From: Microbacterium kunmingense
Lineage (GTDB): Bacteria > Actinomycetota > Actinomycetes > Actinomycetales > Microbacteriaceae
Reading direction: 5' to 3'
NCBI RefSeq assembly: GCF_023155745.1
Contig: NZ_JAKNUS010000006.1
Location: forward strand, 186,001 to 250,000
Length of the DNA stretch: 64,000 nucleotides
Part shown: piece after piece, positions 1-64,000 of the stretch
How positions within the stretch are numbered: the first letter of the stretch is position 1
How the letters are laid out: each line of letters begins with the position of its first letter
Notes under the pieces: model-generated
The model's input: only the letters and a program-made list of their open reading frames with translations
Databases searched by the model: none
Told to the model about the DNA's origin: nothing
Translations under genes and position numbers: made by a program

Positions 1-206
1 GGCCGGCGCGCGCGGTAGTCGAGCAGGATGTCGTTGGAGAAGACGGCCAGTGGGATCGGGTCGAGGTCGTCGCGGATGTACTCGATGAGACGAGCCACCG
101 CTCCCCCGGCATCGGTGAAGCCGGTGAGGGCGATCACGAGCGGGAGGCCTGCCGGCACAGCCGGAGCGGAGACCGAGCGCTCGTAGAGAGGACCGGCGTA
201 AGGCAT
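1..206 (-). CDS. PAC2 family protein, N-terminal part
   Basis: Only the first 68 codons lie inside the window; the gene runs off the left edge. The N-terminus reads MPYAGPLYER and is followed by a stretch around residues 20-40 (LVIALTGFTDAGGA) that matches the start of the PAC2 (proteasome assembly chaperone-like) family, which is common as a single gene in actinobacteria. The family fold resembles a nucleoside phosphorylase and its cellular role in bacteria is not settled. The start is supported by a -10-like TAGCAT at 213-218 on the same strand, six bases before the ATG, so the mRNA is probably leaderless. It diverges from pepA. Confidence 0.75.
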   Translation of the reverse strand, partial: MPYAGPLYERSVSAPAVPAGLPLVIALTGFTDAGGAVARLIEYIRDDLDPIPLAVFSNDILLDYRARR

Positions 207-288
207 GGCTCCATGCTACGAGTCGCTGCGACGTCGAGAGTCGGGCCGCTGCCGCTGACAGCGAACACCGCTCCATAGGATGGAGCCC

Positions 289-1761
289 ATGTCGTTCCCC
301 GACCTCGAATACCGTTCCGCTCCCCTCGCCGATATCGACGCCGACGCCGTCGTCGTGGCTCTTCCCCCCGTCGACGGGGACGCCGCGCCGTCCCTGGACG
401 CCTGGCCCGGGCTGAAGGAGGCGCTCGTCGCGACAGGCTTCAGCGGGTCGCCCGGCTCGTTCCAACGGATCTACGCGCCGGAGGTCACGTCTGGACCGCT
501 CGCCGTCGTCGGAACGGGCGCCGAGCCGGATGCCGCGGCGGTGCGCGACGCGGTCGGCGCGGCCCTTCGCGCCCTGACGGGCTTCGAGACCGTGACCGTC
601 ACGGTGCCGTTCTCCCCGGCGCACACCCTCGCCGCCGCGGAGGGCGCCGCGCTGGGCGGCTACCGGTTCGACGGGTACAAGGCGGATGGCCCCAAACGTC
701 GTGCCAGCCGCGTGATCGTGCACGGGACCGACGACCTCGACCCGGCGGCCCTCGACGCGGTGCGTGCCACGGCATCGGCGGTCGCCCTGGTCAAGGATCT
801 CGTGTCGATCCCCGCGGAGTGGCTCGGTCCTGCGGATCTCGCCGATCGCGCCGTGAAGGAGGTCGACGACCTGCCCGTCGAGGTGACCGTGTGGGACGAA
901 TCCGCTCTCCGCGACGGCGGCTTCGGCGGCATCCTGGGTGTCGGTCAGGGCTCGGAGCGGCCCCCGCGCCTGGTGCGACTGGACTACGCCCCCGCGGGCG
1001 CGACGCGTCACGTCGCCCTCGTCGGCAAGGGCATCACCTTCGACACCGGCGGGCTCTCCCTCAAGCCCGCGGCCTCCATGGTCGGGATGAAGTACGACAT
1101 GTGCGGCGCCGCCACGGTTCTGGCCGTCGTCCGCGCGGCCGCGGCCCAGGCTCTTCCCGTGCGCGTCACCGGGTGGCTCGCCGTCGCCGACAACATGCCC
1201 TCCGGGCGCGCCACCCGACCGGGCGATGTCGTGCGCATCGCCGACGGCACCACGGTGGAGGTGCTGAACACCGACGCCGAAGGACGACTCGTCCTCGCGG
1301 ACGGGCTCGTCGCCGCCAGCCGCGAGCATCCCGACCTCCTCATCGACGTGGCGACCCTCACGGGGGCCATCACCATCGCCCTCGGCACTCGCCACACCGG
1401 AGTCATGGGAGATGACGACGCCGTCTCCCGCTACCTGGCGGCCGCCGAGGATGTCGCCGAGCTCGCCTGGCAGCTGCCGCTGCCGGCCCACATGGTCGAC
1501 GAGCTCGAGTCTCCGATCGCCGACCTGCAGAACGCCAAGATCGGCGACCCCGCCGGCGGCTCGCTGTTCGCAGGACTGTTCCTGCGCCACTTCGTCGGCC
1601 GCACCGCCGACGACGACGCGGCGCGCATCCCGTGGATCCACCTCGACATCGCCGGGGTGGGGATGAACAAGGGTGGCGGGTTCGGCTTCACCGACAAGGG
1701 GCCGACCGGGGCGACCGTGCGAAGCCTTCTCCGCCTGCTGCAGACCGAGGCCGTCCGATGA
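289..1761 (+). CDS. pepA: Leucyl aminopeptidase (M17 family)
   Basis: Cytosolic metallo-aminopeptidase of the M17 family that removes N-terminal residues from peptides using two metal ions. The 490-residue protein has the metal and catalytic segment VGKGITFDTGG near residue 246 and the family signature NTDAEGRL near residue 327, both intact; length is normal. An in-frame ATG at 280 is possible, but ATG 289 is preferred because TAGGAT (276-281) ends seven bases upstream, the spacing of a leaderless actinobacterial promoter. Its stop codon overlaps the lpdA start by four bases (ATGA), so the two are translationally coupled. Confidence 0.93.
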   Translation: MSFPDLEYRSAPLADIDADAVVVALPPVDGDAAPSLDAWPGLKEALVATGFSGSPGSFQRIYAPEVTSGPLAVVGTGAEPDAAAVRDAVGAALRALTGFETVTVTVPFSPAHTLAAAEGAALGGYRFDGYKADGPKRRASRVIVHGTDDLDPAALDAVRATASAVALVKDLVSIPAEWLGPADLADRAVKEVDDLPVEVTVWDESALRDGGFGGILGVGQGSERPPRLVRLDYAPAGATRHVALVGKGITFDTGGLSLKPAASMVGMKYDMCGAATVLAVVRAAAAQALPVRVTGWLAVADNMPSGRATRPGDVVRIADGTTVEVLNTDAEGRLVLADGLVAASREHPDLLIDVATLTGAITIALGTRHTGVMGDDDAVSRYLAAAEDVAELAWQLPLPAHMVDELESPIADLQNAKIGDPAGGSLFAGLFLRHFVGRTADDDAARIPWIHLDIAGVGMNKGGGFGFTDKGPTGATVRSLLRLLQTEAVR

Positions 1762-3146
1762 CCCCCGACGCCTCCTCGCAGACCTCCGCCGACGTTGTCA
1801 TCCTCGGCGGAGGAAGCGGCGGCTACGCGGCCGCACTCCGCGCCGCCGAGCTCGGCCGATCCGTCATCGTGGTCGAGAAGGACAAGGTGGGCGGCACCTG
1901 CCTCCATCGCGGCTGCATACCGACGAAGGCCCTCCTCCACGCCGGCGAGGTGGCCGACGCGGTGCGGGATGCGGGCGAGATCGGGGTCGAGGCGGAGTTC
2001 CGCGGGATCGACCCGGCCCGGGTGCGCTCCTACCGGGAGGGCATCGTCGAGAAGAAGTACCGCGGGCTGCAGAGCCTGCTGAAGGCCCGCGGCATCCGCG
2101 TGGTCGAGGGCGAAGGTCGGCTCGAGGCCGGGCCCGCGGTGCGGGTCGGCGACACCGTCTATCGCGGCACCGACGTGGTCCTCGCGACCGGGTCGTACAG
2201 TCGCACTCTGCCAGGTCTGGAGATCGGCGGCCGTATCCTCACCAGCGATCAGGCCCTGCAGCTGGAGGAGATCCCCGACCGCGTCATCATCCTCGGCGGC
2301 GGTGTGATCGGCGTCGAGTTCGCCAGCGTCTGGCGGTCCTTCGGTGTCGACGTCACCATCGTCGAGGGCCTGGACCACCTCGTTCCCGCCGAGGACGTCG
2401 CGATGAGCAAAACCCTCGAGCGCGCCTTCCGCCGCCGGGGAATCGGCTTCACCCTCGGGGTCCGATTCGCCGAGGCCGCCCAGACCGCCGACGGCGTCAC
2501 CGTCTCGCTCGAAGACGGCTCGCAGCTGCAGGCGGACTACCTGCTCGTCGCCGTCGGTCGAGGTCCCGCCACCGCCGGTCTCGGGCTGGAGGAAGCGGGG
2601 GTGAGTCTGGATCGCGGCTTCGTGGTCGCCGACGAGCGGCTGCAGACCTCGGTGCCGCACGTCTACGCCGTGGGTGACATCGTCCCCGGCCTCCAGCTCG
2701 CTCACCGCAGCTTCCAGCAGGGCATCTTCGTCGCCGAGACGATCGCCGGGGAGAACCCCGTCATCATCCCCGAGCAGCTCATCCCCCGCGTGGCGTACTC
2801 GCACCCCGAGGTCGCGTCGGTCGGTCTGACCGAGGCGCGGGCTGCGGAGGTCCACGGTGCGGACGCGGTGCAGGCCTACGAGTACAACCTCGCGGGCAAC
2901 GCCAAGAGCGAGATCATCGGAACAGGAGGCCTCGTCAAGGTCGTCCGCCTCAAGGACGGGCCCGTGATCGGCGTGCACCTCGTGGGTGATCGTGTCGGGG
3001 AGCTCATCACCGAGGGGCAGCTCGTCGTCGGCTGGGAGGCTCACCCCGAAGACATCGCCCCGTTCATCCATGCCCACCCGACGCAGAGCGAGGCTCTGGG
3101 CGAGGCCTTCCTCGCTCTTGCAGGCAAACCGCTGCACGCCCTGTGA
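1758..3146 (+). CDS. lpdA: Dihydrolipoyl dehydrogenase (E3)
   Basis: Flavoprotein that reoxidises the dihydrolipoyl groups of 2-oxoacid dehydrogenase complexes with NAD+. In the 462-residue protein one sees the FAD-binding GGGSGGY near residue 17, the redox-active disulfide pair C48 and C53 (CLHRGC), a second Rossmann motif GGGVIGVEF for NAD, the FAD-contacting YAVGDI, and the C-terminal His-Glu pair in HAHPTQSEALGE that completes the partner active site. The open frame extends upstream, but ATG 1758 overlaps the pepA stop and places the FAD motif at the usual distance. It is followed by sucB, a partner subunit. Confidence 0.95.
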   Translation: MTPDASSQTSADVVILGGGSGGYAAALRAAELGRSVIVVEKDKVGGTCLHRGCIPTKALLHAGEVADAVRDAGEIGVEAEFRGIDPARVRSYREGIVEKKYRGLQSLLKARGIRVVEGEGRLEAGPAVRVGDTVYRGTDVVLATGSYSRTLPGLEIGGRILTSDQALQLEEIPDRVIILGGGVIGVEFASVWRSFGVDVTIVEGLDHLVPAEDVAMSKTLERAFRRRGIGFTLGVRFAEAAQTADGVTVSLEDGSQLQADYLLVAVGRGPATAGLGLEEAGVSLDRGFVVADERLQTSVPHVYAVGDIVPGLQLAHRSFQQGIFVAETIAGENPVIIPEQLIPRVAYSHPEVASVGLTEARAAEVHGADAVQAYEYNLAGNAKSEIIGTGGLVKVVRLKDGPVIGVHLVGDRVGELITEGQLVVGWEAHPEDIAPFIHAHPTQSEALGEAFLALAGKPLHAL

Positions 3147-3241
3147 GCCGTCGCACCTCGCGCCGGCGCGGACCTGACACGGGCCTGCGGGCGCATCACT
3201 AAGCTAGACAAGACATCGGCAACCCCGAAGGAGACAAGCCC

Positions 3242-5053
3242 ATGAGCACATCCGTGGTCCTCCCCGCGCTCGGCGAGAGCGTCACAGAGGGAACGGTCAC
3301 CCGCTGGCTCAAGAAGGTCGGTGACACCGTGCAGGCCGACGAGGGGCTCCTCGAGATCTCCACGGACAAGGTCGACACGGAGATCCCCTCCCCGATCAGC
3401 GGCGTGATCGAGGAGATCCTGGTCGATGAGGACGAGACCGTCGAGGTCGGCGCCGTCCTGGCGAAGATCGGCGACGGCTCCGGAGGCGGCGAGGCGCCCG
3501 CCCCCGCTGATGTCCAGGAGGCGCCCGAGCCCGCGCAGCCCGCCGAGAGCGAGGCGCCCGCCCAGGAGGCCGCGCCCGCCGACGGTCCCGCCGATGACGG
3601 ACCGGCCGCGCCGGCGCAGGCCGCGCCCGCGGACGCGACGTCCAGCGGTGGCACCGAGGTCGTGCTCCCCGAGCTCGGCGAGAGCGTGACCGAGGGAACG
3701 GTCACCCGCTGGCTGAAGCAGGTCGGCGACTCTGTGGAGGTCGACGAACCGCTGCTCGAGATCTCCACCGACAAGGTCGACACCGAGATCCCGTCCCCGG
3801 TCAAGGGCGTCCTTCAGGAGATCCTGGTCCAGGAGGACGAGACGATCGCCGTCGGTTCCGCACTCGCCCGGATCGGCGACGGTGCCGCGGCCGCCGCGCC
3901 CGCACCGGCCCAGGAGGCGCCCGCCGCGGAGGAGAAGCCGGCCGAATCCGCTCCCGCCGCGGAGGAGACGCCCGCCGACCAGAAGCCGGCGGATGACAAG
4001 CCTGCCGCAGAGGTTGCGCCCGTTCCGGAGAAGGTCGTCGCGCACGCGCCGGTCTCGACGGGGGTCGCCACCGAGCAGGAGCCGTCGCCTTCGAGCGCCC
4101 CGTCCTCGGCCGCGCCGGCCGCCTCGTCGGACGACGAGGTGGCCTATGTCACCCCGCTTGTGCGCCGCCTCGCCCAGCAGCAGGGCGTCGACCTCGGTTC
4201 GGTCAAGGGCACCGGCGTCGGTGGACGCATCCGCAAGGAGGACGTGCTGAAGGCCGCCGAAGCCGCGAAGGCTCCGGCGCCCGCCGTTGCCGCGCCTGCG
4301 CCCGCCGTTCCGGCGCGCACTCCGCTGGAGGTCTCGCCGCTGCGCGGGACGACCCAGCCGATGTCGCGCCTGCGCAAGGTCCTGGCCGAGCGAGCGGTGG
4401 CGTCGATGCAGGCGACCGCGCAGCTCACCACGGTCGTGGAGGTGGATGTCACCAAGCTCTCCAGTTTCCGCGACCGGGTGAAGGGCGACTTCCAGACCAA
4501 GACCGGCGACAAGCTCTCCTTCCTGCCGTTCTTCGCGCTCGCTGCCGCGGAGGCTCTCCAGGCCTTCCCGGTCATCAACAGCACGGTGGACGGCACGAAC
4601 ATCGTCTACCCGCCCACCGAGAACCTCTCGATCGCGGTCGACACCGAGCGCGGTCTCCTCACCCCGGTGCTCCGAGACGCGGCCTCGAAGAACCTGGCGC
4701 AGATCGCGCACGAGATCGCCGACCTCGCCGCCCGCACCCGTGACAACAAGCTGAAGCCCGACGAGCTGGCCGGCGGCACCTTCACGCTGACCAACACCGG
4801 GTCCCGTGGTGCGCTGTTCGACACGCCGGTCGTGTTCCTTCCCCAGTCGGCGATCCTCGGCACGGGCATCGTGGTCAAGCGCCCGGGTGTGGTGTCGGTC
4901 GACGGTCGCGACGCGATCTCGGTGCGGTCCTACGTCTACCTCGCCCTGTCGTACGACCACCGGGTCATCGACGGAGCCGACGCCGCGCGGTTCCTCGGCG
5001 CGGTCAAGGCACGTCTGGAGGAGGCGGACTTCGAGGGCGACCTCGGAATCTGA
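3242..5053 (+). CDS. sucB: Dihydrolipoamide acyltransferase (E2), two lipoyl domains
   Basis: Core E2 subunit of a 2-oxoacid dehydrogenase complex; in actinobacteria this protein usually serves the pyruvate and 2-oxoglutarate dehydrogenase supercomplex. Domains in order: lipoyl domain 1 (lipoyl-lysine K43 in TDKVDTEI), an Ala/Pro/Glu-rich linker, lipoyl domain 2 (K178), another linker, a peripheral subunit-binding domain near residues 300-336 ([15 protein letters not shown]) and the catalytic acyltransferase with the [14 protein letters not shown] active-site segment near the C-terminus. The two lipoyl segments are almost identical even in DNA. SD GAAGGAG lies ahead of ATG 3242, and TAAGCT at 3200-3205 is a possible -10. 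The aceE gene at 22.7 kb would be a partner. Confidence 0.93.
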
Positions 5054-5072
5054 CCGCACGGACATTCCACGC

Positions 5073-5110
5073 CGCGGGGGCGACATCGTGATCACGGTGT
5101 CGCCCCCGCG
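5073..5110. terminator. Bidirectional hairpin terminator
   Basis: Perfect 13-bp inverted repeat CGCGGGGGCGACA / TGTCGCCCCCGCG around a 12-base centre that is itself almost palindromic. It lies between the convergent sucB and the gene at 5092-6465, and it contains the stop codon of the latter (5092-5094), so it can end transcription in both directions. Confidence 0.8.
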
Positions 5111-6465
5111 TCGTGGATGTCGCGGATGACCCAGGTCTCGCCGATGCGGACGATGACCACGAGCTGAGACGCGCGGGATGAGGAAGATCCGCCGGCTGGC
5201 TCCGCGGCTTCCCGGGCATCCACGCGGAGCACGGCCGCGCCCCCGAGATCGTCGAGGAAGGTGACCGACCGCGCCTCGGGCGGAAGGTCGGAGGCCCCCG
5301 CGGGGAGTGCTCGGGTGGGGTCCTCCACCACCGCACCGAGGCACCCCTGATCGTTCTCGCAGGCCGCCCGGGCGATCAGCAGCTCTTCGGTGACCGCGGC
5401 CAGGTCGGGCGAGGCGTCCGCCGCGGCGGGTGCCGAGGCCGAGGTATCGACGGCTGCCCCGCCCGGTTCGTCGCCTGCGGCCGCCGTCGCCCCCGGCGTC
5501 GGAGCGGCGAGCTCCTGCTCCGCCGCCGCCGGCTGTTCGGTGTCGGTCGGCCACGCCAGGCCGACGGCCAGCACGATCGCGGCCGCCCCCGCGGCGAGAA
5601 GGAGCGTCCGCCGACGCGAGCGCGGCCGCGCGGGGCCGGCGGCACGCCACAGGCTCGTCGTCGCGCGAGAGACCACGTCGGCCAGATCGCGGTCCATCAC
5701 CGCCGAGATGCGGGTGAGCCACCCCACTCCGCGCGGGTCGCCGGCTGCGGCGGCACGAGCCGCCGCACGCGTCCCCGAGCGCGTGGCCGCCGGGCGTCCG
5801 GTCGTCGACGTCGCGACGTCCATCGCCGTTGCCGTCGCCCGCCCGGCCCGCGGCGCGAGACGCAGGGGCTGCGGGGTCGCCAGCGCGAAGAGCCGCTCCT
5901 CCAGGGCCTGCGCATCGCGCGCGTGAAGCCGGTCCTGTTCCATCGCACCGAGCACATCGCCGAGCACCTCCGCCCACGCGGGGAATCCGGTCGCGAGAAG
6001 ACGGAGGATGTCCGGGGAATCGGCGCGTCCGCTCGTCTGCATCGCCAGTACGGGTCGTCCCTCGTCGGTGAGCCACCACACGCCCGTGCTCGCCGCCGAC
6101 AACGCTGCGGCCTCCATGTGTCCGCGCAGCACGCTGACGGCCACCGTGAGAGCCTCCCCCGTCGACAGGGGGTCGCGATCCTCGAAGCGTCGCGTCACGA
6201 GCTCGGTGAGCCGCGCGGCGCAGACCTCGAAGAGGGCGGCGTGTCCCGACGGCGTCCTCACGAGGTCGCGGGGGGTGAGGAGGTGCTCCGACTCCGCCGC
6301 GTGCCATCCGCTCCACCCGTCGCCGAGCTCCTCGGCATCCACGAGGAGCCACGCGGCCCCGTCCGGATCGCGCACGACCTCCCCCGGCCACGGGGCACTC
6401 GTGGCATCCACGCGCCGCACCGGCCGGTAGGACCGCAGGAGCGGAATCGCGGGATCGACCACCAT
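5092..6465 (-). CDS. Unrecognised membrane protein, degenerate kinase-like N-terminus
   Basis: 457 residues; I cannot name a family. Residues about 1-200 contain a segment (GEALTVAVSVLRGH ... STGVWWLTDEGRPVLAM) that reads like the catalytic-loop region of a Ser/Thr kinase with the catalytic HxD/N residues lost, so a pseudokinase-like fold is possible (inference). Then come an Ala/Arg-rich stretch, one transmembrane helix near residues 287-305, an Ala/Pro-rich linker, and a C-terminal domain of about 100 residues ending in IGETWVIRDIHDA, which resembles NTF2-like extracytoplasmic domains. Start ATG 6465 is chosen because the longer frame would run into the promoter of the divergent gene at 6588. 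Stop lies within a terminator hairpin. Confidence 0.7.
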   Translation of the reverse strand: MVVDPAIPLLRSYRPVRRVDATSAPWPGEVVRDPDGAAWLLVDAEELGDGWSGWHAAESEHLLTPRDLVRTPSGHAALFEVCAARLTELVTRRFEDRDPLSTGEALTVAVSVLRGHMEAAALSAASTGVWWLTDEGRPVLAMQTSGRADSPDILRLLATGFPAWAEVLGDVLGAMEQDRLHARDAQALEERLFALATPQPLRLAPRAGRATATAMDVATSTTGRPAATRSGTRAAARAAAAGDPRGVGWLTRISAVMDRDLADVVSRATTSLWRAAGPARPRSRRRTLLLAAGAAAIVLAVGLAWPTDTEQPAAAEQELAAPTPGATAAAGDEPGGAAVDTSASAPAAADASPDLAAVTEELLIARAACENDQGCLGAVVEDPTRALPAGASDLPPEARSVTFLDDLGGAAVLRVDAREAAEPAGGSSSSRASQLVVIVRIGETWVIRDIHDAGATP

Positions 6466-6587
6466 CGACCCAGACTGGCCGCTGACCTGCCGCCTCCCTT
6501 GCGACCGCCCGGGAACTGTGGACGATCGGTCCGCGGTCCCGGGTTGTGCAGGAGAGGTCGCCGGGGCCGGAAAGGTAGTCTGGGAAC

Positions 6588-7298
6588 ATGGCCGCACGCA
6601 GTACCGCCCCCGAGAAGCGTCCCGGGTTCTTCGCCCAGATCCGCACCCTGTACACCTTCACGGTCCAGGCCTACCGCTGGCTCCCGTGGGCGCTCGTGGG
6701 CATCCTGATCGGCGGCACGCTGCTCGGTGTCGCGATCGGCGCGCTCATCCCGCCGGGTGCCATCTGGAGCATCATCCTGTGGGGTGTCACGGGATTCATG
6801 TTCGGCATCCTCGCTGCGTTGATGACGATGACGCGACTGTCGACGAAGGCGATGTACCGCAAGATCGACGGAATGCCCGGGGCGACGGGCTACGTGCTCT
6901 CCAGCGCCCTGGGCCGCCGCTGGCGCGCGTCGGAGATGCCGGTGGGCATCAACCCGAAGACGCAGGAAGCGGTCTACCGCGCCATCGGGCGTGGCGGGAT
7001 CGTCATCGTCGGCGAGGGGGCGCGTGGACGGCTCACCCGCCTCGTCAACGAAGAGCGGGGCAAGGCCCAGCGCGTGGCATCCGGTGTTCCGGTCACGGTG
7101 CTGTACGTCGGCCACGGTGAGGACGAGGTGCCGATCGGGAAGCTCGCCCCGGCCATCAAGTCCCTGCCGAAGAAGATCGACCGCGCGACGATGGCCGCCG
7201 TCATCAAGCGGATGGACTCGGTGTCGCAGACGGTCGCGTCGCTGCCGATCCCGAAGGGCATCGACCCGCAGCGCGTGCGGGCTCCGCGGCCGCGCTGA
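6588..7298 (+). CDS. DUF4191 family membrane protein
   Basis: 236-residue protein with two hydrophobic segments between about residues 25 and 85 (LPWALVGILIGGTLLGVAIG and IWSIILWGVTGFMFGILAAL), followed by a basic cytoplasmic C-terminal domain. It matches the actinobacterial DUF4191 family, which sits just before an RDD gene and glnA1 in mycobacteria and relatives; the same neighbourhood occurs here. Function is unknown. TAGTCT (6576-6581) ends six bases before the ATG, so the transcript is predicted to be leaderless. Confidence 0.88.
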   Translation: MAARSTAPEKRPGFFAQIRTLYTFTVQAYRWLPWALVGILIGGTLLGVAIGALIPPGAIWSIILWGVTGFMFGILAALMTMTRLSTKAMYRKIDGMPGATGYVLSSALGRRWRASEMPVGINPKTQEAVYRAIGRGGIVIVGEGARGRLTRLVNEERGKAQRVASGVPVTVLYVGHGEDEVPIGKLAPAIKSLPKKIDRATMAAVIKRMDSVSQTVASLPIPKGIDPQRVRAPRPR

Positions 7299-7302
7299 GC
7301 GA

Positions 7303-7695
7303 TCAGTCGCGGATGAGGACGGTGCCCGCCGCCTTGTCGTGCAGGCCCCGCTGATCGGCGTCCCAGATCACGGCGGGGATGACGAGGATGAGCAGGATGG
7401 TGCGCAGCACGGGTCGCCACAGGCCCACCCATCCGCCGTCCAGGCGCACGAGTCGCATCCCGAAGATCCGGTGTCCGGGGCTTCCCTGCAGCGTCGGGAG
7501 GAAGACGATCTGGATGGCGCCGAAGATCAGCAGGATCGCCAGGGCATCCCAGCCGAAGAAGCCCGAGATCAGGTACGCGGCACCGTAGTCGATGAACAGT
7601 GCTCCCACTCGACGACCGAGCCGGCCGATCGATCCGGCCCCCTCGCGGGGACGTCCCAGTCGCTCACCGGGATAGTCCTGTGCGCTGGCGACCAC
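7303..7695 (-). CDS. RDD family membrane protein
   Basis: 130 residues, convergent with the DUF4191 gene (4-bp gap). It shows the RDD pattern: Arg-rich start ([20 protein letters not shown]), two or three hydrophobic segments, a central [14 protein letters not shown] and a C-terminal [15 protein letters not shown], typical of the short actinobacterial RDD proteins next to glnA. The biochemical role is unknown; some larger RDD proteins act as Na+/H+ antiporters, which cannot be assumed here. It diverges from glnA, so its promoter lies beside the GlnR-like box. Confidence 0.85.
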
Positions 7696-7721
7696 GATTC
7701 CACCCTACCCGCGCTCGGCGC

Positions 7722-7759
7722 GTAACATGCCGGAAACAAAGGTGTCACGGTCGGGCAAT
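7722..7759 (+). promoter_or_regulatory. Candidate GlnR-binding box upstream of glnA
   Basis: The bases read GTAAC-N6-GAAAC-N6-GTCAC-N6-GCAAT. The actinobacterial GlnR consensus is gTnAC-N6-GaAAC repeated, so three of four half-sites match fully and the fourth matches in three of five positions. A possible glnA -10 (TACGGT, 7770-7775) lies just downstream, a position suited to nitrogen control. No regulator gene is in the window. Confidence 0.7.
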
Positions 7760-7831
7760 CCCCCGCCGATACGGTGCCTCAAGGCCCGCTCGACGGGCGG
7801 CAGTTCCCGATGCCCTACCTCTGGAGTCTCC

Positions 7832-9256
7832 ATGTTCAGTGATTCATCCGAGGTGCTGCGGTTCATCAAGGACGAGGACGTTAAATTCCTCGACATCCGT
7901 TTCACGGATCTTCCTGGTGTGCAGCAGCACTTCAACATTCCGGCCGCCACCGTCGATGAGGAGTTCTTCACCGTCGGGCAGCTCTTCGACGGCTCCTCGA
8001 TCCGTGGGTTCGCGAACATCCACGAATCCGACATGCAGCTCATCCCCGATGTGTCGACCGCCTACCTCGATCCCTTCCGCGAGGCCAAGACGCTCGTGAT
8101 GGTGTTCGACATCTACAACCCGCGCAACGGCGAGATCTACGCCAAGGACCCCCGTCAGGTCGCCAAGAAGGCGGAGAAGTACCTCGCCTCCACCGGCATC
8201 GCAGACACCGCGTTCTTCGCGCCCGAGGCCGAGTTCTACATCTTCGACGACGTCCGGTACGAGGTGAAGCAGAACTCCAGCTTCTACTCCGTCGACTCCG
8301 AAGAGGGCGCCTGGAACACCGGTCGTGTCGAAGAGGGCGGCAACCTCGCCAACAAGACCCCCTACAAGGGCGGCTACTTCCCCGTCTCCCCCGTCGATAA
8401 GACCGCCGATCTGCGCGACGACATCAGCCTGAAGCTCATCGAGTCGGGCCTGCAGCTCGAGCGCGCGCACCACGAGGTGGGCACCGGTGGTCAGCAGGAA
8501 ATCAACTACCGCTTCGACACCATGGTGCACGCGGCCGATGACATCCTGAAGTTCAAGTACATCGTCAAGAACACCGCCGAGCAGTGGGGCAAGGTCGCGA
8601 CCTTCATGCCCAAGCCCCTGTTCGGCGACAACGGCTCGGGGATGCACACCCACCAGTCGCTGTGGAACGACGGCAAGCCGCTCTTCTACGACGAGAAGGG
8701 CTATGGCGGACTGTCCGACATCGCGCGCTGGTACATCGGCGGCATCCTCGCTCACGCCCCCGCGGTGCTCGCCTTCACCAACCCGACGCTGAACAGCTAC
8801 CACCGTCTGGTGAAGGGCTTCGAGGCGCCGGTCAACCTGGTGTACTCGGCGGGCAACCGCTCGGCGGCCATCCGCATCCCGATCACGGGCTCCAACCCCA
8901 AGGCCAAGCGCATCGAGTTCCGCGCGCCCGACGCCTCGGGCAACCCCTACCTCGCCTTCGCCGCGCAGCTCATGGCCGGGATCGACGGCATCAAGAACCG
9001 CATCGAGCCGCACGAGCCGGTCGACAAGGACCTCTACGAGCTCCCGCCCGAGGAGGCCAAGGGAATCCCCCAGGTGCCGAACTCCCTGCAGGACTCGCTG
9101 GACGCGCTGGCCGCCGACCACCAGTTCCTGCTCGAGGGTGGCGTGTTCACGCCGGAGCTCATCGAGACCTGGATCGAGTACAAGATCGAGAACGAGATCC
9201 GGCCGATGGCTCAGCGCCCGCACCCGTTCGAGTTCGAGCTGTACTTCGGGGTCTGA
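7832..9256 (+). CDS. glnA: Glutamine synthetase type I
   Basis: Ammonium-assimilating enzyme (glutamate + NH3 + ATP to glutamine), dodecameric in this family. The 474-residue protein carries the beta-Asp and metal-binding segments ([27 protein letters not shown]) and the adenylylation loop DLYELPPEE with Y402, so it can be switched off by GlnE encoded about 4 kb away. Start ATG 7832 has GGAG five bases upstream; the open frame continues further up but only through the promoter and GlnR-like box. A strong terminator follows. Confidence 0.96.
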
Positions 9257-9272
9257 ACACCGTCTGACTCCC

Positions 9273-9313
9273 ACTCCCCCGAGCGCCTGCCCACCGTGGG
9301 CGCTCGGGGGAGT
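9273..9313 (+). terminator. Rho-independent terminator of glnA
   Basis: Perfect 15-bp inverted repeat ACTCCCCCGAGCGCC / GGCGCTCGGGGGAGT with an 11-base loop, followed by a pyrimidine tract TTTCCCTTT. Confidence 0.9.
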
Positions 9314-9401
9314 TTCCCTTTCCCGGGTATCACGCCGCCGGCGCGGCGTCTCTCCCCGGTGTGCGCACGAGTGCACGCCCACCGCAGGGGAAGGGGACAT
9401 C

Positions 9402-9635
9402 ATGGCTATCGAGGACGCGACGCACAACACGGGCGAGAATCCGTCGGGGCCTCTCGTGATGCTGGTCAACGCCGACGGCACACCGTTCACGGGCTACGCC
9501 GAGGACGGCGGAGGGATCGGCGGGCACCTCCTGGGGCAGGTCTGTCACAACCACGTCCTGACCGAGGTCTACTCCGACTTCGACGGTGAAGGCCACCTCG
9601 CGGGCATGCACACCCACGACGTCGGCAGCTGCTGA
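9402..9635 (+). CDS. Small unrecognised His/Cys-containing protein
   Basis: 77 residues starting MAIEDATHNTG with a strong purine SD (AGGGGAAGGGGA) just upstream. I do not recognise a family. The second half contains CHNHVLTEVYSDFDGEGH and ends GMHTHDVGSC: five His, two Cys and several acidic residues close together suggest a metal site, but this is inference. It lies alone between the glnA terminator and a multi-pass membrane protein, whose leaderless promoter begins 20 bases after this stop codon. Confidence 0.6.
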   Translation: MAIEDATHNTGENPSGPLVMLVNADGTPFTGYAEDGGGIGGHLLGQVCHNHVLTEVYSDFDGEGHLAGMHTHDVGSC

Positions 9636-9666
9636 ACCACTGCTCCCGCACCGCTACGGTGTAACG

Positions 9667-11013
9667 GTGCGGGAGATCATGCGGATGGGGCTTCGGCTTC
9701 TCGTCGCCCACTGGCCCGCGTTGCTGGCGTGGTACCTCGCGGGGTCCCTCGGCCGGTACCTGTCCATCCAGCTCGCCGGTCTCGTCGGCGGCTACTCCGC
9801 GCTCGGCGGCATCCTGCTCCTCCCGCTGGCGATCCTCGCGAAGCTCGTCAGCGTCGTGGCGATGTTCCTCGTCCTCAGGGACGGGATGCTGCGCCTCAGC
9901 GCCATCGCTCCGAGCCCCCTCGATCCTGACGGGCGCCTCCGGTCGTTCCGGGACGCGCTGCTGTCGGCGGTGCTGCCGTTCATCGCGGTCTACGCGGTGC
10001 TGGGGTTCCTCGTCGACGATGTCGCCGCCTATCTCCGGGTGGCCCTCGCGGTGCAGACCGATCGGCAGTGGGCTGCCATCGTCGAGCAGACCTCGGTCGA
10101 CACCTCCGGCGCGGTGGACAGCCTCACCTGGGAGCCGTGGACGATCGCCGTCGTCGTGCTCGCCTTCGCCGGGCGTTGGGCGTGGAAGCGGTGGCAGCAG
10201 GCGCTTCCGCGATGGACCGCGCTCGGGGCGACGTACCTCGAAGCACTGTGGATCTTCCTCGTCGCATACTTCCTCGGTGAGGCGCTCGGACAGGTGACCG
10301 CCTGGGTCGACACCCGTCAGGCGATGGTCTGGCTCGCCGATCTCCGGCAGGCGGTCGGTGACCTCTTCGCGCCCCTCGGGTGGGTCTGGGATGCGGCCGA
10401 GTGGCTTCTCGGCCAGGCCGGAGCGGTGCTCTTCGTTCCGCTCGCCTGGCTGACGATCGCCGGCGTCATCTACGGTCGCACCGTCTCCCCCCAGGGCGTG
10501 CAGCTGCGTGGAACCCTCGTCGATCGCGCCCGAGCCCGCTACGGGTCGCTCCCCCAGCGGCTCCGCCGGCGCCTGGTCGATCTCGGCTCGGAGGTCGGCG
10601 GCCGGTTCCGACCGATCTGGCAGGCGATCCTGCTGATGTGGCGGGGCGGACCCCTCCTCATCGGCGGGTACGTGCTGCTCTACACCGTCATCCTCTTCGC
10701 CGGGGAAGGGCTGCGGGTGCTCCTCACGCGACTGGTCGGGCCGCACGACCTCTACGACTTCTGGGTGATCGCCGCCACACCGCTCTTCCTCCTCGTCCCC
10801 CTGGTCGTCGAGCCGCTGCGGACGGTGCTCATCGCCGCGACCTACGACGCGACGGTCGGCGCGCTCATCGGCGCGCCCGTGGTGACGTCAGGGGACGACC
10901 TCGAGTCGAAGGAAGCCCGGCAGCTCGTCCGGGACAGTGAGCTCGATGCCGAACGGACCGATGGCGTCGTCGGGGACGAGGTAGGGCACCGAGACGGTGA
11001 ACGGAGCGCGTGA
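9667..11013 (+). CDS. Unrecognised multi-pass membrane protein
   Basis: 448 residues with about eight hydrophobic segments (for example near residues 7-30, 38-62, 95-118, 185-205, 255-275, 335-360 and 370-390); no family recognised. GTG 9667 is chosen because TACGGT (9655-9660) ends six bases before it, predicting a leaderless mRNA; the longer frame would run back through the upstream small gene. The last 42 codons lie antisense to the convergent gene at 10888-11454, a 126-bp overlap. The overlapping tail (residues 407-448) is polar and probably cytoplasmic. Confidence 0.75.
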   Translation: MREIMRMGLRLLVAHWPALLAWYLAGSLGRYLSIQLAGLVGGYSALGGILLLPLAILAKLVSVVAMFLVLRDGMLRLSAIAPSPLDPDGRLRSFRDALLSAVLPFIAVYAVLGFLVDDVAAYLRVALAVQTDRQWAAIVEQTSVDTSGAVDSLTWEPWTIAVVVLAFAGRWAWKRWQQALPRWTALGATYLEALWIFLVAYFLGEALGQVTAWVDTRQAMVWLADLRQAVGDLFAPLGWVWDAAEWLLGQAGAVLFVPLAWLTIAGVIYGRTVSPQGVQLRGTLVDRARARYGSLPQRLRRRLVDLGSEVGGRFRPIWQAILLMWRGGPLLIGGYVLLYTVILFAGEGLRVLLTRLVGPHDLYDFWVIAATPLFLLVPLVVEPLRTVLIAATYDATVGALIGAPVVTSGDDLESKEARQLVRDSELDAERTDGVVGDEVGHRDGERSA

Positions 11014-11454
11014 ACCCGTCTCGCACGAGCTCGGCTGCTCATAGCGCCAGTCCACCTCGTTCAGCGCCGCACCCCACTCCCGCCCCGCACCGGCGAGTTC
11101 CCGGAGGACCGGAGTGGTGCAACCGGGGGTCTCATCGACGGGGTCGACCGGGATCTCGACGACGAGCACGCGGGTTCCGGCCGGTGCGTCGGCGGCGAAC
11201 GCGCCGGTCTCGTCCTCGACCGTGACCGGGCCCCACGACGCGCCCGCCCAGTCGATGCGCTCGCCTGCGGCGGCCGTGGTGGGGAACACCGCGTCGCTCT
11301 GACTCCAGCGCCACCATTCGACGCCGGCCGGAACGAGGACTCCCACCGGCAGCAGCACCGCGACCGCACCCAGCGCCAGCGCGTTGCGTCGCCACCACCC
11401 ACGTGACCGCGGGGCCGGTGTGGATCGAACCATGATCGACGGCTCCGGAGTCAT
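10888..11454 (-). CDS. Membrane-anchored beta-rich protein C of a three-gene set
   Basis: 188 residues: a short basic N-terminus, one transmembrane helix near residues 24-46 (LALGAVAVLLPVGVLVPAGV), then a predicted beta-rich outer domain with IDWAGASWGPVTVEDE, GTRVLVVEIPVD and FTVSVPYLVPDDAIG. The layout parallels the two upstream genes, suggesting related DUF4352-like ectodomains (inference). ATG 11454 overlaps the stop of the gene before it (ATGA). Two Cys (CTTP and SSCET) could form a disulfide. Function unknown. The 3' end overlaps the convergent membrane-protein gene by 126 bp. Confidence 0.7.
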   Translation of the reverse strand: MTPEPSIMVRSTPAPRSRGWWRRNALALGAVAVLLPVGVLVPAGVEWWRWSQSDAVFPTTAAAGERIDWAGASWGPVTVEDETGAFAADAPAGTRVLVVEIPVDPVDETPGCTTPVLRELAGAGREWGAALNEVDWRYEQPSSCETGSRAPFTVSVPYLVPDDAIGPFGIELTVPDELPGFLRLEVVP

Positions 11455-11996
11455 CGCTGCGCCCACCCGGTGGCGAGAAGCTCGACCTCGTCTGCGGGTT
11501 CGAGCGCGCGGAGGTCGATCGGGAGGGTCACGAGGCTGTCGAGTCGGGGATCGTCGCTCACTCCGAGCTCGAGTGTCGCGGTGCCGCGGACGACGTCGGG
11601 CGGAAGCTCGAAGGCGAGGCTCCCTTCGCGCGGAATGCCCGGGGTGAGACCCGTGCGCAGGAGCGACGCGGGTCGCTCGCTTGCGCGGTAGGCGGCATCG
11701 TCGAAGACGAGCTCGGCGTGCGCGAGGAGGGTGCCCGTCTCCTCCTGGGTCGCCTCGGCCTCGAGGTCGACGACCAGCCAGGTGCCCTCGGCGGACCACG
11801 CGCCTGCGACCGCTCGCGACCCGAGTCGGACATCGGTGACGGTCACGGCGAAGCCGCGGGCGGTCGCCGTCTGATCGATCTCCGCAACCAGCGGGAACGG
11901 CGCCTCTGCGTCATCCTGCGTGGGGGTCACCTGGATGACGCCCCAGGCTCCCCCCACGAGCGCAAGACCGATCGCCCAGGTCATCCAGCGCCTCAT
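11451..11996 (-). CDS. Membrane-anchored beta-rich protein B of a three-gene set
   Basis: 181 residues. Residues 5-22 (MTWAIGLALVGGAWGVI) form a signal anchor. The outer part contains ARGFAVTVTDVRLGSRAVAG, GTWLVVDLEAEATQ and GSLAFELPPDVVRG, the pattern of DUF4352-like extracytoplasmic beta-sandwich domains (an aromatic or hydrophobic strand, then WLVVDLE). Both its start and stop overlap its neighbours by four bases, so the three genes form a coupled operon. No function is known to me. Confidence 0.72.
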   Translation of the reverse strand: MRRWMTWAIGLALVGGAWGVIQVTPTQDDAEAPFPLVAEIDQTATARGFAVTVTDVRLGSRAVAGAWSAEGTWLVVDLEAEATQEETGTLLAHAELVFDDAAYRASERPASLLRTGLTPGIPREGSLAFELPPDVVRGTATLELGVSDDPRLDSLVTLPIDLRALEPADEVELLATGWAQR

Positions 11997-12685
11997 CCTT
12001 GCTGCCCCTCGGCATCGGCTTCCGCCTCGGCGTCGGCACCGGCACCGACATCGGTCACATCGAGCCGCATGGTCGCTGCCGTGATCGGCGTCTCCCAGTA
12101 CTCCCCCGCGACGACGAGCTCGCCCTTTCGCAGGGTGAGGTCGCGGAGCACGACCTCGATCTCGTCACCGTCCGCGAGGACACCGCGGTCGATTGCCCAG
12201 GTGAGGACCAACTCCGCGGGGACCCGCGGCTGCAGGTAGGGAGAGAACGTGGTGTCGTCGAACCGCGCGATCGCGGCCGCGGGTTCGTCGCCCAATTCGG
12301 CGATGCGCACCCCGGCGCGCAGTCCGCTGGTGCCCTCGGAGGGCAGTGCCCGGTTCCAGACGTTCTCTGCGGTCAGGACGATCGCGAGCACCCGCTGACC
12401 GGGCTCGGTGGTGATCCCCGCCTCGGGAAGCTCGTCGATGAGCACGGCCCGCTCGACCGTGAGGGCGAACTGATCGTTGACGTGGGTGTCGCCCGGCTCG
12501 AGCTCGGGGATCGGGGGGACGGCGGCCTGCGCGAGGCCCCCGAAGGCGGCGGTCACCGCGAGGAAGACCGCCGTGAGCATGCCGGCGAACCAGCCGGTGG
12601 GAATGCGATCCCAGGTGCGGGCGATCCAGGCGGTGCGCGAGGGTCGCGGCGCGTCGGGGCGGGGAGCCTCGGGTGGGACCGTCAC
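11993..12685 (-). CDS. Membrane-anchored beta-rich protein A, first of a three-gene set
   Basis: 230 residues: a Pro/Arg-rich cytoplasmic start, one membrane helix near residues 33-56 (GWFAGMLTAVFLAVTAAFGG), then a beta-rich domain with THVNDQFALTVERAVLIDEL, GQRVLAIVLTAENVW and VPAELVLTWAI, and an acidic Ala/Glu tail. This is the DUF4352-like pattern shared with the next two genes. GTG 12685 is chosen because TAGGGT (12693-12698) ends seven bases before it, a leaderless promoter that would drive the operon. Function unknown. Confidence 0.72.
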   Translation of the reverse strand: MTVPPEAPRPDAPRPSRTAWIARTWDRIPTGWFAGMLTAVFLAVTAAFGGLAQAAVPPIPELEPGDTHVNDQFALTVERAVLIDELPEAGITTEPGQRVLAIVLTAENVWNRALPSEGTSGLRAGVRIAELGDEPAAAIARFDDTTFSPYLQPRVPAELVLTWAIDRGVLADGDEIEVVLRDLTLRKGELVVAGEYWETPITAATMRLDVTDVGAGADAEAEADAEGQQG

Positions 12686-12711
12686 GCCCGACACCCTATC
12701 CCGGAAGAGGG

Positions 12712-12924
12712 TCACCCCGATGACGCCGACCGGTCGAGGTGCGCCCGCGCCTCGCGCTCGACCAGGACGGGCACGAAGTCGCGCACCTTCGCGTCGTGGA
12801 AGTGCTCTCGGGCGCGGCCGAGCGCCGCATCGATGTCAGCCGCCGAGGCCTGCGGGTATCGGTCCCGCAGGCGATCGGCGATCTCGGCGAACACGACGTC
12901 CTCGTCGGGGATCTCACGGGTCAT
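12712..12924 (-). CDS. Small three-helix-bundle domain protein
   Basis: 70 residues, MTREIPDEDVVFAEIADRLRDRYPQ onward, predicted all-helical with the pattern of the small actinobacterial three-helix-bundle dimerisation domain proteins (recognised by pattern ADRLRDRYP...A.V..AL..AR..F...KVRDFVPVLVER). Function unknown; such domains often occur fused to sigma or response-regulator partners or alone. It is downstream of glnE but separated from it by a hairpin, and it ends 14 bases before the promoter of the next operon. Confidence 0.72.
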   Translation of the reverse strand: MTREIPDEDVVFAEIADRLRDRYPQASAADIDAALGRAREHFHDAKVRDFVPVLVEREARAHLDRSASSG

Positions 12925-12934
12925 GTCTGAAGGA

Positions 12935-12959
12935 TGCGCCGGACTCGCCGACCGGCGCA
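12935..12959 (-). terminator. Hairpin after glnE
   Basis: Perfect 8-bp inverted repeat TGCGCCGG / CCGGCGCA with a nine-base loop, between the end of glnE and the small gene that follows. There is no T-run, so termination strength is uncertain. Confidence 0.5.
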
Positions 12960-12977
12960 AGCCGGACACCGGCGGAC

Positions 12978-15900
12978 TCAGCCGTAGAAGAGCCGCTCGA
13001 AGCTCCGACGTGCGCGGCGCGCGGTACGCAGCCAGTCCTCCTCGACCTGCGTCGCCGATCGGGGGGGATACTCCAGCAGTCGCCCGATGCCGTCCAAGCG
13101 CTTCCGATCGGTGGGAAGCACGTCGCTCGTCTGCCCCGACAGGAGGGTGTTGGCCGAGCGGAGGCGACTGGCCAGCCGCCATGCCTCGAACAACCGGGCG
13201 GCGTCGGCCTCGGGCACGATGCCCGCATCCTTGGCCGCGGTGAGCGCGATCGTGGTCGAGGTGGTGCGCAGCGACGGAACGGTGTGCGCGTACTGCAGCT
13301 GCAGAAGCTGGACCAGCCACTCGACATCGCTGAGGCCGCCGGGTCCGAGCTTCAGATGCCGGGCCGGATCAGCCCCCTGCGGCAGCCGCTCGTTCTCCAC
13401 CCGGGCCTTGATGCGCTTGATCTCGCGGAGACCGGCGGCGTCGGGTGAAGCGGGATAGCGCACCTCGTTGGCGAGCGCGGTGAAGGCGGTGATCAGTTTG
13501 ACGCTTCCCGCCACGCCGCGGGCGCGCAGGAGCGCCTGCGCCTCCCACGACAGCGACCACCGGCGGTAGTACTCCTCGAACGCGTCCAGCGAGCGAGCCA
13601 GCGGCCCGTTGCGTCCCTCAGGGCGAAGGCCCGCGTCGAGGTCGAGCGGCGCGCGATGATCCTCCGAATACTGCCGGAGGGCTCCCACGAGCTGCAGGGC
13701 TTTGCGCGCGGCGCGCTCCGGGTCCAGCCCATTGGCCCGGTAGACGTACATCACGTCGGCATCCGATCCGAACCCGAGCTCGGCGCCGCCGAAACGTCCC
13801 ATCGCGATCACCGAGAAGTCCAGGGCGGCGTCCTCCGGCTCCAGGACGTCGCGCCGCACGGCCCGCAGGGTCGCCTGGATCGTCACCTCGGTGATCGTGG
13901 TGAGGGCGTCGGCGAGTTCCTCGATCGTGAGGGTGCCGACGATCGCCGCCATCGCGGTGCGCAGAAGCTCGCGGCGTCGGAGCGCGCGCACGGCGCGCAT
14001 CGCCTCGTCCACGGTGTCATGGCGGGTCTGGATGGCACGCGCCTCCTCCTGCAGTGCCAGCCCGCTGCGGGGTCGGAGCAGATCGGGGTCGTCCAACCAC
14101 GCCGCAGACTCGGGGATCCATTCCATGAGCTCGCCGACGTAGCGGGAGCCCGACAGCACGCGGGTCAGGCTCTCGGCGGCACCCGAGGAATCGCGCAGCA
14201 TGCGCAGGAACCACGGGGTGTCCCCCAGCCGCTCGCTGATGCGTCGGAAGGCGAGCAGCCCGTAGTCGGGGTCGACGCCGTCGGCGAACCACCGGATCAT
14301 CACCGGCATGAGGTGTCGTTGGATCGTGGCCTTGCGGCTGAGGCCGCTCGTCAGTGCGCCGATGTGGCGGAGCGCTCCCGCAGGATCCGTGAATCCGATC
14401 GCCGCCAGTCGGTCGTGCGCCTGCGCAGGGGAAAGCGACCTCTCCGCCTCCGGGAGACTCGCCACCGCGGAAAGGAGCGGGCGGTAGAAGAGCCGGACGT
14501 GGATGTCGCGGACCTCGCGCTTGATCGCCTCCCACGTCTGCCACACCCGCTCCCCGGTCTCGGCGAGTCCGGTCGCGCGCGCCAGCACCCTCAACTCTTC
14601 CGGTGTCTGCGGCATGAGGTGCGTGCGCCGGAGGTTTCGCAGCTGCATCCGGTGTTCCAGAAGCCGGAGCGTGCGGTAATCGCGGGAGAAGGCGGATGCT
14701 TCGGCGCGGCCGATATAGCCCTCGGAGGCGAGGGCATCGAGGGCCGGAAGGGTTCCGCGCTGCCGGATGCGGTCGTCGCTGAGGCCGTGGACGAGTTGGA
14801 GGAGCTGAACGGTGAACTCCACGTCCCGGATTCCGCCCGGACCCAGTTTGATCTGCACGCCGACCTCGTCGGCGGGGATGTGCTCGGTGACCCGTTCCCG
14901 CATGCGCTGGACGCTGTCGACGAAGTTCTCCCGGGCCGCGCTCGTCCACACCTTCGGCGCGAGAGCGGCGACGTACTCCTCGCCGAGGGCGACGTCCCCG
15001 GCCAACGGGCGCGCCTTCAGCAGCGCCTGGAATTCCCAGCTCTTGGCCCATCGCTCGTAGTACGACAGGTGCGAGGCGAGAGTGCGCACGAGCGCGCCCT
15101 GTTTGCCCTCGGGGCGGAGATTGGCGTCGACCTCCCAGAGCGGGGGCTCGATCTCGGCGCCCGAGATGCCGCGCATGGTCTGGACGGCGAGCCGGGTGGC
15201 GATGTCGACGACGCGGCTCTCGCCGATCTCTTCCAGGGTGTCGTCGTCGGCGCCTGCCACGAAGATGACGTCGACGTCGCTGACGTAGTTCAGCTCTCGT
15301 GCCCCGGCCTTGCCCATTCCGATGACGGCCAGGTGGGTGCGTGCCACCTGATCCGCAGGGAACAGCCCCGCACCCGCGGCGCCGCGCGAGACACGGGTGC
15401 GCGCGACCGCCAGCGATGCCTCCAGAGCCGCCCCTGCGGCATCGGCCAGTCGCGCGGCCACCTCGGGCATCACCTCGAGCGGGTCGGGGTGGAGAAGGTC
15501 GAACGCGGCGATCCGTGCGAGAAGACGTCGGTAGCGCACGCGAAGGCCCACCCACGCCTCTTCGCCGCCCTCGGCGGCGAAGCCGTCGTCGGCGCCGACG
15601 GCCTCGAGCATCTCCCGGCGGAGCGATTCGGGGCTGGGGAGGTCGACGCCGACGCCGGTGAGGTGGACAAGCTCGGCGGGGCGGCGCAGGAAGAACTCGG
15701 CGAACCCCGTCGAGGCGCCCAGGAGCGCCCACAGGGCGCGCCATGCCTGTGGATCTCGGTACACCGTGCGCACGGGCTCGGCGTTGCGTCGCGCGATCCG
15801 GGTGAGAGCCAGAAGCGCGCCGTCGGGATCGGCCGCGGCCGCGGCGGCTCGCAGCAGGTCGGCGCGGGGCACGTCGATGGCGATCGACAGCTCCTCCAGC

Positions 15901-15980
15901 AGCGCCGCACTCTCGGAGAGGTCGCTGAAGCCCAGCCGAGCGAGCTCGGTGAGAGACGACGTGCGCTCGCCCGTGCTCAT
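12978..15980 (-). CDS. glnE: Glutamine synthetase adenylyltransferase/deadenylyltransferase
   Basis: Bifunctional enzyme that attaches AMP to, and removes it from, the regulatory tyrosine of GlnA in response to nitrogen status. 1000 residues with two nucleotidyltransferase domains: the N-terminal one contains VIGMGKAGARELNYVSDVDV and the C-terminal one AMGRFGGAELGFGSDADVMY, each with the G-G-x-E-L...SD-x-D metal-binding signature; helical GlnD/PII-utilisation regions follow each. Length and architecture are normal. It lies seven bases downstream of glnA2 and is probably co-transcribed with it, as in other actinobacteria. Confidence 0.96.
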   Translation of the reverse strand: MSTGERTSSLTELARLGFSDLSESAALLEELSIAIDVPRADLLRAAAAAADPDGALLALTRIARRNAEPVRTVYRDPQAWRALWALLGASTGFAEFFLRRPAELVHLTGVGVDLPSPESLRREMLEAVGADDGFAAEGGEEAWVGLRVRYRRLLARIAAFDLLHPDPLEVMPEVAARLADAAGAALEASLAVARTRVSRGAAGAGLFPADQVARTHLAVIGMGKAGARELNYVSDVDVIFVAGADDDTLEEIGESRVVDIATRLAVQTMRGISGAEIEPPLWEVDANLRPEGKQGALVRTLASHLSYYERWAKSWEFQALLKARPLAGDVALGEEYVAALAPKVWTSAARENFVDSVQRMRERVTEHIPADEVGVQIKLGPGGIRDVEFTVQLLQLVHGLSDDRIRQRGTLPALDALASEGYIGRAEASAFSRDYRTLRLLEHRMQLRNLRRTHLMPQTPEELRVLARATGLAETGERVWQTWEAIKREVRDIHVRLFYRPLLSAVASLPEAERSLSPAQAHDRLAAIGFTDPAGALRHIGALTSGLSRKATIQRHLMPVMIRWFADGVDPDYGLLAFRRISERLGDTPWFLRMLRDSSGAAESLTRVLSGSRYVGELMEWIPESAAWLDDPDLLRPRSGLALQEEARAIQTRHDTVDEAMRAVRALRRRELLRTAMAAIVGTLTIEELADALTTITEVTIQATLRAVRRDVLEPEDAALDFSVIAMGRFGGAELGFGSDADVMYVYRANGLDPERAARKALQLVGALRQYSEDHRAPLDLDAGLRPEGRNGPLARSLDAFEEYYRRWSLSWEAQALLRARGVAGSVKLITAFTALANEVRYPASPDAAGLREIKRIKARVENERLPQGADPARHLKLGPGGLSDVEWLVQLLQLQYAHTVPSLRTTSTTIALTAAKDAGIVPEADAARLFEAWRLASRLRSANTLLSGQTSDVLPTDRKRLDGIGRLLEYPPRSATQVEEDWLRTARRARRSFERLFYG

Positions 15981-15987
15981 GTCCCGG

Positions 15988-17325
15988 TCAGAGCATCTCG
16001 AGATTGCTCTTCAGCTCGAAGGGCGTCACCTGCGAGCGGTACTCCTGCCATTCGCGCCGCTTGTTCAGCAGGACGTACGTGAAGACCTGTTCGCCGAGGG
16101 TCTCGGCGACCAGTTCGGACTCCTCCATGTACTCCAGCGCGTGGTCCAGGCTCGCCGGGAGCGGCGCGTACCCGAGGGCGCGGCGTTCGGCGTCGGTGAG
16201 CGACCAGACGTTGTCCTCCGCCTCGGGCGGGAGCTCGTAGCCCTCCTCTATCCCCTTCAGCCCGGCGGCGAGCATGAGGGCGTAGGCCAGGTAGGGGTTC
16301 GCGGCCGAGTCCAGCGCACGGTACTCCACGCGCGAGGACTGGCCCTTGTTCGGCTTGTAGAGGGGCACGCGCACCAGCGCGGAGCGGTTGTTGTGGCCCC
16401 ACGTGATGAAGCTCGGCGCCTCGTCGCCGCCCCACAGTCGCTTGTAGGAGTTGACGAACTGGTTCGTCACGGCGGAGATCTCGTTCGCGTGGCGCAGGAG
16501 CCCGGCGATGAACTGACGCCCGATCTTGGACAGCTGGTACTGCGCGCCCTCCTCGTAGAAGGCGTTGACGTCGCCCTCGAACAGGGACATGTGGGTGTGC
16601 ATGCCGCTTCCGGGCTTCCCGCCCAGGGGCTTGGGCATGAACGTGGCGTACACCCCCTGCTCGATCGCCACCTCCTTGACCACGGTGCGGAAGGTCATGA
16701 TGTTGTCAGCCGTGGCGAGGGCGTCGGCGTAGCGCAGATCGATCTCGTTCTGACCCGGACCGCCCTCGTGGTGGCTGAACTCGACCGAGATCCCGAGATC
16801 CTCCAGCATCCGCACCGAGCGGCGCCGGAAGTCATGGGCGGTGCCGCCGGGGACGTTGTCGAAGTACCCGGCCGAGTCGACCGGCTCGGGGCCCTCGGTG
16901 CCGAAGGACGACGACTTCAGCAGGTAGAACTCGATCTCAGGATGGGTGTAGAAGGTGAAGCCCGCGTCGGCGGCCTTGGCCAGCGCGCGCTTGAGCACGT
17001 GGCGGGGGTCTGCCACGGCGGGCTGGCCGTCCGGCGTCGTGATGTCGCAGAACATGCGGGCCGTCGGATCGATCTCGCCGCGCCAGGGCAGGATCTGGAA
17101 GGTGCTCGGGTCGGGGTGGGCGAGCAGGTCCGACTCGTACGACCGGGTGAGACCTTCGATGGCGGAGCCGTCGAAGCCGAGGCCCTCCGCGAACGCTCCC
17201 TCCACCTCGGCCGGTGCGATCGCCACCGACTTCAGCGTCCCGATGACGTCGGTGAACCACAGGCGCACGAACTTCACGCCGCGTTCCTCGATCGTGCGCA
17301 GTACGAAGTCCCGCTGCTTGTCCAT
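15988..17325 (-). CDS. glnA2: Second type I glutamine synthetase (GlnA2-like)
   Basis: 445 residues with the glutamine synthetase motifs (HPEIEFYLL, HHEGGPGQNEIDLRY, GSGMHTHMSL, NRSALVRVP). In place of the NLYELPPEE adenylylation loop it has DNVWSLTDAERR, so the regulatory tyrosine is missing and GlnE cannot modify it there. This is typical of the GlnA2 branch, which sits next to glnE in mycobacteria; some actinobacterial members glutamylate polyamines instead, so the substrate is not certain. SD AAAGGA precedes ATG 17325. Confidence 0.93.
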   Translation of the reverse strand: MDKQRDFVLRTIEERGVKFVRLWFTDVIGTLKSVAIAPAEVEGAFAEGLGFDGSAIEGLTRSYESDLLAHPDPSTFQILPWRGEIDPTARMFCDITTPDGQPAVADPRHVLKRALAKAADAGFTFYTHPEIEFYLLKSSSFGTEGPEPVDSAGYFDNVPGGTAHDFRRRSVRMLEDLGISVEFSHHEGGPGQNEIDLRYADALATADNIMTFRTVVKEVAIEQGVYATFMPKPLGGKPGSGMHTHMSLFEGDVNAFYEEGAQYQLSKIGRQFIAGLLRHANEISAVTNQFVNSYKRLWGGDEAPSFITWGHNNRSALVRVPLYKPNKGQSSRVEYRALDSAANPYLAYALMLAAGLKGIEEGYELPPEAEDNVWSLTDAERRALGYAPLPASLDHALEYMEESELVAETLGEQVFTYVLLNKRREWQEYRSQVTPFELKSNLEML

Positions 17326-17350
17326 GGCTTCCTTTCCGCCGGGTATCGCC

Positions 17351-17375
17351 GGCGCGGGGTCGAACGCCCCACGCC
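17351..17375 (-). terminator. Hairpin between the SPOR gene and glnA2
   Basis: Inverted repeat GGCGCGGGG / CCCCACGCC with one mismatch and a seven-base loop, placed after the SPOR gene and before glnA2 on the same strand. It may separate the two transcripts; the tract after it is not T-rich. Confidence 0.45.
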
Positions 17376-17384
17376 GAGGTCAGA

Positions 17385-17606
17385 CTAGTTGGCGCTGTCG
17401 CTGCCGGCGGGGCGGCTCTCCCAGCCGTCCTCGCGTGCCTCGTCCTCAGCCCAGGCCCGGGAGCGCTCGCGCAGCACCTCGGGCGCCATCGCTGCTTCCT
17501 CGGCGGTGTCGAACGGACCCGCACGGTCGATGGCGGGCGATTCGAAGCCCTTCTCGACCTCGCCGGTGGTCAGGTTGTACCAGTACTTCTCGCTGTCGTG
17601 TGCCAC
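17385..17606 (-). CDS. Small SPOR domain protein
   Basis: 73 residues, essentially one domain: AHDSEKYWYNLTTGEVEKG followed by a conserved AGPFDTAEEAA segment, as in the short actinobacterial SPOR-like proteins found beside glnA2. SPOR domains in larger proteins bind septal peptidoglycan, but this one lacks any signal peptide or membrane segment, so a cell-wall role is not shown. GTG 17606 is the chosen start because GAGGAG lies five bases upstream; the open frame runs further without an SD. Confidence 0.8.
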   Translation of the reverse strand: MAHDSEKYWYNLTTGEVEKGFESPAIDRAGPFDTAEEAAMAPEVLRERSRAWAEDEAREDGWESRPAGSDSAN

Positions 17607-17683
17607 GATGACTCCTCGGCTCGCCACGGATCGTCCGCTGGGTCGATCCTACTGATCGACGGGGGCGTCGATAGGCTTGGGGC

Positions 17684-18481
17684 ATGGCTTCTGACGCGAC
17701 GCGCGCCGTCGGCATCGACATCGGCGGCACCGGCATCAAGGGTGCGGTGGTGGATCTGAAGGACGGCACCCTCCTCACCGACCGGGTGAAGGTGTCCACC
17801 CCGAAGGGTGCGGAGCCGCCGGACGTCCTCGAGGCGGTCAAGGAGGTGCTCTCCCGGCTGGAGATCACCCAGGATGCCATTCCGCTCGGCGTCGCGTTCC
17901 CCGCCATCGTCAAGAACGGCACGACCCTCTCCGCCGCGAACGTGTCGGACAAGTGGATCGGATTCGAAGCCGAGAAGTTCTTCGAGGACGGGCTCGGTCG
18001 CGACATCTACTTCGCCAACGACGCGGATGTCGCCGGTGTCGCTGAGATGCGATACGGCGCCGCCCGCGACCAGGACGGGCTGGTGATCCTCACCACGCTC
18101 GGCACGGGCATCGGCTCGGCCGTGATGTACCGCGGGGTGCTGATCCCCAACACCGAACTGGGGCACCTGCAGCGCGCCAAGCACGGCAAGGATGCCGAGG
18201 CGTTCGCCGCCTACTCGGCGATGGAGCGCGAGGAGCTCTCCTGGGAGGAGTGGGCCGAGCGCCTGCAGTGGTACTACGACTACGTGCAGTTCCTCTTCAG
18301 CCCGGATCTGTTCATCGTCGGTGGCGGGGTCAGCAAGCACGCGGACAAGTTCCTGCATCTGCTGTCCCTGAAGACGCCGATCGTGCCCGCGACACACCGC
18401 AACAACGCCGGCATCATCGGCGCGGCGGCGCTGTCACTGGGTGCGGCTCCGCAGCTCTCCGACGTCACCGCCGCCGACTGA
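17684..18481 (+). CDS. ppgK: Polyphosphate glucokinase (ROK family)
   Basis: Cytosolic kinase that phosphorylates glucose, using polyphosphate as well as ATP in this actinobacterial family. The 265-residue protein has the phosphate-binding DIGGTGIKGAVVD at residues 11-23, the catalytic Asp region ANDADVAGVAEMRYG, the LGTGIGSAV adenosine segment and a NTELGHL ROK-like motif without the zinc-binding Cys cluster, as usual for PpgK. TAGGCT (17672-17677) ends six bases before the ATG, so it is probably leaderless. It diverges from the SPOR gene and is followed by rnpB on the opposite strand. Confidence 0.94.
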   Translation: MASDATRAVGIDIGGTGIKGAVVDLKDGTLLTDRVKVSTPKGAEPPDVLEAVKEVLSRLEITQDAIPLGVAFPAIVKNGTTLSAANVSDKWIGFEAEKFFEDGLGRDIYFANDADVAGVAEMRYGAARDQDGLVILTTLGTGIGSAVMYRGVLIPNTELGHLQRAKHGKDAEAFAAYSAMEREELSWEEWAERLQWYYDYVQFLFSPDLFIVGGGVSKHADKFLHLLSLKTPIVPATHRNNAGIIGAAALSLGAAPQLSDVTAAD

Positions 18482-18489
18482 CAGAGGGG

Positions 18490-18854
18490 CGAATGGGCCG
18501 GCCTGTACGCCGGGTTCTGTCCGGGGGCGTGAGCCCCGTGGACGGTCATCTCTCTCGGCGACACGTTGCCGTGCCGCTCCAGCGGCCTACCCGAGGACTC
18601 GGCGAGCCGCGTCAGCATCCTCTGTCTGGCCTTGCTCCGGGCGAGGTTTGCCGTGCGGGCCGTGTCACCACGACCCCGGTGGTCTCTTACACCGCCGTTT
18701 CACCCTTACCGGGGTCGCCCCCGGCGGTCTGTTCTCTGTGGCACTGTCTCGCGGATTACTCCGGGTGGGTGTTACCCACCGCCCTGCCCTGTGGAGCCCG
18801 GACGTTCCTCGGCGCGGATTACCCGCGACGCGACCGTCCAGCCGACCCATTCGC
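18490..18854 (-). ncRNA. rnpB: RNase P RNA, class A
   Basis: Catalytic RNA of RNase P, which matures tRNA 5' ends. The ends pair as helix P1 (5' CGAATGGGTCGGC with 3' GCCGGCCCATTCG), and the 3' part reads GAACCCGGCGTACAGGCCGG, the hallmark of bacterial type A RNase P RNA. About 365 bases. A -10 hexamer TACACT at 18861-18866 (minus strand) fits a start near 18854. It fills the interval between ppgK and the polymerase-like gene; the exact ends are inferred from P1 pairing. Confidence 0.92.
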
Positions 18855-18894
18855 GTTTCGAGTGTACCGCCGGGCTGCGGCGCACCCGGGTCGG

Positions 18895-20628
18895 TCAGGC
18901 CTTCGCCGCGGTCTCGGCGATCCGCAGATCCAAGGGGAAATCCAGGGGGAAGTCGCCGAAGAGCAGGCGGGTCGCCGAGACGGATGCCGCGCGCACGGCC
19001 TCGGCGACGTCCTCTGCCTGCGAGAGCGGGGCGTGGACGATGATCTCGTCGTGCAGGAAGAACGCCAGGTGCGGGCGGCGGGAGAAGACCGGCCCTGACG
19101 CCGGCGCCGGCGGTCCGACCTCGACCTCGGCGAGCGCGTGGAGTCGCCCGCGCAGGTCGGCGATCCAGGCCAGCGCCCATTCGGCGGCCGTGCCCTGGAC
19201 GACGAAGTTGCGCGTGAACCGGCCTCGGTCGCGGGCGCTGCGTCGGGCTCGTTCCTGCTCGGATGAGGTCGCGTCCGAGCGGCCGGCGGCGTCCTGGACC
19301 GCACGCCAGTGCGGCCCCGGCGGCGGGGAGGTGCGCCCCCACCGCGTGTGGACGACTCCGCCCTCCTCGCCGATCCGGGCGGCCTCGTCGACGAGGGCCA
19401 TCGACCGGGGGAAGGAGCGTCGAAGTCGCGGCACCAGTCGCCCGCTCTCCCCCGTCGTCGCTCCGTACATCGCCCCGAGAAGCGCCGTCTTGGCGTCGTC
19501 GCGGCGGGAGACGGCACCCGTCTCGACCACCCCCTCGTACAGGTCTCGCCCGCGCGCCGCCGCCGCGAGCGACAGGTCTCCGGCCATTGCGGCGAGCACC
19601 CGGGGTTCGAGCTGGGCGACGTCGGCGATGACGAGGCACCACCCGGGGTCGGCGCGAACCGCTTCTCGCAGGACCCGCGGGATCTGCAGGGCGCCTCCGC
19701 CCGACGACGCCCATCGGCCGGTCACCACTCCGCCCGGCACGAAGACCGGCCGGAAGCGACCGTCGGTCACCCATTCGTCGAGCCAGGTCCAGCCGTTCGC
19801 CGTGAGAAGTCGCGACATCCGCTTGTACTCCACCAGCGGTGCGATCGCAGGGTGGGTGTGACGCTCCAGCTCCCACCGACTCGTCGTCTGGACGTGGATG
19901 CCCACCCGGTGCAGCGCGCGCAGCAGCTTCGGGGGTGAATCCAGCGACACCGCCGGGTCCCCGAGTGCGGCGCGCACCTGGTCGGCACGACGCCGCATCC
20001 GGTCGGGGAGAGTGTCGCCGCGGGGGCGGGGTCCGAGGATGCGCGCCAGCACCTGATCGTGGGCGCCGGCGTCCCACGGCAGGCCGGCCTCGGTCATCTC
20101 CACCGCGGCGAGGGCGCCCGCCGACTCCGCGGCGATGAGGAGGTGCAGCGCTCCGGGCGCGGCCGTCGCCGCGACGGCCTGGCGCTGCCAGGCGAACTCC
20201 CGCCGGACGGCTCCGATCGCCTGCGGCAGCGATGCGGTGTGGGCATCGGCGTCGAGGGAGAAGAGCGCGTCACCCCGCCCTGGCTCGATCACGGTCGGCC
20301 GTGCCTCCCACCACGGCTCGCTTCGCGCGAGGACATCTGCGGGCAGGTCGGGGCGTGATCGCAGGATCGCGTGCGCGAGGCGCAGATCTCGGCAGCGCGC
20401 GACGCGAACTCCGGCGGCGAGGAGGCTGCGGTAGGTCCCGGCGGTGTCGGACCACACCCAGCGGGGTGCGTGCTGCTCCTCCACGGCGGTCACCCAGGGT
20501 GCGAGCTCGTCGGCCGCGAGGAGCTGGGTTCGATGCTCGGCACCGTCGCCGTCCATGAGCACGGCCGCCCACCCGTCATCCGCTCTTCCCAGGGCGACGA
20601 ACGCGACCTCGGCCGAGGGCATGGTCAT
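18895..20628 (-). CDS. Bifunctional 3'-5' exonuclease/DNA polymerase I-like protein
   Basis: 577 residues, shorter than DNA polymerase I and without the 5' nuclease domain. The C-terminal half has the family A polymerase motifs: the TGRWASSGGGALQIPR segment, motif A as DVAQLEPR (Asp and Glu kept, the usual YSQIE changed), motif B as RRDDAKTALLGAMYG (catalytic Lys kept), and motif C FFLHDEIIVH. The N-terminal half corresponds to the exonuclease-like domain but I see no complete set of acidic catalytic residues. This matches a distinct actinobacterial family whose role is probably in DNA repair (inference). A second in-frame Met lies at residue 3. The zinc-ribbon gene starts upstream on the same strand. 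Confidence 0.88.
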   Translation of the reverse strand: MTMPSAEVAFVALGRADDGWAAVLMDGDGAEHRTQLLAADELAPWVTAVEEQHAPRWVWSDTAGTYRSLLAAGVRVARCRDLRLAHAILRSRPDLPADVLARSEPWWEARPTVIEPGRGDALFSLDADAHTASLPQAIGAVRREFAWQRQAVAATAAPGALHLLIAAESAGALAAVEMTEAGLPWDAGAHDQVLARILGPRPRGDTLPDRMRRRADQVRAALGDPAVSLDSPPKLLRALHRVGIHVQTTSRWELERHTHPAIAPLVEYKRMSRLLTANGWTWLDEWVTDGRFRPVFVPGGVVTGRWASSGGGALQIPRVLREAVRADPGWCLVIADVAQLEPRVLAAMAGDLSLAAAARGRDLYEGVVETGAVSRRDDAKTALLGAMYGATTGESGRLVPRLRRSFPRSMALVDEAARIGEEGGVVHTRWGRTSPPPGPHWRAVQDAAGRSDATSSEQERARRSARDRGRFTRNFVVQGTAAEWALAWIADLRGRLHALAEVEVGPPAPASGPVFSRRPHLAFFLHDEIIVHAPLSQAEDVAEAVRAASVSATRLLFGDFPLDFPLDLRIAETAAKA

Positions 20629-20662
20629 CCGGCGGCCTCCGCTCGCGCGGCCTCGGGTGGAC

Positions 20663-21394
20663 TCAGAGGCCGGACTCCTCGGTGCGGACGAGGATGCCGC
20701 CGCATTCCGGGCAGGTCACCACCGTGTCATCCGGGGTCTGCCTGATCCTCTGCACATCGGTACCCGAGAGCATCATGTGACACCCCTCGCAGGTCTGACG
20801 GCGCAGCAGACCCGCTCCGACGCCGCGCGCGGCGAGGCGTTCGTACATCGCCAGCAGGTCGGCGGCGATCGACCCGGCGACCGCCTCGCGGTCGCGCCGG
20901 GCCGCGGTGAGCGAGGCCTCGGCCTCGGCCACCGCGCGCTTGGCCTCGGCGCTGAGCTGCGCACCCTCGTCGTTGGTGGCGCGAATGAGCTTCTCCTGCT
21001 CGACCACGGCCGCTTCGGCCGACTCGAGCTTCTCCATCACTTCCAGCTCGGCGTCCTCCAGATCGCGCTTCCGACGAGCGAGGGAGGCGAGCTCGCTTTC
21101 GAATCCCTGGGCCTCGCGGGAGTTGGAGCTGGCCGCCAGGCGCTCCTCGTCGCGGGCGCGGCGTGCGTCGACGATCGCGACATCGGATTCGATGCGCGCC
21201 ATCTCCGCGCGGAGGTCGTCCCGCACGCCCGCACGGCGGCTCAGCTCCTGCGTGAGCCCGGTGCGCCGAGCCAGGAGCTCCTTCACGCGTTCGGCCTGGG
21301 GAGGATGACGTCGTGCGTGATCTGCCTGGCGGATGCGGGTGTCGAGGTCGGCGATCTCGAGCAGGCGGCGCTGATCGGCAGGGGTGGCGTTCAC
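20663..21394 (-). CDS. Coiled-coil zinc-ribbon protein (DUF164-like)
   Basis: 243 residues: long coiled coil from about residue 10 to 185 (rich in Glu, Arg, Ala, for example LEDAELEVMEKLESAEAAV) and a C-terminal four-cysteine zinc ribbon with CEGCH near residue 204 and CPEC near residue 231. This is the architecture of the widespread C4-type zinc-ribbon family. Its function is not settled; a nucleic-acid or chaperone role has been suggested for relatives. It is 34 bases upstream of the polymerase-like gene on the same strand, so the two may be co-transcribed. Confidence 0.88.
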   Translation of the reverse strand: MNATPADQRRLLEIADLDTRIRQADHARRHPPQAERVKELLARRTGLTQELSRRAGVRDDLRAEMARIESDVAIVDARRARDEERLAASSNSREAQGFESELASLARRKRDLEDAELEVMEKLESAEAAVVEQEKLIRATNDEGAQLSAEAKRAVAEAEASLTAARRDREAVAGSIAADLLAMYERLAARGVGAGLLRRQTCEGCHMMLSGTDVQRIRQTPDDTVVTCPECGGILVRTEESGL

Positions 21395-21525
21395 GCCTCC
21401 AACCTACCCGCCGCATCCCCCACCCCGCCGGAGCGCTCCTGCCTCATCATCGGCGCGAGCGCAAGGCCTGGGTCGATGACGACCGGGCTCCGTAGCGTGG
21501 GCGCCACCAGATCTGAGGAGCACCC

Positions 21526-22491
21526 ATGACGAGCTTCGGCTACACCCTGATGACCGAGCAGAGCGGCCCGAAGGAGCTCGTGCGCCACGCCCGCCAGGCC
21601 GAGGACGTCGGCTTCGACTTCGAAGTCTCCAGCGACCACTACTCCCCGTGGCTGACCACGCAGGGGCACGCCCCCTACGCGTGGTCGGTGCTCGGCGCGG
21701 TGGCGGCCGTGACCGAGCGGGTCGAACTCATGACCTACGTGACCTGCCCGACCGTGCGCTACCACCCCGCGGTCGTCGCGCAGAAGGCCGCGACACTCCA
21801 GGTGCTCTCCGACGGGCGGTTCACGCTGGGGCTCGGATCGGGCGAGAGCCTGAATGAGCACGTGGTCGGGGAGGGATGGCCCGGGGTCGATGTGCGCCAG
21901 GACATGCTGATCGAGGCGATAGAGATCATCCGCGCTCTCCACACGGGCGATCTCGTGACCTACGACGGACAGTACTTCCGGGTCGACTCGGCGCGTGTCT
22001 GGGACGCGCCCGAGGCGGGCGTTCCCCTGGCGACGGCCGTGTCGGGTCCGAAATCGATCGAGCGCTTCTCGGCCCTGGTCGATCACATGATCGCCGTCGA
22101 GCCCGAGGCGGACCTGGTGTCGGGGTGGGAGGAGGCGCACGGGGGCGGTTCGCGCAGGATCGGTCAGATCCCGATCTCCTGGGATCCCGATGAGGATGCC
22201 GCGATCGCCCGTGCCCACGAGCAGTTCCGGTGGTTCGGCCTCGGCTGGCCGGTCAATTCCGAACTGCCGACGCCCGCGAGCTTCGCCTCGGCCACGCAGT
22301 TCGTCAGGCCCGAGGACGTCGCCGAGGGGATCGCCTGCGGACCCGATCTCGACAAGATCGCCGAGAGCGTGCGGCCCTACCTGGAGGCGGGATTCACCGA
22401 CGTCGCGCTGGTGCAGATCGGCGGCGACACCCAGGACCGGTTCCTCGCCGAGGCCGCAGAGCCTCTGCTCGAACGCCTCCGCGCGATGTGA
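21526..22491 (+). CDS. LLM-class F420-dependent oxidoreductase
   Basis: 321-residue single-domain TIM-barrel protein of the luciferase-like family, closest by pattern to the F420-using G6PDH-related subgroup (MTSFGYTLMTEQSGP start, FDFEVSSDHYSPW, TCPTVRYHPAVVAQKAATL, FTLGLGSGESLNEH). It would transfer hydride between F420 and an unknown small molecule in the cytosol. GAGGAG precedes ATG 21526. No F420 biosynthesis genes are in the window, so the cofactor comes from family knowledge only. Confidence 0.87.
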   Translation: MTSFGYTLMTEQSGPKELVRHARQAEDVGFDFEVSSDHYSPWLTTQGHAPYAWSVLGAVAAVTERVELMTYVTCPTVRYHPAVVAQKAATLQVLSDGRFTLGLGSGESLNEHVVGEGWPGVDVRQDMLIEAIEIIRALHTGDLVTYDGQYFRVDSARVWDAPEAGVPLATAVSGPKSIERFSALVDHMIAVEPEADLVSGWEEAHGGGSRRIGQIPISWDPDEDAAIARAHEQFRWFGLGWPVNSELPTPASFASATQFVRPEDVAEGIACGPDLDKIAESVRPYLEAGFTDVALVQIGGDTQDRFLAEAAEPLLERLRAM

Positions 22492-22508
22492 CCCCGACGC
22501 CGTCCTCC

Positions 22509-22514
22509 TACACT
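22509..22514 (+). promoter_or_regulatory. -10 element of tRNA-Val
   Basis: TACACT, nine bases before the mature 5' end of tRNA-Val; the same hexamer serves rnpB in this window. Confidence 0.55.
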
Positions 22515-22522
22515 GGGCGGAG

Positions 22523-22595
22523 GGGCCTTTAGCTCAGCTGGTAGAGCGCCACGTTTACACCGTGGATGTCGTCGGTTCGATCCCGGCAGGGCCCA
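22523..22595 (+). tRNA. tRNA-Val (anticodon TAC)
   Basis: Full cloverleaf: acceptor GGGCCTT / AGGGCCC (one G-T pair), D arm AGCTCAGCTGGTAGAGC, anticodon stem CCACG / CGTGG around the loop TTTACAC giving anticodon TAC, and a T arm with GGTTCGATCC. Discriminator A. CCA is not encoded. Confidence 0.95.
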
Positions 22596-22607
22596 CCGAG
22601 GACTCGA

Positions 22608-22687
22608 TAGGCTTGTCGATGGTGTGTTGTGCGGAGCGAACAAAGCGATCCGCACGTCCATGGTGAATGTCTGGCATGATCTGCCAG
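22608..22687 (+). promoter_or_regulatory. aceE leader: -10 and two inverted repeats
   Basis: TAGGCT at 22608-22613 is a likely -10. Downstream lie two perfect inverted repeats: GTGCGGA-N13-TCCGCAC (22629-22655) and CTGGCA-N5-TGCCAG (22671-22687), the second only a few bases before the aceE SD (GAAAGG). A 15-codon reading frame, [15 protein letters not shown], runs 22619-22666 across the first repeat. These could be operators or RNA hairpins. Confidence 0.5.
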
Positions 22688-22704
22688 CCGAAGAAAGGTC
22701 TCGT

Positions 22705-25431
22705 GTGACTGTTCACGACCAGGATCCGTACTCTCAGGGCCCGCAGGACAGCGACCCGGAAGAGACCTCGGAGTGGCAGGAATCGCTCCAGCAGCTGGTG
22801 CAGGCCAAGGGCCCGCAGCGCGGACGCGAGATCATGCTCAGCCTGCTGAAGGCGTCGAAGGAACTCCACCTCGGCGTGCCGATGGTTCCCACCACCGATT
22901 ACATCAACACCATCGCGGCCGAGAACGAGCCCGATTTCCCCGGTGACGAGGAGGTCGAGCGACGCTACCGCGCGTGGATCCGGTGGAACGCCGCGATCAC
23001 GGTTCACCGCGCTCAGCGCCCGGGCATTTCCGTCGGCGGTCACATCTCGACCTACGCCTCGTCGGCCGCCCTCTACGAGGTCGGCTTCAACCACTTCTTC
23101 CGCGGTCAGGACCATCCCTCCGGCGGCGACCAGATCTTCATCCAGGGCCACGCGTCGCCCGGCACCTACGCGCGCGCGTTCCTCGAGGGTCGGCTCACCG
23201 AAGCCCAGCTCGACGGCTTCCGGCAGGAGAAGTCCGCTGCCCCGAACGGCATCCCCTCCTACCCTCACCCTCGTCTGATGCCGGAGTTCTGGCAGTTCCC
23301 GACGGTGTCGATGGGGCTCGGCCCGATCAACGCCATCTATCAGGCGATGACGAACAAGTACCTGACCAACCGCGGGATCAAGGACGTCTCCGACAGCCAC
23401 GTCTGGGCGTTCCTCGGCGACGGCGAGATGGACGAGGTCGAGAGCCGCGGCCAGCTGCAGGTCGCTGCGAACGAGGGCCTGGACAACCTCACCTTCGTCA
23501 TCAACTGCAACCTGCAGCGCCTGGACGGTCCCGTCCGCGGCAACGGCAAGATCATCCAGGAGCTCGAGAGCTTCTTCCGCGGCGCCGGCTGGAACGTCAT
23601 CAAGGTCATCTGGGGCCGTGAGTGGGACGACCTCCTCGCCCGCGACAGCGAGGGTGCGCTGCTGAATCTCATGAACGTCACCCCCGACGGCGACTACCAG
23701 ACGTACAAGGCCGAGAACGGTGCGTACGTCCGCGAGCACTTCTTCGGGCGCGACGAGCGTGCTGCCGCTCTGGTGAAGGACTACAGCGACGAGCAGATCT
23801 GGAACCTCAAGCGAGGCGGGCACGACTACCGCAAGGTCTACGCCGCGTTCAAGGCGGCCGCCGAGCACAAGGGCCAGCCGACCGTCATCCTCGCCAAGAC
23901 CATCAAGGGTTACGGCCTCGGTCCGCACTTCGAGGGTCGCAACGCCACGCACCAGATGAAGAAGATGACGCTGGACGACCTCAAGCTCTTCCGCGACGCG
24001 ATGCACATCCCCGTCAGCGACGCGCAGCTCGAGGAGAACCCGTACCTGCCGCCGTACTACAACCCCGGACCGGACGACGAGACGATCCAGTACCTGCACG
24101 AGCGTCGCCGTGCCCTCGGCGGATACCTGCCCGAGCGGCGCACCCACCACGTCGGTCTGGAACTGCCGGGAGACCAGGCCTACGCCCTTCCCAAGAAGGG
24201 ATCGGGGACGCAGGAGGTCGCCACCACGATGGCCTTCGTGCGCCTTCTGAAGGACCTGCTCCGGGTGAAGGACTTCGGCCACCGGATCGTGCCGATCATC
24301 CCCGACGAGGCACGCACGTTCGGTATGGACGCCTACTTCCCGACGGCGAAGATCTACAACCCCAACGGCCAGCACTACACCTCGGTCGACCGCGAGCTGC
24401 TCCTGGCCTACAAGGAGAGCCCGCAGGGCCAGATCGTCCATGTCGGCATCAACGAGGCGGGCGCCCTGGCGGCGTTCACCGGCACCGGCACGACGTACTC
24501 CACGCACGGCGAGCCGCTGATCCCGGTCTACGTCTTCTACTCGATGTTCGGCTTCCAGCGCACCGGCGACGCCCTGTGGGCGGCAGGCGACCAGATGGCG
24601 CGCGGATTCCTCATCGGCGCCACCGCGGGGCGCACCACCCTGACGGGCGAGGGCCTCCAGCACGCCGACGGGCACTCGCCGCTCCTGGCCTCCACCAACC
24701 CGGCGGTCGTCAGCTACGACCCGGCCTACGGCTACGAGATCGCCCACATCGTGCGGGCGGGCATCGAGCGGATGTACGGCGGGAACCACCCCGACCCGAA
24801 CGTCATGTACTACCTCACGGTGTACAACGAGCCGATGGTCCAGCCCGCCGAGCCCGAGGGAGTCGACGTGGAGGGCATCGTCCGCGGCCTCCACCGGATC
24901 GCCCCCGCCACGGGCGACGGCGCACGGGCGCAGATCCTCGCTTCGGGCGTGGGCGTGCCCTGGGCCCTCGAGGCGCAGCAGCTGCTGCGCGACGACTGGG
25001 GCGTCCAGGCCGACGTGTGGTCGGTGACCTCGTGGGGCGAGCTTCGTCGCGACGGGCTCGCCGCCGACGAGCACAACTTCCTCCACCCCGAGGGCGAGCA
25101 GCGCAGCGCCTACGTCACCGAGAAGCTCGCAGGCACGCCCGGCCCCGTCATCGCGGTCAGCGACTTCGAGCACGCCGTGCAGGATCAGATCCGTCCCTGG
25201 GTGCAGCACAACTTCCACACCCTGGGCGCCGATGGTTTCGGCTTCTCCGACACCCGCCCGGCCGCACGCCGGTGGTTCAAGATCGACGGACCCTCGATCG
25301 TCGTGAAGACCCTGCAGGCGCTTGCCGCCGAGGGCACGGTGGATCGCTCGCTGTCGGCCCAGGCGATCGAGAAGTACCGTCTGTACGATGTCAGCGCGGG
25401 CACGAGCGGGAACGCGGGCGGCGAGAGCTGA
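22705..25431 (+). CDS. aceE: Pyruvate dehydrogenase E1 component, homodimeric type
   Basis: Thiamine diphosphate enzyme that decarboxylates pyruvate and passes the acetyl group to E2. 908 residues, the normal length of the AceE family. Visible segments are [21 protein letters not shown], the ThDP/Mg motif GDGEMDE...[15 protein letters not shown], and the transketolase-like central and C-terminal domains (AWALSTNP region and [10 protein letters not shown]). GTG 22705 is chosen for its SD (GAAAGG) and because the longer frame crosses the leader. It lies about 110 bases after tRNA-Val and is followed after 18 bases by the FasR-like gene. E2 and E3 partners are sucB and lpdA. Confidence 0.95.
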
Positions 25432-25449
25432 TCGGGTACGGCTCCGACG

Positions 25450-26643
25450 ATGGACAAGGCCGAAACCCTCGCCTGGCTCCGGCGCATCGCGGGTGACCTC
25501 GCCACGGCCACGATCCAGCGTCTGGAAGACTCGCTGCCCTGGTACGCGGAGATGCCGCCGGCCCGCCGGTCGGCGGTGGGCCTGGTCGCCCAGGCGGGGA
25601 TCAGCTCCTTCATCCAGTGGTACGACGATCCGGGATCGACGCCGTGGATCGCGGCGGACATCTTCGCCGCCGCACCCCGCGAGCTCCTGCGCAGCGTCTC
25701 GCTGACGCAGACGCTGCAGCTCATCCGCGTCACCGTCGAGGTGACCGAGGAGCGGGTGGCCGGGAAGGATGAGAACCTCCGCGAGGCGATCCTGCTCTAC
25801 TCGCGCGAGGTGGCCTTCGCCGCGGCCGACGTCTACGCCCGGGCCGCGGAGGCGCGGGGCCTGTGGGATGCGCGGCTGGAAGCGCTCGTGGTGGACTCCA
25901 TCCTCACCGGCGAGGCCGACGAAGAGCTGCCGAGCCGTATCGCCGCCCTCGGCTGGCACGGCCACGGCGAGGTGGCGGTTCTCGTGGGCACCACTCCCCC
26001 GCAGTTCGACGTCGATCAGCTGCGGCGGACGGCACGCAAGCTGGGCGTCGACGTGCTGATCGGGGTGCAGGGTTCGCGACTCGTCCTGGTCGTCGGTCGC
26101 GCCGACTCCCCGCGCGGTGAGGACACCCCGACGGATCTGCCCTTCGATGAGATCGCCCGACGCCTCGAACCCGGGTTCGGAGCGGGGTACCTCGTGCTGG
26201 GGCCCGCCGTCCCCGCCCTCGTCGACGCCAGTCAGAGCGCCCGGGCCGCGCTCGCCGGCTTCGCCGTCGCGCGCGCATGGCGCCACGCCCCGCGACCCGT
26301 GGAAGCCGACGACCTGCTTCCCGAGCGCGCCCTCGCGGGCGACCCGCTCGCCAAGCAGACCCTGGTCGAGCGGATCTACCGCCCGCTGCAGGGCCACAGC
26401 TCCGATCTCGTGACGACGCTGTGGAGCTACCTGGACAACGGCCGGTCGCTCGAGGCGACCGCGCGAGAGCTCTTCGTCCACCCGAACACCGTGCGGTACC
26501 GGCTCAAGCGCGTCTCCGAGGTGATCGGCTGGGATGCGACCGGGCCGCGCGAAGCGCTCATTCTGCAGACGGCGCTCATCCTCGGATCGATCGGTACGGA
26601 TGCCACCCGCCGGCGTTCCCCGGGGCCCCGCCGGGTCGGATGA
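25450..26643 (+). CDS. fasR: PucR/CdaR-type regulator, probable FasR (fatty acid synthesis activator)
   Basis: 397 residues. The C-terminal 60 residues form the PucR helix-turn-helix: SLEATARELFVHPNTVRYRLKRVSEVIGW near residues 337-365. The middle resembles the GGDEF-like domain of this family. In Streptomyces the regulator of this type directly upstream of fabD (FasR) activates the fab operon, and the position here is the same, so the assignment rests on synteny and domain type. It starts 18 bases after aceE and may be transcribed with it, linking acetyl-CoA supply and fatty acid synthesis. A perfect palindrome lies just after its stop codon. Confidence 0.82.
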   Translation: MDKAETLAWLRRIAGDLATATIQRLEDSLPWYAEMPPARRSAVGLVAQAGISSFIQWYDDPGSTPWIAADIFAAAPRELLRSVSLTQTLQLIRVTVEVTEERVAGKDENLREAILLYSREVAFAAADVYARAAEARGLWDARLEALVVDSILTGEADEELPSRIAALGWHGHGEVAVLVGTTPPQFDVDQLRRTARKLGVDVLIGVQGSRLVLVVGRADSPRGEDTPTDLPFDEIARRLEPGFGAGYLVLGPAVPALVDASQSARAALAGFAVARAWRHAPRPVEADDLLPERALAGDPLAKQTLVERIYRPLQGHSSDLVTTLWSYLDNGRSLEATARELFVHPNTVRYRLKRVSEVIGWDATGPREALILQTALILGSIGTDATRRRSPGPRRVG

Positions 26644-26655
26644 CACCCTCGCGAC

Positions 26656-26670
26656 TGTGCGAATCGCACA
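26656..26670. promoter_or_regulatory. Perfect palindrome upstream of fabD, candidate FasR operator
   Basis: TGTGCGA-A-TCGCACA, seven-base arms with a single central base, in the 94-bp gap between the fasR-like gene and fabD. The half-site TTGTGCG (bottom strand here) also occurs in the first aceE leader repeat. A second, bulged hairpin follows at 26691-26714. Confidence 0.6.
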
Positions 26671-26737
26671 AAGCCTCTGGCCGTTTCTGTGCCGCCACCT
26701 CCAGCAGGTGCGGCGGGATCGTTGAAAGGATGGAACC

Positions 26738-27652
26738 GTGATCATCGCCGTCTTCCCCGGGCAGGGTTCGCAGACACCGGGCTTCCTGGCCCCGTGGTTG
26801 GACATCCCGGGAGCCCGAGAGACGATCGAGGTGTACTCCGACGCCGCCGGAGTCGACCTCGTCGCGGCCGGGACGCAGTGGGATGCCGATCGCATCCGCG
26901 ACACCCAGGTCGCGCAGCCGCTCATCGTCGCCGCCGGCCTTCTGGCCTGGGGCGAGCTCGGCAGGCCTCGCCAGGTGTCCGGGGTCGCGGGGCACTCCGT
27001 CGGCGAGTTCACCGCCGCCGCGGCGGCGGCGATCCTCCCCGACGCCGAGGTGCTGAGACTCGTGGGTGTGCGCGGGCGGGCGATGGCGGATGCCGCGGCC
27101 CAGGCCGACACGGGGATGAGCGCCGTCATCGGCGGTGACGAGGCCGCCGTCCTCGAGAAACTCTCCGTCCTCGGGCTGACCCCGGCCAACCACAACGGCG
27201 CCGGCCAGATCGTGGCCGCCGGCGCCCGAGCCGACCTCGAGCGGCTCTCTGCCGAGCCCGTCCCCGGCACCCGCGTCATCCCCCTGCAGGTCGCAGGGGC
27301 GTTCCACACCGAGTACATGGCGCCTGCGGTGGCCGCGCTCCGCGAGGCGGCGTCGCGGACGGTCGGCGCCGATCCGCTCCGCACGATCTGGACCAACCGC
27401 GACGGCTCGGCGGTGACGACCGGCCGGGCCTTCATCGACCTTCTCGTCGAGCAGGTGGCCTCGCCCGTCCGGTGGGACCTCTGCATGACGAGCTTCGCCG
27501 CCGCCGGGGTCACCGGCCTCATCGAGCTCACCCCCGCGGGGACCCTCACCGGGCTCGCCAAGAGGGCGCTCCGCGGCATCCCGACCGTCGCCGTGAAGAC
27601 CCCGGACGATCTCGCCGCCGCCGTCGAGCTCTGGGAAGGATCCGCCGCATGA
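26738..27652 (+). CDS. fabD: Malonyl-CoA:ACP transacylase
   Basis: Loads malonyl groups from malonyl-CoA onto acyl carrier protein. 304 residues beginning MIIAVFPGQGSQTPGF with the oxyanion GQGSQ, the nucleophile S87 in GHSVGEF, the arginine region near VRGRAMADAA and the second catalytic His in GAFHTEYM. The GTG start has AAAGGA seven bases upstream. Its stop overlaps the fabH start by four bases. First gene of a four-gene type II fatty acid synthase cluster. Confidence 0.95.
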   Translation: MIIAVFPGQGSQTPGFLAPWLDIPGARETIEVYSDAAGVDLVAAGTQWDADRIRDTQVAQPLIVAAGLLAWGELGRPRQVSGVAGHSVGEFTAAAAAAILPDAEVLRLVGVRGRAMADAAAQADTGMSAVIGGDEAAVLEKLSVLGLTPANHNGAGQIVAAGARADLERLSAEPVPGTRVIPLQVAGAFHTEYMAPAVAALREAASRTVGADPLRTIWTNRDGSAVTTGRAFIDLLVEQVASPVRWDLCMTSFAAAGVTGLIELTPAGTLTGLAKRALRGIPTVAVKTPDDLAAAVELWEGSAA

Positions 27653-28650
27653 CCGTCTCCCTGCGTCAGCCCACCGGCGTCGCCCACACCCGCATCTACT
27701 CCTACGGCGCCGCGCGCGGTGAGCTCGCGGTGCCCAACGACGACCTCGTCGGGCCCATCGACTCCAGCGACGAATGGATCCGCCAGCGCACGGGCATCGT
27801 GACGCGAATGCGGGCCGAACCCGGAACCGACGCGATCGACCTGGCCACCGAGGCCACTCGGGAGGCGATCGAGCGCTCCGGCATCGATCCGTCGGATGTC
27901 GACCTGGTGATCTGCGCGACCATCAGCAACCCGAAGCAGACGCCCTCGGTGTCGGCCATCGTCGCCGACCGCGTGGGGGCCAATCCGGCCGCTGCCTACG
28001 ACGTGAACGCCGCGTGCGCGGGCTTCGCCTACGGGGTCGCCCAGGCCGACGCCCTGATCCGGGCCGGAGCTGCGCACTACGCCGTCGTCGTCGGCACCGA
28101 GAAGCTCAGCGACGTCGTCGATCCGACCGACCGCAGCATCTCGTTCCTGCTCGGCGACGGTGCCGGCGCGGTCGTCGTGGGGCCGAGCGACACCCCCGGG
28201 ATCGGCCCGACCGTCTGGGGATCGGACGGCTCCAAGTCCGACGCCGTCGGGATGAACCACACCCTGACGGATTTCCGCGACGGGAAGGCACCCTGGCCGA
28301 CCCTCCGCCAGGAGGGTCCCACCGTCTTCCGGTGGGCCGTGTGGGAGATGGTCAAGGTCGCGCGCGAAGCCCTCGAGGCCGCCGGTGTCGCGGCATCCGA
28401 CCTCGCCGCCTTCATCCCGCACCAGGCGAACATGCGCATCATCGATGAGTTCGCCAAGCAGTTGAAGCTCCCCGAGACGGTCGTCGTCGGCCGCGACATC
28501 GAGACCACCGGCAACACCTCGGCCGCATCGATACCCCTCGCCACGCACCGACTGCTGGAGGAACACCCCGAACTCAGTGGCGGATTGGCCCTGCAGATCG
28601 GATTCGGCGCAGGACTCGTCTTCGGCGCGCAGGTGATCGTCCTCCCGTGA
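27649..28650 (+). CDS. fabH: Beta-ketoacyl-ACP synthase III
   Basis: Condenses a short acyl-CoA primer with malonyl-ACP to begin fatty acid synthesis; actinobacterial enzymes often prefer branched primers, which is not shown here. 333 residues with the catalytic triad C123 (NAACAGF), H258 (IPHQAN) and N289 (GNTSAAS). The open frame extends upstream, but ATG 27649 overlaps the fabD stop (ATGA) and gives the normal family length, with an N-terminal extension of about 10 residues compared with E. coli. Confidence 0.95.
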   Translation: MTVSLRQPTGVAHTRIYSYGAARGELAVPNDDLVGPIDSSDEWIRQRTGIVTRMRAEPGTDAIDLATEATREAIERSGIDPSDVDLVICATISNPKQTPSVSAIVADRVGANPAAAYDVNAACAGFAYGVAQADALIRAGAAHYAVVVGTEKLSDVVDPTDRSISFLLGDGAGAVVVGPSDTPGIGPTVWGSDGSKSDAVGMNHTLTDFRDGKAPWPTLRQEGPTVFRWAVWEMVKVAREALEAAGVAASDLAAFIPHQANMRIIDEFAKQLKLPETVVVGRDIETTGNTSAASIPLATHRLLEEHPELSGGLALQIGFGAGLVFGAQVIVLP

Positions 28651-28668
28651 GCGCGGGAGCGACGACCC

Positions 28669-28674
28669 TAAACT
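28669..28674 (+). promoter_or_regulatory. Possible internal promoter for acpP
   Basis: TAAACT in the fabH-acpP gap matches the -10 pattern used elsewhere in the window and would give a leader of about 40 bases before acpP, allowing extra acpP expression. Confidence 0.4.
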
Positions 28675-28718
28675 GAACGGGGCCCGACCGGGCTTCCCCC
28701 GAGAAAACAGGAGAAACC

Positions 28719-28967
28719 ATGGCATTCACCAACGACGAGGTCCTCGCCGGGCTCGCAGAGCTCATCACCGACGAGACCGGCATCTCGGCCGACGAGGTCG
28801 CCCTGGAGAAGTCGTTCACCGACGACCTCGACATCGACTCGATCTCGATGATGACGATCGTCGTCAACGCCGAGGAGAAGTTCGGCGTGACGATTCCCGA
28901 CGACGAGGTGAAGAACCTCAAGACCGTCGGCGACGCCGTCACCTACATCACGTCGAACCAGGCGTAG
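28719..28967 (+). CDS. acpP: Acyl carrier protein
   Basis: Small acidic helical protein that carries growing acyl chains on a phosphopantetheine arm. 82 residues with the attachment site S41 in DLDIDSISMM, the usual D-S-x-S motif, and an overall Glu/Asp-rich composition. SD AGGAGA precedes ATG 28719. It has its own possible promoter and is followed by a strong hairpin before fabF, a setting that could make it more abundant than its neighbours. Confidence 0.95.
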   Translation: MAFTNDEVLAGLAELITDETGISADEVALEKSFTDDLDIDSISMMTIVVNAEEKFGVTIPDDEVKNLKTVGDAVTYITSNQA

Positions 28968-28973
28968 CGCCCT

Positions 28974-29000
28974 CCGGTGGGGGCTTTGCGCCCCCACCGG
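28974..29000 (+). terminator. Strong hairpin between acpP and fabF
   Basis: Perfect 11-bp inverted repeat CCGGTGGGGGC / GCCCCCACCGG with loop TTTGC, starting six bases after the acpP stop. There is no T-run after it, so it is likely a partial terminator or an mRNA 3' stabiliser. Confidence 0.6.
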
Positions 29001-29027
29001 CACGACCCACCGAGGAAACACCTTCGT

Positions 29028-30266
29028 ATGAGCACCTCTCGCATCGTCGTCACCGGTATCGGTGCCTCCTCCCCCATCGGCGCGACCGCGCCGGAGAGCT
29101 GGGAGGCACTGCTGGGCGGAGCGTCCGGAACGCGGACGCTCGAGCACGAATGGGTCGAGCAGTACCAGCTGCCCGTCACCTTCGCCGCACAGGCCAAGGT
29201 GCGTCCCGACACCGTCCTGGAGCGACCGGTGGCCAAGCGACTCGACCCCGCGTCGCAATTCGCCATGGTCGCCGCCATGGAGGCGTGGGAGGACGCGGGG
29301 AAGCCCGACGTCGATCCTGAGCGGCTGGGCATCGACTTCGCCACCGGAATCGGCGGCGTGTGGACGCTGCTGGACGCCTGGGACACCCTGCGGGAGAAGG
29401 GGCCCCGCCGGGTCATGCCCATGACCGTGCCGATGCTCATGCCGAATGCCGCGGCGGGGAACCTTTCGCTCCACTTCGGTGCCCGAGCCTTCGCGCGCAC
29501 CGTCGCCAGCGCGTGCGCGTCGAGCACGGAGTCGATCGTCAACGCCGTCGAGCACCTGCGCGCGGGGCTCGCGGACGTCGTGATCGCCGGCGGTACGGAG
29601 TCGGCGATCCATCCGATCACGATCGCGTCGTTCGCCTCGATGCAGGCCCTGTCGCGGCGCAACGACGATCCTGCGACCGCGTCGCGGCCCTGCAGCGTCG
29701 ACCGCGACGGCTTCGTCATGGGCGAGGGCGCGGGAGTGCTCATCCTCGAGACCGAGGAGCACGCGCGTGCACGCGGTGCGAAGATCTACGCCGCGGTCGT
29801 CGGCGGCGGCGTCACGGCCGATTCGTACCACATCACCGCGAACGACCCCGAGGGCGTCGGTGCCGCCCGGGCCGTGCGGATGGCCCTGGAGATGGCCGAT
29901 GCCTCCCCCGACGACGTCACGCACGTCAACGCCCACGCCACCTCGACACCGGTCGGCGACCCGAACGAGTACACCGCCCTGAGAACCGTGTTCGGCGAAC
30001 GGATCGACGAGGTGCCGGTGTCGGCCACCAAGGCGTCCACGGGGCACCTCCTCGGCGGCACCGGTGCCCTCGAGGCGATCTTCACGGTGCTGGCGCTCCG
30101 CGACCGCGTCGCCCCGCCCACGATCAACATCACCACGCAGGATCCCGAGGTGCCGTTCCGCATCTCGGGGAAGCCGGTCGAGCTCGGTCAGGGCGATCAG
30201 CTCGCGATCAGCAACTCCTTCGGTTTCGGCGGACACAACGCCGTGGCGGCCTTCGCCAGCGTCTGA
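29028..30266 (+). CDS. fabF: Beta-ketoacyl-ACP synthase II
   Basis: Elongating condensing enzyme of fatty acid synthesis. 412 residues; catalytic C163 in ACASSTESI, H303 in NAHATSTPVGD and H340 in STGHLLGGTGALEA form the Cys-His-His triad, and the C-terminal NSFGFGGHNA loop is present. ATG 29028 has GAGGAAA upstream. It is the last gene of the fab cluster and is followed by a terminator. Confidence 0.95.
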   Translation: MSTSRIVVTGIGASSPIGATAPESWEALLGGASGTRTLEHEWVEQYQLPVTFAAQAKVRPDTVLERPVAKRLDPASQFAMVAAMEAWEDAGKPDVDPERLGIDFATGIGGVWTLLDAWDTLREKGPRRVMPMTVPMLMPNAAAGNLSLHFGARAFARTVASACASSTESIVNAVEHLRAGLADVVIAGGTESAIHPITIASFASMQALSRRNDDPATASRPCSVDRDGFVMGEGAGVLILETEEHARARGAKIYAAVVGGGVTADSYHITANDPEGVGAARAVRMALEMADASPDDVTHVNAHATSTPVGDPNEYTALRTVFGERIDEVPVSATKASTGHLLGGTGALEAIFTVLALRDRVAPPTINITTQDPEVPFRISGKPVELGQGDQLAISNSFGFGGHNAVAAFASV

Positions 30267-30285
30267 ACCCCGCCCCGGCACGGCA

Positions 30286-30313
30286 GAGGCCCCCGACTCC
30301 GGTCGGGGGCCTC
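30286..30313 (+). terminator. Terminator of the fab cluster
   Basis: Perfect 12-bp inverted repeat GAGGCCCCCGAC / GTCGGGGGCCTC with loop TCCG, 20 bases after the fabF stop. Confidence 0.85.
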
Positions 30314-30420
30314 ACCTGTCTCCGTGCGTCGATTCGCGGTCCCGATCCCCGGGAGTGATCACCGATCCACCGGTAGTGGCGCCTCGCGCACGGGATTCCC
30401 GTCTCACCTCATCCGAGGCG

Positions 30421-30924
30421 TCATCCCACCTTGTGCAACCAAACGACGGATGCCTCGTCGCCGGCGTGACGGAACGGTTCCAGCTCGTCGTCCCAGGCGG
30501 CGCCCAGCGCGACGTGGAGTTCTCGCTGCAGCTCCTGAGCGTCACCGGCGGCGATCTCCATCGCATAGCGGAGGCGATCCTCCCCGATGACGATGTTGCC
30601 GGCGGCATCCGTCTGGGCGTAGTGGATTCCAAGACCCGGGGTGTGGAGCCACCGACCGCCGTCGCTGCGCGGTGTGGGGTCTTCCGAGACCTCGAATCGC
30701 AGGTGCTCCCAACCGCGGATCGCGGTGGCCAGGGCGGCGCCTGTCCCGGCAGGGCCCTCCCAGTAGAACTCCGCGCGACGGCTTCCGGACAGCACCGGCT
30801 GGTCGGCCCACTCGAAGGTGACGGGCCGACCCAAAGCACGTCCCACCGCCCACTCCAGGTGGGGGCACAACGCGCGTGGCGCGGAGTGGATGTAGATCAC
30901 TCCACGCGCAGTGGTTGTCGCCAT
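30421..30924 (-). CDS. DUF3145 family protein
   Basis: 167 residues, matching the actinobacterial DUF3145 family (start TTTARGVIYIHSAPRALCPH, middle GGRWLHTPGLGIHYAQTDAAG, C-terminal LGAAWDDELEPFRHAGD). No membrane segment or signal peptide. Function is unknown. The gene has a good promoter (TTGTGA-N17-GATAAT) whose -35 lies inside a perfect palindrome, which implies regulation. It is convergent with fabF, and the family frequently sits beside the fab genes in actinobacteria. Confidence 0.88.
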   Translation of the reverse strand: MATTTARGVIYIHSAPRALCPHLEWAVGRALGRPVTFEWADQPVLSGSRRAEFYWEGPAGTGAALATAIRGWEHLRFEVSEDPTPRSDGGRWLHTPGLGIHYAQTDAAGNIVIGEDRLRYAMEIAAGDAQELQRELHVALGAAWDDELEPFRHAGDEASVVWLHKVG

Positions 30925-31001
30925 GATGTCTCCGTTTCCTCAGGTACGTCTTCCCCTACGACCTGCGAAACGACAGCTCCGGCATGTTCGGTTGTGCGGC
31001 C

Positions 31002-31044
31002 ATTATCACCTGCGGACCGGGGAATCACAAGCGTGTGATTCCCC
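31002..31044 (-). promoter_or_regulatory. DUF3145 promoter with palindrome over the -35 box
   Basis: On the minus strand -35 TTGTGA (31025-31030), a 17-base spacer and -10 GATAAT (31002-31007). The -35 lies in the inverted repeat GGGGAATCACA / TGTGATTCCCC (31019-31044, four-base centre), a layout typical of a repressor operator. It could also act as a terminator hairpin for the gene upstream. Confidence 0.6.
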
Positions 31045-31054
31045 GACACGCCGA

Positions 31055-31083
31055 AGGCTCCGGCGCGGGCGCGCGCGGAGCCT
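31055..31083 (-). terminator. Hairpin after the 2OG-oxygenase-like gene
   Basis: Inverted repeat AGGCTCCG / CGGAGCCT with a GC-rich 13-base loop, about 20 bases after the stop codon of the minus-strand gene at 31106. Confidence 0.55.
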
Positions 31084-31105
31084 CCGGTGCAGAGCGTCAG
31101 GCTGC

Positions 31106-31879
31106 TCAGGCCTCGCTCATCGCGAGCTTCTCCTGCTGGCCCTTGGCCGCGTAGTACGCGGCGCGGGCCGCGTCGCGACGTGCCTGCTCGACCTGCCCGG
31201 CCTCGAGCACGTCCTGCGCGACCTCGACGTTCTGCGCGTGGGGAACGCCGTGGTACTTCTCGATGTAGGCGTCCAGCTCCGGGCCGGACTCCCACGAGGT
31301 GATCAGGCAGTAGCGCGGCTCGCTGCCGAGGTGCGTGGCGGCGTGCCAGAGGCGCTGGGTGTCGATGATCAGCTGCGCGCCCGCCGGCAGTGCGATGCGC
31401 ACTTCGCCCTGCGGGTCGGTGCGGTTCTCACGGAGGACGAAGAAGCTGTCCTTGTCGTCGGTGAGGTTGAAGAATCCGCGCACCACCCAGCCGGTGCCGT
31501 CGGGGTTCAGGCGGTTGTTGTCGTCCTGGTGGAGGTTGTAGAGGCAGTCGGCGTAGGAGTTCGGCTGCAACTCGATGATGCGGCAGCGTCCCACGTTCGC
31601 ACCGGGCTCGAGGGCGCGCTCGGTGAGGGTCGGCGCGATCGCCGTCTGAGAGTCGATCCAGACGCCGTCCTTGTCGGTCCGCGGTGGCTTGTGGTTCCAG
31701 AAGCCGTTGCACTCGATCTCGCCCTTCGCCGACGCGAGCGGCGCGAAGCGGGTGTCACCCGAGGACTTCCAGTCCACGTACTCCAGATCGAGCCACTCCT
31801 TGGGGTCGATCTCCTTGCCGTAGCTGTCCAGCACCACGTAGCCGGTCTCTTCGAGAGCGGCTGACTTGATGTAACCCAT
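31106..31879 (-). CDS. Putative 2-oxoglutarate/Fe(II) oxygenase-fold protein
   Basis: 257 residues; I do not recognise a named family. The pattern H117-x-D119 (YNLHQDDNN), H179 (QRLWHAATH) and R189 ten residues later (PRYCLIT) fits the metal and 2-oxoglutarate site of the double-stranded beta-helix oxygenases, such as phytanoyl-CoA-dioxygenase-like proteins. No signal peptide is visible. The C-terminal 60 residues are helical and rich in Ala/Gln. GAAAGG lies ten bases before ATG 31879. A DtxR/IdeR-like sequence lies in the promoter region, so the gene may respond to iron. The substrate is unknown. Confidence 0.7.
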   Translation of the reverse strand: MGYIKSAALEETGYVVLDSYGKEIDPKEWLDLEYVDWKSSGDTRFAPLASAKGEIECNGFWNHKPPRTDKDGVWIDSQTAIAPTLTERALEPGANVGRCRIIELQPNSYADCLYNLHQDDNNRLNPDGTGWVVRGFFNLTDDKDSFFVLRENRTDPQGEVRIALPAGAQLIIDTQRLWHAATHLGSEPRYCLITSWESGPELDAYIEKYHGVPHAQNVEVAQDVLEAGQVEQARRDAARAAYYAAKGQQEKLAMSEA

Positions 31880-31923
31880 AGCGTTATGCCCTTTCGTAGG
31901 TGGCCAGCACGTTTTAACAGGCC

Positions 31924-31942
31924 AACTAAGGCAAGCCTACCT
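31924..31942. promoter_or_regulatory. Possible DtxR/IdeR-type iron box
   Basis: Bottom strand reads AGGTAGGCTTGCCTTAGTT. Its core TAGGCTTGCCTTA matches the iron-box core TAGGCTAACCTAA in 10 of 13 positions and contains the likely -10 TAGGCT of the oxygenase-like gene; the outer half matches poorly. It lies 45 bases upstream of that gene's ATG. Confidence 0.45.
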
Positions 31943-31982
31943 CCGGCGGGCGCGGGAGCCCGGGGGGCTGAGACGCGTTCAT

Positions 31983-31988
31983 TAGACT
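31983..31988 (+). promoter_or_regulatory. -10 element of the DUF262 gene
   Basis: TAGACT about 43 bases before ATG 32032, followed by an SD (GAGGAGAG), so this mRNA has a normal leader. Confidence 0.5.
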
Positions 31989-32031
31989 CGACGCGGCCTG
32001 CCCGTGTCATCCTGAGGAGAGAACCGCGCCG

Positions 32032-34050
32032 ATGGTCACCGCCACGAACGTCGATGCCACCGCCGTCAACACCCTGCGGTGGCTCGCCACCGGAGACCGC
32101 ACGATCGTCGTCCCGGTCTATCAGCGGCAGTATCGATGGGACATCGGCAACTGCGAACAGCTGCTCACCGACATCCGCGCGGTCGCCGATCTCGACGACC
32201 GGCATATGCACTTCCTCGGCTCGGTCCTCTCGGCGGTCTCCGACGAGGAGCTCGTGCTGATCGACGGGCAGCAGCGCATCACGACGCTGATGCTGCTCGT
32301 GGCAGCCCTGCATCACACGGTCGGAGACACCGATCCCGCGCTCTCGGCAGAACTCGAGGGTGTCCTGCTCCGCGGCGGCGAGCCGGGGGCCGAACCCCGG
32401 ACCACGCTGCGCCCCCACCGCGCCTGGGCGGACGTCTTCCGGTCTGTGATCCTCGGTGACGACGCCGATCCCGCGGTGCGCGAATCCCGTTTCGCCGACA
32501 ACTACTCCTTCTTCCGCAGCCAGGTCTCCCCCGATGAGGTGCCTCGTATCTGGCGAGGCCTGAAGAAGCTCGAGCACGTCGCGATCAGCCTGGGTGCGGG
32601 CGCCAACGCTCAGCAGATCTTCGAGAGTCTCAACTCCACGGGAGAGCCGCTGCGCGATCACGAGCTCATCCACAATCACGTCCTCATGGGCCTGTCCCAT
32701 TCCGAGCAGATCAGGATCGAGGACGAGTACTGGCTTCCGATCGAGCAGGCGACCGGCGAGAGCATCGCCGCGTTCTGGGAGCAGTACCTGGTGATGCGGA
32801 CGGGACGCGAGAACGAGGATGCCGCGGGTCGCGGGGTGTACGACGTCTTCCGTCACGAGTTCCCCCGACTGGAGGCGGACACCCTCGAGACGCACGCCTC
32901 GGAGTGGCGGGAGTACGCGGAGATCCATCGCGTCCTCCGCGAACCCGAGCGCGAACCCGACGATGAGATCTCCCGGCGTCTGGCCGGCATCGGTGTCTTC
33001 GGCCCCGTCGCCTTCCCGCTCGTGATGAGGGCCTATCGGCGCTTCCGGGCCGGCGATCTCGGGCGGGAGCCTCTGCTCGCACTGCTCCGGCAGGTCGAGT
33101 CGATGCTCCTTCGCCGGACGATCGTGGGGATCGGCACGACCCGGATCGTCGCTCGACTCTGCCGCGCCGAGCACGAGGGCGCCGACGCGCTCAGCCGGGC
33201 GATGGACCGCATCACGCCAAGTGACGAGCGGGTGTCGGTGGCGCTGAAGTACTCCGACCTCCCCCACCCGGCATACGTGCTCACCCGTCTTTTCGGGGTC
33301 GATCCCGGAGCCGGCTGGGACGTCGACCACATCGTGCCCCTCTCCCCCGCCGAGACGTGGACCGGCGACGGGGTGCGTAGCTGGGCGGAGTACTCCGAAG
33401 ATGAGCAGAACAGCCACCGGGCTCTCGCGCGCACCCTCGGCAATCTCGCGCTGATCGAGGAGGAACGCGGGATGCAGGTGTTCGACGCACCGTTCCCGGC
33501 GAAGCGCGCCGCCTATGCACGTTCCGCGGTGGGCGGGACTGCGGCGCTGGCAGATCAGGAGCGTTGGGGCACGCGGGAGATCTCCGCGCGGTCCGCCGCG
33601 CTGACCGCGCGGTTCGTGCAGGTATGGCCGCGGGCGGCCGTCACGGGGATCGACGACGACGGCTTGACACCGGTGCTCGACGCCGTCCGCCGGCGCGGCT
33701 GGCCGCGGGGATGGGAGCGCGAGTGGGACTACGTCGAGTACCGCGGCGAGCACTGGGAGGTCAAAGACGTCCGCTACCTCTTCCACCGCGTCTTCGCGCG
33801 GCTCTGGGCGGACGCGCGTGACGCGGTCGTCGCCTACAGTGCGCGTCGGGGCGGTCCGATCTACCCCGAGCGGGCGTGGACCGGTCAGTGGGACGCGCTG
33901 GATGCCGATCACCACCTGTATCTGGGGTGGGATTCCAGCTACATGCTCAGCGCCGTCCAGGGCGTGCTCGCGGAGGCGGGGATCGCGGAGGAGGTCTTCG
34001 TGAAGTACTCCTACATCGGAGCGGTGATGTCCACCGGCGTGCGACGCTGA
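32032..34050 (+). CDS. DUF262/DUF1524 nuclease, GmrSD-like defence protein
   Basis: 672 residues in three parts. Residues 1-250 are DUF262 (ParB-like NTPase fold), with VPVYQRQYRW at 27-36 and DGQQR at 78-82. Residues about 400-510 are the DUF1524 HNH nuclease: DVDHIVPLSP at 430-439, LGNLALIEEERG near 470 and FPAKRAAY near 490. This is the fused GmrSD architecture, known for type IV restriction of modified phage DNA. The last 150 residues (WEVKDVRYLFHRVFARLWADAR...) form a further domain I cannot name. It stands alone, between the oxygenase-like gene and tRNA-Met, with GC content like its neighbours. Confidence 0.85.
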   Translation: MVTATNVDATAVNTLRWLATGDRTIVVPVYQRQYRWDIGNCEQLLTDIRAVADLDDRHMHFLGSVLSAVSDEELVLIDGQQRITTLMLLVAALHHTVGDTDPALSAELEGVLLRGGEPGAEPRTTLRPHRAWADVFRSVILGDDADPAVRESRFADNYSFFRSQVSPDEVPRIWRGLKKLEHVAISLGAGANAQQIFESLNSTGEPLRDHELIHNHVLMGLSHSEQIRIEDEYWLPIEQATGESIAAFWEQYLVMRTGRENEDAAGRGVYDVFRHEFPRLEADTLETHASEWREYAEIHRVLREPEREPDDEISRRLAGIGVFGPVAFPLVMRAYRRFRAGDLGREPLLALLRQVESMLLRRTIVGIGTTRIVARLCRAEHEGADALSRAMDRITPSDERVSVALKYSDLPHPAYVLTRLFGVDPGAGWDVDHIVPLSPAETWTGDGVRSWAEYSEDEQNSHRALARTLGNLALIEEERGMQVFDAPFPAKRAAYARSAVGGTAALADQERWGTREISARSAALTARFVQVWPRAAVTGIDDDGLTPVLDAVRRRGWPRGWEREWDYVEYRGEHWEVKDVRYLFHRVFARLWADARDAVVAYSARRGGPIYPERAWTGQWDALDADHHLYLGWDSSYMLSAVQGVLAEAGIAEEVFVKYSYIGAVMSTGVRR

Positions 34051-34070
34051 GGAGCAGGTTCCCGGGCCGC

Positions 34071-34076
34071 TAGGCT
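34071..34076 (+). promoter_or_regulatory. -10 element of tRNA-Met
   Basis: TAGGCT nine bases before the mature tRNA 5' end. Confidence 0.5.
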
Positions 34077-34085
34077 CGGATGCGA

Positions 34086-34162
34086 GGGGCGGTGGCCAAG
34101 CTGGTCAAGGCAGCGGGCTCATAACCCGACGATCGTGGGTTCAAGTCCCACCCGCCCTACCA
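34086..34162 (+). tRNA. tRNA-Met (anticodon CAT)
   Basis: Acceptor GGGGCGG / CCGCCCT (first pair G-T), anticodon loop CTCATAA with anticodon CAT, T arm GTGGG-TTCAAGT-CCCAC, discriminator A and encoded CCA. The anticodon stem has three consecutive G-C pairs (GGG / CCC) and the first acceptor pair is weak, both initiator-like, but the D arm (GCC...GGC) is not the usual initiator one. Elongator, initiator and lysidine-type Ile remain open. Confidence 0.9.
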
Positions 34163-34178
34163 GCAGTGCCGGTGCCGA

Positions 34179-35258
34179 TCAGCGGCGCGGGTCGTCGCGG
34201 TCGCGCACCGGCGGTTCCGGCCAGACCTTCGCGACGGCCTCGGTGACGCGGATGGAGCCGGTGCTCGGACCGGCGACCGTACCGGCGCCGTCCGAACCCC
34301 GCGGGATCGGGATCTCCTTGCTGTCGCTGACGATCTGCGGGTGGTAGCGGGCCAGTTGGAACACGCCCCACACCGCGATGACGCCGGCGATCAAGAAGCC
34401 GATGTTCGCCCAGAGCGGCGCGGTGGCGGCCTCACCGAGGACGATGAGGCCGATGAGGATCGCCACGATCGGGTCGATCACGGTCAGACCGGCGATGACC
34501 AGGTCGGGCGGCCCGGACGAGTACGCGGTCTGCACGAAGTAGGCGCCCACCCCGGTTCCCACCAGCAGCGCGACGAGGCAGAGGAGGGTGAGCCACTCGA
34601 AGTTCTGGTTCTGGATGCGCACGATGATCACCTTCGCCAGCGTCGCGACGAATCCGTAGATGACCCCGGCGCCCATGATGTAGAAGAGCGCACCCATGCG
34701 CTTGCGCAGCCACACCCAGAGGCCTGCGAAGGCGACGGTGACCACGGCCAGGATGAGGAGGATCGTGATCAGCTGACCGTCGGAGATCGGCGACTCCGTG
34801 GCGAACAGCGCCGCGATCGTGACGAAGATGAAGATCCCCCCCACGCATGCGCCGATCGCGATCAGAGAGCGCCTGGTGGGCTTGTGACCGCTGATGCGGG
34901 CGTTGAGCAACGTGGTGATGACCAGGGCGATGGCCCCGAGCGGTTGCACCACGATCAGTGGGGCGAAGGACAGGGCGGCGAGCTGGCAGACGATCGCGAG
35001 CCCCAGCATCATCGTGCCGATCACCCACGACGGGCGAGACAGCAGACGCAGAAGCTGACCGCCGCTGAGCCCGCCTGCTCCCCCGGCGCCGCTGATCTGT
35101 TCGACCTTGGCGACGCCTCGGTGCTGATACTGCGCGCCGAACGACATGAACACCGCGCCCAGAAGCGCCAGGGGGATGCCGATCAGCAGGCCCGGATTCT
35201 GGAAGACACCGACGAGAACTTCGCCGACATCCTCCAGTTGTACGTCTGCGCTCAGCAC
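34179..35258 (-). CDS. DMT/NIPA-like multi-pass membrane protein
   Basis: 359 residues with nine or ten hydrophobic segments (starting GLLIGIPLALLGAVFMSFG, later PLIVVQPLGAIALVITTLLNA, FVTIAALFA, VLGEAATAPLWANIGFLIAGVIAVWG) and a polar C-terminal tail. The pattern, including APLIVVQPLGA, fits the DMT superfamily and specifically the NIPA-like magnesium-transporter branch found in actinobacteria; the substrate is not shown. GTG 35258 is chosen because TATGGT (35265-35270) ends six bases before it, a leaderless promoter back to back with that of def. Confidence 0.83.
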   Translation of the reverse strand: MLSADVQLEDVGEVLVGVFQNPGLLIGIPLALLGAVFMSFGAQYQHRGVAKVEQISGAGGAGGLSGGQLLRLLSRPSWVIGTMMLGLAIVCQLAALSFAPLIVVQPLGAIALVITTLLNARISGHKPTRRSLIAIGACVGGIFIFVTIAALFATESPISDGQLITILLILAVVTVAFAGLWVWLRKRMGALFYIMGAGVIYGFVATLAKVIIVRIQNQNFEWLTLLCLVALLVGTGVGAYFVQTAYSSGPPDLVIAGLTVIDPIVAILIGLIVLGEAATAPLWANIGFLIAGVIAVWGVFQLARYHPQIVSDSKEIPIPRGSDGAGTVAGPSTGSIRVTEAVAKVWPEPPVRDRDDPRR

Positions 35259-35300
35259 CCCTCGACCATACCTGGCGAGTCCCGTCGATAGGCTCGGGAC
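35259..35300. promoter_or_regulatory. Back-to-back leaderless promoters (DMT gene and def)
   Basis: The 42-bp gap holds -10 TATGGT for the leftward gene (35265-35270) and -10 TAGGCT for def (35289-35294), each six bases from its start codon. The -35 region of each must lie across the other's -10 or start codon, so the two polymerases cannot bind at once. Confidence 0.65.
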
Positions 35301-35867
35301 ATGGCCGTTCGACCGATTCGCATCATGGGAGACCCGGTGCTCCACGCCCCCGCTTCGCCCGTGGAGGACGTCACCGACGAGATCCGCTCGCTCGTCGCGG
35401 ACATGTTCGAAACCATGGACGCAGCACCCGGCGTCGGTCTCGCCGCACCCCAGGTCGGCGTGCCGCTGCGCATCTTCACCTACTCGTATGAGGACGACGA
35501 GGGTCTTCGCTGGCGCGGGGTGATCATCAACCCCGACCTGTGGATGCTGCCGACGGTTCCGGGCGACCCCGACCCGGACGAGGAGTCGGAGGGGTGCCTG
35601 TCGTTCCCGGGGGAACGGTTCCCGCTGCGGCGCTCGGAGCGGGTGCGTGTCACGGGCCACGACCTCGACGGCCGGCCCGTCTCCCTGGATGTGGACGGAT
35701 GGCGCGCCCGGATCCTGCAGCACGAGTTCGACCATCTCGACGGCGTCCTCTACATCGACCGGTTGGATGCCGGGGACGCCAGGATCGTGCAGAAGATCGC
35801 GCGCAAGCGCGGCTGGGGCCGCCCGGGCTCGTCGTGGATGCCGGGCGTGGACGACCTGGACGCCTGA
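35301..35867 (+). CDS. def: Peptide deformylase
   Basis: Removes the formyl group from new N-terminal methionines. 188 residues with all three metal-site motifs: GVGLAAPQVG, EGCLSFPG with ligand C99, and QHEFDHLDG with H141, catalytic E142 and H145. The C-terminal tail (WGRPGSSWMPGVDDLDA) is typical of actinobacterial type I enzymes. Leaderless mRNA is predicted from TAGGCT six bases before the ATG. The 229 bases that follow, up to tRNA-Asn, hold no gene that I can see, only a repeated ATCGACGGGTCG at about 35964 and 35996. Confidence 0.95.
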   Translation: MAVRPIRIMGDPVLHAPASPVEDVTDEIRSLVADMFETMDAAPGVGLAAPQVGVPLRIFTYSYEDDEGLRWRGVIINPDLWMLPTVPGDPDPDEESEGCLSFPGERFPLRRSERVRVTGHDLDGRPVSLDVDGWRARILQHEFDHLDGVLYIDRLDAGDARIVQKIARKRGWGRPGSSWMPGVDDLDA

Positions 35868-36061
35868 CACCGACGTCACGGGGTCGGCAGTGCTGCGCGC
35901 GACCCCTCGGACCTTTTCGATCCGTCAGAAAGTGTCGTCCGGGGTGTCTCCGGGCGACATCGATCGACGGGTCGCGTCCGACTCCGCGGCATCCATCGAC
36001 GGGTCGTGGCCGACCACGAGCGAGCGGAACCGCATCTGCCGCGGCGAGGCTGCGCACGAAG

Positions 36062-36093
36062 AAGCGGCCCGGGGGTGGAGCCCCGAGCCGCTT
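36062..36093 (-). terminator. Terminator of tRNA-Asn
   Basis: Inverted repeat with outer stem AAGCGGC / GCCGCTT and an inner GGGG / CCCC stem, followed on the minus strand by CTTCTTC; it begins four bases after the tRNA 3' end. Confidence 0.75.
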
Positions 36094-36096
36094 GCG

Positions 36097-36169
36097 CTCC
36101 CCCACTTGGACTCGAACCAAGAACCTATCGGTTAACAGCCGATTGCTCTGCCAATTGAGCTATGGAGGA
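36097..36169 (-). tRNA. tRNA-Asn (anticodon GTT)
   Basis: Acceptor TCCTCCA / TGGGGGA (one T-G pair), D arm AGCTCAATTGGCAGAGC, anticodon stem ATCGG / CCGAT with loop CTGTTAA (anticodon GTT), T arm with GGTTCGAGTCC, discriminator G. CCA is not encoded. Confidence 0.96.
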
Positions 36170-36234
36170 ATGCTCCCCCGCCGAAGCGCGGGCAACCCGA
36201 CCATGCTAGCAAACGTGCGAGGGTGCCCGTGACA

Positions 36235-37020
36235 TCAGGAGGCGGCGCGCCGCCGATCGTCTGCACCGCCGGGCGTCCACAGCAGATCATCCAGGTGTGC
36301 GCCTGCGGCGACGGGGTGCCCCCCGCGCAGCACGAGAACCTGCGCACCCAGGTCGCGCGCGACCTCGTCCTCGTTGGTGACGATGACACTCGCCATCCCG
36401 ACGTCGTCCCGGCGCCGGGCGATGGCCTCGTGCGCTGCCCGACGAACCTCGACGTCCATGTTGGCGAACGGCTCGTCGGCGAGGAGGACGGTGGGCTGCA
36501 GCATGAGGGCGCGCGCGAAGGCGACGCGCTGGCGCATGCCCGCGCTGAGCTCGTAGGGGTACTTCGCCGCCGCGCCGAGGGGGAGCATCATCTCGTCCAG
36601 GAGCGCCGCGACGCGGATCGACAGCGCGCGCTGGTTCACGCGACGATCGCGGCTGGTCACCGGTTCGGCGATCGTCTCCGACACCGTCAGCCGCGCGGGC
36701 AGCTTCGCGCCCGCGCTCTGCGGCAGGAAGCCGGCGACGTAGGTGAGCACGCGGTGCTTGCGACCCGGGCGCCGTACCGAGATGCCCTCCACGAGCGCAT
36801 CTCCGCCCACCACGCCCAGATCGGCCGGCGCATGCCCGGCGAGCATCGCCAGCAGACTGGACTTGCCCGCCCCGGTCGGCCCCATCACCGCCAGAGTGCC
36901 CGCGCGCGGCAGCCGGAACGACACTCCCTCGACGACGCGCAGAGCGCCGGGGCGGGGATTCCATGCCAGCGAGAGGTCGCGGCTGTCGATCGCGACGTCA
37001 TCGTCTCGCGGCGGGGCCAT
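36235..37020 (-). CDS. Orphan ABC transporter ATP-binding protein
   Basis: 261 residues with Walker A GPTGAGKSS near residue 48, a Q-loop region (AGFLPQSAG), signature LSAGMRQRVAFARAL near residue 158 and Walker B VLLADEP. The H-loop histidine is replaced by Asn (IVTNED), which may lower ATPase activity. The order and the KYPYELSAGM pattern are like oligopeptide (Opp/Dpp) or related importers. No permease or binding protein is nearby. CATGAT (37027-37032) ends six bases before ATG 37020, so it may be leaderless with its own promoter. Confidence 0.85.
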   Translation of the reverse strand: MAPPRDDDVAIDSRDLSLAWNPRPGALRVVEGVSFRLPRAGTLAVMGPTGAGKSSLLAMLAGHAPADLGVVGGDALVEGISVRRPGRKHRVLTYVAGFLPQSAGAKLPARLTVSETIAEPVTSRDRRVNQRALSIRVAALLDEMMLPLGAAAKYPYELSAGMRQRVAFARALMLQPTVLLADEPFANMDVEVRRAAHEAIARRRDDVGMASVIVTNEDEVARDLGAQVLVLRGGHPVAAGAHLDDLLWTPGGADDRRRAAS

Positions 37021-37063
37021 AGCCCCATCATGCCTCGTCGACGGCGTGGCGGCGACCGCCGCG

Positions 37064-38971
37064 TCAGCTCTCGGCCGTCACGGCCTGACGATCGTGATCG
37101 AGCTCACGCAGTCGCAGGCGCACCGCGCGACCCTCGTCGGACTCGGGGGCCACGCGCTGGATGGCACGGAGCAGCTCGCGCTTCTCATCCTCAATCCCCC
37201 GCAGCACGACGCGGCGGGCGAGATCGGCGGTCGAGGCGACGGCGGCGTCGTCGGTCAGCGCCGGAAAGGCGCGGGTGAGGAGCTCGGCGGCGAGCGAGCG
37301 GTAGGGCTCGCGCACCGCCGACACCGCATCCGCCGCCCACCCCACGCGATCGAGATCGGGGACGGCGGCGAGCGTCTGCCGGACGGCCTCGAGCGCGGGT
37401 ACCCGGAACGGCTGTCCGAGGGCGCGGGTGCGCAGCGCGTCGTCGATGCGATGTCCGAACTGCAGGAACCCTGTCAGAGCGTCGCGCTCCAGCGCGGCGT
37501 CGGCGGTGCGAGGGAGGGTGGCGACACTCGGCCGGACGAGGTCGGCATCCCCCGCTCTCGGCTCCCCCTCGGCGGTTCGGTCGGGGCTGGGGCGCTCCCG
37601 ATCACGCTCGCGCGAGGTCCGGCCCTGGGCTTCGACGTCGGGACCGCGGCTGGCGCCGCGTGCCGCTCGTTCGACCGCGGCGGAGACCTCCGCGAGGTCG
37701 AGGCCCAGCCGCCGCGCCAGCACGCGCGTGTACCCGGGGCGAAGCGCCGGGTCGCGGATCTCCGCCACGATGGGCGCCGCCGCGCGGAGCGCTCCGGCCC
37801 GCCCCTCCACCGTCGCCAGGTCGAATCCCGCCAGCCGCTGGTCGATCACGAACTCGAACATGGGGGCCTTGTGGTCCATGAGCGCGCGCACCGCGGCATC
37901 CCCCTTGGCCATGCGCAGGTCGCAGGGATCCAGCCCCTCGGGCGCCACCGCGACGTAGGTCTGCGCGGCGAAGCGCTTCTCGTCGCCGAAGGCGCGCAGC
38001 GCCGCCTTCTGCCCCGCCGCATCGGGGTCGAAGGTGAAGACGACCTCGCCCGCCGCGCTGTCGTCGCCCATGACCCGCCGGAGCACGGTGATGTGGTCGG
38101 ACCCGAACGCGGTGCCGCACGTGGCGACCGCGGTGGTCACCCCGGCGAGGTGGCAGGCCATGACGTCGGTATAGCCCTCGACGACCACCACGCGGTGATC
38201 GCGGGAGATGTCGCGCTTGGCGAGGTCGAGTCCGTAGAGCACCTGCGCCTTCCGGTAGATCGGCGTCTCCGGGGTGTTGAGGTACTTCGGGCCGCCGTCG
38301 TCCTCGTACAGCTTGCGCGCGCCGAACCCGATCACCTGCCCCGTGACATCCCGGATCGGCCACACGAGGCGGCCGCGGAAACGATCGTAGACACCCCGCT
38401 GCCCCTGGGAGATCAGCCCGGCCGTCGTCAGCTCCTCCCGGGTGAATCCCCGGCCGGTGAGGTGATCCATCAGGTGGGACCACCCTCGCGGCGCGTAGCC
38501 CACGCCGAAGTGCGCGGCAGCGCCGGCGTCGAAACCGCGTTCGCCGAGGAACATGCGCGCCGCCGCGGCGTCGGGGGTGACGAGCTGGGAGCGGAAGTAC
38601 TCCGCCGCCGCGGCGTTCGCCGCGTACAGCCGGCTGCGGCCGGTCGTCTCGGGCGCGGCGCCGCCGTCCTCGTAGTGGAGCGCGTAGCCGATCCGTCCGG
38701 CGAGACGCTCGACGGCCTCGGTGAACGACACGTGATCCATCTTCCGGAGGAAGGTGTACACGTCGCCGGACTCCCCGCACCCGAAGCAGTGGTAGAAACC
38801 GACCTGGGGGCGGACGTGGAAGCTCGGACTGCGCTCGTCGTGGAACGGGCAGAGCCCCTTCAGCGACCCCACCCCCGCGGATTTCAAGGCCACACGCTCG
38901 CCGATGACGTCGCCGATGTTGGTGCGGGCCTTGACCTCCTCGACGTCGGCCTGGCGGATGCGGCCGGCCAT
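37064..38971 (-). CDS. dnaG: DNA primase
   Basis: Makes the RNA primers for replication. 635 residues: N-terminal CHC2 zinc finger (CPFHDERSPSFHV...YHCFGCGESGD, residues about 40-65), TOPRIM catalytic core with VVVEGYTDVMACHLAG and FTFDPDAAGQKAALRAF, and a C-terminal helicase-binding domain. ATG 38971 overlaps the dgt stop by one base (TGATG) and the zinc finger sits at the standard distance from it; the longer open frame is antisense noise. dgt-dnaG order is common in actinobacteria. Confidence 0.95.
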   Translation of the reverse strand: MAGRIRQADVEEVKARTNIGDVIGERVALKSAGVGSLKGLCPFHDERSPSFHVRPQVGFYHCFGCGESGDVYTFLRKMDHVSFTEAVERLAGRIGYALHYEDGGAAPETTGRSRLYAANAAAAEYFRSQLVTPDAAAARMFLGERGFDAGAAAHFGVGYAPRGWSHLMDHLTGRGFTREELTTAGLISQGQRGVYDRFRGRLVWPIRDVTGQVIGFGARKLYEDDGGPKYLNTPETPIYRKAQVLYGLDLAKRDISRDHRVVVVEGYTDVMACHLAGVTTAVATCGTAFGSDHITVLRRVMGDDSAAGEVVFTFDPDAAGQKAALRAFGDEKRFAAQTYVAVAPEGLDPCDLRMAKGDAAVRALMDHKAPMFEFVIDQRLAGFDLATVEGRAGALRAAAPIVAEIRDPALRPGYTRVLARRLGLDLAEVSAAVERAARGASRGPDVEAQGRTSRERDRERPSPDRTAEGEPRAGDADLVRPSVATLPRTADAALERDALTGFLQFGHRIDDALRTRALGQPFRVPALEAVRQTLAAVPDLDRVGWAADAVSAVREPYRSLAAELLTRAFPALTDDAAVASTADLARRVVLRGIEDEKRELLRAIQRVAPESDEGRAVRLRLRELDHDRQAVTAES

Positions 38972-40374
38972 CAGTCCGCCGCCCTGTCCGGCGTCGCTCG
39001 ATGCGATCCGGGAGCCCAGATGCCGAGGGCGGCCGCGTCGATCTCGCCCACCAGGCGCGTGTGCCAGGCCAGGGCGAGCTGATCGGTGAGGCTCGCCACC
39101 TGATCCACGATGACCCGGCGCCGGGCGGTCTCGGTCTCGGCGGCGGCGAAGTCCTCGGCATGCATGGCGTCGAGGTGCGCCGGATCGTCCCACAGGGCCG
39201 TCGCAAGCCGCTTGAGCGCGCGGCGCTGCTCCTTGTAAAGGGCCTTCCGGCCGTCGATCGAGACCACGGTGGCACCGATGATCCCCTTGAGGACCGCCAT
39301 CTCGGCCTCGATGACACGCGGGACCACGACGTGGGCGCGGTAGCGCGTGAGGACGGAGGTCTCGTACGCCTCCCGGGTGGCGGTCGTCGCCGCTCGGGCG
39401 AAACGGCCGATGAGGTCGGACGTGAGGTTCTTCAGCCGCGCGAGATCGTGGCGGGTGCCTCGGAACTCGGCGATCCACTCCGGGAGGCGCATGAGGCGGT
39501 ACAGGGCGTCGGCGAGCTCGTCGCGGGCGAAGTCGAAGCCCACCCACGCCTGGATCGCGGTGAGAAGACCCTCGTGCTCGGCGCGGTCGGCGAGCCGGGC
39601 CGGGTCGAGGTAGCCGTTGACGACGGCGTCTTCGAAGTCGTGGACCGAATACGCGATGTCGTCGGAGAGGTCCATGACCTCCGCCTCGATGCATCGCACG
39701 CGTCCCGGCGCGCCCTCGCGCATCCACCGGAAGACCGGCTCGTCGTCGGGATACACGCCGAACTTCAGCCGGCCCCCCGGGTCGGGCACCGGATGATCGG
39801 CGGTCCACGGGTATTTGCAGGTCGCATCGAGACTCGCGCGCGTGAGATTCAGTCCGACGCTCCGCCCGGCGGTGTCGAAGACCTTAGGCTCGAGCCGCGA
39901 GAGGATCCGAAGGGTCTGGGCATTGCCCTCGAAACCGCCGATGCTCTCGGCCCAGTCGTTGAGCGCGCGCTCGCCGTTGTGACCGAACGGCGGATGCCCC
40001 AGGTCGTGGCTGAGGCACGCGGTGTCGACGACGTCGGGCGAGAGCCGAAGGGCGGTGGCGAGCTCGCGCCCGACCTGGGCGACCTCGAGCGAATGCGTCA
40101 GCCGGTTGCGAGCGAAATCGGCGGGGCTCGCCGGGCTCAGCACCTGCGTCTTGGCCGCCAGTCGTCGCAGCGCCGCCGAATGCAGCACGCGTGCGCGGTC
40201 GCGGGCGAAGTCGTCCCGCTGGGAGCGGTGGGTCTCAGTGTGGAAGCGCTCCGCGTCCACATCGGAGTACCCGGTCGGTCGGCCGGGGGCGACGCCGAGC
40301 CCCGCCCCGCCGTTCCAGGTCGCGGGCCCGCCGTGGCCGACCACGGCACCAGCCCCCACCGGGTCAGCCACCAC
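38971..40374 (-). CDS. dgt: dGTP triphosphohydrolase-like HD protein
   Basis: Hydrolyses dNTPs to nucleoside and triphosphate. 467 residues with the HD-domain ligands in RNRLTHSLEVAQVGREL and CLSHDLGHPPFGHNGE, then MDLSDDIAYSVHDFEDAV and a long helical C-terminal part. The start is uncertain: GTG codons at 40374 and 40371 both overlap the dusB stop, and other GTGs follow; the first recognisable homology (YSDVDAERF) begins near residue 38. It is coupled to dnaG downstream and dusB upstream. Confidence 0.9.
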   Translation of the reverse strand: MVADPVGAGAVVGHGGPATWNGGAGLGVAPGRPTGYSDVDAERFHTETHRSQRDDFARDRARVLHSAALRRLAAKTQVLSPASPADFARNRLTHSLEVAQVGRELATALRLSPDVVDTACLSHDLGHPPFGHNGERALNDWAESIGGFEGNAQTLRILSRLEPKVFDTAGRSVGLNLTRASLDATCKYPWTADHPVPDPGGRLKFGVYPDDEPVFRWMREGAPGRVRCIEAEVMDLSDDIAYSVHDFEDAVVNGYLDPARLADRAEHEGLLTAIQAWVGFDFARDELADALYRLMRLPEWIAEFRGTRHDLARLKNLTSDLIGRFARAATTATREAYETSVLTRYRAHVVVPRVIEAEMAVLKGIIGATVVSIDGRKALYKEQRRALKRLATALWDDPAHLDAMHAEDFAAAETETARRRVIVDQVASLTDQLALAWHTRLVGEIDAAALGIWAPGSHRATPDRAAD

Positions 40375-41530
40375 TGTGATCGAGCTCGGCCTCGGCAAGG
40401 CGGGAAGAGGCCTCGGCCCCGATGTCGCGGCTGTCCAGCCACCCGTCGGGGAGGGCCGGTCGCTTCGGCGTGCCGGCGCGGCCGCGCTGCCCCTCCGCGG
40501 CGGCACCCGGGTAGGGTGCGTCGAGGTCGAGGGTCTCCAGCAGAGCGTCGATCTCCGCGAGCGTGGACACCGTCGCCAGCCGAGCCCGGGTGTCGCCGCC
40601 GACCGGGTAACCCTTGAAGTACCAGGCGACGTGCTTGCGGATGTCACGACACCCGCGGCCCTCGTCGTCGAAGAACTCCACGAGGAGCTCCGCGTGACGT
40701 CGGAATGCCCGCGCGACGAAGGCGAGGGTCGCATCCACCGGCTCGCCGGCGGCGCTGCCGTCCCGGCCGAGCGCGCGCGCGAGGTCGCCGAAGAGCCACG
40801 GGCGACCGAGGCATCCGCGGCCGACGACGACTCCGTCGCATCCGGTCTCCGCCATCATGCGCACGGCGTCATCGGCAGACCAGATGTCGCCGTTTCCGAG
40901 GACCGGGATGCTGGTGACCGCCTCCTTCAACGCGGTGATGGCCGCCCAGTCGGCGGTGCCGGAGTAGAACTGCGAGGCCGTCCGGGCGTGGAGGGCGACC
41001 GCGGCGATACCGGCGTCCTCGGCGATCCGGCCCGCCTCGAGATAGGTCAGGTGGTCGTCGTCGATGCCCTTTCGCATCTTCACCGTGACCGGGATGGCAC
41101 CACCGGCACGGGCGGCACGGGTGACGATGTCGCGGAAGAGATCGCGCTTCCACGGCAGGGCCGCTCCCCCGCCTTTGCGCGTGACCTTGGGCACCGGGCA
41201 ACCGAAGTTGAGGTCGATGTGGTCGGCGCGGTCCTCCTCCACCAGGAGCCTCACGGCGGCTTCGACGGTGGCGGGGTCGACGCCGTACAGCTGGATGGAG
41301 CGCGGGACCTCGGACTCGTGGTGGGTGATCAGTCGCATCGTGGTGGCGTTGCGCTCCACCAGCGCGCGCGAGGTGATCATCTCGCTCACGTACAGACCGG
41401 CCCCGTACTCTCGGCACAGCCGCCGGAAAGCGGTGTTGGTGATGCCGGCCATCGGGGCGAGCACGACCGGTGCGTCCAGGGTCAGCGGACCGATCCGAAG
41501 GGTCGGGGCTGGGGCGACGGCAAGTGACAC
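40364..41530 (-). CDS. dusB: tRNA-dihydrouridine synthase, DusB/nifR3 type
   Basis: FMN enzyme that reduces uridine in the tRNA D loop. 388 residues: VLAPMAGITNTAFRRLCREYGA near the N-terminus, the active-site motif NFGCPVPKVTRKGGGAAL with the catalytic Cys, VTVKMRKGIDDDH, LHARTASQFY, VLGNGDIW and VVVGRGCLGRPW (FMN phosphate). GTG 41530 is chosen because GAGAAT (41537-41542) ends six bases upstream, a leaderless promoter facing that of the peroxidase gene. The open frame upstream is antisense to that gene. First gene of dusB-dgt-dnaG. Confidence 0.92.
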   Translation of the reverse strand: MSLAVAPAPTLRIGPLTLDAPVVLAPMAGITNTAFRRLCREYGAGLYVSEMITSRALVERNATTMRLITHHESEVPRSIQLYGVDPATVEAAVRLLVEEDRADHIDLNFGCPVPKVTRKGGGAALPWKRDLFRDIVTRAARAGGAIPVTVKMRKGIDDDHLTYLEAGRIAEDAGIAAVALHARTASQFYSGTADWAAITALKEAVTSIPVLGNGDIWSADDAVRMMAETGCDGVVVGRGCLGRPWLFGDLARALGRDGSAAGEPVDATLAFVARAFRRHAELLVEFFDDEGRGCRDIRKHVAWYFKGYPVGGDTRARLATVSTLAEIDALLETLDLDAPYPGAAAEGQRGRAGTPKRPALPDGWLDSRDIGAEASSRLAEAELDHSGG

Positions 41531-41587
41531 CTCTGTATTCTCCCATCCTCGCGGCCAGGGTCGCGAAAGTGGATTTAGCCTGGGGAT
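41531..41587. promoter_or_regulatory. Divergent leaderless promoters (dusB and glutathione peroxidase)
   Basis: In 57 bp: -10 GAGAAT (41537-41542, minus) for dusB and -10 TAGCCT (41576-41581, plus) for the peroxidase, each six bases from the start codon. Confidence 0.5.
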
Positions 41588-42094
41588 ATGACCTCCGAAG
41601 CCACCCTCAGCGATCTGCGTTCCATCCCGTTCACGACCGCCGACGGCGGCACCGCGACGCTCGGCGACTACGCCGACAGGGTCGTGCTGGTCGTCAACGT
41701 CGCCTCGCGCTGCGGCCTCGCCCCCCAGTACGAGCAGCTCGAGGAATTGCAGCGCACCTACGGCGACCGCGGCTTCATCGTCCTCGGCTTCCCCTGCAAC
41801 CAGTTCATGGGGCAGGAGCCGGGTTCCATGGACGAGATCCTCGAGTACTGCTCCACCACCTGGGGGGTGACCTTCCCGATCCAGGAGAAGGTCAAGGTCA
41901 ACGGCAACGGCGCAGCGCCCGTCTACAAGGCTCTCAAGCGGGCGAAAGATCTCGAGGGAAAGAAGGGGCCGATCATCTGGAACTTCGAGAAGTTCCTCCT
42001 CACCCCCTCGGGAGAGGTGCACCGCTTCCGCCCGAACATCACGCCCGACGACCCCGCGATCATCGCGATCATCGAGGCCAACCTCCCCCGCTGA
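41588..42094 (+). CDS. Glutathione-peroxidase-family thiol peroxidase
   Basis: 168 residues of the GPx family with catalytic C42 (NVASRCGLAPQY), the Gln of FPCNQFMGQEPG and the Trp of WNFEKFLL completing the tetrad. Cysteine replaces selenocysteine. The Cys in FPCNQF is the usual site for the structural motif; actinobacterial members are generally reduced by thioredoxin, since these organisms use mycothiol rather than glutathione. Cytosolic. Leaderless start predicted from TAGCCT at 41576-41581. Confidence 0.92.
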   Translation: MTSEATLSDLRSIPFTTADGGTATLGDYADRVVLVVNVASRCGLAPQYEQLEELQRTYGDRGFIVLGFPCNQFMGQEPGSMDEILEYCSTTWGVTFPIQEKVKVNGNGAAPVYKALKRAKDLEGKKGPIIWNFEKFLLTPSGEVHRFRPNITPDDPAIIAIIEANLPR

Positions 42095-42117
42095 GTCAGA
42101 CCGGAACCGGACTCAGC
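42090..42117. terminator. Bidirectional hairpin containing both stop codons
   Basis: Inverted repeat GCTGAGTC / GACTCAGC with a 12-base centre. The peroxidase stop (42092-42094) and the DsbA-like stop (42113-42115) both lie in the stem. Confidence 0.65.
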
Positions 42118-42808
42118 CCGCGGTCGCGGCGGATTCCCTCTGGGTGGGCGATCGGCGCTCCGACCAGACTTGACGGAGGATCTGCGCGAACGCCTCCGCG
42201 GGCTGCGCTCCCGAGACGCCGTAGGTGCCGTCGATCACGTAGAACGGCACACCGGTGATCCCGTAGGCCTGCGCCTGCGCCTGATCCCGTCGCACATCCG
42301 TGGTGTACCGATCGGTCGTCACGATCTCGCGCGCCGCGTCCTCGTCGAGACCGGCGTCGACCGCGAGGCGAACGAGCTCGTCGTCCTCGCCGACATGGCG
42401 ACCCTCCGTGAAGTACGCCGACATCAGCCGTTCGACCAGCTCGAGCTGTCGGCCCTGCTCCTTGGCGAAGTGGAGCAGACGGTGGGCCTTGCCCGTGTTC
42501 GCGTGGTGCAGCAGGTCGTAGCGGTACGCCAGGCCCGATCCCTTGGCGACCTCGGTGACCCGGTCGATCATCTGCTGTGCCCGCTCGGGGCTCACGCCCT
42601 TCCGCTCGGCGAGGTAGTCGACCTCGCTCCCGTCGTAGTCGGGTGGGGTGTCGGGGGCGAGCTCGTAGGAGTGGTACACGATCTCGACCTCGGGGGCGTC
42701 GTCATCAGCCCGGGTCTGGGCCAGACCCGCTTCGAGGTTGCGCTTGCCGATGTAGCACCACGGGCAGGCGATGTCGCTCCATACGTCGAGCCGGAGGGGT
42801 TCAGTCAT
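42113..42808 (-). CDS. DsbA-family oxidoreductase (FrnE-like)
   Basis: 231-residue thioredoxin-fold protein with the redox motif CPWC at residues 15-18 (VWSDIACPWCYIGKRNLE), the helical insert, and the cis-Pro segment GITGVPFYVIDG near residue 190. There is no signal peptide, so it is cytosolic, like FrnE/2-hydroxychromene isomerase relatives. The exact substrate is unknown. ATG 42808 is used; ATG 42823, five codons earlier, is possible. It follows uppS by 29 bases. Confidence 0.88.
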   Translation of the reverse strand: MTEPLRLDVWSDIACPWCYIGKRNLEAGLAQTRADDDAPEVEIVYHSYELAPDTPPDYDGSEVDYLAERKGVSPERAQQMIDRVTEVAKGSGLAYRYDLLHHANTGKAHRLLHFAKEQGRQLELVERLMSAYFTEGRHVGEDDELVRLAVDAGLDEDAAREIVTTDRYTTDVRRDQAQAQAYGITGVPFYVIDGTYGVSGAQPAEAFAQILRQVWSERRSPTQRESAATAG

Positions 42809-42837
42809 ATCGACCACAACCATCCCCCGCGGCGTCG

Positions 42838-43665
42838 CTATTCCTGCGAATCGTGATCTGCGATGTCGGATGTCGGCTGATCGACCGCTCCTCCGAAGCG
42901 GCGGTCGCGGTCGAGATAGAGATCGATCGCCTGCCACAGGTGTTCCCGCGAGAAATCGGGCCACAGCGTGTCGAGGAAGACGAACTCGGCGTACGCAGAC
43001 TCCCAGAGCAGGAAGTTGGAGGTCCGCTGCTCGCCGCTGGAACGGATGAACAGGTCCACATCCGGCATGTCGGGCTGATACAGATGGCGTCGGATGACCT
43101 TCTCGTTGATCGCCGAGGGGCGCATCCGCCCGGCGGCGACCTCGCCGGCGATGGCGCGCATCGCGTCGACGAGCTCGATGCGCCCACCGTAGTTGATGCA
43201 CATCGTGAGGGTCAGGACGTCGTTGCCGGCGGTCAGCCTCTCGGCGAACTGCAGCTCCTTGATCACCGAGGTCCACAGTCTCGGCTTCCGGCCGGCCCAG
43301 CGGATCCGCACGCCCCATTCGTTGAGCTGATCGCGGCGGCGGTGCAGCACGTCGCGGTTGTAGCCCATCAGGAAGCGGACCTCGTCGGGCGAGCGTGCCC
43401 AGTTCTCCGTCGAGAAGGCGTACACGCTCAGGTGCCGCACCCCGGCCTGGATGGCGCCGGCGACGACGTCGAGGAGCACCTCCTCGCCCGCCTTGTGGCC
43501 CTCGACACGGGTCAGACCCCGCCGGTTGGCCCACCGGCCGTTGCCGTCCATGACGATCGCGACATGACGCGGCACGGCCCCCGGGAACGACGGCGGCTGG
43601 ACGCCGGTCCAGTCCAGCGGGCGGTAGGGCACCGCGTCGCGGTGGGTGTACGGCTTGGGTGTCAT
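42838..43665 (-). CDS. uppS: Isoprenyl transferase (Z-type prenyl diphosphate synthase)
   Basis: Adds isopentenyl units in cis to make the polyprenyl phosphate carrier for cell-wall synthesis. 275 residues: [18 protein letters not shown] (catalytic Asp, near residue 36-53), [37 protein letters not shown] and the C-terminal [27 protein letters not shown] 43665 overlaps the recO stop by four bases. It could be the short- or long-chain paralogue; only one is in the window. Confidence 0.93.
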
Positions 43666-44390
43666 CGTGCGGCCTCGACGTGTTGGAGCGAGCGGATGCC
43701 GCGCTCGAGATGCCATTGCGCGTAGGCGGCGATGAGGCCGGATGCGGCGCCGGACGAGTGCGCCGAGGCGGCATCGACGATGTCCCACTCCCCGGCCATG
43801 AGGGCGGTCAGCAGGCCGATCGTGGCGGGATCGATGCGCGCTGCGCCGGTGGGAGCGCAGGCGGCGCACACCACGCCGCCCAGCTGCGCGACGAACTGCT
43901 CGTGCGGTGCCGGTGCGCCGCAGCGGGCGCACTCGCCCAGACCCGGCGCCCATCCCGCGAGCGCCATCGCCCGGAGGAGGTAGGAATCGAGGATGCTGCG
44001 GGCGTCGTGGTCGCCGCGCGCGAGGGCGCGCAACCCACCGACCAGCAGGAGGTAGTGCGGGGCGGCGGCGTCGGGGTCGTTCAGCCTGTCGGCGGCCTCG
44101 ACCATCGCGTGGGCGGCGGTGTAGCGGTCGTAGTGCTGTGAGATGTCGGCGCCGTACGAACCGAGGGACTCGGCCTGCTGCACGATGTCGAGCGAGCGAC
44201 CCCGGGAGAACTGCACGTCCGCCACCATGAACGGTTCGAGGCGGGCGCCCAGTCGCGACGAGGTGCGACGCACGCCCTTGGCGACGGCGCGGATCTTGCC
44301 GCTGCGGCGGCCGAGGGCGGTGACGATGCGATCCGCCTCCCCCAGCTTGTGGGTGCGCAGGACCACGACCTCGTCGCGATAGGTGGGCAC
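43662..44390 (-). CDS. recO: DNA repair protein RecO
   Basis: Helps load RecA and anneal strands in the RecF pathway. 242 residues: N-terminal OB fold ([21 protein letters not shown]...[18 protein letters not shown]), helical middle, and a zinc finger CARCG...CAAC around residues 170-195. The GTG start has a -10-like GATAAT (44396-44401) five bases upstream and faces the promoter of the TRIC gene. It is coupled to uppS (ATGA), the usual actinobacterial arrangement. Confidence 0.93.
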
Positions 44391-44426
44391 ACTCGATTAT
44401 CGCGTCCGTCGGGTCAGAATGGACGC
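44391..44426. promoter_or_regulatory. Back-to-back promoters (recO and TRIC gene)
   Basis: In 36 bp: -10 GATAAT (44396-44401, minus) for recO, five bases from its GTG, and -10 CAGAAT (44415-44420, plus) for the TRIC gene, six bases from its GTG. This is the tightest divergent promoter pair in the window. Confidence 0.6.
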
Positions 44427-45109
44427 GTGGACGAGCCGCTCTTCGTGATTCCGCTGTGGGCAGACCTGACGGCGGTGGGACTCGGCGGCATCCAGGGGGC
44501 ACTGTTCGCCTCGGGGTTCCGCGGCCAGCGTCGCCTGGACTTTCTCGGGGTGGCGATCATCGGCGTCGTGCTCGGAATGGGCGGCGGTCTCATCCGCGAT
44601 CTGTTGCTGAACACCACCCCGGTCACCCTGCAGAGCAACTGGTACCTCATCACCGCGACGGTCGCGGCACTGGTCGGGATGCTGCTGTCGGGCGTGTTCG
44701 CGCGTCTGAACGCGCTGATCGTGGGGCTGGACGCGCTGTCGATGGGGCTGTTCGGCGCCTTCGGGACCAGCAAGGCGCTCGCGCTCGGCCTGCCCGTCGT
44801 CCCCGCCGTGTTCGTGGGCGTCTGCGCGGCGGTGGGAGGCGGGATCCTGCGGGACATGCTCATGGGCGTGCCGATCGCCATCATGCACGTCGGGTCTCTC
44901 TACGCCGTCGCCGCGGGGGTCGGATGCTCCGTGCTTGCCACTGCGCACGCCTTCGGCGCCCCCCTCGCGGTGGCGGCGATCATCGGGATCGGCGTGACCG
45001 CGGTCATCCGGCTCCTCGCCGTCATCTTCGACATCTCCCTGCCCGAGCAGCGCGCGCTCTACCGCCGGAAGGTGGCGGTGGAGACGACGGGGATCCCGAT
45101 CATCAAGCC

Positions 45110-45113
<4 letters not shown>
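44427..45113 (+). CDS. TRIC-family cation channel (UPF0126)
   Basis: 228-residue integral membrane protein with seven hydrophobic segments in two inverted repeats. Each repeat carries the TRIC pore motif: [12 protein letters not shown] near residue 54 and [12 protein letters not shown] near residue 140. Prokaryotic TRIC proteins conduct monovalent cations as trimers. The real start is GTG 44427, leaderless, with CAGAAT six bases before it; the longer frame overlaps recO. Convergent with leuA. Confidence 0.92.
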
Positions 45114-46944
<1,831 letters not shown>

Positions 46945-46998
46945 CTAGATCGAGGCCTCGCCGCGGCGGCTAAGGAGAAGAAGCAGGCCGGCGCGCAT
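46945..46998 (-). CDS. leuL: Leucine leader peptide of leuA
   Basis: 17-residue peptide MRAGLLLLLSRRGEASI with five leucine codons in a row (CTG CTT CTT CTC CTT), ending in TAG 63 bases before the leuA start. TACCAT (47005-47010, minus) ends six bases before its ATG, so the leader is translated from the first base of the mRNA. This is the classic layout of leucine attenuation: a ribosome stalled for lack of charged tRNA-Leu would change folding of the GC-rich RNA that follows, where GGGCC and GGCCC segments can pair. Confidence 0.75.
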   Translation of the reverse strand: MRAGLLLLLSRRGEASI

Positions 46999-47004
46999 GC
47001 CGCC

Positions 47005-47010
47005 ATGGTA
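47005..47010 (-). promoter_or_regulatory. -10 of the leuA leader transcript
   Basis: TACCAT on the minus strand, six bases before the leader peptide ATG. It lies 7 bases beyond the era stop codon, so leuA is transcribed separately from the era operon. Confidence 0.6.
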
Positions 47011-47016
47011 GCAGGC

Positions 47017-47934
47017 TCAGAAACCGAGACGTCTCAGCTGTTTCGGGTCGCGCTGCCACTCCTTGGCGATCCGCACATGCAGCGCCAGGTAGACGCGCGT
47101 TCCGAGGAGCGGTTCGATCTGCGCTCGGGCGCGTGCTCCGACGTCGCGCAGTCGTGAGCCGCGGTGACCGATGATGATGGCCTTCTGGCTGTCGCGCTCG
47201 ACGACGATGTCGGCGAAGACGTCGGTCAGGTCGCTGTCCTCCCGCGGCGCGATGTCCTGCACGACCACGGCGATCGAGTGCGGCAGTTCGTCACGCACCC
47301 CCTCCAGCGCCGCCTCGCGGATGATCTCCGCCACGCGGTCGTCCACCGACTCATCGGTGACGAGGTCGTCGGGGTAGAGTGCGGGGCCCTCCGGCATCAG
47401 GGCGAGGACCTCGTCGCTGAGCACGTCGAGCTGGGTGCGGGTCAACGCGGAGAGGGGGATGACGGCGGCCCAGTCCTCCCGCAGTGCGTCGACCTCCATG
47501 AGCCGCTGGGTGACCTGCTCCCGCGGCGCGGCGTCGATCTTGGTGACGATGGCGATCTTCTTCGCGCGGGGGTATCCCGACAGCGTTGCCGCGATCCGGC
47601 GATCGCCCGGGCCCACCGCGTCCGTGGCGGGAACGCAGAACCCGATCACGTCGACATCGCCGAGCACGTCTTCGACGAGGTCGTTCAGGCGCTGGCCGAG
47701 GAGGGTGCGGGGCTTGTGGATGCCCGGGGTGTCGACGATCACGAGCTGACCGCCCGGGCGATTGACGATCCCCCGGATCGCGCGACGGGTCGTCTGGGGC
47801 TTCTCGCTCGTGATGGCGATCTTCTCACCGACCAGCGCGTTCATGAGGGTGGACTTGCCGACGTTCGGTCGGCCGACGAAGGTCACGAATCCCGAGCGCG
47901 AGGCGCCCGAGGTCGCGGTGGAATCGGCGGTCAT
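47017..47934 (-). CDS. era: Ribosome-assembly GTPase Era
   Basis: GTPase that binds 16S rRNA during 30S maturation. 305 residues: G1 GRPNVGKST near 21-29, switch region with the conserved EKPQTTRRAIRG, G3 DTPGI, G4 TKID, and a C-terminal KH domain (QKAIIIGHRGSRLRDVGARAR). ATG 47934 overlaps the stop of the upstream CBS protein gene. Last gene of the hrcA-to-era run, next to ybeY as is usual. Confidence 0.96.
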   Translation of the reverse strand: MTADSTATSGASRSGFVTFVGRPNVGKSTLMNALVGEKIAITSEKPQTTRRAIRGIVNRPGGQLVIVDTPGIHKPRTLLGQRLNDLVEDVLGDVDVIGFCVPATDAVGPGDRRIAATLSGYPRAKKIAIVTKIDAAPREQVTQRLMEVDALREDWAAVIPLSALTRTQLDVLSDEVLALMPEGPALYPDDLVTDESVDDRVAEIIREAALEGVRDELPHSIAVVVQDIAPREDSDLTDVFADIVVERDSQKAIIIGHRGSRLRDVGARARAQIEPLLGTRVYLALHVRIAKEWQRDPKQLRRLGF

Positions 47935-49241
47935 CGTGCTCCTGCTTCCCGTTCCCTGTGCTCCCGCTCCCGAGTGGCAACGCTGTCCTCCGACCGTTCG
48001 ACGAAGACGGTCGCGAGGCCCCGCCCCCGCCCCCGCGAGGTGCCGCCGGTCATCACCAGGCCCAGGTACTCGGCGGTGGCGCCGGGCTGCGGCACCTGGC
48101 CGAGGGCTTTGCCGAGGAGGCCGCCGATGGAGTCGACGTCTTCGTCCTCCAGCTCGATGCCGAAGAGATCCCCGACCGCGTCCAGACCGAGTCGCGCGCT
48201 GACCCGATAGCGGCCGGGGTCGACCTCGACGACCTCATCGGCCCGCGGATCGTACTCGTCGGAGATCTCCCCGACGAGTTCCTCGATGATGTCCTCGAGC
48301 GTGATCAGGCCTGAGACCCCGCCGTACTCGTCCACGACGAGACAGACGTGCACCGCATCCCGCTTCATCTGCTGGAGCAGCGTCTCGGCGCGCATCGACT
48401 CGGGGACGAACACGGCCTTGCGCGCGATGCGGGTGACCGGGGCATCGCGCCAGCCGGATTCGTCGCGGAAGCCGAACTGCACGAGGTCCTTGAGGTAGAG
48501 CACTCCCACGACGTCATCGGCGTCCTCGTCGATGAGCGGAACGCGGGAGACCCCCTTGTCGAGGAAGACCTGCATCGCCTCGCGCGTGGAGGTGGTGGCC
48601 TCGACGGTGACCATGTCGGTGCGCGGCACCATCACCGCCCGCACGAAGGTGTCAGTGAAGTCGAACACGGAATGGATGAGGTCCCGGTCGTCCTGCTCGA
48701 TGAGGTCGTGCGATGCCGCCTCGTCCACGATGCTGAGCAGCTGCTCCTCGGAGGCGAAGGAGGCGCCGCGCGGCGCGCCGGGGGTGACGCGATTGCCGAG
48801 CACGACCAGGCCGTGGGCGAGGGGTCCGAGCACCAGACGCGCGGCACGGATGACCGGCGCCGCGCCCCGGAGGAGACCCCGAGCGTGACGGCGGCCCACA
48901 CCGCGGGGGCTTGCCCCCACGAGCACGAAGGAGATCCCCGTCATCAGCACGATCGCCGCGACGATCGCCCAGGGGATGCTGTCGAACAGGATCACGAACG
49001 ACACCGTCACCAGCACGGCGGCGCCGGTCTCCGCGAGCACGCGGATGAAGACCACGGCGATGGCGTGAGCGTCGGGATCGGCCGCGATCCGTCGGAGGGA
49101 GGTGGCGTTGCGCGGCGACTGCTCGGCGAGCTCGGTGAGGTCGCCTCGGGACGTGACCCCGAGGGCGGCGTCGATGGACGCCATGAGCGCACCGAAGGCG
49201 ATCAGGACGAGCGCAAGGAGAAGGAGGAGGACGGGGGTCAT
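47931..49241 (-). CDS. CNNM/CorC-type CBS-domain membrane protein
   Basis: 436 residues: a DUF21 membrane region with hydrophobic segments near residues 3-22, 75-95 and 98-118, a CBS pair (MVPRTDMVTVEATTSTREAMQVFLDKG and KAVFVPESMRAETLLQQM...YGGVSGLITLEDIIEELVGEI) and a CorC/HlyC C-terminal domain (RYRVSARLGLDAVGDLFG). Often annotated as hemolysin-like; relatives export or help homeostasis of Mg2+/Co2+. It is coupled to ybeY and era by four-base overlaps, an arrangement conserved across actinobacteria. Confidence 0.92.
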   Translation of the reverse strand: MTPVLLLLLALVLIAFGALMASIDAALGVTSRGDLTELAEQSPRNATSLRRIAADPDAHAIAVVFIRVLAETGAAVLVTVSFVILFDSIPWAIVAAIVLMTGISFVLVGASPRGVGRRHARGLLRGAAPVIRAARLVLGPLAHGLVVLGNRVTPGAPRGASFASEEQLLSIVDEAASHDLIEQDDRDLIHSVFDFTDTFVRAVMVPRTDMVTVEATTSTREAMQVFLDKGVSRVPLIDEDADDVVGVLYLKDLVQFGFRDESGWRDAPVTRIARKAVFVPESMRAETLLQQMKRDAVHVCLVVDEYGGVSGLITLEDIIEELVGEISDEYDPRADEVVEVDPGRYRVSARLGLDAVGDLFGIELEDEDVDSIGGLLGKALGQVPQPGATAEYLGLVMTGGTSRGRGRGLATVFVERSEDSVATREREHREREAGAR

Positions 49242-49708
49242 GACCGCGCGCGACGGCGCTCGCTCATCTGGAACGACACGATGAGGTCGCGCTGGAGCCC
49301 GAACATCTCCTTCTCCTCCTCAGGTTCGGCGTGGTCGAAGCCGAGGAGGTGCAGCAGGCCGTGCGTGGTCAGCATGACCAGCTCGTCCATCGTCGAGTGG
49401 CGAGCAGCGGCCGCCTGCGTCTCGGCCACCTGGGGGCACAGCACGATGTCGCCGAGGAGTCCCGCCGGCGTCGGCGACTCCTCGGTGCCCGGCCGCAGCT
49501 CGTCCATCGGGAAGCTCAGCACGTCGGTCGGCCCCGGCTCGTCCATCCACTGCAGGTGCAGGGACTCCATCGCTCCTTCATCGACGAGGAGGATCGCGAC
49601 ATCCGCCTCGGCGCTGACGTGCAGCTCGCCGAAATTGTGCTCCATGAGACGCAGGAGCACGGTCTCGTCGATCGGCATGCCGGACTCGTTGGTGATCTCG
49701 ATCGTCAC
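49238..49708 (-). CDS. ybeY: rRNA maturation endoribonuclease YbeY
   Basis: 156-residue metal-dependent RNase involved in 16S rRNA 3' end processing and ribosome quality control. The zinc motif H-x3-H-x5-H appears as THGLLHLLGFDH near residue 116, and the upstream DVLSFPMDE segment is conserved. Both ends overlap its neighbours by four bases (phoH before, CBS protein after). Confidence 0.95.
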   Translation of the reverse strand: MTIEITNESGMPIDETVLLRLMEHNFGELHVSAEADVAILLVDEGAMESLHLQWMDEPGPTDVLSFPMDELRPGTEESPTPAGLLGDIVLCPQVAETQAAAARHSTMDELVMLTTHGLLHLLGFDHAEPEEEKEMFGLQRDLIVSFQMSERRRARS

Positions 49709-50784
49709 TGGCGTCCCCGTTTCGGCAGGCGGTCTCGGGGACCGGTGGTGCGCGCCGCGCTGCGGCGCTCCGCGCGGCTTGCCAGCTCGGCCGCCTCGTC
49801 ACGCTCGCGCCGCGCGGCCAGCCTCCGCTCATCGAACTCGCTGTACGCGTCGACGATGCGACCCACCAGGGTGTGGCGGACCACGTCCTCGCTCGTGAGG
49901 TAGGCGAAGTGGATGTCGTCGATGCGGTCCAGCACGCGGGTCACCAGGCGCAGCCCCGACGTGCCCTGAGGCAGATCCAGCTGGGTGATATCACCGGTGA
50001 CGACCATCTTCGTCCCGAACCCGAGCCGGGTGAGGAACATCTTCATCTGCTCGGGCGTGGTGTTCTGGGCCTCGTCGAGCACGACGAACGAGTCGTTGAG
50101 CGTCCGCCCCCGCATGTAGGCCAGCGGGGCGACCTCGATGGTGCCGCTGGCCATGAGCTTGGGCACGACCTCGGGATCCATCATCTCGTTGAGGGCGTCG
50201 TACAGCGGGCGCAGGTAGGGGTCGATCTTGTCGGTGAGGGTGCCGGGGAGGAACCCGAGACGCTCCCCCGCTTCCACCGCCGGCCGGGTGAGGATGATGC
50301 GGTTGACCTCTTTGCGCTGCAGCGCCTGCACCGCCTTGGCCATGGCGAGGTAGGTCTTCCCGGTGCCTGCCGGACCGATCCCGAAGACGATGGTGTGGTC
50401 GTCGATCGCGTCGACATAGGCCTTCTGCCCGAGCGTCTTCGGACGGATGACGCGGCCCCGCGTGGACAGCAGCGGCTCGCCCAGCACCTCGGAAGGGCGC
50501 GGACCGCCGTCGCTGCGGAGGATCCGATCGGCCGATGCGACATCGGCAGGACCGAGGCTCTGACCCCTCCGGGTCATCTCGACGAGCTCGTCGACGAGCA
50601 CGCGGGCGGCCGCGACGGCGTCCGCCTCGCCCGTCAGGGTGATCTCGTTCCCGCGCACGTGGACGTCGACCTCGGGATGCTCCTTCTCGACCATGCGCAG
50701 CAGCCGGTCTTGGGGGCCGAGCAGCTGGACCATGGCGACGCCGTCCGCGAGGACGCGCTGGACGGCAGGTGGGGTGTCAGGCAC
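49705..50784 (-). CDS. phoH: PhoH family ATPase
   Basis: 359 residues with an N-terminal KH-like region (VDVHVRGNEITLTGEADAV) and a PhoH ATPase domain: Walker A GPAGTGKTY near residue 138, VEAGERLGFLPG, and Walker B-like FVVLDEAQNTT. PhoH proteins of this type (PhoL/YbeZ) pair with YbeY in RNA metabolism. GTG 50784 overlaps the end of the HIT gene by eight bases. The C-terminal 50 residues are Arg-rich. Confidence 0.94.
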   Translation of the reverse strand: MPDTPPAVQRVLADGVAMVQLLGPQDRLLRMVEKEHPEVDVHVRGNEITLTGEADAVAAARVLVDELVEMTRRGQSLGPADVASADRILRSDGGPRPSEVLGEPLLSTRGRVIRPKTLGQKAYVDAIDDHTIVFGIGPAGTGKTYLAMAKAVQALQRKEVNRIILTRPAVEAGERLGFLPGTLTDKIDPYLRPLYDALNEMMDPEVVPKLMASGTIEVAPLAYMRGRTLNDSFVVLDEAQNTTPEQMKMFLTRLGFGTKMVVTGDITQLDLPQGTSGLRLVTRVLDRIDDIHFAYLTSEDVVRHTLVGRIVDAYSEFDERRLAARRERDEAAELASRAERRSAARTTGPRDRLPKRGRQ

Positions 50785-51124
50785 GGAGCTCCTTCTCTTC
50801 CAGGCCCCCGGCGAGGACGTGCGCGTGCACGTGGAAGACGGTCTGTCCGGCGTTCGCGCCGGTGTTGAAGACGAGGCGGTAGTCGCCGTCGGCGTGCTCG
50901 GCCGCGAGCGACCCGGCCATCGCGATCATCTCGCCCAGCAGTCCCGGGTCGGCTGCGGCCAGCTCTCCGACGTTTCGATACCGCTCGGTCTTGGGGATGA
51001 CGAGCAGGTGCACCGGGGCCTGCGGGGCGATGTCGCGGATGGCGAAGACGTTCTCGGTCTCGCTGATGATCTCACCCGGGATGTCGCCGGTGCGGATGCG
51101 GGTGAAGACCGACGGTTCGCTCAT
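50777..51124 (-). CDS. HIT domain nucleotide-binding protein
   Basis: 115-residue histidine-triad protein of the HINT type, with the loop FHVHAHVLAG (HVHAH near residues 97-101) as active site and PVHLLVIPKTERYRNVGEL earlier. Such proteins hydrolyse nucleoside phosphoramidates such as AMP-lysine. Part of the hrcA-to-era gene run between rsmE and phoH. Confidence 0.93.
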   Translation of the reverse strand: MSEPSVFTRIRTGDIPGEIISETENVFAIRDIAPQAPVHLLVIPKTERYRNVGELAAADPGLLGEMIAMAGSLAAEHADGDYRLVFNTGANAGQTVFHVHAHVLAGGLEEKELRA

Positions 51125-51147
51125 GGATGAAGTCTACCGACGGGTCG

Positions 51148-51876
51148 TCACCATCGACCGAGGGCGGTGCTCACGACCGCGATGGCGGCGGGGCCCGCGG
51201 TCGAGGTGCGCAGGACCGATTCGCCGAGGCGTCGAAGGGTCGCGCCTGCGTGCTCAAGGGTCGTGAGCTCTTCCGGCGCGATGCCCCCCTCGGGACCGAC
51301 GACGAGGAGGAGATCGCGTTTCGACGGCGTGAGGGCCGACAGCGGCTCGAGCGCGGTCGGCTCGAGGACGACGACGAGCTCGGTTCCCGCTCGACCGGCG
51401 ATCGCGGCGGTCGAGACCGGATCCGAGACGACGGGCACCCAGGGCCGGTGGGCCTGCTTGGCCGCCTCCCGGGCGATCGTCTGCCAGCGCTCACGCCCTC
51501 GGGCCGCCTTCGCCGCGTCCCACCGGGAGATGCTTCGCGCTGCCTGCCAGGGAATGATCTCGTCGACCCCGAGCTCGGTCGCGGCTTGCACGGCGAGCTC
51601 GTCGCGGTCTCCCTTCGCGAGAGCCTGCGCGAGGATGACGCGGGGAGTCGCTGCGGCCACATGGCTGCGCGCTGTCACGCGCACGACCACCGCCGCGGGC
51701 GACACCTCCGCGCAGGTCCCCTCGAGCCACACCCCCGCGCCGTCGCCGACGGTCACCGCCTCCCCCGTGCGCACCCGACGGACGGTTGCGGCGTGTTTCG
51801 CCTCGGATCCGGTGAGGGTGACGGTGCCCCCGACGTCCGCGCTGGTCGCCTCCGGGGCGACGAAGTGCAGTGGCAC
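51148..51876 (-). CDS. rsmE: 16S rRNA m3U1498 methyltransferase
   Basis: SPOUT-class SAM methyltransferase acting on U1498 of 16S rRNA. 242 residues: N-terminal PUA-like domain (LTGSEAKHAATVRRVRTGEAVTV) and a knotted C-terminal domain with LLVVGPEGGIAPEEL near residue 192 and LGESVLRTSTAGPAA near 220. It starts four bases after the dnaJ stop and is followed after 23 bases by the HIT gene. Confidence 0.94.
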   Translation of the reverse strand: MPLHFVAPEATSADVGGTVTLTGSEAKHAATVRRVRTGEAVTVGDGAGVWLEGTCAEVSPAAVVVRVTARSHVAAATPRVILAQALAKGDRDELAVQAATELGVDEIIPWQAARSISRWDAAKAARGRERWQTIAREAAKQAHRPWVPVVSDPVSTAAIAGRAGTELVVVLEPTALEPLSALTPSKRDLLLVVGPEGGIAPEELTTLEHAGATLRRLGESVLRTSTAGPAAIAVVSTALGRW

Positions 51877-51879
51877 GGC

Positions 51880-53004
51880 TCACCCGTTCCGGAAGCGGTC
51901 CCGGAGCTTGGCGAAAAGGCCCTGATGGAACTCGGACAGGTGGGGCGGTGCCGGCTTGGTGCGCTTGGCGAGCTCCTCGATCAGCGCGCGCTCGCGATGG
52001 TCGAGCCGCGTGGGCGTGACCACCTGCACCCCGACCCGGAGGTCACCGCGCTGCGAGCCGCGCAGGGGCGTGATGCCGCGACCCTTGATGGTCAGCACGT
52101 CGCCCGACTGCACGCCGGCACGCAGCTCCAGGTCCACCGGTCCGTCCAGGGACTCGATCGTGGTGTGCGTTCCGAGGATCGCATCGGGCATCGAGACCTC
52201 CAGCGTCGCCAGGAGGTCGTCACCGTCCCGCGAGAACACCGGGTCGGGTGCGATGTTGACCTCCAGATAGAGGTCGCCGTTCGGGCCGCCGGCGGGGCCG
52301 ACCTCACCCGACCCGGGCAGCTGCAGTCGCAGGCCGCTCTCGACACCGGCCGGAACGTCGATCGACACGGTGCGGCGGGAGCGGACACGCCCCTGACCCT
52401 GGCAGGTGGCGCAGGGATAGGGGATCGTCGTGCCGTAGCCCTGGCATACCGAGCACGGCTGCGAGGTGACCACATTGCCGAGGAGGCTTCGCACCTGGCG
52501 CTGAACGTGCCCGGTGCCGTGGCAGATGTCGCAGGTGACGGGTGACGTGCCGGGCCGGCAGCACGAGCCGCTGCACGTCTCGCACACCACCGCGGTGTCG
52601 ACCTCGATGTCCCGGTGGACGCCGAAGACGACGTCCTTGAGTTCGAGGGTGATCCGCACGAGCGCATCCTGACCCCGCTCACGACGAGAGCGTGGCCGGG
52701 CACCGCGCGGGCCCCCACCCGCTCCCCCGCCGAAGAACGTCTCGAAGATGTCGCTGAAGCCGCCGAACCCGCCGGCCGCGGCGCCGAAGGCGTTGTCGCC
52801 CCCCATGTCGTAACGGGCCCGCTGATCCGGGTCGCTCAGCACGTCGTAGGCGTGGGTGACGAGCTTGAACCTCTCCGCCGCGTCCTCGCCGGGATTGACG
52901 TCGGGGTGCAGCTCTCTGGCGAGCCGTCGGTAGGCGCGCTTGATGTCGTCGGAACTGGCGTCACGCGCCACACCGAGTACTTCGTAGTGGTCAGCCACTT
53001 TCAC
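51880..53004 (-). CDS. dnaJ: Chaperone DnaJ (DnaJ2-type)
   Basis: Co-chaperone that stimulates DnaK. 374 residues: J domain with HPD at 33-35, Gly/Phe-rich linker ([19 protein letters not shown]), four-repeat zinc region ([32 protein letters not shown]) and the C-terminal substrate domains. The first zinc repeat reads GSC where family members have GSG. Directly follows hrcA, so it is under the same CIRCE control. Confidence 0.95.
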
Positions 53005-53048
53005 CTTCCTGCCGCGTCGGGCGCGGGGAGTCTTTCGGGATGCTGTCG

Positions 53049-54089
53049 TCAGCGGGCGCTGTCGTCCTCGTCGAGGAGACGAGTGAGGTAACGGGCCACG
53101 GCCCGGACGGCCGCGAGGTTGGTGGGGTAGTCCATCCGGGTGGGGCCGAGCACGCCGACCCGGGCGCGGGACCCCGTCGCGTCGTACTCGCTCGCCACGA
53201 CGGACGCTTCGCTGAGGCCGAAGGGCTCGTTCTCGCGACCGATGCTGGCGGCCAGGCCCTGATCGTCCGCGACCATCTCGCTCATCAGCTTCAGCAGCGT
53301 CACCTGCTCCTCGATGGCCTCAAGGAGCGGGTAGATGCTGCCGCGGAAATCGGCCTCGCTGCGGGCGAGGTTCGCGCTGCCGGCGAGGACGAGGCGGTCC
53401 TGGCGGAAGTCCTCCAGTTCCTCTCCGATCACCCGGAGGATGGCCTGCAGTGCGGGTCCGTCGGGATCGCCCGGTGTTGCGCCGTCCGACACCGCGGTCG
53501 CCACCCCTGCGACCCCCTCGCGGACGGGAACACCGACGACGAGGTCGGAGACCCGGCCGCGGATCCGCTGCATCCGCTCCTCATCGATCTCCACGCCGGG
53601 GAAGGCGAGACGCTGCGAGACCCGACCGGTGTCGGTGACGACGATGACCAGCACCTTGAAGGGGTCCAGTCGCACGAGTTCCACGTGCGAGACCGTCGCG
53701 CGGGCGAAGGACGGGTACTGCACGATCGCGACATGTCCGGTGAGGACCGTCAGTGCGCGCACCGTGCGGGCGAGCACCTCGTCGAGATCGGAGGGGCCCT
53801 CCAGGAACGAGGAGATCGCCGTCCGCTGGGCAGGGCTGAGGGGGCGCACCTGTGCCAGGTGGTCGACGAAGACGCGGTAGCCCTTGTCCGTCGGCACCCG
53901 GCCCGAGGACGTGTGAGGGGCGACGATGAGCTCCTCGTCCTCGAGCAGCGCCATGTCGTTGCGGATGGTCGCGGCTGAGACGCCGAAGGCGTGACGTTCG
54001 ACGATCGCCTTGCTGCCGACGGGTTCACGCGTGTCGACGTAGTCCTGGACGATGGCGCGGAGCACCTGCAATCCTCGTTCGCTGACCAT
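53049..54089 (-). CDS. hrcA: Heat-inducible transcription repressor HrcA
   Basis: Represses heat-shock genes by binding CIRCE. 346 residues: N-terminal winged helix ([25 protein letters not shown]...[19 protein letters not shown]) and the GAF-like and insert domains. ATG 54089 is chosen since GGAGGGGG lies upstream and homology starts there; the longer frame crosses the CIRCE element. The CIRCE at 54121-54145 lies between promoter and start, so it regulates itself and dnaJ. Confidence 0.95.
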
Positions 54090-54120
54090 GACACCCCCTC
54101 CGGCGGCCTGCCGCTTCCCC

Positions 54121-54151
54121 TGGCACTCGTGGGATCCGAGTGCCAATTCTA
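54121..54151 (-). promoter_or_regulatory. CIRCE operator and -10 of hrcA
   Basis: TGGCACTC-N9-GAGTGCCA (54121-54145) is a full CIRCE inverted repeat, the HrcA operator. On the minus strand TAGAAT (54146-54151) is the -10 directly in front, so the transcript begins inside the operator. Confidence 0.9.
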
Positions 54152-54191
54152 ACGGAACACCCTCCAGCTCGGACGGTCGAGTCGCGGCATG

Positions 54192-55403
54192 TCAGGCCGT
54201 GAGCGTCCGCACGACGCGATCGGCCAGAAGTCGTCCGCGCCGAGTGAGGCGCACGCGGTCGTCGGGTCGCGGCTCCACGAGGCCGTCCGCGACGAGCTCG
54301 GGCAGCGCGGCGGAGGCCCCCGGTGGCAGGGAGGCGATGCCGAGCCCCTCGCGGGTCCGGACCCCGAGGAGCACGGTCTCCAGCAGACGTGACGACGCGG
54401 TCAGCACTTCCCGTCCGGCCGCCGGCGACAGCCCGTGCGCCAGTCGCTGGGCGTAGGCGGCCGGGTGGCGGACGTTCCAGAACCGGGTGCCGGCGATGTG
54501 ACCGTGGGCTCCGGGCCCGAAGCCCCACCAGTCGCCCCCCTGCCAGTACGCGGCGTTGTGCCGGCACCGGTCGGCGGAGGTCCGGGCCCAATTCGACACC
54601 TCGTACCAGGACAGCCCGGCCTCGGTGAGCAGATCGTCAGCGAGTTCGTACATCTCCGCCTGGAGATCGTCATCGGGCAGGCTCAGCTCGCCCCGACGGA
54701 TGCGGCGGGCCAGGGCGGTGCCGTCCTCGACGATCAGCGCGTACGCGGACAGATGGTCCGGGCCCAGGGCCAGCGCCGTCTCGAGCGACGTGCGCCAGTC
54801 GGAAAGGGATTCGCCGGGCGTGCCGTAGATGAGGTCGAGGCTGACGCCGAGGCCGGCATCACGCGCGACCGCGACGGCGGTGGCGACCGCGTCACGGCCG
54901 TGCGATCGGTCCAGGGTGTCCAGCACGTGACCGACAGCGGACTGCATCCCGATCGACAGCCGCGTCACTCCCGCGTCTGCCAGCCGCCCGGCCACCACGG
55001 CGTCGACGGTGTCGGGGTTCGCCTCGACGGTGACCTCCACGTCGTCGGCGCCGGGGAACGCCGCGCGCACGCCGTCGAGCATGCGCACGAGGTCGTCGGC
55101 GGGGAGGAGCGTGGGCGTTCCCCCGCCGAAGAAGACCGTCTGGACGGGGCGCGGCGGTCCGAGGTCGGACAGCACGCGGCGGGCCAGCGTCACTTCGCGC
55201 AACAGCGTGTCGGCGTAGTCGTACTGTCGGGCTCCACGCAACTCGGTGGCGGTGTAGGTGTTGAAATCGCAGTACCCGCACCGCACCCGGCAGAAGGGGA
55301 TGTGCAGGTACGCGCCGAACGGGGCCGACGGATCTATCACCCTGCCGGATGGCAACGACCCGTCGGTCGGTACGGGCTCACCGACGGGGAGCGCGGCACC
55401 CAC
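54192..55403 (-). CDS. hemW: Radical SAM heme chaperone HemW
   Basis: 403 residues, oxygen-independent coproporphyrinogen oxidase-like. The 4Fe-4S motif has C38, C42 and C45 (HIPFCRVRCGYCDF), followed by FFGGGTPTLL and the SAM-contacting EANPDT and SIGMQS segments. HemW delivers heme to respiratory proteins rather than making it. The GTG start is two bases after the DUF1990 stop. It is followed by hrcA after the CIRCE region. Confidence 0.92.
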   Translation of the reverse strand: MGAALPVGEPVPTDGSLPSGRVIDPSAPFGAYLHIPFCRVRCGYCDFNTYTATELRGARQYDYADTLLREVTLARRVLSDLGPPRPVQTVFFGGGTPTLLPADDLVRMLDGVRAAFPGADDVEVTVEANPDTVDAVVAGRLADAGVTRLSIGMQSAVGHVLDTLDRSHGRDAVATAVAVARDAGLGVSLDLIYGTPGESLSDWRTSLETALALGPDHLSAYALIVEDGTALARRIRRGELSLPDDDLQAEMYELADDLLTEAGLSWYEVSNWARTSADRCRHNAAYWQGGDWWGFGPGAHGHIAGTRFWNVRHPAAYAQRLAHGLSPAAGREVLTASSRLLETVLLGVRTREGLGIASLPPGASAALPELVADGLVEPRPDDRVRLTRRGRLLADRVVRTLTA

Positions 55404-55405
55404 GC

Positions 55406-56056
55406 TCAGGCGGGGGTGGCGTACAACGGTGAGATCGCACGCAGGTAGCGGGTGAACAGCTCCCGGCGTCGACGGCGGGTCAGGGCCGGGAAGAGCCGGT
55501 AGACGAGCGCCTGCGGCGCATCGAAGGCCCGCACCGTGAACCAGACCTCGTCGTTGTCCCGCCAGTCGAGCATGAACGACTCCTCACCGCTGACGACGGA
55601 TCCCTGCACGGTTCCGAGGGCGAAGCCGATGCGACGAGGCTCCTCAACGGCGAAGATCACCCGCAGTTCTCCGTCGGCGCGCATGCCGGCGACCCGGCCG
55701 CCGAGGTGGACGGTCGCTCCGGGGGTGACGAACGGCGTGCCGTCGGAGTCGTAGCGCTGCTCGACCTCGAGCTTGCTGGGTGCGATCGGAGCGCCGTTCT
55801 CATCGAAGCTCACCCCCGCGTACATGGGTCCGGCAGCGGGGCGGACATCCGTGAGCTCCAAGCCGGCGCCGCGCTGGGCGCTCCATGACAGCAGGGACTC
55901 CCCCGCCGCCCGGAACCGCTCCTCACCGCTGCCGATACGCCACGACTCCTCGGCCGGGATGCTGCGCTCCGGCGGGAAATGCATGAGATCTGCTGCCTGG
56001 GTCGCTCCCACGGCGGCGTAGTCGACCGTGTCATCCCTGAAGGTTCCGCGGCGCAT
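55406..56056 (-). CDS. DUF1990 family protein
   Basis: 216 residues: RRGTFRDDTVDYAAVGATQAADLMHFPPE near the N-terminus and PRRIGFALGTVQGSVVSGEESFML in the middle, the pattern of the DUF1990 family (START-like fold predicted). Function unknown. It sits between lepA and hemW on the same strand with very short gaps, so it is part of that transcript. Confidence 0.87.
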   Translation of the reverse strand: MRRGTFRDDTVDYAAVGATQAADLMHFPPERSIPAEESWRIGSGEERFRAAGESLLSWSAQRGAGLELTDVRPAAGPMYAGVSFDENGAPIAPSKLEVEQRYDSDGTPFVTPGATVHLGGRVAGMRADGELRVIFAVEEPRRIGFALGTVQGSVVSGEESFMLDWRDNDEVWFTVRAFDAPQALVYRLFPALTRRRRRELFTRYLRAISPLYATPA

Positions 56057-56066
56057 GGCTGACAGC

Positions 56067-57914
56067 CTACTTCTGCTTCCCCTCCACGTCCCCCGAGAGC
56101 GCGGCGATGAAGGCTTCCTGCGGCACCTCGACGCGGCCCACCATCTTCATGCGCTTCTTGCCCTCCTTCTGCTTCTCCAGGAGTTTGCGCTTCCGGGTGA
56201 TGTCACCGCCGTAGCACTTGGCCAGGACGTCCTTGCGGATGGCGCGGATGTTCTCGCGGGCGATGATCCGAGCGCCGATGGCAGCCTGGATCGGCACTTC
56301 GAACTGCTGACGCGGGATGAGCTTGCGCAGCCGCTCGGTCATCATGGTGCCGTAGGCGTACGCCTTCTCCCGATGCACGATGGAGCTGAAAGCATCCACC
56401 TTCTCCCCCTGGAGCAGGATGTCGACTTTGACCAGATCGGCGGTCTGCGAACCGGCGGGTTCGTAATCCAGGCTCGCGTAGCCCTGCGTGCGGCTCTTCA
56501 GATGATCGAAGAAGTCGAACACGATCTCACCGAGCGGCATGTTGTAGCGCAGCTCCACCCGGTCTTCGCTGAGGTAGTCCATGCCCAGGAGCGAGCCGCG
56601 GCGGGACTGGCAGAGTTCCATGACGGTGCCGACGTAGTCCTTGGGCAGCAGGATCCCGACCTTGACGATGGGTTCGGAGACCTCGGCGACCCGGCCGTCG
56701 GGATACTCGCTGGGGTTCGTGACGGAGATCGTCTCACCGGTGTCGGTGTGCACCTCGTAGGTCACGGACGGTGCCGTGGTGATGAGGTCCAGCCCGAACT
56801 CCCGCGACAGCCGCTCCGTGATGATCTCCAGGTGCAGCAGGCCGAGGAAGCCGCACCGGAAGCCGAAGCCCAGCGCGACGGAGGTCTCGGGCTCGTACTG
56901 GAGGGAGGCGTCGGAGAGCTTCAGCTTGTCCAGCGCTTCGCGCAGCTCCGCGTAGTCGCTGCCGTCGATCGGGTAGATCCCGGAGAACACCATCGGCTTG
57001 GGATCGGTGTAGCCGGGCAGGGCCTCTGCGGCGGGCTTCCGCTGATTCGTGATCGTGTCGCCGACCTTGGATTGGCGGACGTCCTTCACGCCGGTGATGA
57101 GGTACCCCACCTCGCCCACGCCGAGTCCGCGCGTCGGGATCGGCTCGGGGCTGGACACACCGATCTCGAGCAGTTCGTGGGTGGCCTTGGTCGACATCAT
57201 CTGGATGCGCTCGCGGGGCTCGAGCTTGCCGTCGATCATCCGGACATAGGTGACCACGCCCCGGTAGGCGTCGTACACGGAGTCGAAGATCATCGCGCGA
57301 GCGGGCGCATCGGCGTTCCCCCGGGGCGCCGGGATCTGCTCGACGATGCGGTCGAGGAGCTCCTCGACACCCATGCCGGTCTTGCCGCTGACCCGCAGCA
57401 CGTCCTCCGGGTCGCCGCCGATCAGTCCCGCGAGCTCCGCGGCGTACTTCTCGGGGTCGGCGGCGGGAAGATCGATCTTGTTAAGGACGGGGATGATGTG
57501 GAGGTCGTTCTCCAGGGCGAGGTAGAGGTTGGCGAGTGTCTGCGCCTCGATCCCCTGTGCGGCGTCGACGAGGAGAATCGCGCCCTCGCAGGCCGCGAGC
57601 GACCTGCTCACCTCGTAGGTGAAGTCGACGTGGCCGGGCGTGTCGATCATGTTCAGTGCGAATGTGCCCGCATCGGTGGCCCACGGCATCCGGACGGCTT
57701 GACTCTTGATCGTGATGCCGCGCTCGCGCTCGATGTCCATGCGGTCCAGGTACTGAGCGCGCATGTCGCGATCGGCGACGACGCCGGTGATCTGCAGCAT
57801 GCGGTCGGCCAGGGTCGATTTCCCGTGGTCGATGTGGGCGATGATGCAGAAGTTCCGGATGAGCTCGGGCGGGGTCGCACTGGGCTCGAGGGGCTGGGGG
57901 GCGCGCGGGGACAT
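56067..57914 (-). CDS. lepA: Elongation factor 4 (LepA)
   Basis: Ribosome-bound GTPase that can back-translocate tRNA and affects 30S assembly. 615 residues: G1 AHIDHGKST at 26-34, G2 RGITIK, G3 DTPGHVDF, G4 NKIDLP, then EF-G-like domains and the LepA-specific C-terminal domain ([19 protein letters not shown]). On the minus strand TAGAAT ends nine bases before the ATG, giving a leader of only a few bases. First gene of the long leftward run. Confidence 0.96.
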
Positions 57915-58135
57915 ATTCCCTCGATTCTACGGGCGCGGGGGCGTCCGCCCGCGCCGCCGAGGAAGAGAGCGGATGCCGGTGTGAGCGGCCTGTCGCGACA
58001 TGTCACGCGGAGTTTCCACAGGCGTCATCCACGCGACCGCGAATTCGGTAAGGATCGAACGGCGTGCCCCCGGACGATGGTCCCGTCGTGCTCGGGACGC
58101 CGTTCGTCTGTGCATACGAAACCAGGAGAGTGTCT

Positions 58136-61100
58136 GTGACCGTGACATCCGGTGCCCCATCCCCCACTCCACGCCGATCGAGACGGAGGGCCCGGACGCT
58201 CGGCGTCGGCCTCCTCTCGGGCGCCCTCGCGCTGAGCGGCGTGGGTCTCGCCCTTCCCGCTCAGGCGGCGGTCAGCATCGACGCCACCGTCCTCATCAAC
58301 GAGGTGTACGGCGGCGGCGGCAATGGCGGTGCGGCGTTCAGCCGCGACTTCGTCGAGCTCGTGAACACCGGTGACACCGCGGTCGACCTCGGGTCGTGGA
58401 GCGTGCAGTACGCGTCCGCCACGGGCACATCCTGGCAGGTCACCCCGCTCACGGGGATGACGATCCAGCCGGGCGGGAAGCTGCTCGTCGGTCAGGCGAC
58501 GGGAGGCAACACGACGCTCCCCGGTTTCGACGCCGATGTCGAGGGGCGCATCCCGATGTCGGGGACCGAGGGCAAGGTCGCGCTCGTCGACTCGGCCGAG
58601 GCACTGTCGGGTGGGACGAACATGGCCGCCCTCGACCAGGTCGTGGACTACCTCGGCTGGGGCAGCGCCACCGATTCGGCCGGGAGCCCGGCGCCCGCGA
58701 CGACGAACGGCACGAGCGTCTCGCGCGATGCCGACAGCTCGCACACCGCCATCAACTCCGCCGACTTCACCGCGGGCACGCCGACACCCGAGGGCGCGGC
58801 GGGCGCTGTGGACCCGGAGCCGACGCCGGACCCCGAGCCGACCCCTGATCCGGAACCGACGGGACCGACCACCGTCACGATCGCCGAGATCCAGGGCACC
58901 GGCGCCTCGACGCCCCTGAACGGCCAGACCGTCGTCACCGAGGGCGTCGTGACCGCGCACTACCCGACCGGCGGCCTCGCGGGCTTCGTCATTCAGACGC
59001 CCGGTACCGGAGCCGCCGCAGGCACCGCGTCCGACGCGGTCTTCGTGTACGCGCCGAGCACCGTGGGTCAGGTCGCCCTCGGGCAGACCGTCCGGGTGAC
59101 AGGCCTGGCGACCGAGTTCAACGGACTGACCCAGGTCGACATCCGCACCGGATCCGTCGAGGTCATCGCTGACGGCGCACCGGTCACGCCCCTCGCCACC
59201 GGCTGGCCGGCCGACGAGACGGGTCGTGAAGCGCTCGAGTCGATGCTGATCCAGCCCGAGGGTGCGTTCACCGTCACCGACACCTACGGCACGAACCAAT
59301 ACGGCGAGGTTCCGCTCGCCTTCGGCGACGGTCCGCTCCTGCAGCCGACCGAGGTCGCGCTCCCGGGCTCGTCGGAGGCCGCCGCGGTGGCCGCTGAGAA
59401 CGCCGCACGTCGCGTCGTCCTCGACGACGGAGCGAGCACGAACTTCCTCTCCGCCGCGAACGCCGCCCTGACCCCGCCGTACGTCTCGCTCACCGAGCCG
59501 GTCGTGGTGGGGGCCTCCGTCACCTTCACCGAGCCGGTGATCGTCGACTATCGCAACAACGCCTTCAAGCTCAACCCGACCTCGCCGCTCACCGGTGACG
59601 GATCGGGTGCCGCCGACGGCGTGGAGTTCGAGGACGTCCGCACCGCCGCCCCCGAAGAGGTCGGCGGCGACATCAGCGTGGCATCCTTCAACGTCCTGAA
59701 CTACTTCACCACCCTTGGCGCCGACAGCGCCTCGTGCACGGCGTTTCAGAGCCCCGACGGCTCGGAGCTGAACAACGTCCGCGACGGATGCGACCAGCGC
59801 GGAGCCTGGGATTCGGCGGACTTCGCGCGTCAGGAAGCCAAGATCGTCTCCGCGATCAACGCCCTCGACGCCTCGGTCGTGGGTCTCATGGAGATCGAGA
59901 ACTCGGCGGCGCTGGGTGAGGAGACCGACGAGGCGCTGTCGAGCCTCGTCGACGCCCTCAACGACGCCGCGGGAGCGGATCGCTGGGCTTTCGTCCCCTC
60001 GTCCGACGAGCTTCCGGATGCCTCCGGTCTGGACGTGATCACCAACGCGATCATCTACCAGCCCGCCGAGGTGGTCACCGTCGGCGACGCCCGTGCGCTC
60101 GGAGACGAATCGGGTGCGGACGGCGCGTTCCAGAACGCCCGCGAACCCATCGGTCAGGTCTTCGCCCCGGCCGACGGCGGCGAGGAGTTCCTCTTCGTCG
60201 TGAACCACTTCAAGTCCAAGGGCTCGGTCGGACCGTGGCCGGGCGACGTCGACTCCGGTGACGGACAGGGCACCTCGAACGAGTCGCGCGTGCGACAGGC
60301 GACGGCTCTGGCGGAGTGGGTCGAGGAGGTTCAGGGCGACACCGCGTCGGTGATCCTCGCCGGTGACTTCAACTCGTACGGACAGGAGGACCCGATGCGG
60401 GTGCTCTACGAGGCCGGCTACGCCGACGCCGAACAGGGCGACGAGTACAGCTACGTGTTCCAGGGGCTTTCGGGCTCGCTCGACCACATCCTCGTGAACG
60501 AGGCGGCGTCGGCCCGCCAGACCGGCGCCGACGTCTGGAACGTCAACGCGGGCGAGGCGCTTGCGCTGGAGTACTCCCGCTTCGGGTACCACGGCACCGA
60601 GTTCCACGCCGACGACCCGTACCGCTCGAGCGACCACGATCCGGTCAAGGTGGGCCTCAGCGCGAGCGCCCAGGCGCCCGTCGAGGTCGACATCCTCACG
60701 ATCAACGACTTCCACGGTCGTCTGGAGGCCAACCCCTCCGGTCCCGAGGCGGGCGCTGCCGTGATCGCCGGCGCGGTCGAGGCGAAGAAGGCCGAGAACC
60801 CGAACACCCTGTTCGTCTCCGCCGGAGACAACATCGGCGCCTCTACCTTCACGTCGTTCATCCAGCAGGACAACCCCACCATCGACACGCTCGTGGCCTC
60901 GGGTCTGGACCTCTCAGTCGTGGGCAACCACGAGTTCGACCGCGGTTTCGACGACCTGCTGAACCGGGTGCTCCCCCGCTACGGCGGCAACACCGACCCC
61001 GATGGCGTGACGGACGAGCAGCGACGGGCCGGTCAGGACTTCGGGCTGGGCGCCAACGTCTACGCCGCGGGCACCACCGATCCGGTGCTCCCGGAGTACG

Positions 61101-62524
61101 CGCTGCGCGAGATCGACGGGGTGAGCGTCGCCTTCATCGGCACCGTCACCCCCGACACCGCGACGATGGTCGACCCCTCCGGCATCGCCGACATCGAGTT
61201 CGGCGACCAGCTGGAGGCGGCGAACCGGGTGGCGGACGATCTGGCCGAGACCGTCGACCCCGACGTCATCGTGCTGCTGACCCACTCGGGTGCGGCGACG
61301 AGCGACTGCGCACAGCTCGCCGCGGATGCGGACGGGTTCGGCGACCTGGCGACCGGTGCCTCACCGCTCATCGACGCCATCGTCTCGGCGCACACGCACC
61401 AGACGTACGCGTGCGAGGTGCCGGTGGACGGCATCGACCGGACTCGCCCGGTCATCCAGGCCTCGGAGTACGGCAAGGCGATGGGTCAGCTGTCGCTCAG
61501 CTACGACGTCGAGACCGACGAGCTGATCTCGATCGAGGGGACGACCTTCCCGCTGAAGGACGCCTTCCCCGCTGACGCCGAGGTCGCCGCTCAGGTCGCC
61601 GGCTACGTGGCCACGGCCGACGAGCTGGGGTCCGCCCCGATCGGGTCGATCACGGGCGACATTCTGCGGGGTGGCACGCCCCCGGGCGCCGACCGCGGCG
61701 TGGAGTCGTCGATGGGCAACTGGGTCGCCGACGTCTACCTCTGGGCCACCAGCGAGAATCCGGCGTTCGGCGGAACGCCGGCGCAGATCGCGCTGATGAA
61801 CCCCGGTGGTCTGCGCGCCGACCTGCTGGTCGGCGAGGACGGTGTCGTCACGTACAAGGAGGCGGCGGACGTGCAGCCGTTCGCGAACACGCTCGTCACG
61901 GTGACGCTCACCGGTGCCCAGCTGGAGGAGATCCTCACGCAGCAGTGGAAGGCGACGGGCGATCGTCCGAAGCTTCACCTCGGGGTGTCGGAGGGCTTCA
62001 GCTACGAGTACGTCGAAGGTGAGCCGCCCGCAGGTCAGACGGTCGCCCGCTCGGGGTCCGTCGTTTCGATGAGCTATCAGGGCGAGCCGATCGCGCCGAC
62101 CGACACCTTCACCGTCGTGACGAACTCCTTCCTCGCCAACGGCGGGGACGGGTTCCCGACGTTCACCGAGGGGACGGACCGGACCGACACCGGCCAGATC
62201 GATCTGGATGCCACCCTGGCCTACTTCCAGGCGCTCGAGACCGTGGACCCGGCACCGCTCGGCCGCGCCATCCTGGCGACCGACGTCCCGACCGAGCCGG
62301 GTGAAGGCGGAACTCCCGGCACTCCCGGTCAGCCCGGCACCCCCGGCACCCCCGGTGCGCCCGGTGGGTCCGCGGGTCCGGGCACGGGAAGCCCGGCGGG
62401 CGACCCGCTCGCCGTGACCGGTGCACAGCTGCCGCTCGGACTCGCCCTCGGCGGCGCGCTGCTGCTCGTCGCCGGTGGGGTGTTCCTCGCCCTGCGACGT
62501 CGCACCCTGCCCACCGAGCAGTGA
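58136..62524 (+). CDS. Secreted ExeM/NucH-type nuclease fused to 5'-nucleotidase, sortase-anchored
   Basis: 1462 residues. Order: signal peptide to about residue 42, lamin-tail domain 45-180 (LINEVYGGGGNGG...DFVELVN), DPEPTPDPEP linker, OB-like domain, endonuclease/exonuclease/phosphatase domain about 510-835 (ASFNVLNYF, LMEIEN, AGDFNSYG, SSDHDP), metallophosphatase about 850-1130 (INDFHGRLE, AGDN, GNHEFDRG, SAHTHQTY), 5'-nucleotidase C-terminal domain (NPGGLRADL near 1221), a collagen-like GTPGTPG linker, then LAVTG at 1425-1429, a membrane helix and RRR. LAxTG is the class E sortase signal. It would degrade extracellular DNA and dephosphorylate nucleotides at the cell wall. GTG 58136 has AGGAG seven bases upstream. 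Confidence 0.9.
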   Translation: MTVTSGAPSPTPRRSRRRARTLGVGLLSGALALSGVGLALPAQAAVSIDATVLINEVYGGGGNGGAAFSRDFVELVNTGDTAVDLGSWSVQYASATGTSWQVTPLTGMTIQPGGKLLVGQATGGNTTLPGFDADVEGRIPMSGTEGKVALVDSAEALSGGTNMAALDQVVDYLGWGSATDSAGSPAPATTNGTSVSRDADSSHTAINSADFTAGTPTPEGAAGAVDPEPTPDPEPTPDPEPTGPTTVTIAEIQGTGASTPLNGQTVVTEGVVTAHYPTGGLAGFVIQTPGTGAAAGTASDAVFVYAPSTVGQVALGQTVRVTGLATEFNGLTQVDIRTGSVEVIADGAPVTPLATGWPADETGREALESMLIQPEGAFTVTDTYGTNQYGEVPLAFGDGPLLQPTEVALPGSSEAAAVAAENAARRVVLDDGASTNFLSAANAALTPPYVSLTEPVVVGASVTFTEPVIVDYRNNAFKLNPTSPLTGDGSGAADGVEFEDVRTAAPEEVGGDISVASFNVLNYFTTLGADSASCTAFQSPDGSELNNVRDGCDQRGAWDSADFARQEAKIVSAINALDASVVGLMEIENSAALGEETDEALSSLVDALNDAAGADRWAFVPSSDELPDASGLDVITNAIIYQPAEVVTVGDARALGDESGADGAFQNAREPIGQVFAPADGGEEFLFVVNHFKSKGSVGPWPGDVDSGDGQGTSNESRVRQATALAEWVEEVQGDTASVILAGDFNSYGQEDPMRVLYEAGYADAEQGDEYSYVFQGLSGSLDHILVNEAASARQTGADVWNVNAGEALALEYSRFGYHGTEFHADDPYRSSDHDPVKVGLSASAQAPVEVDILTINDFHGRLEANPSGPEAGAAVIAGAVEAKKAENPNTLFVSAGDNIGASTFTSFIQQDNPTIDTLVASGLDLSVVGNHEFDRGFDDLLNRVLPRYGGNTDPDGVTDEQRRAGQDFGLGANVYAAGTTDPVLPEYALREIDGVSVAFIGTVTPDTATMVDPSGIADIEFGDQLEAANRVADDLAETVDPDVIVLLTHSGAATSDCAQLAADADGFGDLATGASPLIDAIVSAHTHQTYACEVPVDGIDRTRPVIQASEYGKAMGQLSLSYDVETDELISIEGTTFPLKDAFPADAEVAAQVAGYVATADELGSAPIGSITGDILRGGTPPGADRGVESSMGNWVADVYLWATSENPAFGGTPAQIALMNPGGLRADLLVGEDGVVTYKEAADVQPFANTLVTVTLTGAQLEEILTQQWKATGDRPKLHLGVSEGFSYEYVEGEPPAGQTVARSGSVVSMSYQGEPIAPTDTFTVVTNSFLANGGDGFPTFTEGTDRTDTGQIDLDATLAYFQALETVDPAPLGRAILATDVPTEPGEGGTPGTPGQPGTPGTPGAPGGSAGPGTGSPAGDPLAVTGAQLPLGLALGGALLLVAGGVFLALRRRTLPTEQ

Positions 62525-62545
62525 GCTGACGCCGCACCTCACAAG

Positions 62546-62578
62546 CGACGGCCCCCGCCCTTCCGGCGGGGGCCGTCG
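62546..62578 (+). terminator. Terminator after the nuclease gene
   Basis: Perfect 14-bp inverted repeat CGACGGCCCCCGCC / GGCGGGGGCCGTCG with loop CTTCC, 22 bases after the stop codon. Confidence 0.85.
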
Positions 62579-62612
62579 CCGTCGTCGATGCGCCGACCGT
62601 ATCGTGGAGCCC

Positions 62613-63365
62613 ATGGGGGTCCAGGTCGTGCTCGTCCACGGCATTCGCACGTCGGCCACCATGTGGCGATCACAGGTCGAGTACCTCCGGTCCCGGAACG
62701 TGGCCGCAACAGCGGTCGACCTCCCTGGGCACGGCACCCGGCGCGGCGAGCTGTTCACGCTCGACGGCGCGCTCGAGACGATCGACCGCGCGGTCCGCGA
62801 GGCAGCCTCACGCGGACCCGTGCTCCTCGTCGCGCACTCGATGGGAGGCCTCATCAGCACCGACTACGTCGGCCAGGAGGACCCGCCCCCGGTCGCCGGA
62901 TTCGTCGCCGCGTCCTGCACGGCCCTTCCGCGGGGCGTGGGGCTTGCCACCTACCGGTTCCTCGCCCGACGATTCGACTCCCTCCCCGACCGTGGGATGT
63001 GGCTGACGAACTACGTGCTGGATCGCACTCTCCCCCACGAGACCCGCCCGGACTTCGGCGCGGGCGGCTATGCCTTCGATGCTCAGGACGTCGCGCTTCG
63101 AAGTCTGTCGGTCCTGGACCTCCTGACCGCCCTCGGCCGCATCGAGGTGCCGCTGTGGTTCATCAACGGCCAGTACGACCAGCTTCGTGTGAACGAGCGG
63201 CTCTTCCTGCGCGTCGCGCCCCACGCCGAACTCGTCGTGGTGCCGCGAACCAGTCATCTCGTCACGGCGATGCGCCCCCGTGTGTTCAATGCGCTGTTGG
63301 GCGTCGCCGTGGCCACGCTGGAGCGAGACGGCGGACCGGGACCTGGGCACGGGACGCGCACCTGA
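62613..63365 (+). CDS. Alpha/beta hydrolase
   Basis: 250 residues of the alpha/beta hydrolase fold: oxyanion region [12 protein letters not shown] near residue 7, nucleophile elbow AHSMGG near residue 73, an Asp after strand 7 in [11 protein letters not shown] near 192 and the catalytic His in [10 protein letters not shown] near 218. Substrate unknown. TATCGT (62600-62605) ends seven bases before ATG 62613, so the mRNA is probably leaderless; the longer upstream frame is an artefact of GC content. Confidence 0.88.
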
Positions 63366-63370
63366 CCTGG

Positions 63371-63376
63371 TAGGCT
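63371..63376 (+). promoter_or_regulatory. -10 element of rpsT
   Basis: TAGGCT, giving an rpsT leader of about 100 bases before the GTG start. Confidence 0.5.
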
Positions 63377-63480
63377 CCTTGTTTGGCTTGCGTGTGGGTT
63401 CGCCCTCACGACCGCCTCGCGACGGCCCTCTCCTGTCGCCGGGCATCTCATCCAACCTCCGAACGAAAGAACGTCGACAC

Positions 63481-63741
63481 GTGGCGAACATCAAGTCGCA
63501 GATCAAGCGCAACAAGACCAACGAGAAGGCGCGCGAGCGCAACAAGGCCGTGAAGAGCGAGCTGCGGACCGAGGTCCGTCGCACGCGCGAGGCCGTTGCC
63601 GCCGGCGACAAGGCCGCCGCCGAGAAGGCGCTGGCCAAGGCGACCAAGAAGCTCGACAAGGCCGTCAGCAAGGGTGTCATCCACCAGAACCAGGCCGCAA
63701 ACCGCAAGTCCGCGATCGCGAAGCAGGTCGCGTCGCTCTGA
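63481..63741 (+). CDS. rpsT: 30S ribosomal protein S20
   Basis: 86-residue basic helical protein that binds 16S rRNA. The start reads [22 protein letters not shown] and the end [14 protein letters not shown], the bacterial S20 pattern. GTG 63481 has GAAAG upstream; the longer frame crosses the promoter. A non-AUG start is common for S20. Convergent with holA, the usual arrangement. Confidence 0.97.
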
Positions 63742-63753
63742 CGCTCTCGCTTC

Positions 63754-63787
63754 GAAACGGCCCGCCTCCCTGGAGGCGGGCCGTTTC
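63754..63787. terminator. Terminator between rpsT and holA
   Basis: Perfect 14-bp inverted repeat GAAACGGCCCGCCT / AGGCGGGCCGTTTC around CCCTGG, followed by GTT. It can act for both convergent genes. Confidence 0.85.
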
Positions 63788-63826
63788 GTTATCCCGGAGG
63801 GCGCGCAGGAGCGACGTCGGCGCCGC

Positions 63827-64000
63827 TCAGCGCGGCGCGCCGGCGAACGGTTCGCGCGTGGCGATGACCGTGACGAGGCGCTCGAGGGCGAACACCGGGT
63901 CGCGAGAGGCTCCCTTCACCTCCGCGTCGGCGCGTGCCGCGGCCTGAATCGCCATCCCCAGCGTCGATTCCGTCCAGCCCGACAGATCGCGTCGAGCGCG
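63827..64000 (-). CDS. holA: DNA polymerase III delta subunit, C-terminal part
   Basis: Only the last 57 codons are inside the window. They read ...DLSGWTESTLGMAIQAAARADAEVKGASRDPVFALERLVTVI..., the conserved C-terminal pattern of HolA (W-x5-L..AI...ADAEVKG...P..ALER). HolA is the clamp-loader subunit that opens the sliding clamp. Position convergent with rpsT supports the call. Confidence 0.8.
   Translation of the reverse strand, partial: RARRDLSGWTESTLGMAIQAAARADAEVKGASRDPVFALERLVTVIATREPFAGAPR

Follow-up and report, generated by a model that had tools for sequence, protein, structure and literature searches.

The LEU-element leader upstream of leuA in the window (the whole 64,000-nucleotide stretch of DNA analysed here) is probably leaderless and probably attenuates translation of leuA in response to leucine. 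The comparative evidence comprises a conserved leader ORF, the spacing of its -10 element, a restricted choice of Leu codons, a covarying helix, an average fit of the Leu run to the Shine-Dalgarno (SD) sequence of its own locus, the lack of a terminator and a further copy of the element at leuC. Among the mechanisms considered, translational attenuation with the Leu codons as anti-SD strand is the best supported.

Leader ORF and its conservation

The gap between era and leuA measures 135 bases on the minus strand and contains the leader ORF (Table 1), whose ATG occupies 46998-46996 and whose TAG ends at 46945. The sequence-only reading had described five consecutive Leu codons in this frame and an ATG six bases after TACCAT. 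Both were found in the sequence: the five codons are those listed in Table 1, and TACCAT (47010-47005) lies six bases 5' of the ATG, preceded by TGC and just downstream of the era stop codon, with a spacing that is common to relatives.

Table 1. Features of the era-leuA region in window coordinates
Feature	Position	Strand	Basis
era (stop codon 47019-47017)	47934-47017	minus	ORF reading
Extended -10, TGC-TACCAT (TGCTACCAT)	47005-47013	minus	Sequence; spacing kept in relatives
Leader peptide ORF MRAGLLLLLSRRGEASI, stop included	46945-46998	minus	Conserved leader in 81/81 loci
Leu codon run CTG CTT CTT CTC CTT, putative sensor codons and predicted anti-SD	46972-46986	minus	Codon bias, SD pairing
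Base stem, 5' arm (11 pairs, one G-U)	46975-46985	minus	MFE of leader RNA
Helix H1, 5' arm CCGCGGCGAGG, inside leader codons 11-15	46956-46966	minus	11-pair helix, 150 sequences
Helix H2, 5' arm GGGCC, predicted pseudoknot with H1	46940-46944	minus	Helix search
Helix H1, 3' arm CCTCGTCGCGG, past leader stop	46927-46937	minus	Covariation, 150 sequences
Helix H2, 3' arm GGCCC	46911-46915	minus	Helix search
Base stem, 3' arm, overlapping the purine-rich leuA SD region (about 46886-46897)	46884-46894	minus	Folding
leuA, 2-isopropylmalate synthase, putative regulated gene	45121-46881	minus	Pfam HMGL-like, IPMS_D2, LeuA_dimer

We compared the window with the best 80 leuA loci of named records, giving 81 loci, most of them titled with Microbacteriaceae genera; by record title, the exceptions are an Acidobacteria MAG (L063) and a member of the Cellulomonadaceae (L081). 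A Leu-rich leader was present upstream of leuA in 81 of 81 loci, which upholds the proposed leucine leader peptide. A missing Leu run in closely related genomes had been named beforehand as a refuting observation; this was checked, and the run was kept in every locus. The leaders started with ATG in 35 loci and with GTG in 46, and in all 81 the Leu run ended a multiple of three bases from the start codon, so that changes in leader length stay in frame. Across 150 sequences, the first and second positions of the last three Leu codons were nearly invariant and the third was variable, as for translated codons. Because the start/-10 layout, the frame and the third-position variation are conserved, the leader is very probably translated.

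For a phylum-wide set, 109 of 124 places outside the own genome were taken, with E up to 5.6e-23. These loci comprised 73 with a leader of the window's type, that is, with helix H1 (65 assigned by script and 8, missed by the helix rule, by hand), 27 with a short leader reaching at most one codon past the Leu run (17 by script and 10 by hand), 2 unclear loci (L167, L190) and 7 in which no leader was called by rule. The last class partly reflects the leader rule, since one of its seven loci (L155) has a match to covariance model R1.

Promoter layout

With a leader choice that favours starts after a -10, and that takes the start after the -10 where a rule blind to this element lists several, TAnnnT lay 6 bases before the ATG or GTG in 74 of the 81 leuA loci, 7 bases before it in 6 and 9 bases before it in 1. 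All 81 chosen leaders were also listed by the rule that ignores the -10, often beside other starts. TGN preceded TAnnnT in 69 of the 81 loci. As a control, TAnnnT was located 6-7 bases upstream of only 1 of 485 other ATG or GTG codons in the same upstream sequences. A strict sigma-70 scan gave no promoter in the window, so the promoter call there rests on the conserved extended -10. The 5' end of the mRNA is probably at or next to 46998, the leader ATG, and the promoter is positioned as leaderless transcription would require. The earlier prediction that the leader start is also the mRNA start agrees with this layout, as the conserved -10 is placed so that the transcript should begin at the start codon.

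Relation to described leucine leaders

The LEU element (Seliverstov et al. 2005; PMC1262725) was predicted before leuA in most of the Actinobacteria studied. As set out in the available part of that paper, it consists of a Leu-run leader, a pseudoknot and a pairing between the Leu run and the leuA SD, with no obvious terminator, and Leifsonia xyli, from the same family as the window organism, is in its genome list. With its leader ORF and Leu run upstream of leuA, its helix H1 and its Leu run x SD pairing, the window element is a real, conserved instance of the LEU element, and its sequence indicates that it is probably leaderless. The words "leaderless", leuB, leuC and leuD do not occur in the available text of PMC1262725.

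A second precedent is LeuL1 of Streptomyces lividans leuA (MRFGLLLLSCRGEGL), which is leaderless by transcriptome data and has no typical Rho-independent terminator (PMC8079986, available part). It belongs to another genus than the window, and the same part of PMC8079986 gives no mechanism for the missing terminator. Given PMC1262725 and PMC8079986, a leaderless leucine leader of leuA is not new. Corynebacterium glutamicum and C. diphtheriae also have a leuA leader in which four Leu codons follow one another; the available parts of PMC4046766, PMC3890552 and PMC5784534 discuss it as (possible) transcription attenuation, in the case of C. diphtheriae without a transcription start site.

What is offered here is a testable mechanism for a regulatory RNA known since 2005, for which the literature examined holds no agreed mechanism. 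Mycobacterial cys operons reportedly carry leaderless polycysteine leaders, an account ascribed to Canestrari and dated 2020; these are likewise leaderless short ORFs with a run of the sensed codon, and differ in the amino acid.

Leu codons as a candidate anti-Shine-Dalgarno strand

Among the last three Leu codons of the leaders (243 codons, 81 loci), CTT accounted for 64.2%, CTC for 35.0% and CTG for 0.8%, compared with 2.2%, 38.7% and 54.9%, respectively, in the leuA coding sequences of the same loci (3655 codons). Since CUY codons pair with a purine-rich SD, this CTY restriction points to an anti-SD role. In the window, 11 base pairs were predicted between the Leu run and the SD; this duplex, at -17.5 kcal/mol, outdid shuffled sequences (P 0.01, 100 shuffles), and no other stretch of the same UTR paired better. 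Averaged over the 81 loci, the Leu run paired more strongly with its own SD (-10.21 kcal/mol) than with the SD of other loci (-9.12 kcal/mol). The same held for own versus mismatched SD in 149 loci (-10.05 vs -9.33 kcal/mol), a set that leaves out five H1-type loci without a usable leuA start, and for the 68 loci outside the first 81 (-9.86 vs -9.39 kcal/mol; P 0.016). For 71 dissimilar representatives, the means were -10.30 vs -9.16 kcal/mol (sd 0.24), and 0 of 5000 permutations, which do not fully remove relatedness, were as good. Single loci were often weak: relative to shuffled SD regions, P 0.05 was reached by only 24 of 81, and in only 5 of 81, the window among them, did the Leu run pair better than every other part of its UTR. 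Taken over the loci, the Leu codons look like an anti-SD of leuA.

Over the 81 loci, the 3' arm of H1 can also pair with the SD region, at least as strongly as the Leu run does; its mean was -11.31 kcal/mol and 24 loci reached P 0.05, so the strand that hides the SD may vary between species. We rejected this pairing as the main switch; it was above chance over the 81 loci, but its P value in the window was 0.64. The H1 3' arm may serve as an additional means of covering the SD.

CTY codons are readable by one tRNA-Leu isoacceptor, and the preference for CTT and CTC could reflect an isoacceptor that empties first rather than SD pairing. In line with this explanation, CTT makes up a large share (39.5%) of the Leu codons in the 27 short leaders as well. 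However, the short leaders are less restricted: codons other than CTY account for 28 of 81, compared with 9 of 219 in the H1-type loci beyond the first 81, and on average the Leu runs fit their own SD in both the leuA and the leuC sets. As a replacement for SD pairing we therefore hold isoacceptor choice to be very improbable, and the two can act together.

Conserved RNA structure

Alignment A2 contained 150 leaders from the window, named records and phylum genomes, after 4 of 154 rows were dropped (2 identical and 2 nearly so). The results showed that 95.0% of H1 cells were paired, with changes on both sides in 98 cells compared to 31.4 in shuffles. Six of the 11 pairs changed on both sides, the fit was best at slide 0, and sliding the partner destroyed H1. 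Because an H1 arm overlaps the codons of the leader C-terminus (C/R-R-D/G-E), this end of the peptide is at least partly conserved by RNA constraint. The arms of H2 differ between example loci yet remain complementary; in only 12 of 154 loci was H2 longer than in nearly all shuffles, and its length was mostly not above them.

At the leader, no Rfam family, T-box, leu leader and riboswitch models included, scored above its gathering threshold in the window, and a scan of 20 loci likewise gave no hit that reached this threshold; one CcsR1 hit was discarded as chance-level, its 13.1 bits lying below the gathering score of 65.3. Elsewhere in the window, Rfam placed a bacterial class A RNase P RNA at 18490-18849 on the minus strand, and three tRNA genes are present.

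The available text of PMC1262725 regards leader-peptide attenuation as unlikely and a binding protein as likely, proposing that the RNA is a binding site for a helicase-like protein of the ML1624 family; the leader peptide would then play little part. The strong conservation of H1 and the published doubt about classical attenuation are in line with this proposal. Against it, all 81 loci preserve the reading frame with its start codon, the -10 layout and the Leu run, and the leaders at four leuB loci hold Leu together with Ile and/or Val codons, which fits codon sensing. We judge a protein-binding site with an idle peptide to be highly improbable.

Predicted switch

The leader region was folded with and without a ribosome-sized block of an assumed 28 bases at different positions, ignoring the pseudoknot. 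In the window, the predicted unpaired fraction of the SD was 0.17 in the free RNA and 0.15 with a ribosome at the stop codon, and rose when a Leu codon occupied the A site, to 0.71 for the first codon of the run, 0.54 for the third and 0.73 for the last; the SD would thus be hidden in the free RNA and at the stop, and open at a Leu stall. Recoding the whole run to CTG in silico opened the SD (0.86 free; 0.66 at stop). Over the 81 loci, SD and start codon together had a predicted mean unpaired fraction of 0.34 in the free RNA, 0.39 with a ribosome at the stop and 0.55 with one at the first Leu codon. A ribosome at the first Leu codon gave more opening than one at the stop in 61 of 81 loci and not in the remaining 20 (Wilcoxon P 3e-8).

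A hairpin with a U-tract was found neither in the window nor in any of the 81 leuA loci, nor in the 73 further H1-type loci, where the search reached 130 bases past the leader. We infer translational attenuation because the SD is predicted to be hidden in the free RNA and at the stop and to open on a Leu stall, and because this terminator is absent. Of the leucine attenuator first proposed, the leucine leader peptide stands; transcription attenuation probably does not, given that none of the 81 loci has a U-tract hairpin, and an attenuator of the translational type is the more probable device.

Alternatively, leader translation could set leuA transcription through a Rho-dependent terminator, with the Leu x SD stem being secondary. 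A hairpin with a U-tract comes after 23 of the 27 short Leu leaders outside the window organism's class, compared to 0 of 73 and 0 of 81 for the window's type; this lends some weight to control of transcription, as does the Rho-dependent control suggested for mycobacterial cys leaders in the available part of PMC1262725. The missing U-tract hairpin in all loci of the window's type speaks against it, and the CTY restriction and the Leu x SD fit are left unexplained, so that attenuation of leuA transcription is unlikely here.

Under translational attenuation, the steps that we infer, namely the exact transcription start, leader translation, stalling and the effect on leuA, would be as follows. 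The mRNA would start at the leader ATG. With ample Leu-tRNA, the ribosome would run on to the leader stop, eight codons beyond the Leu run, and from there would leave UGCUUCUUCUC free to pair with GAGAAGAAGCG over the leuA SD, preventing leuA initiation. When Leu-tRNA is short, the ribosome would stall on the Leu run and mask the anti-SD strand, so that the leuA SD opens. H1, and probably H2, would act as a scaffold joining the two distant strands.

In translational attenuation of the cat/erm type, stalling of a ribosome on the leader frees the downstream gene's SD from the stem in which it is hidden. The element described here would differ in that the sensed codons are themselves the hiding strand and that the signal is amino acid shortage, not an antibiotic. 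According to the available text of PMC1262725, mutations in the Leu leader of S. coelicolor were not consistent with classical attenuation. Such results might be expected if the Leu codons serve both purposes, since the mutations would then remove the sensor and the repressing strand together.

A second copy upstream of leuC

A search of the own genome with covariance model R1 returned the leuA leader at 91.5 bits and G000:C12:21028-21149 (L191, outside the window) at 91.0 bits; further matches, with E of 0.09 and above, were taken as chance. The latter place is a second LEU element, upstream of leuC, with the leader MRIARLLLSGRGETS and a -10 (TACTCT) six bases before its GTG. The gene that follows has a Pfam match to the Aconitase family, and we take it to be leuC on the grounds of similarity and pathway knowledge.

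Within the family, 147 of 149 genomes contained a LEU element, with one match in 47 genomes, two in 89 and three in 11. We classified 89 elements, a non-random sample made up of 9 second copies, 30 best matches, 20 second-ranked matches and 30 of 33 elements in three-copy genomes. In this sample, 52 elements preceded leuA or a leuA-like gene, 37 preceded leuC (the own genome plus 36 other family loci) and 0 of 89 were found elsewhere. The -10 was at 6-7 bases in 87 of the 89 and at 9 bases in two.

The SD test could be applied to 35 of the 37 leuC copies, the other two having no usable start. The Leu runs paired better with their own SD (-9.89 vs -8.66 kcal/mol, sd 0.33; 0 of 5000 permutations). 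The predicted unpaired fraction of the SD was 0.15 in the free RNA, 0.20 with the ribosome at the stop and 0.45 at the first Leu codon, and 28 of the 35 copies opened more with the ribosome on Leu than with it at the stop, whereas 7 did not. No account of a LEU element at leuC was found in the open-access literature searched; the copy at leuC looks new, as does the dual role proposed for the Leu codons. The proposed control would thereby extend from leuA to leuC.

Some family genomes have a further element before a second leuA-like gene (L286, L287, L291, L293-L296, L298-L300); in 6 of these 10 the leader ends in RRHGGA or RRHDGA.

Related elements elsewhere in the phylum

H1-type leaders were largely confined to the window organism's class (67 of the 73 further phylum loci), and all 27 leuA loci with a short leader (L143, L151, L153, L164, L166, L177 and 21 others) were outside it. 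TAnnnT was located 6-8 bases before the start of the short leader in 18 of the 27 loci and at 10 bases in 3, and was not seen in 6. With the terminator-like hairpins described above, the short leaders resemble classical transcription attenuators of leuA.

In other families, LEU-like elements were identified 250-436 bases before leuB (L200, L202, L205, L207), with leaders that contain Leu plus Ile and/or Val codons; leuB is followed there by a class IV aminotransferase gene (Pfam), probably ilvE. A short similar ORF, RQALQESMD, lies between the leader and leuB in L200 and L202. Four further LEU-like elements, with LLVT, LVV or LVT leaders, precede an ORF (L201, L203, L204, L206). Pfam LeuA_dimer, the allosteric domain of LeuA, matched the L203 ORF above the cut-off and a stretch at L206 below it, and gave no match for the L201 and L204 ORFs.

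Together, these elements could represent a modular leaderless sensor, with the sensed codons as anti-SD, placed separately before leuA and leuC in one genome, with Leu/Ile/Val versions at leuB in some relatives, and with an output exchanged for a terminator in other classes; we give this wider reading an even chance. One kind of sensor would then be joined to two output devices within one phylum, and the leuC copy and the exchange of output devices are the parts worth following. Among the weak R1 matches, L208 and L209 look like chance, and L210 resembles the known leuS leader of Streptomyces.
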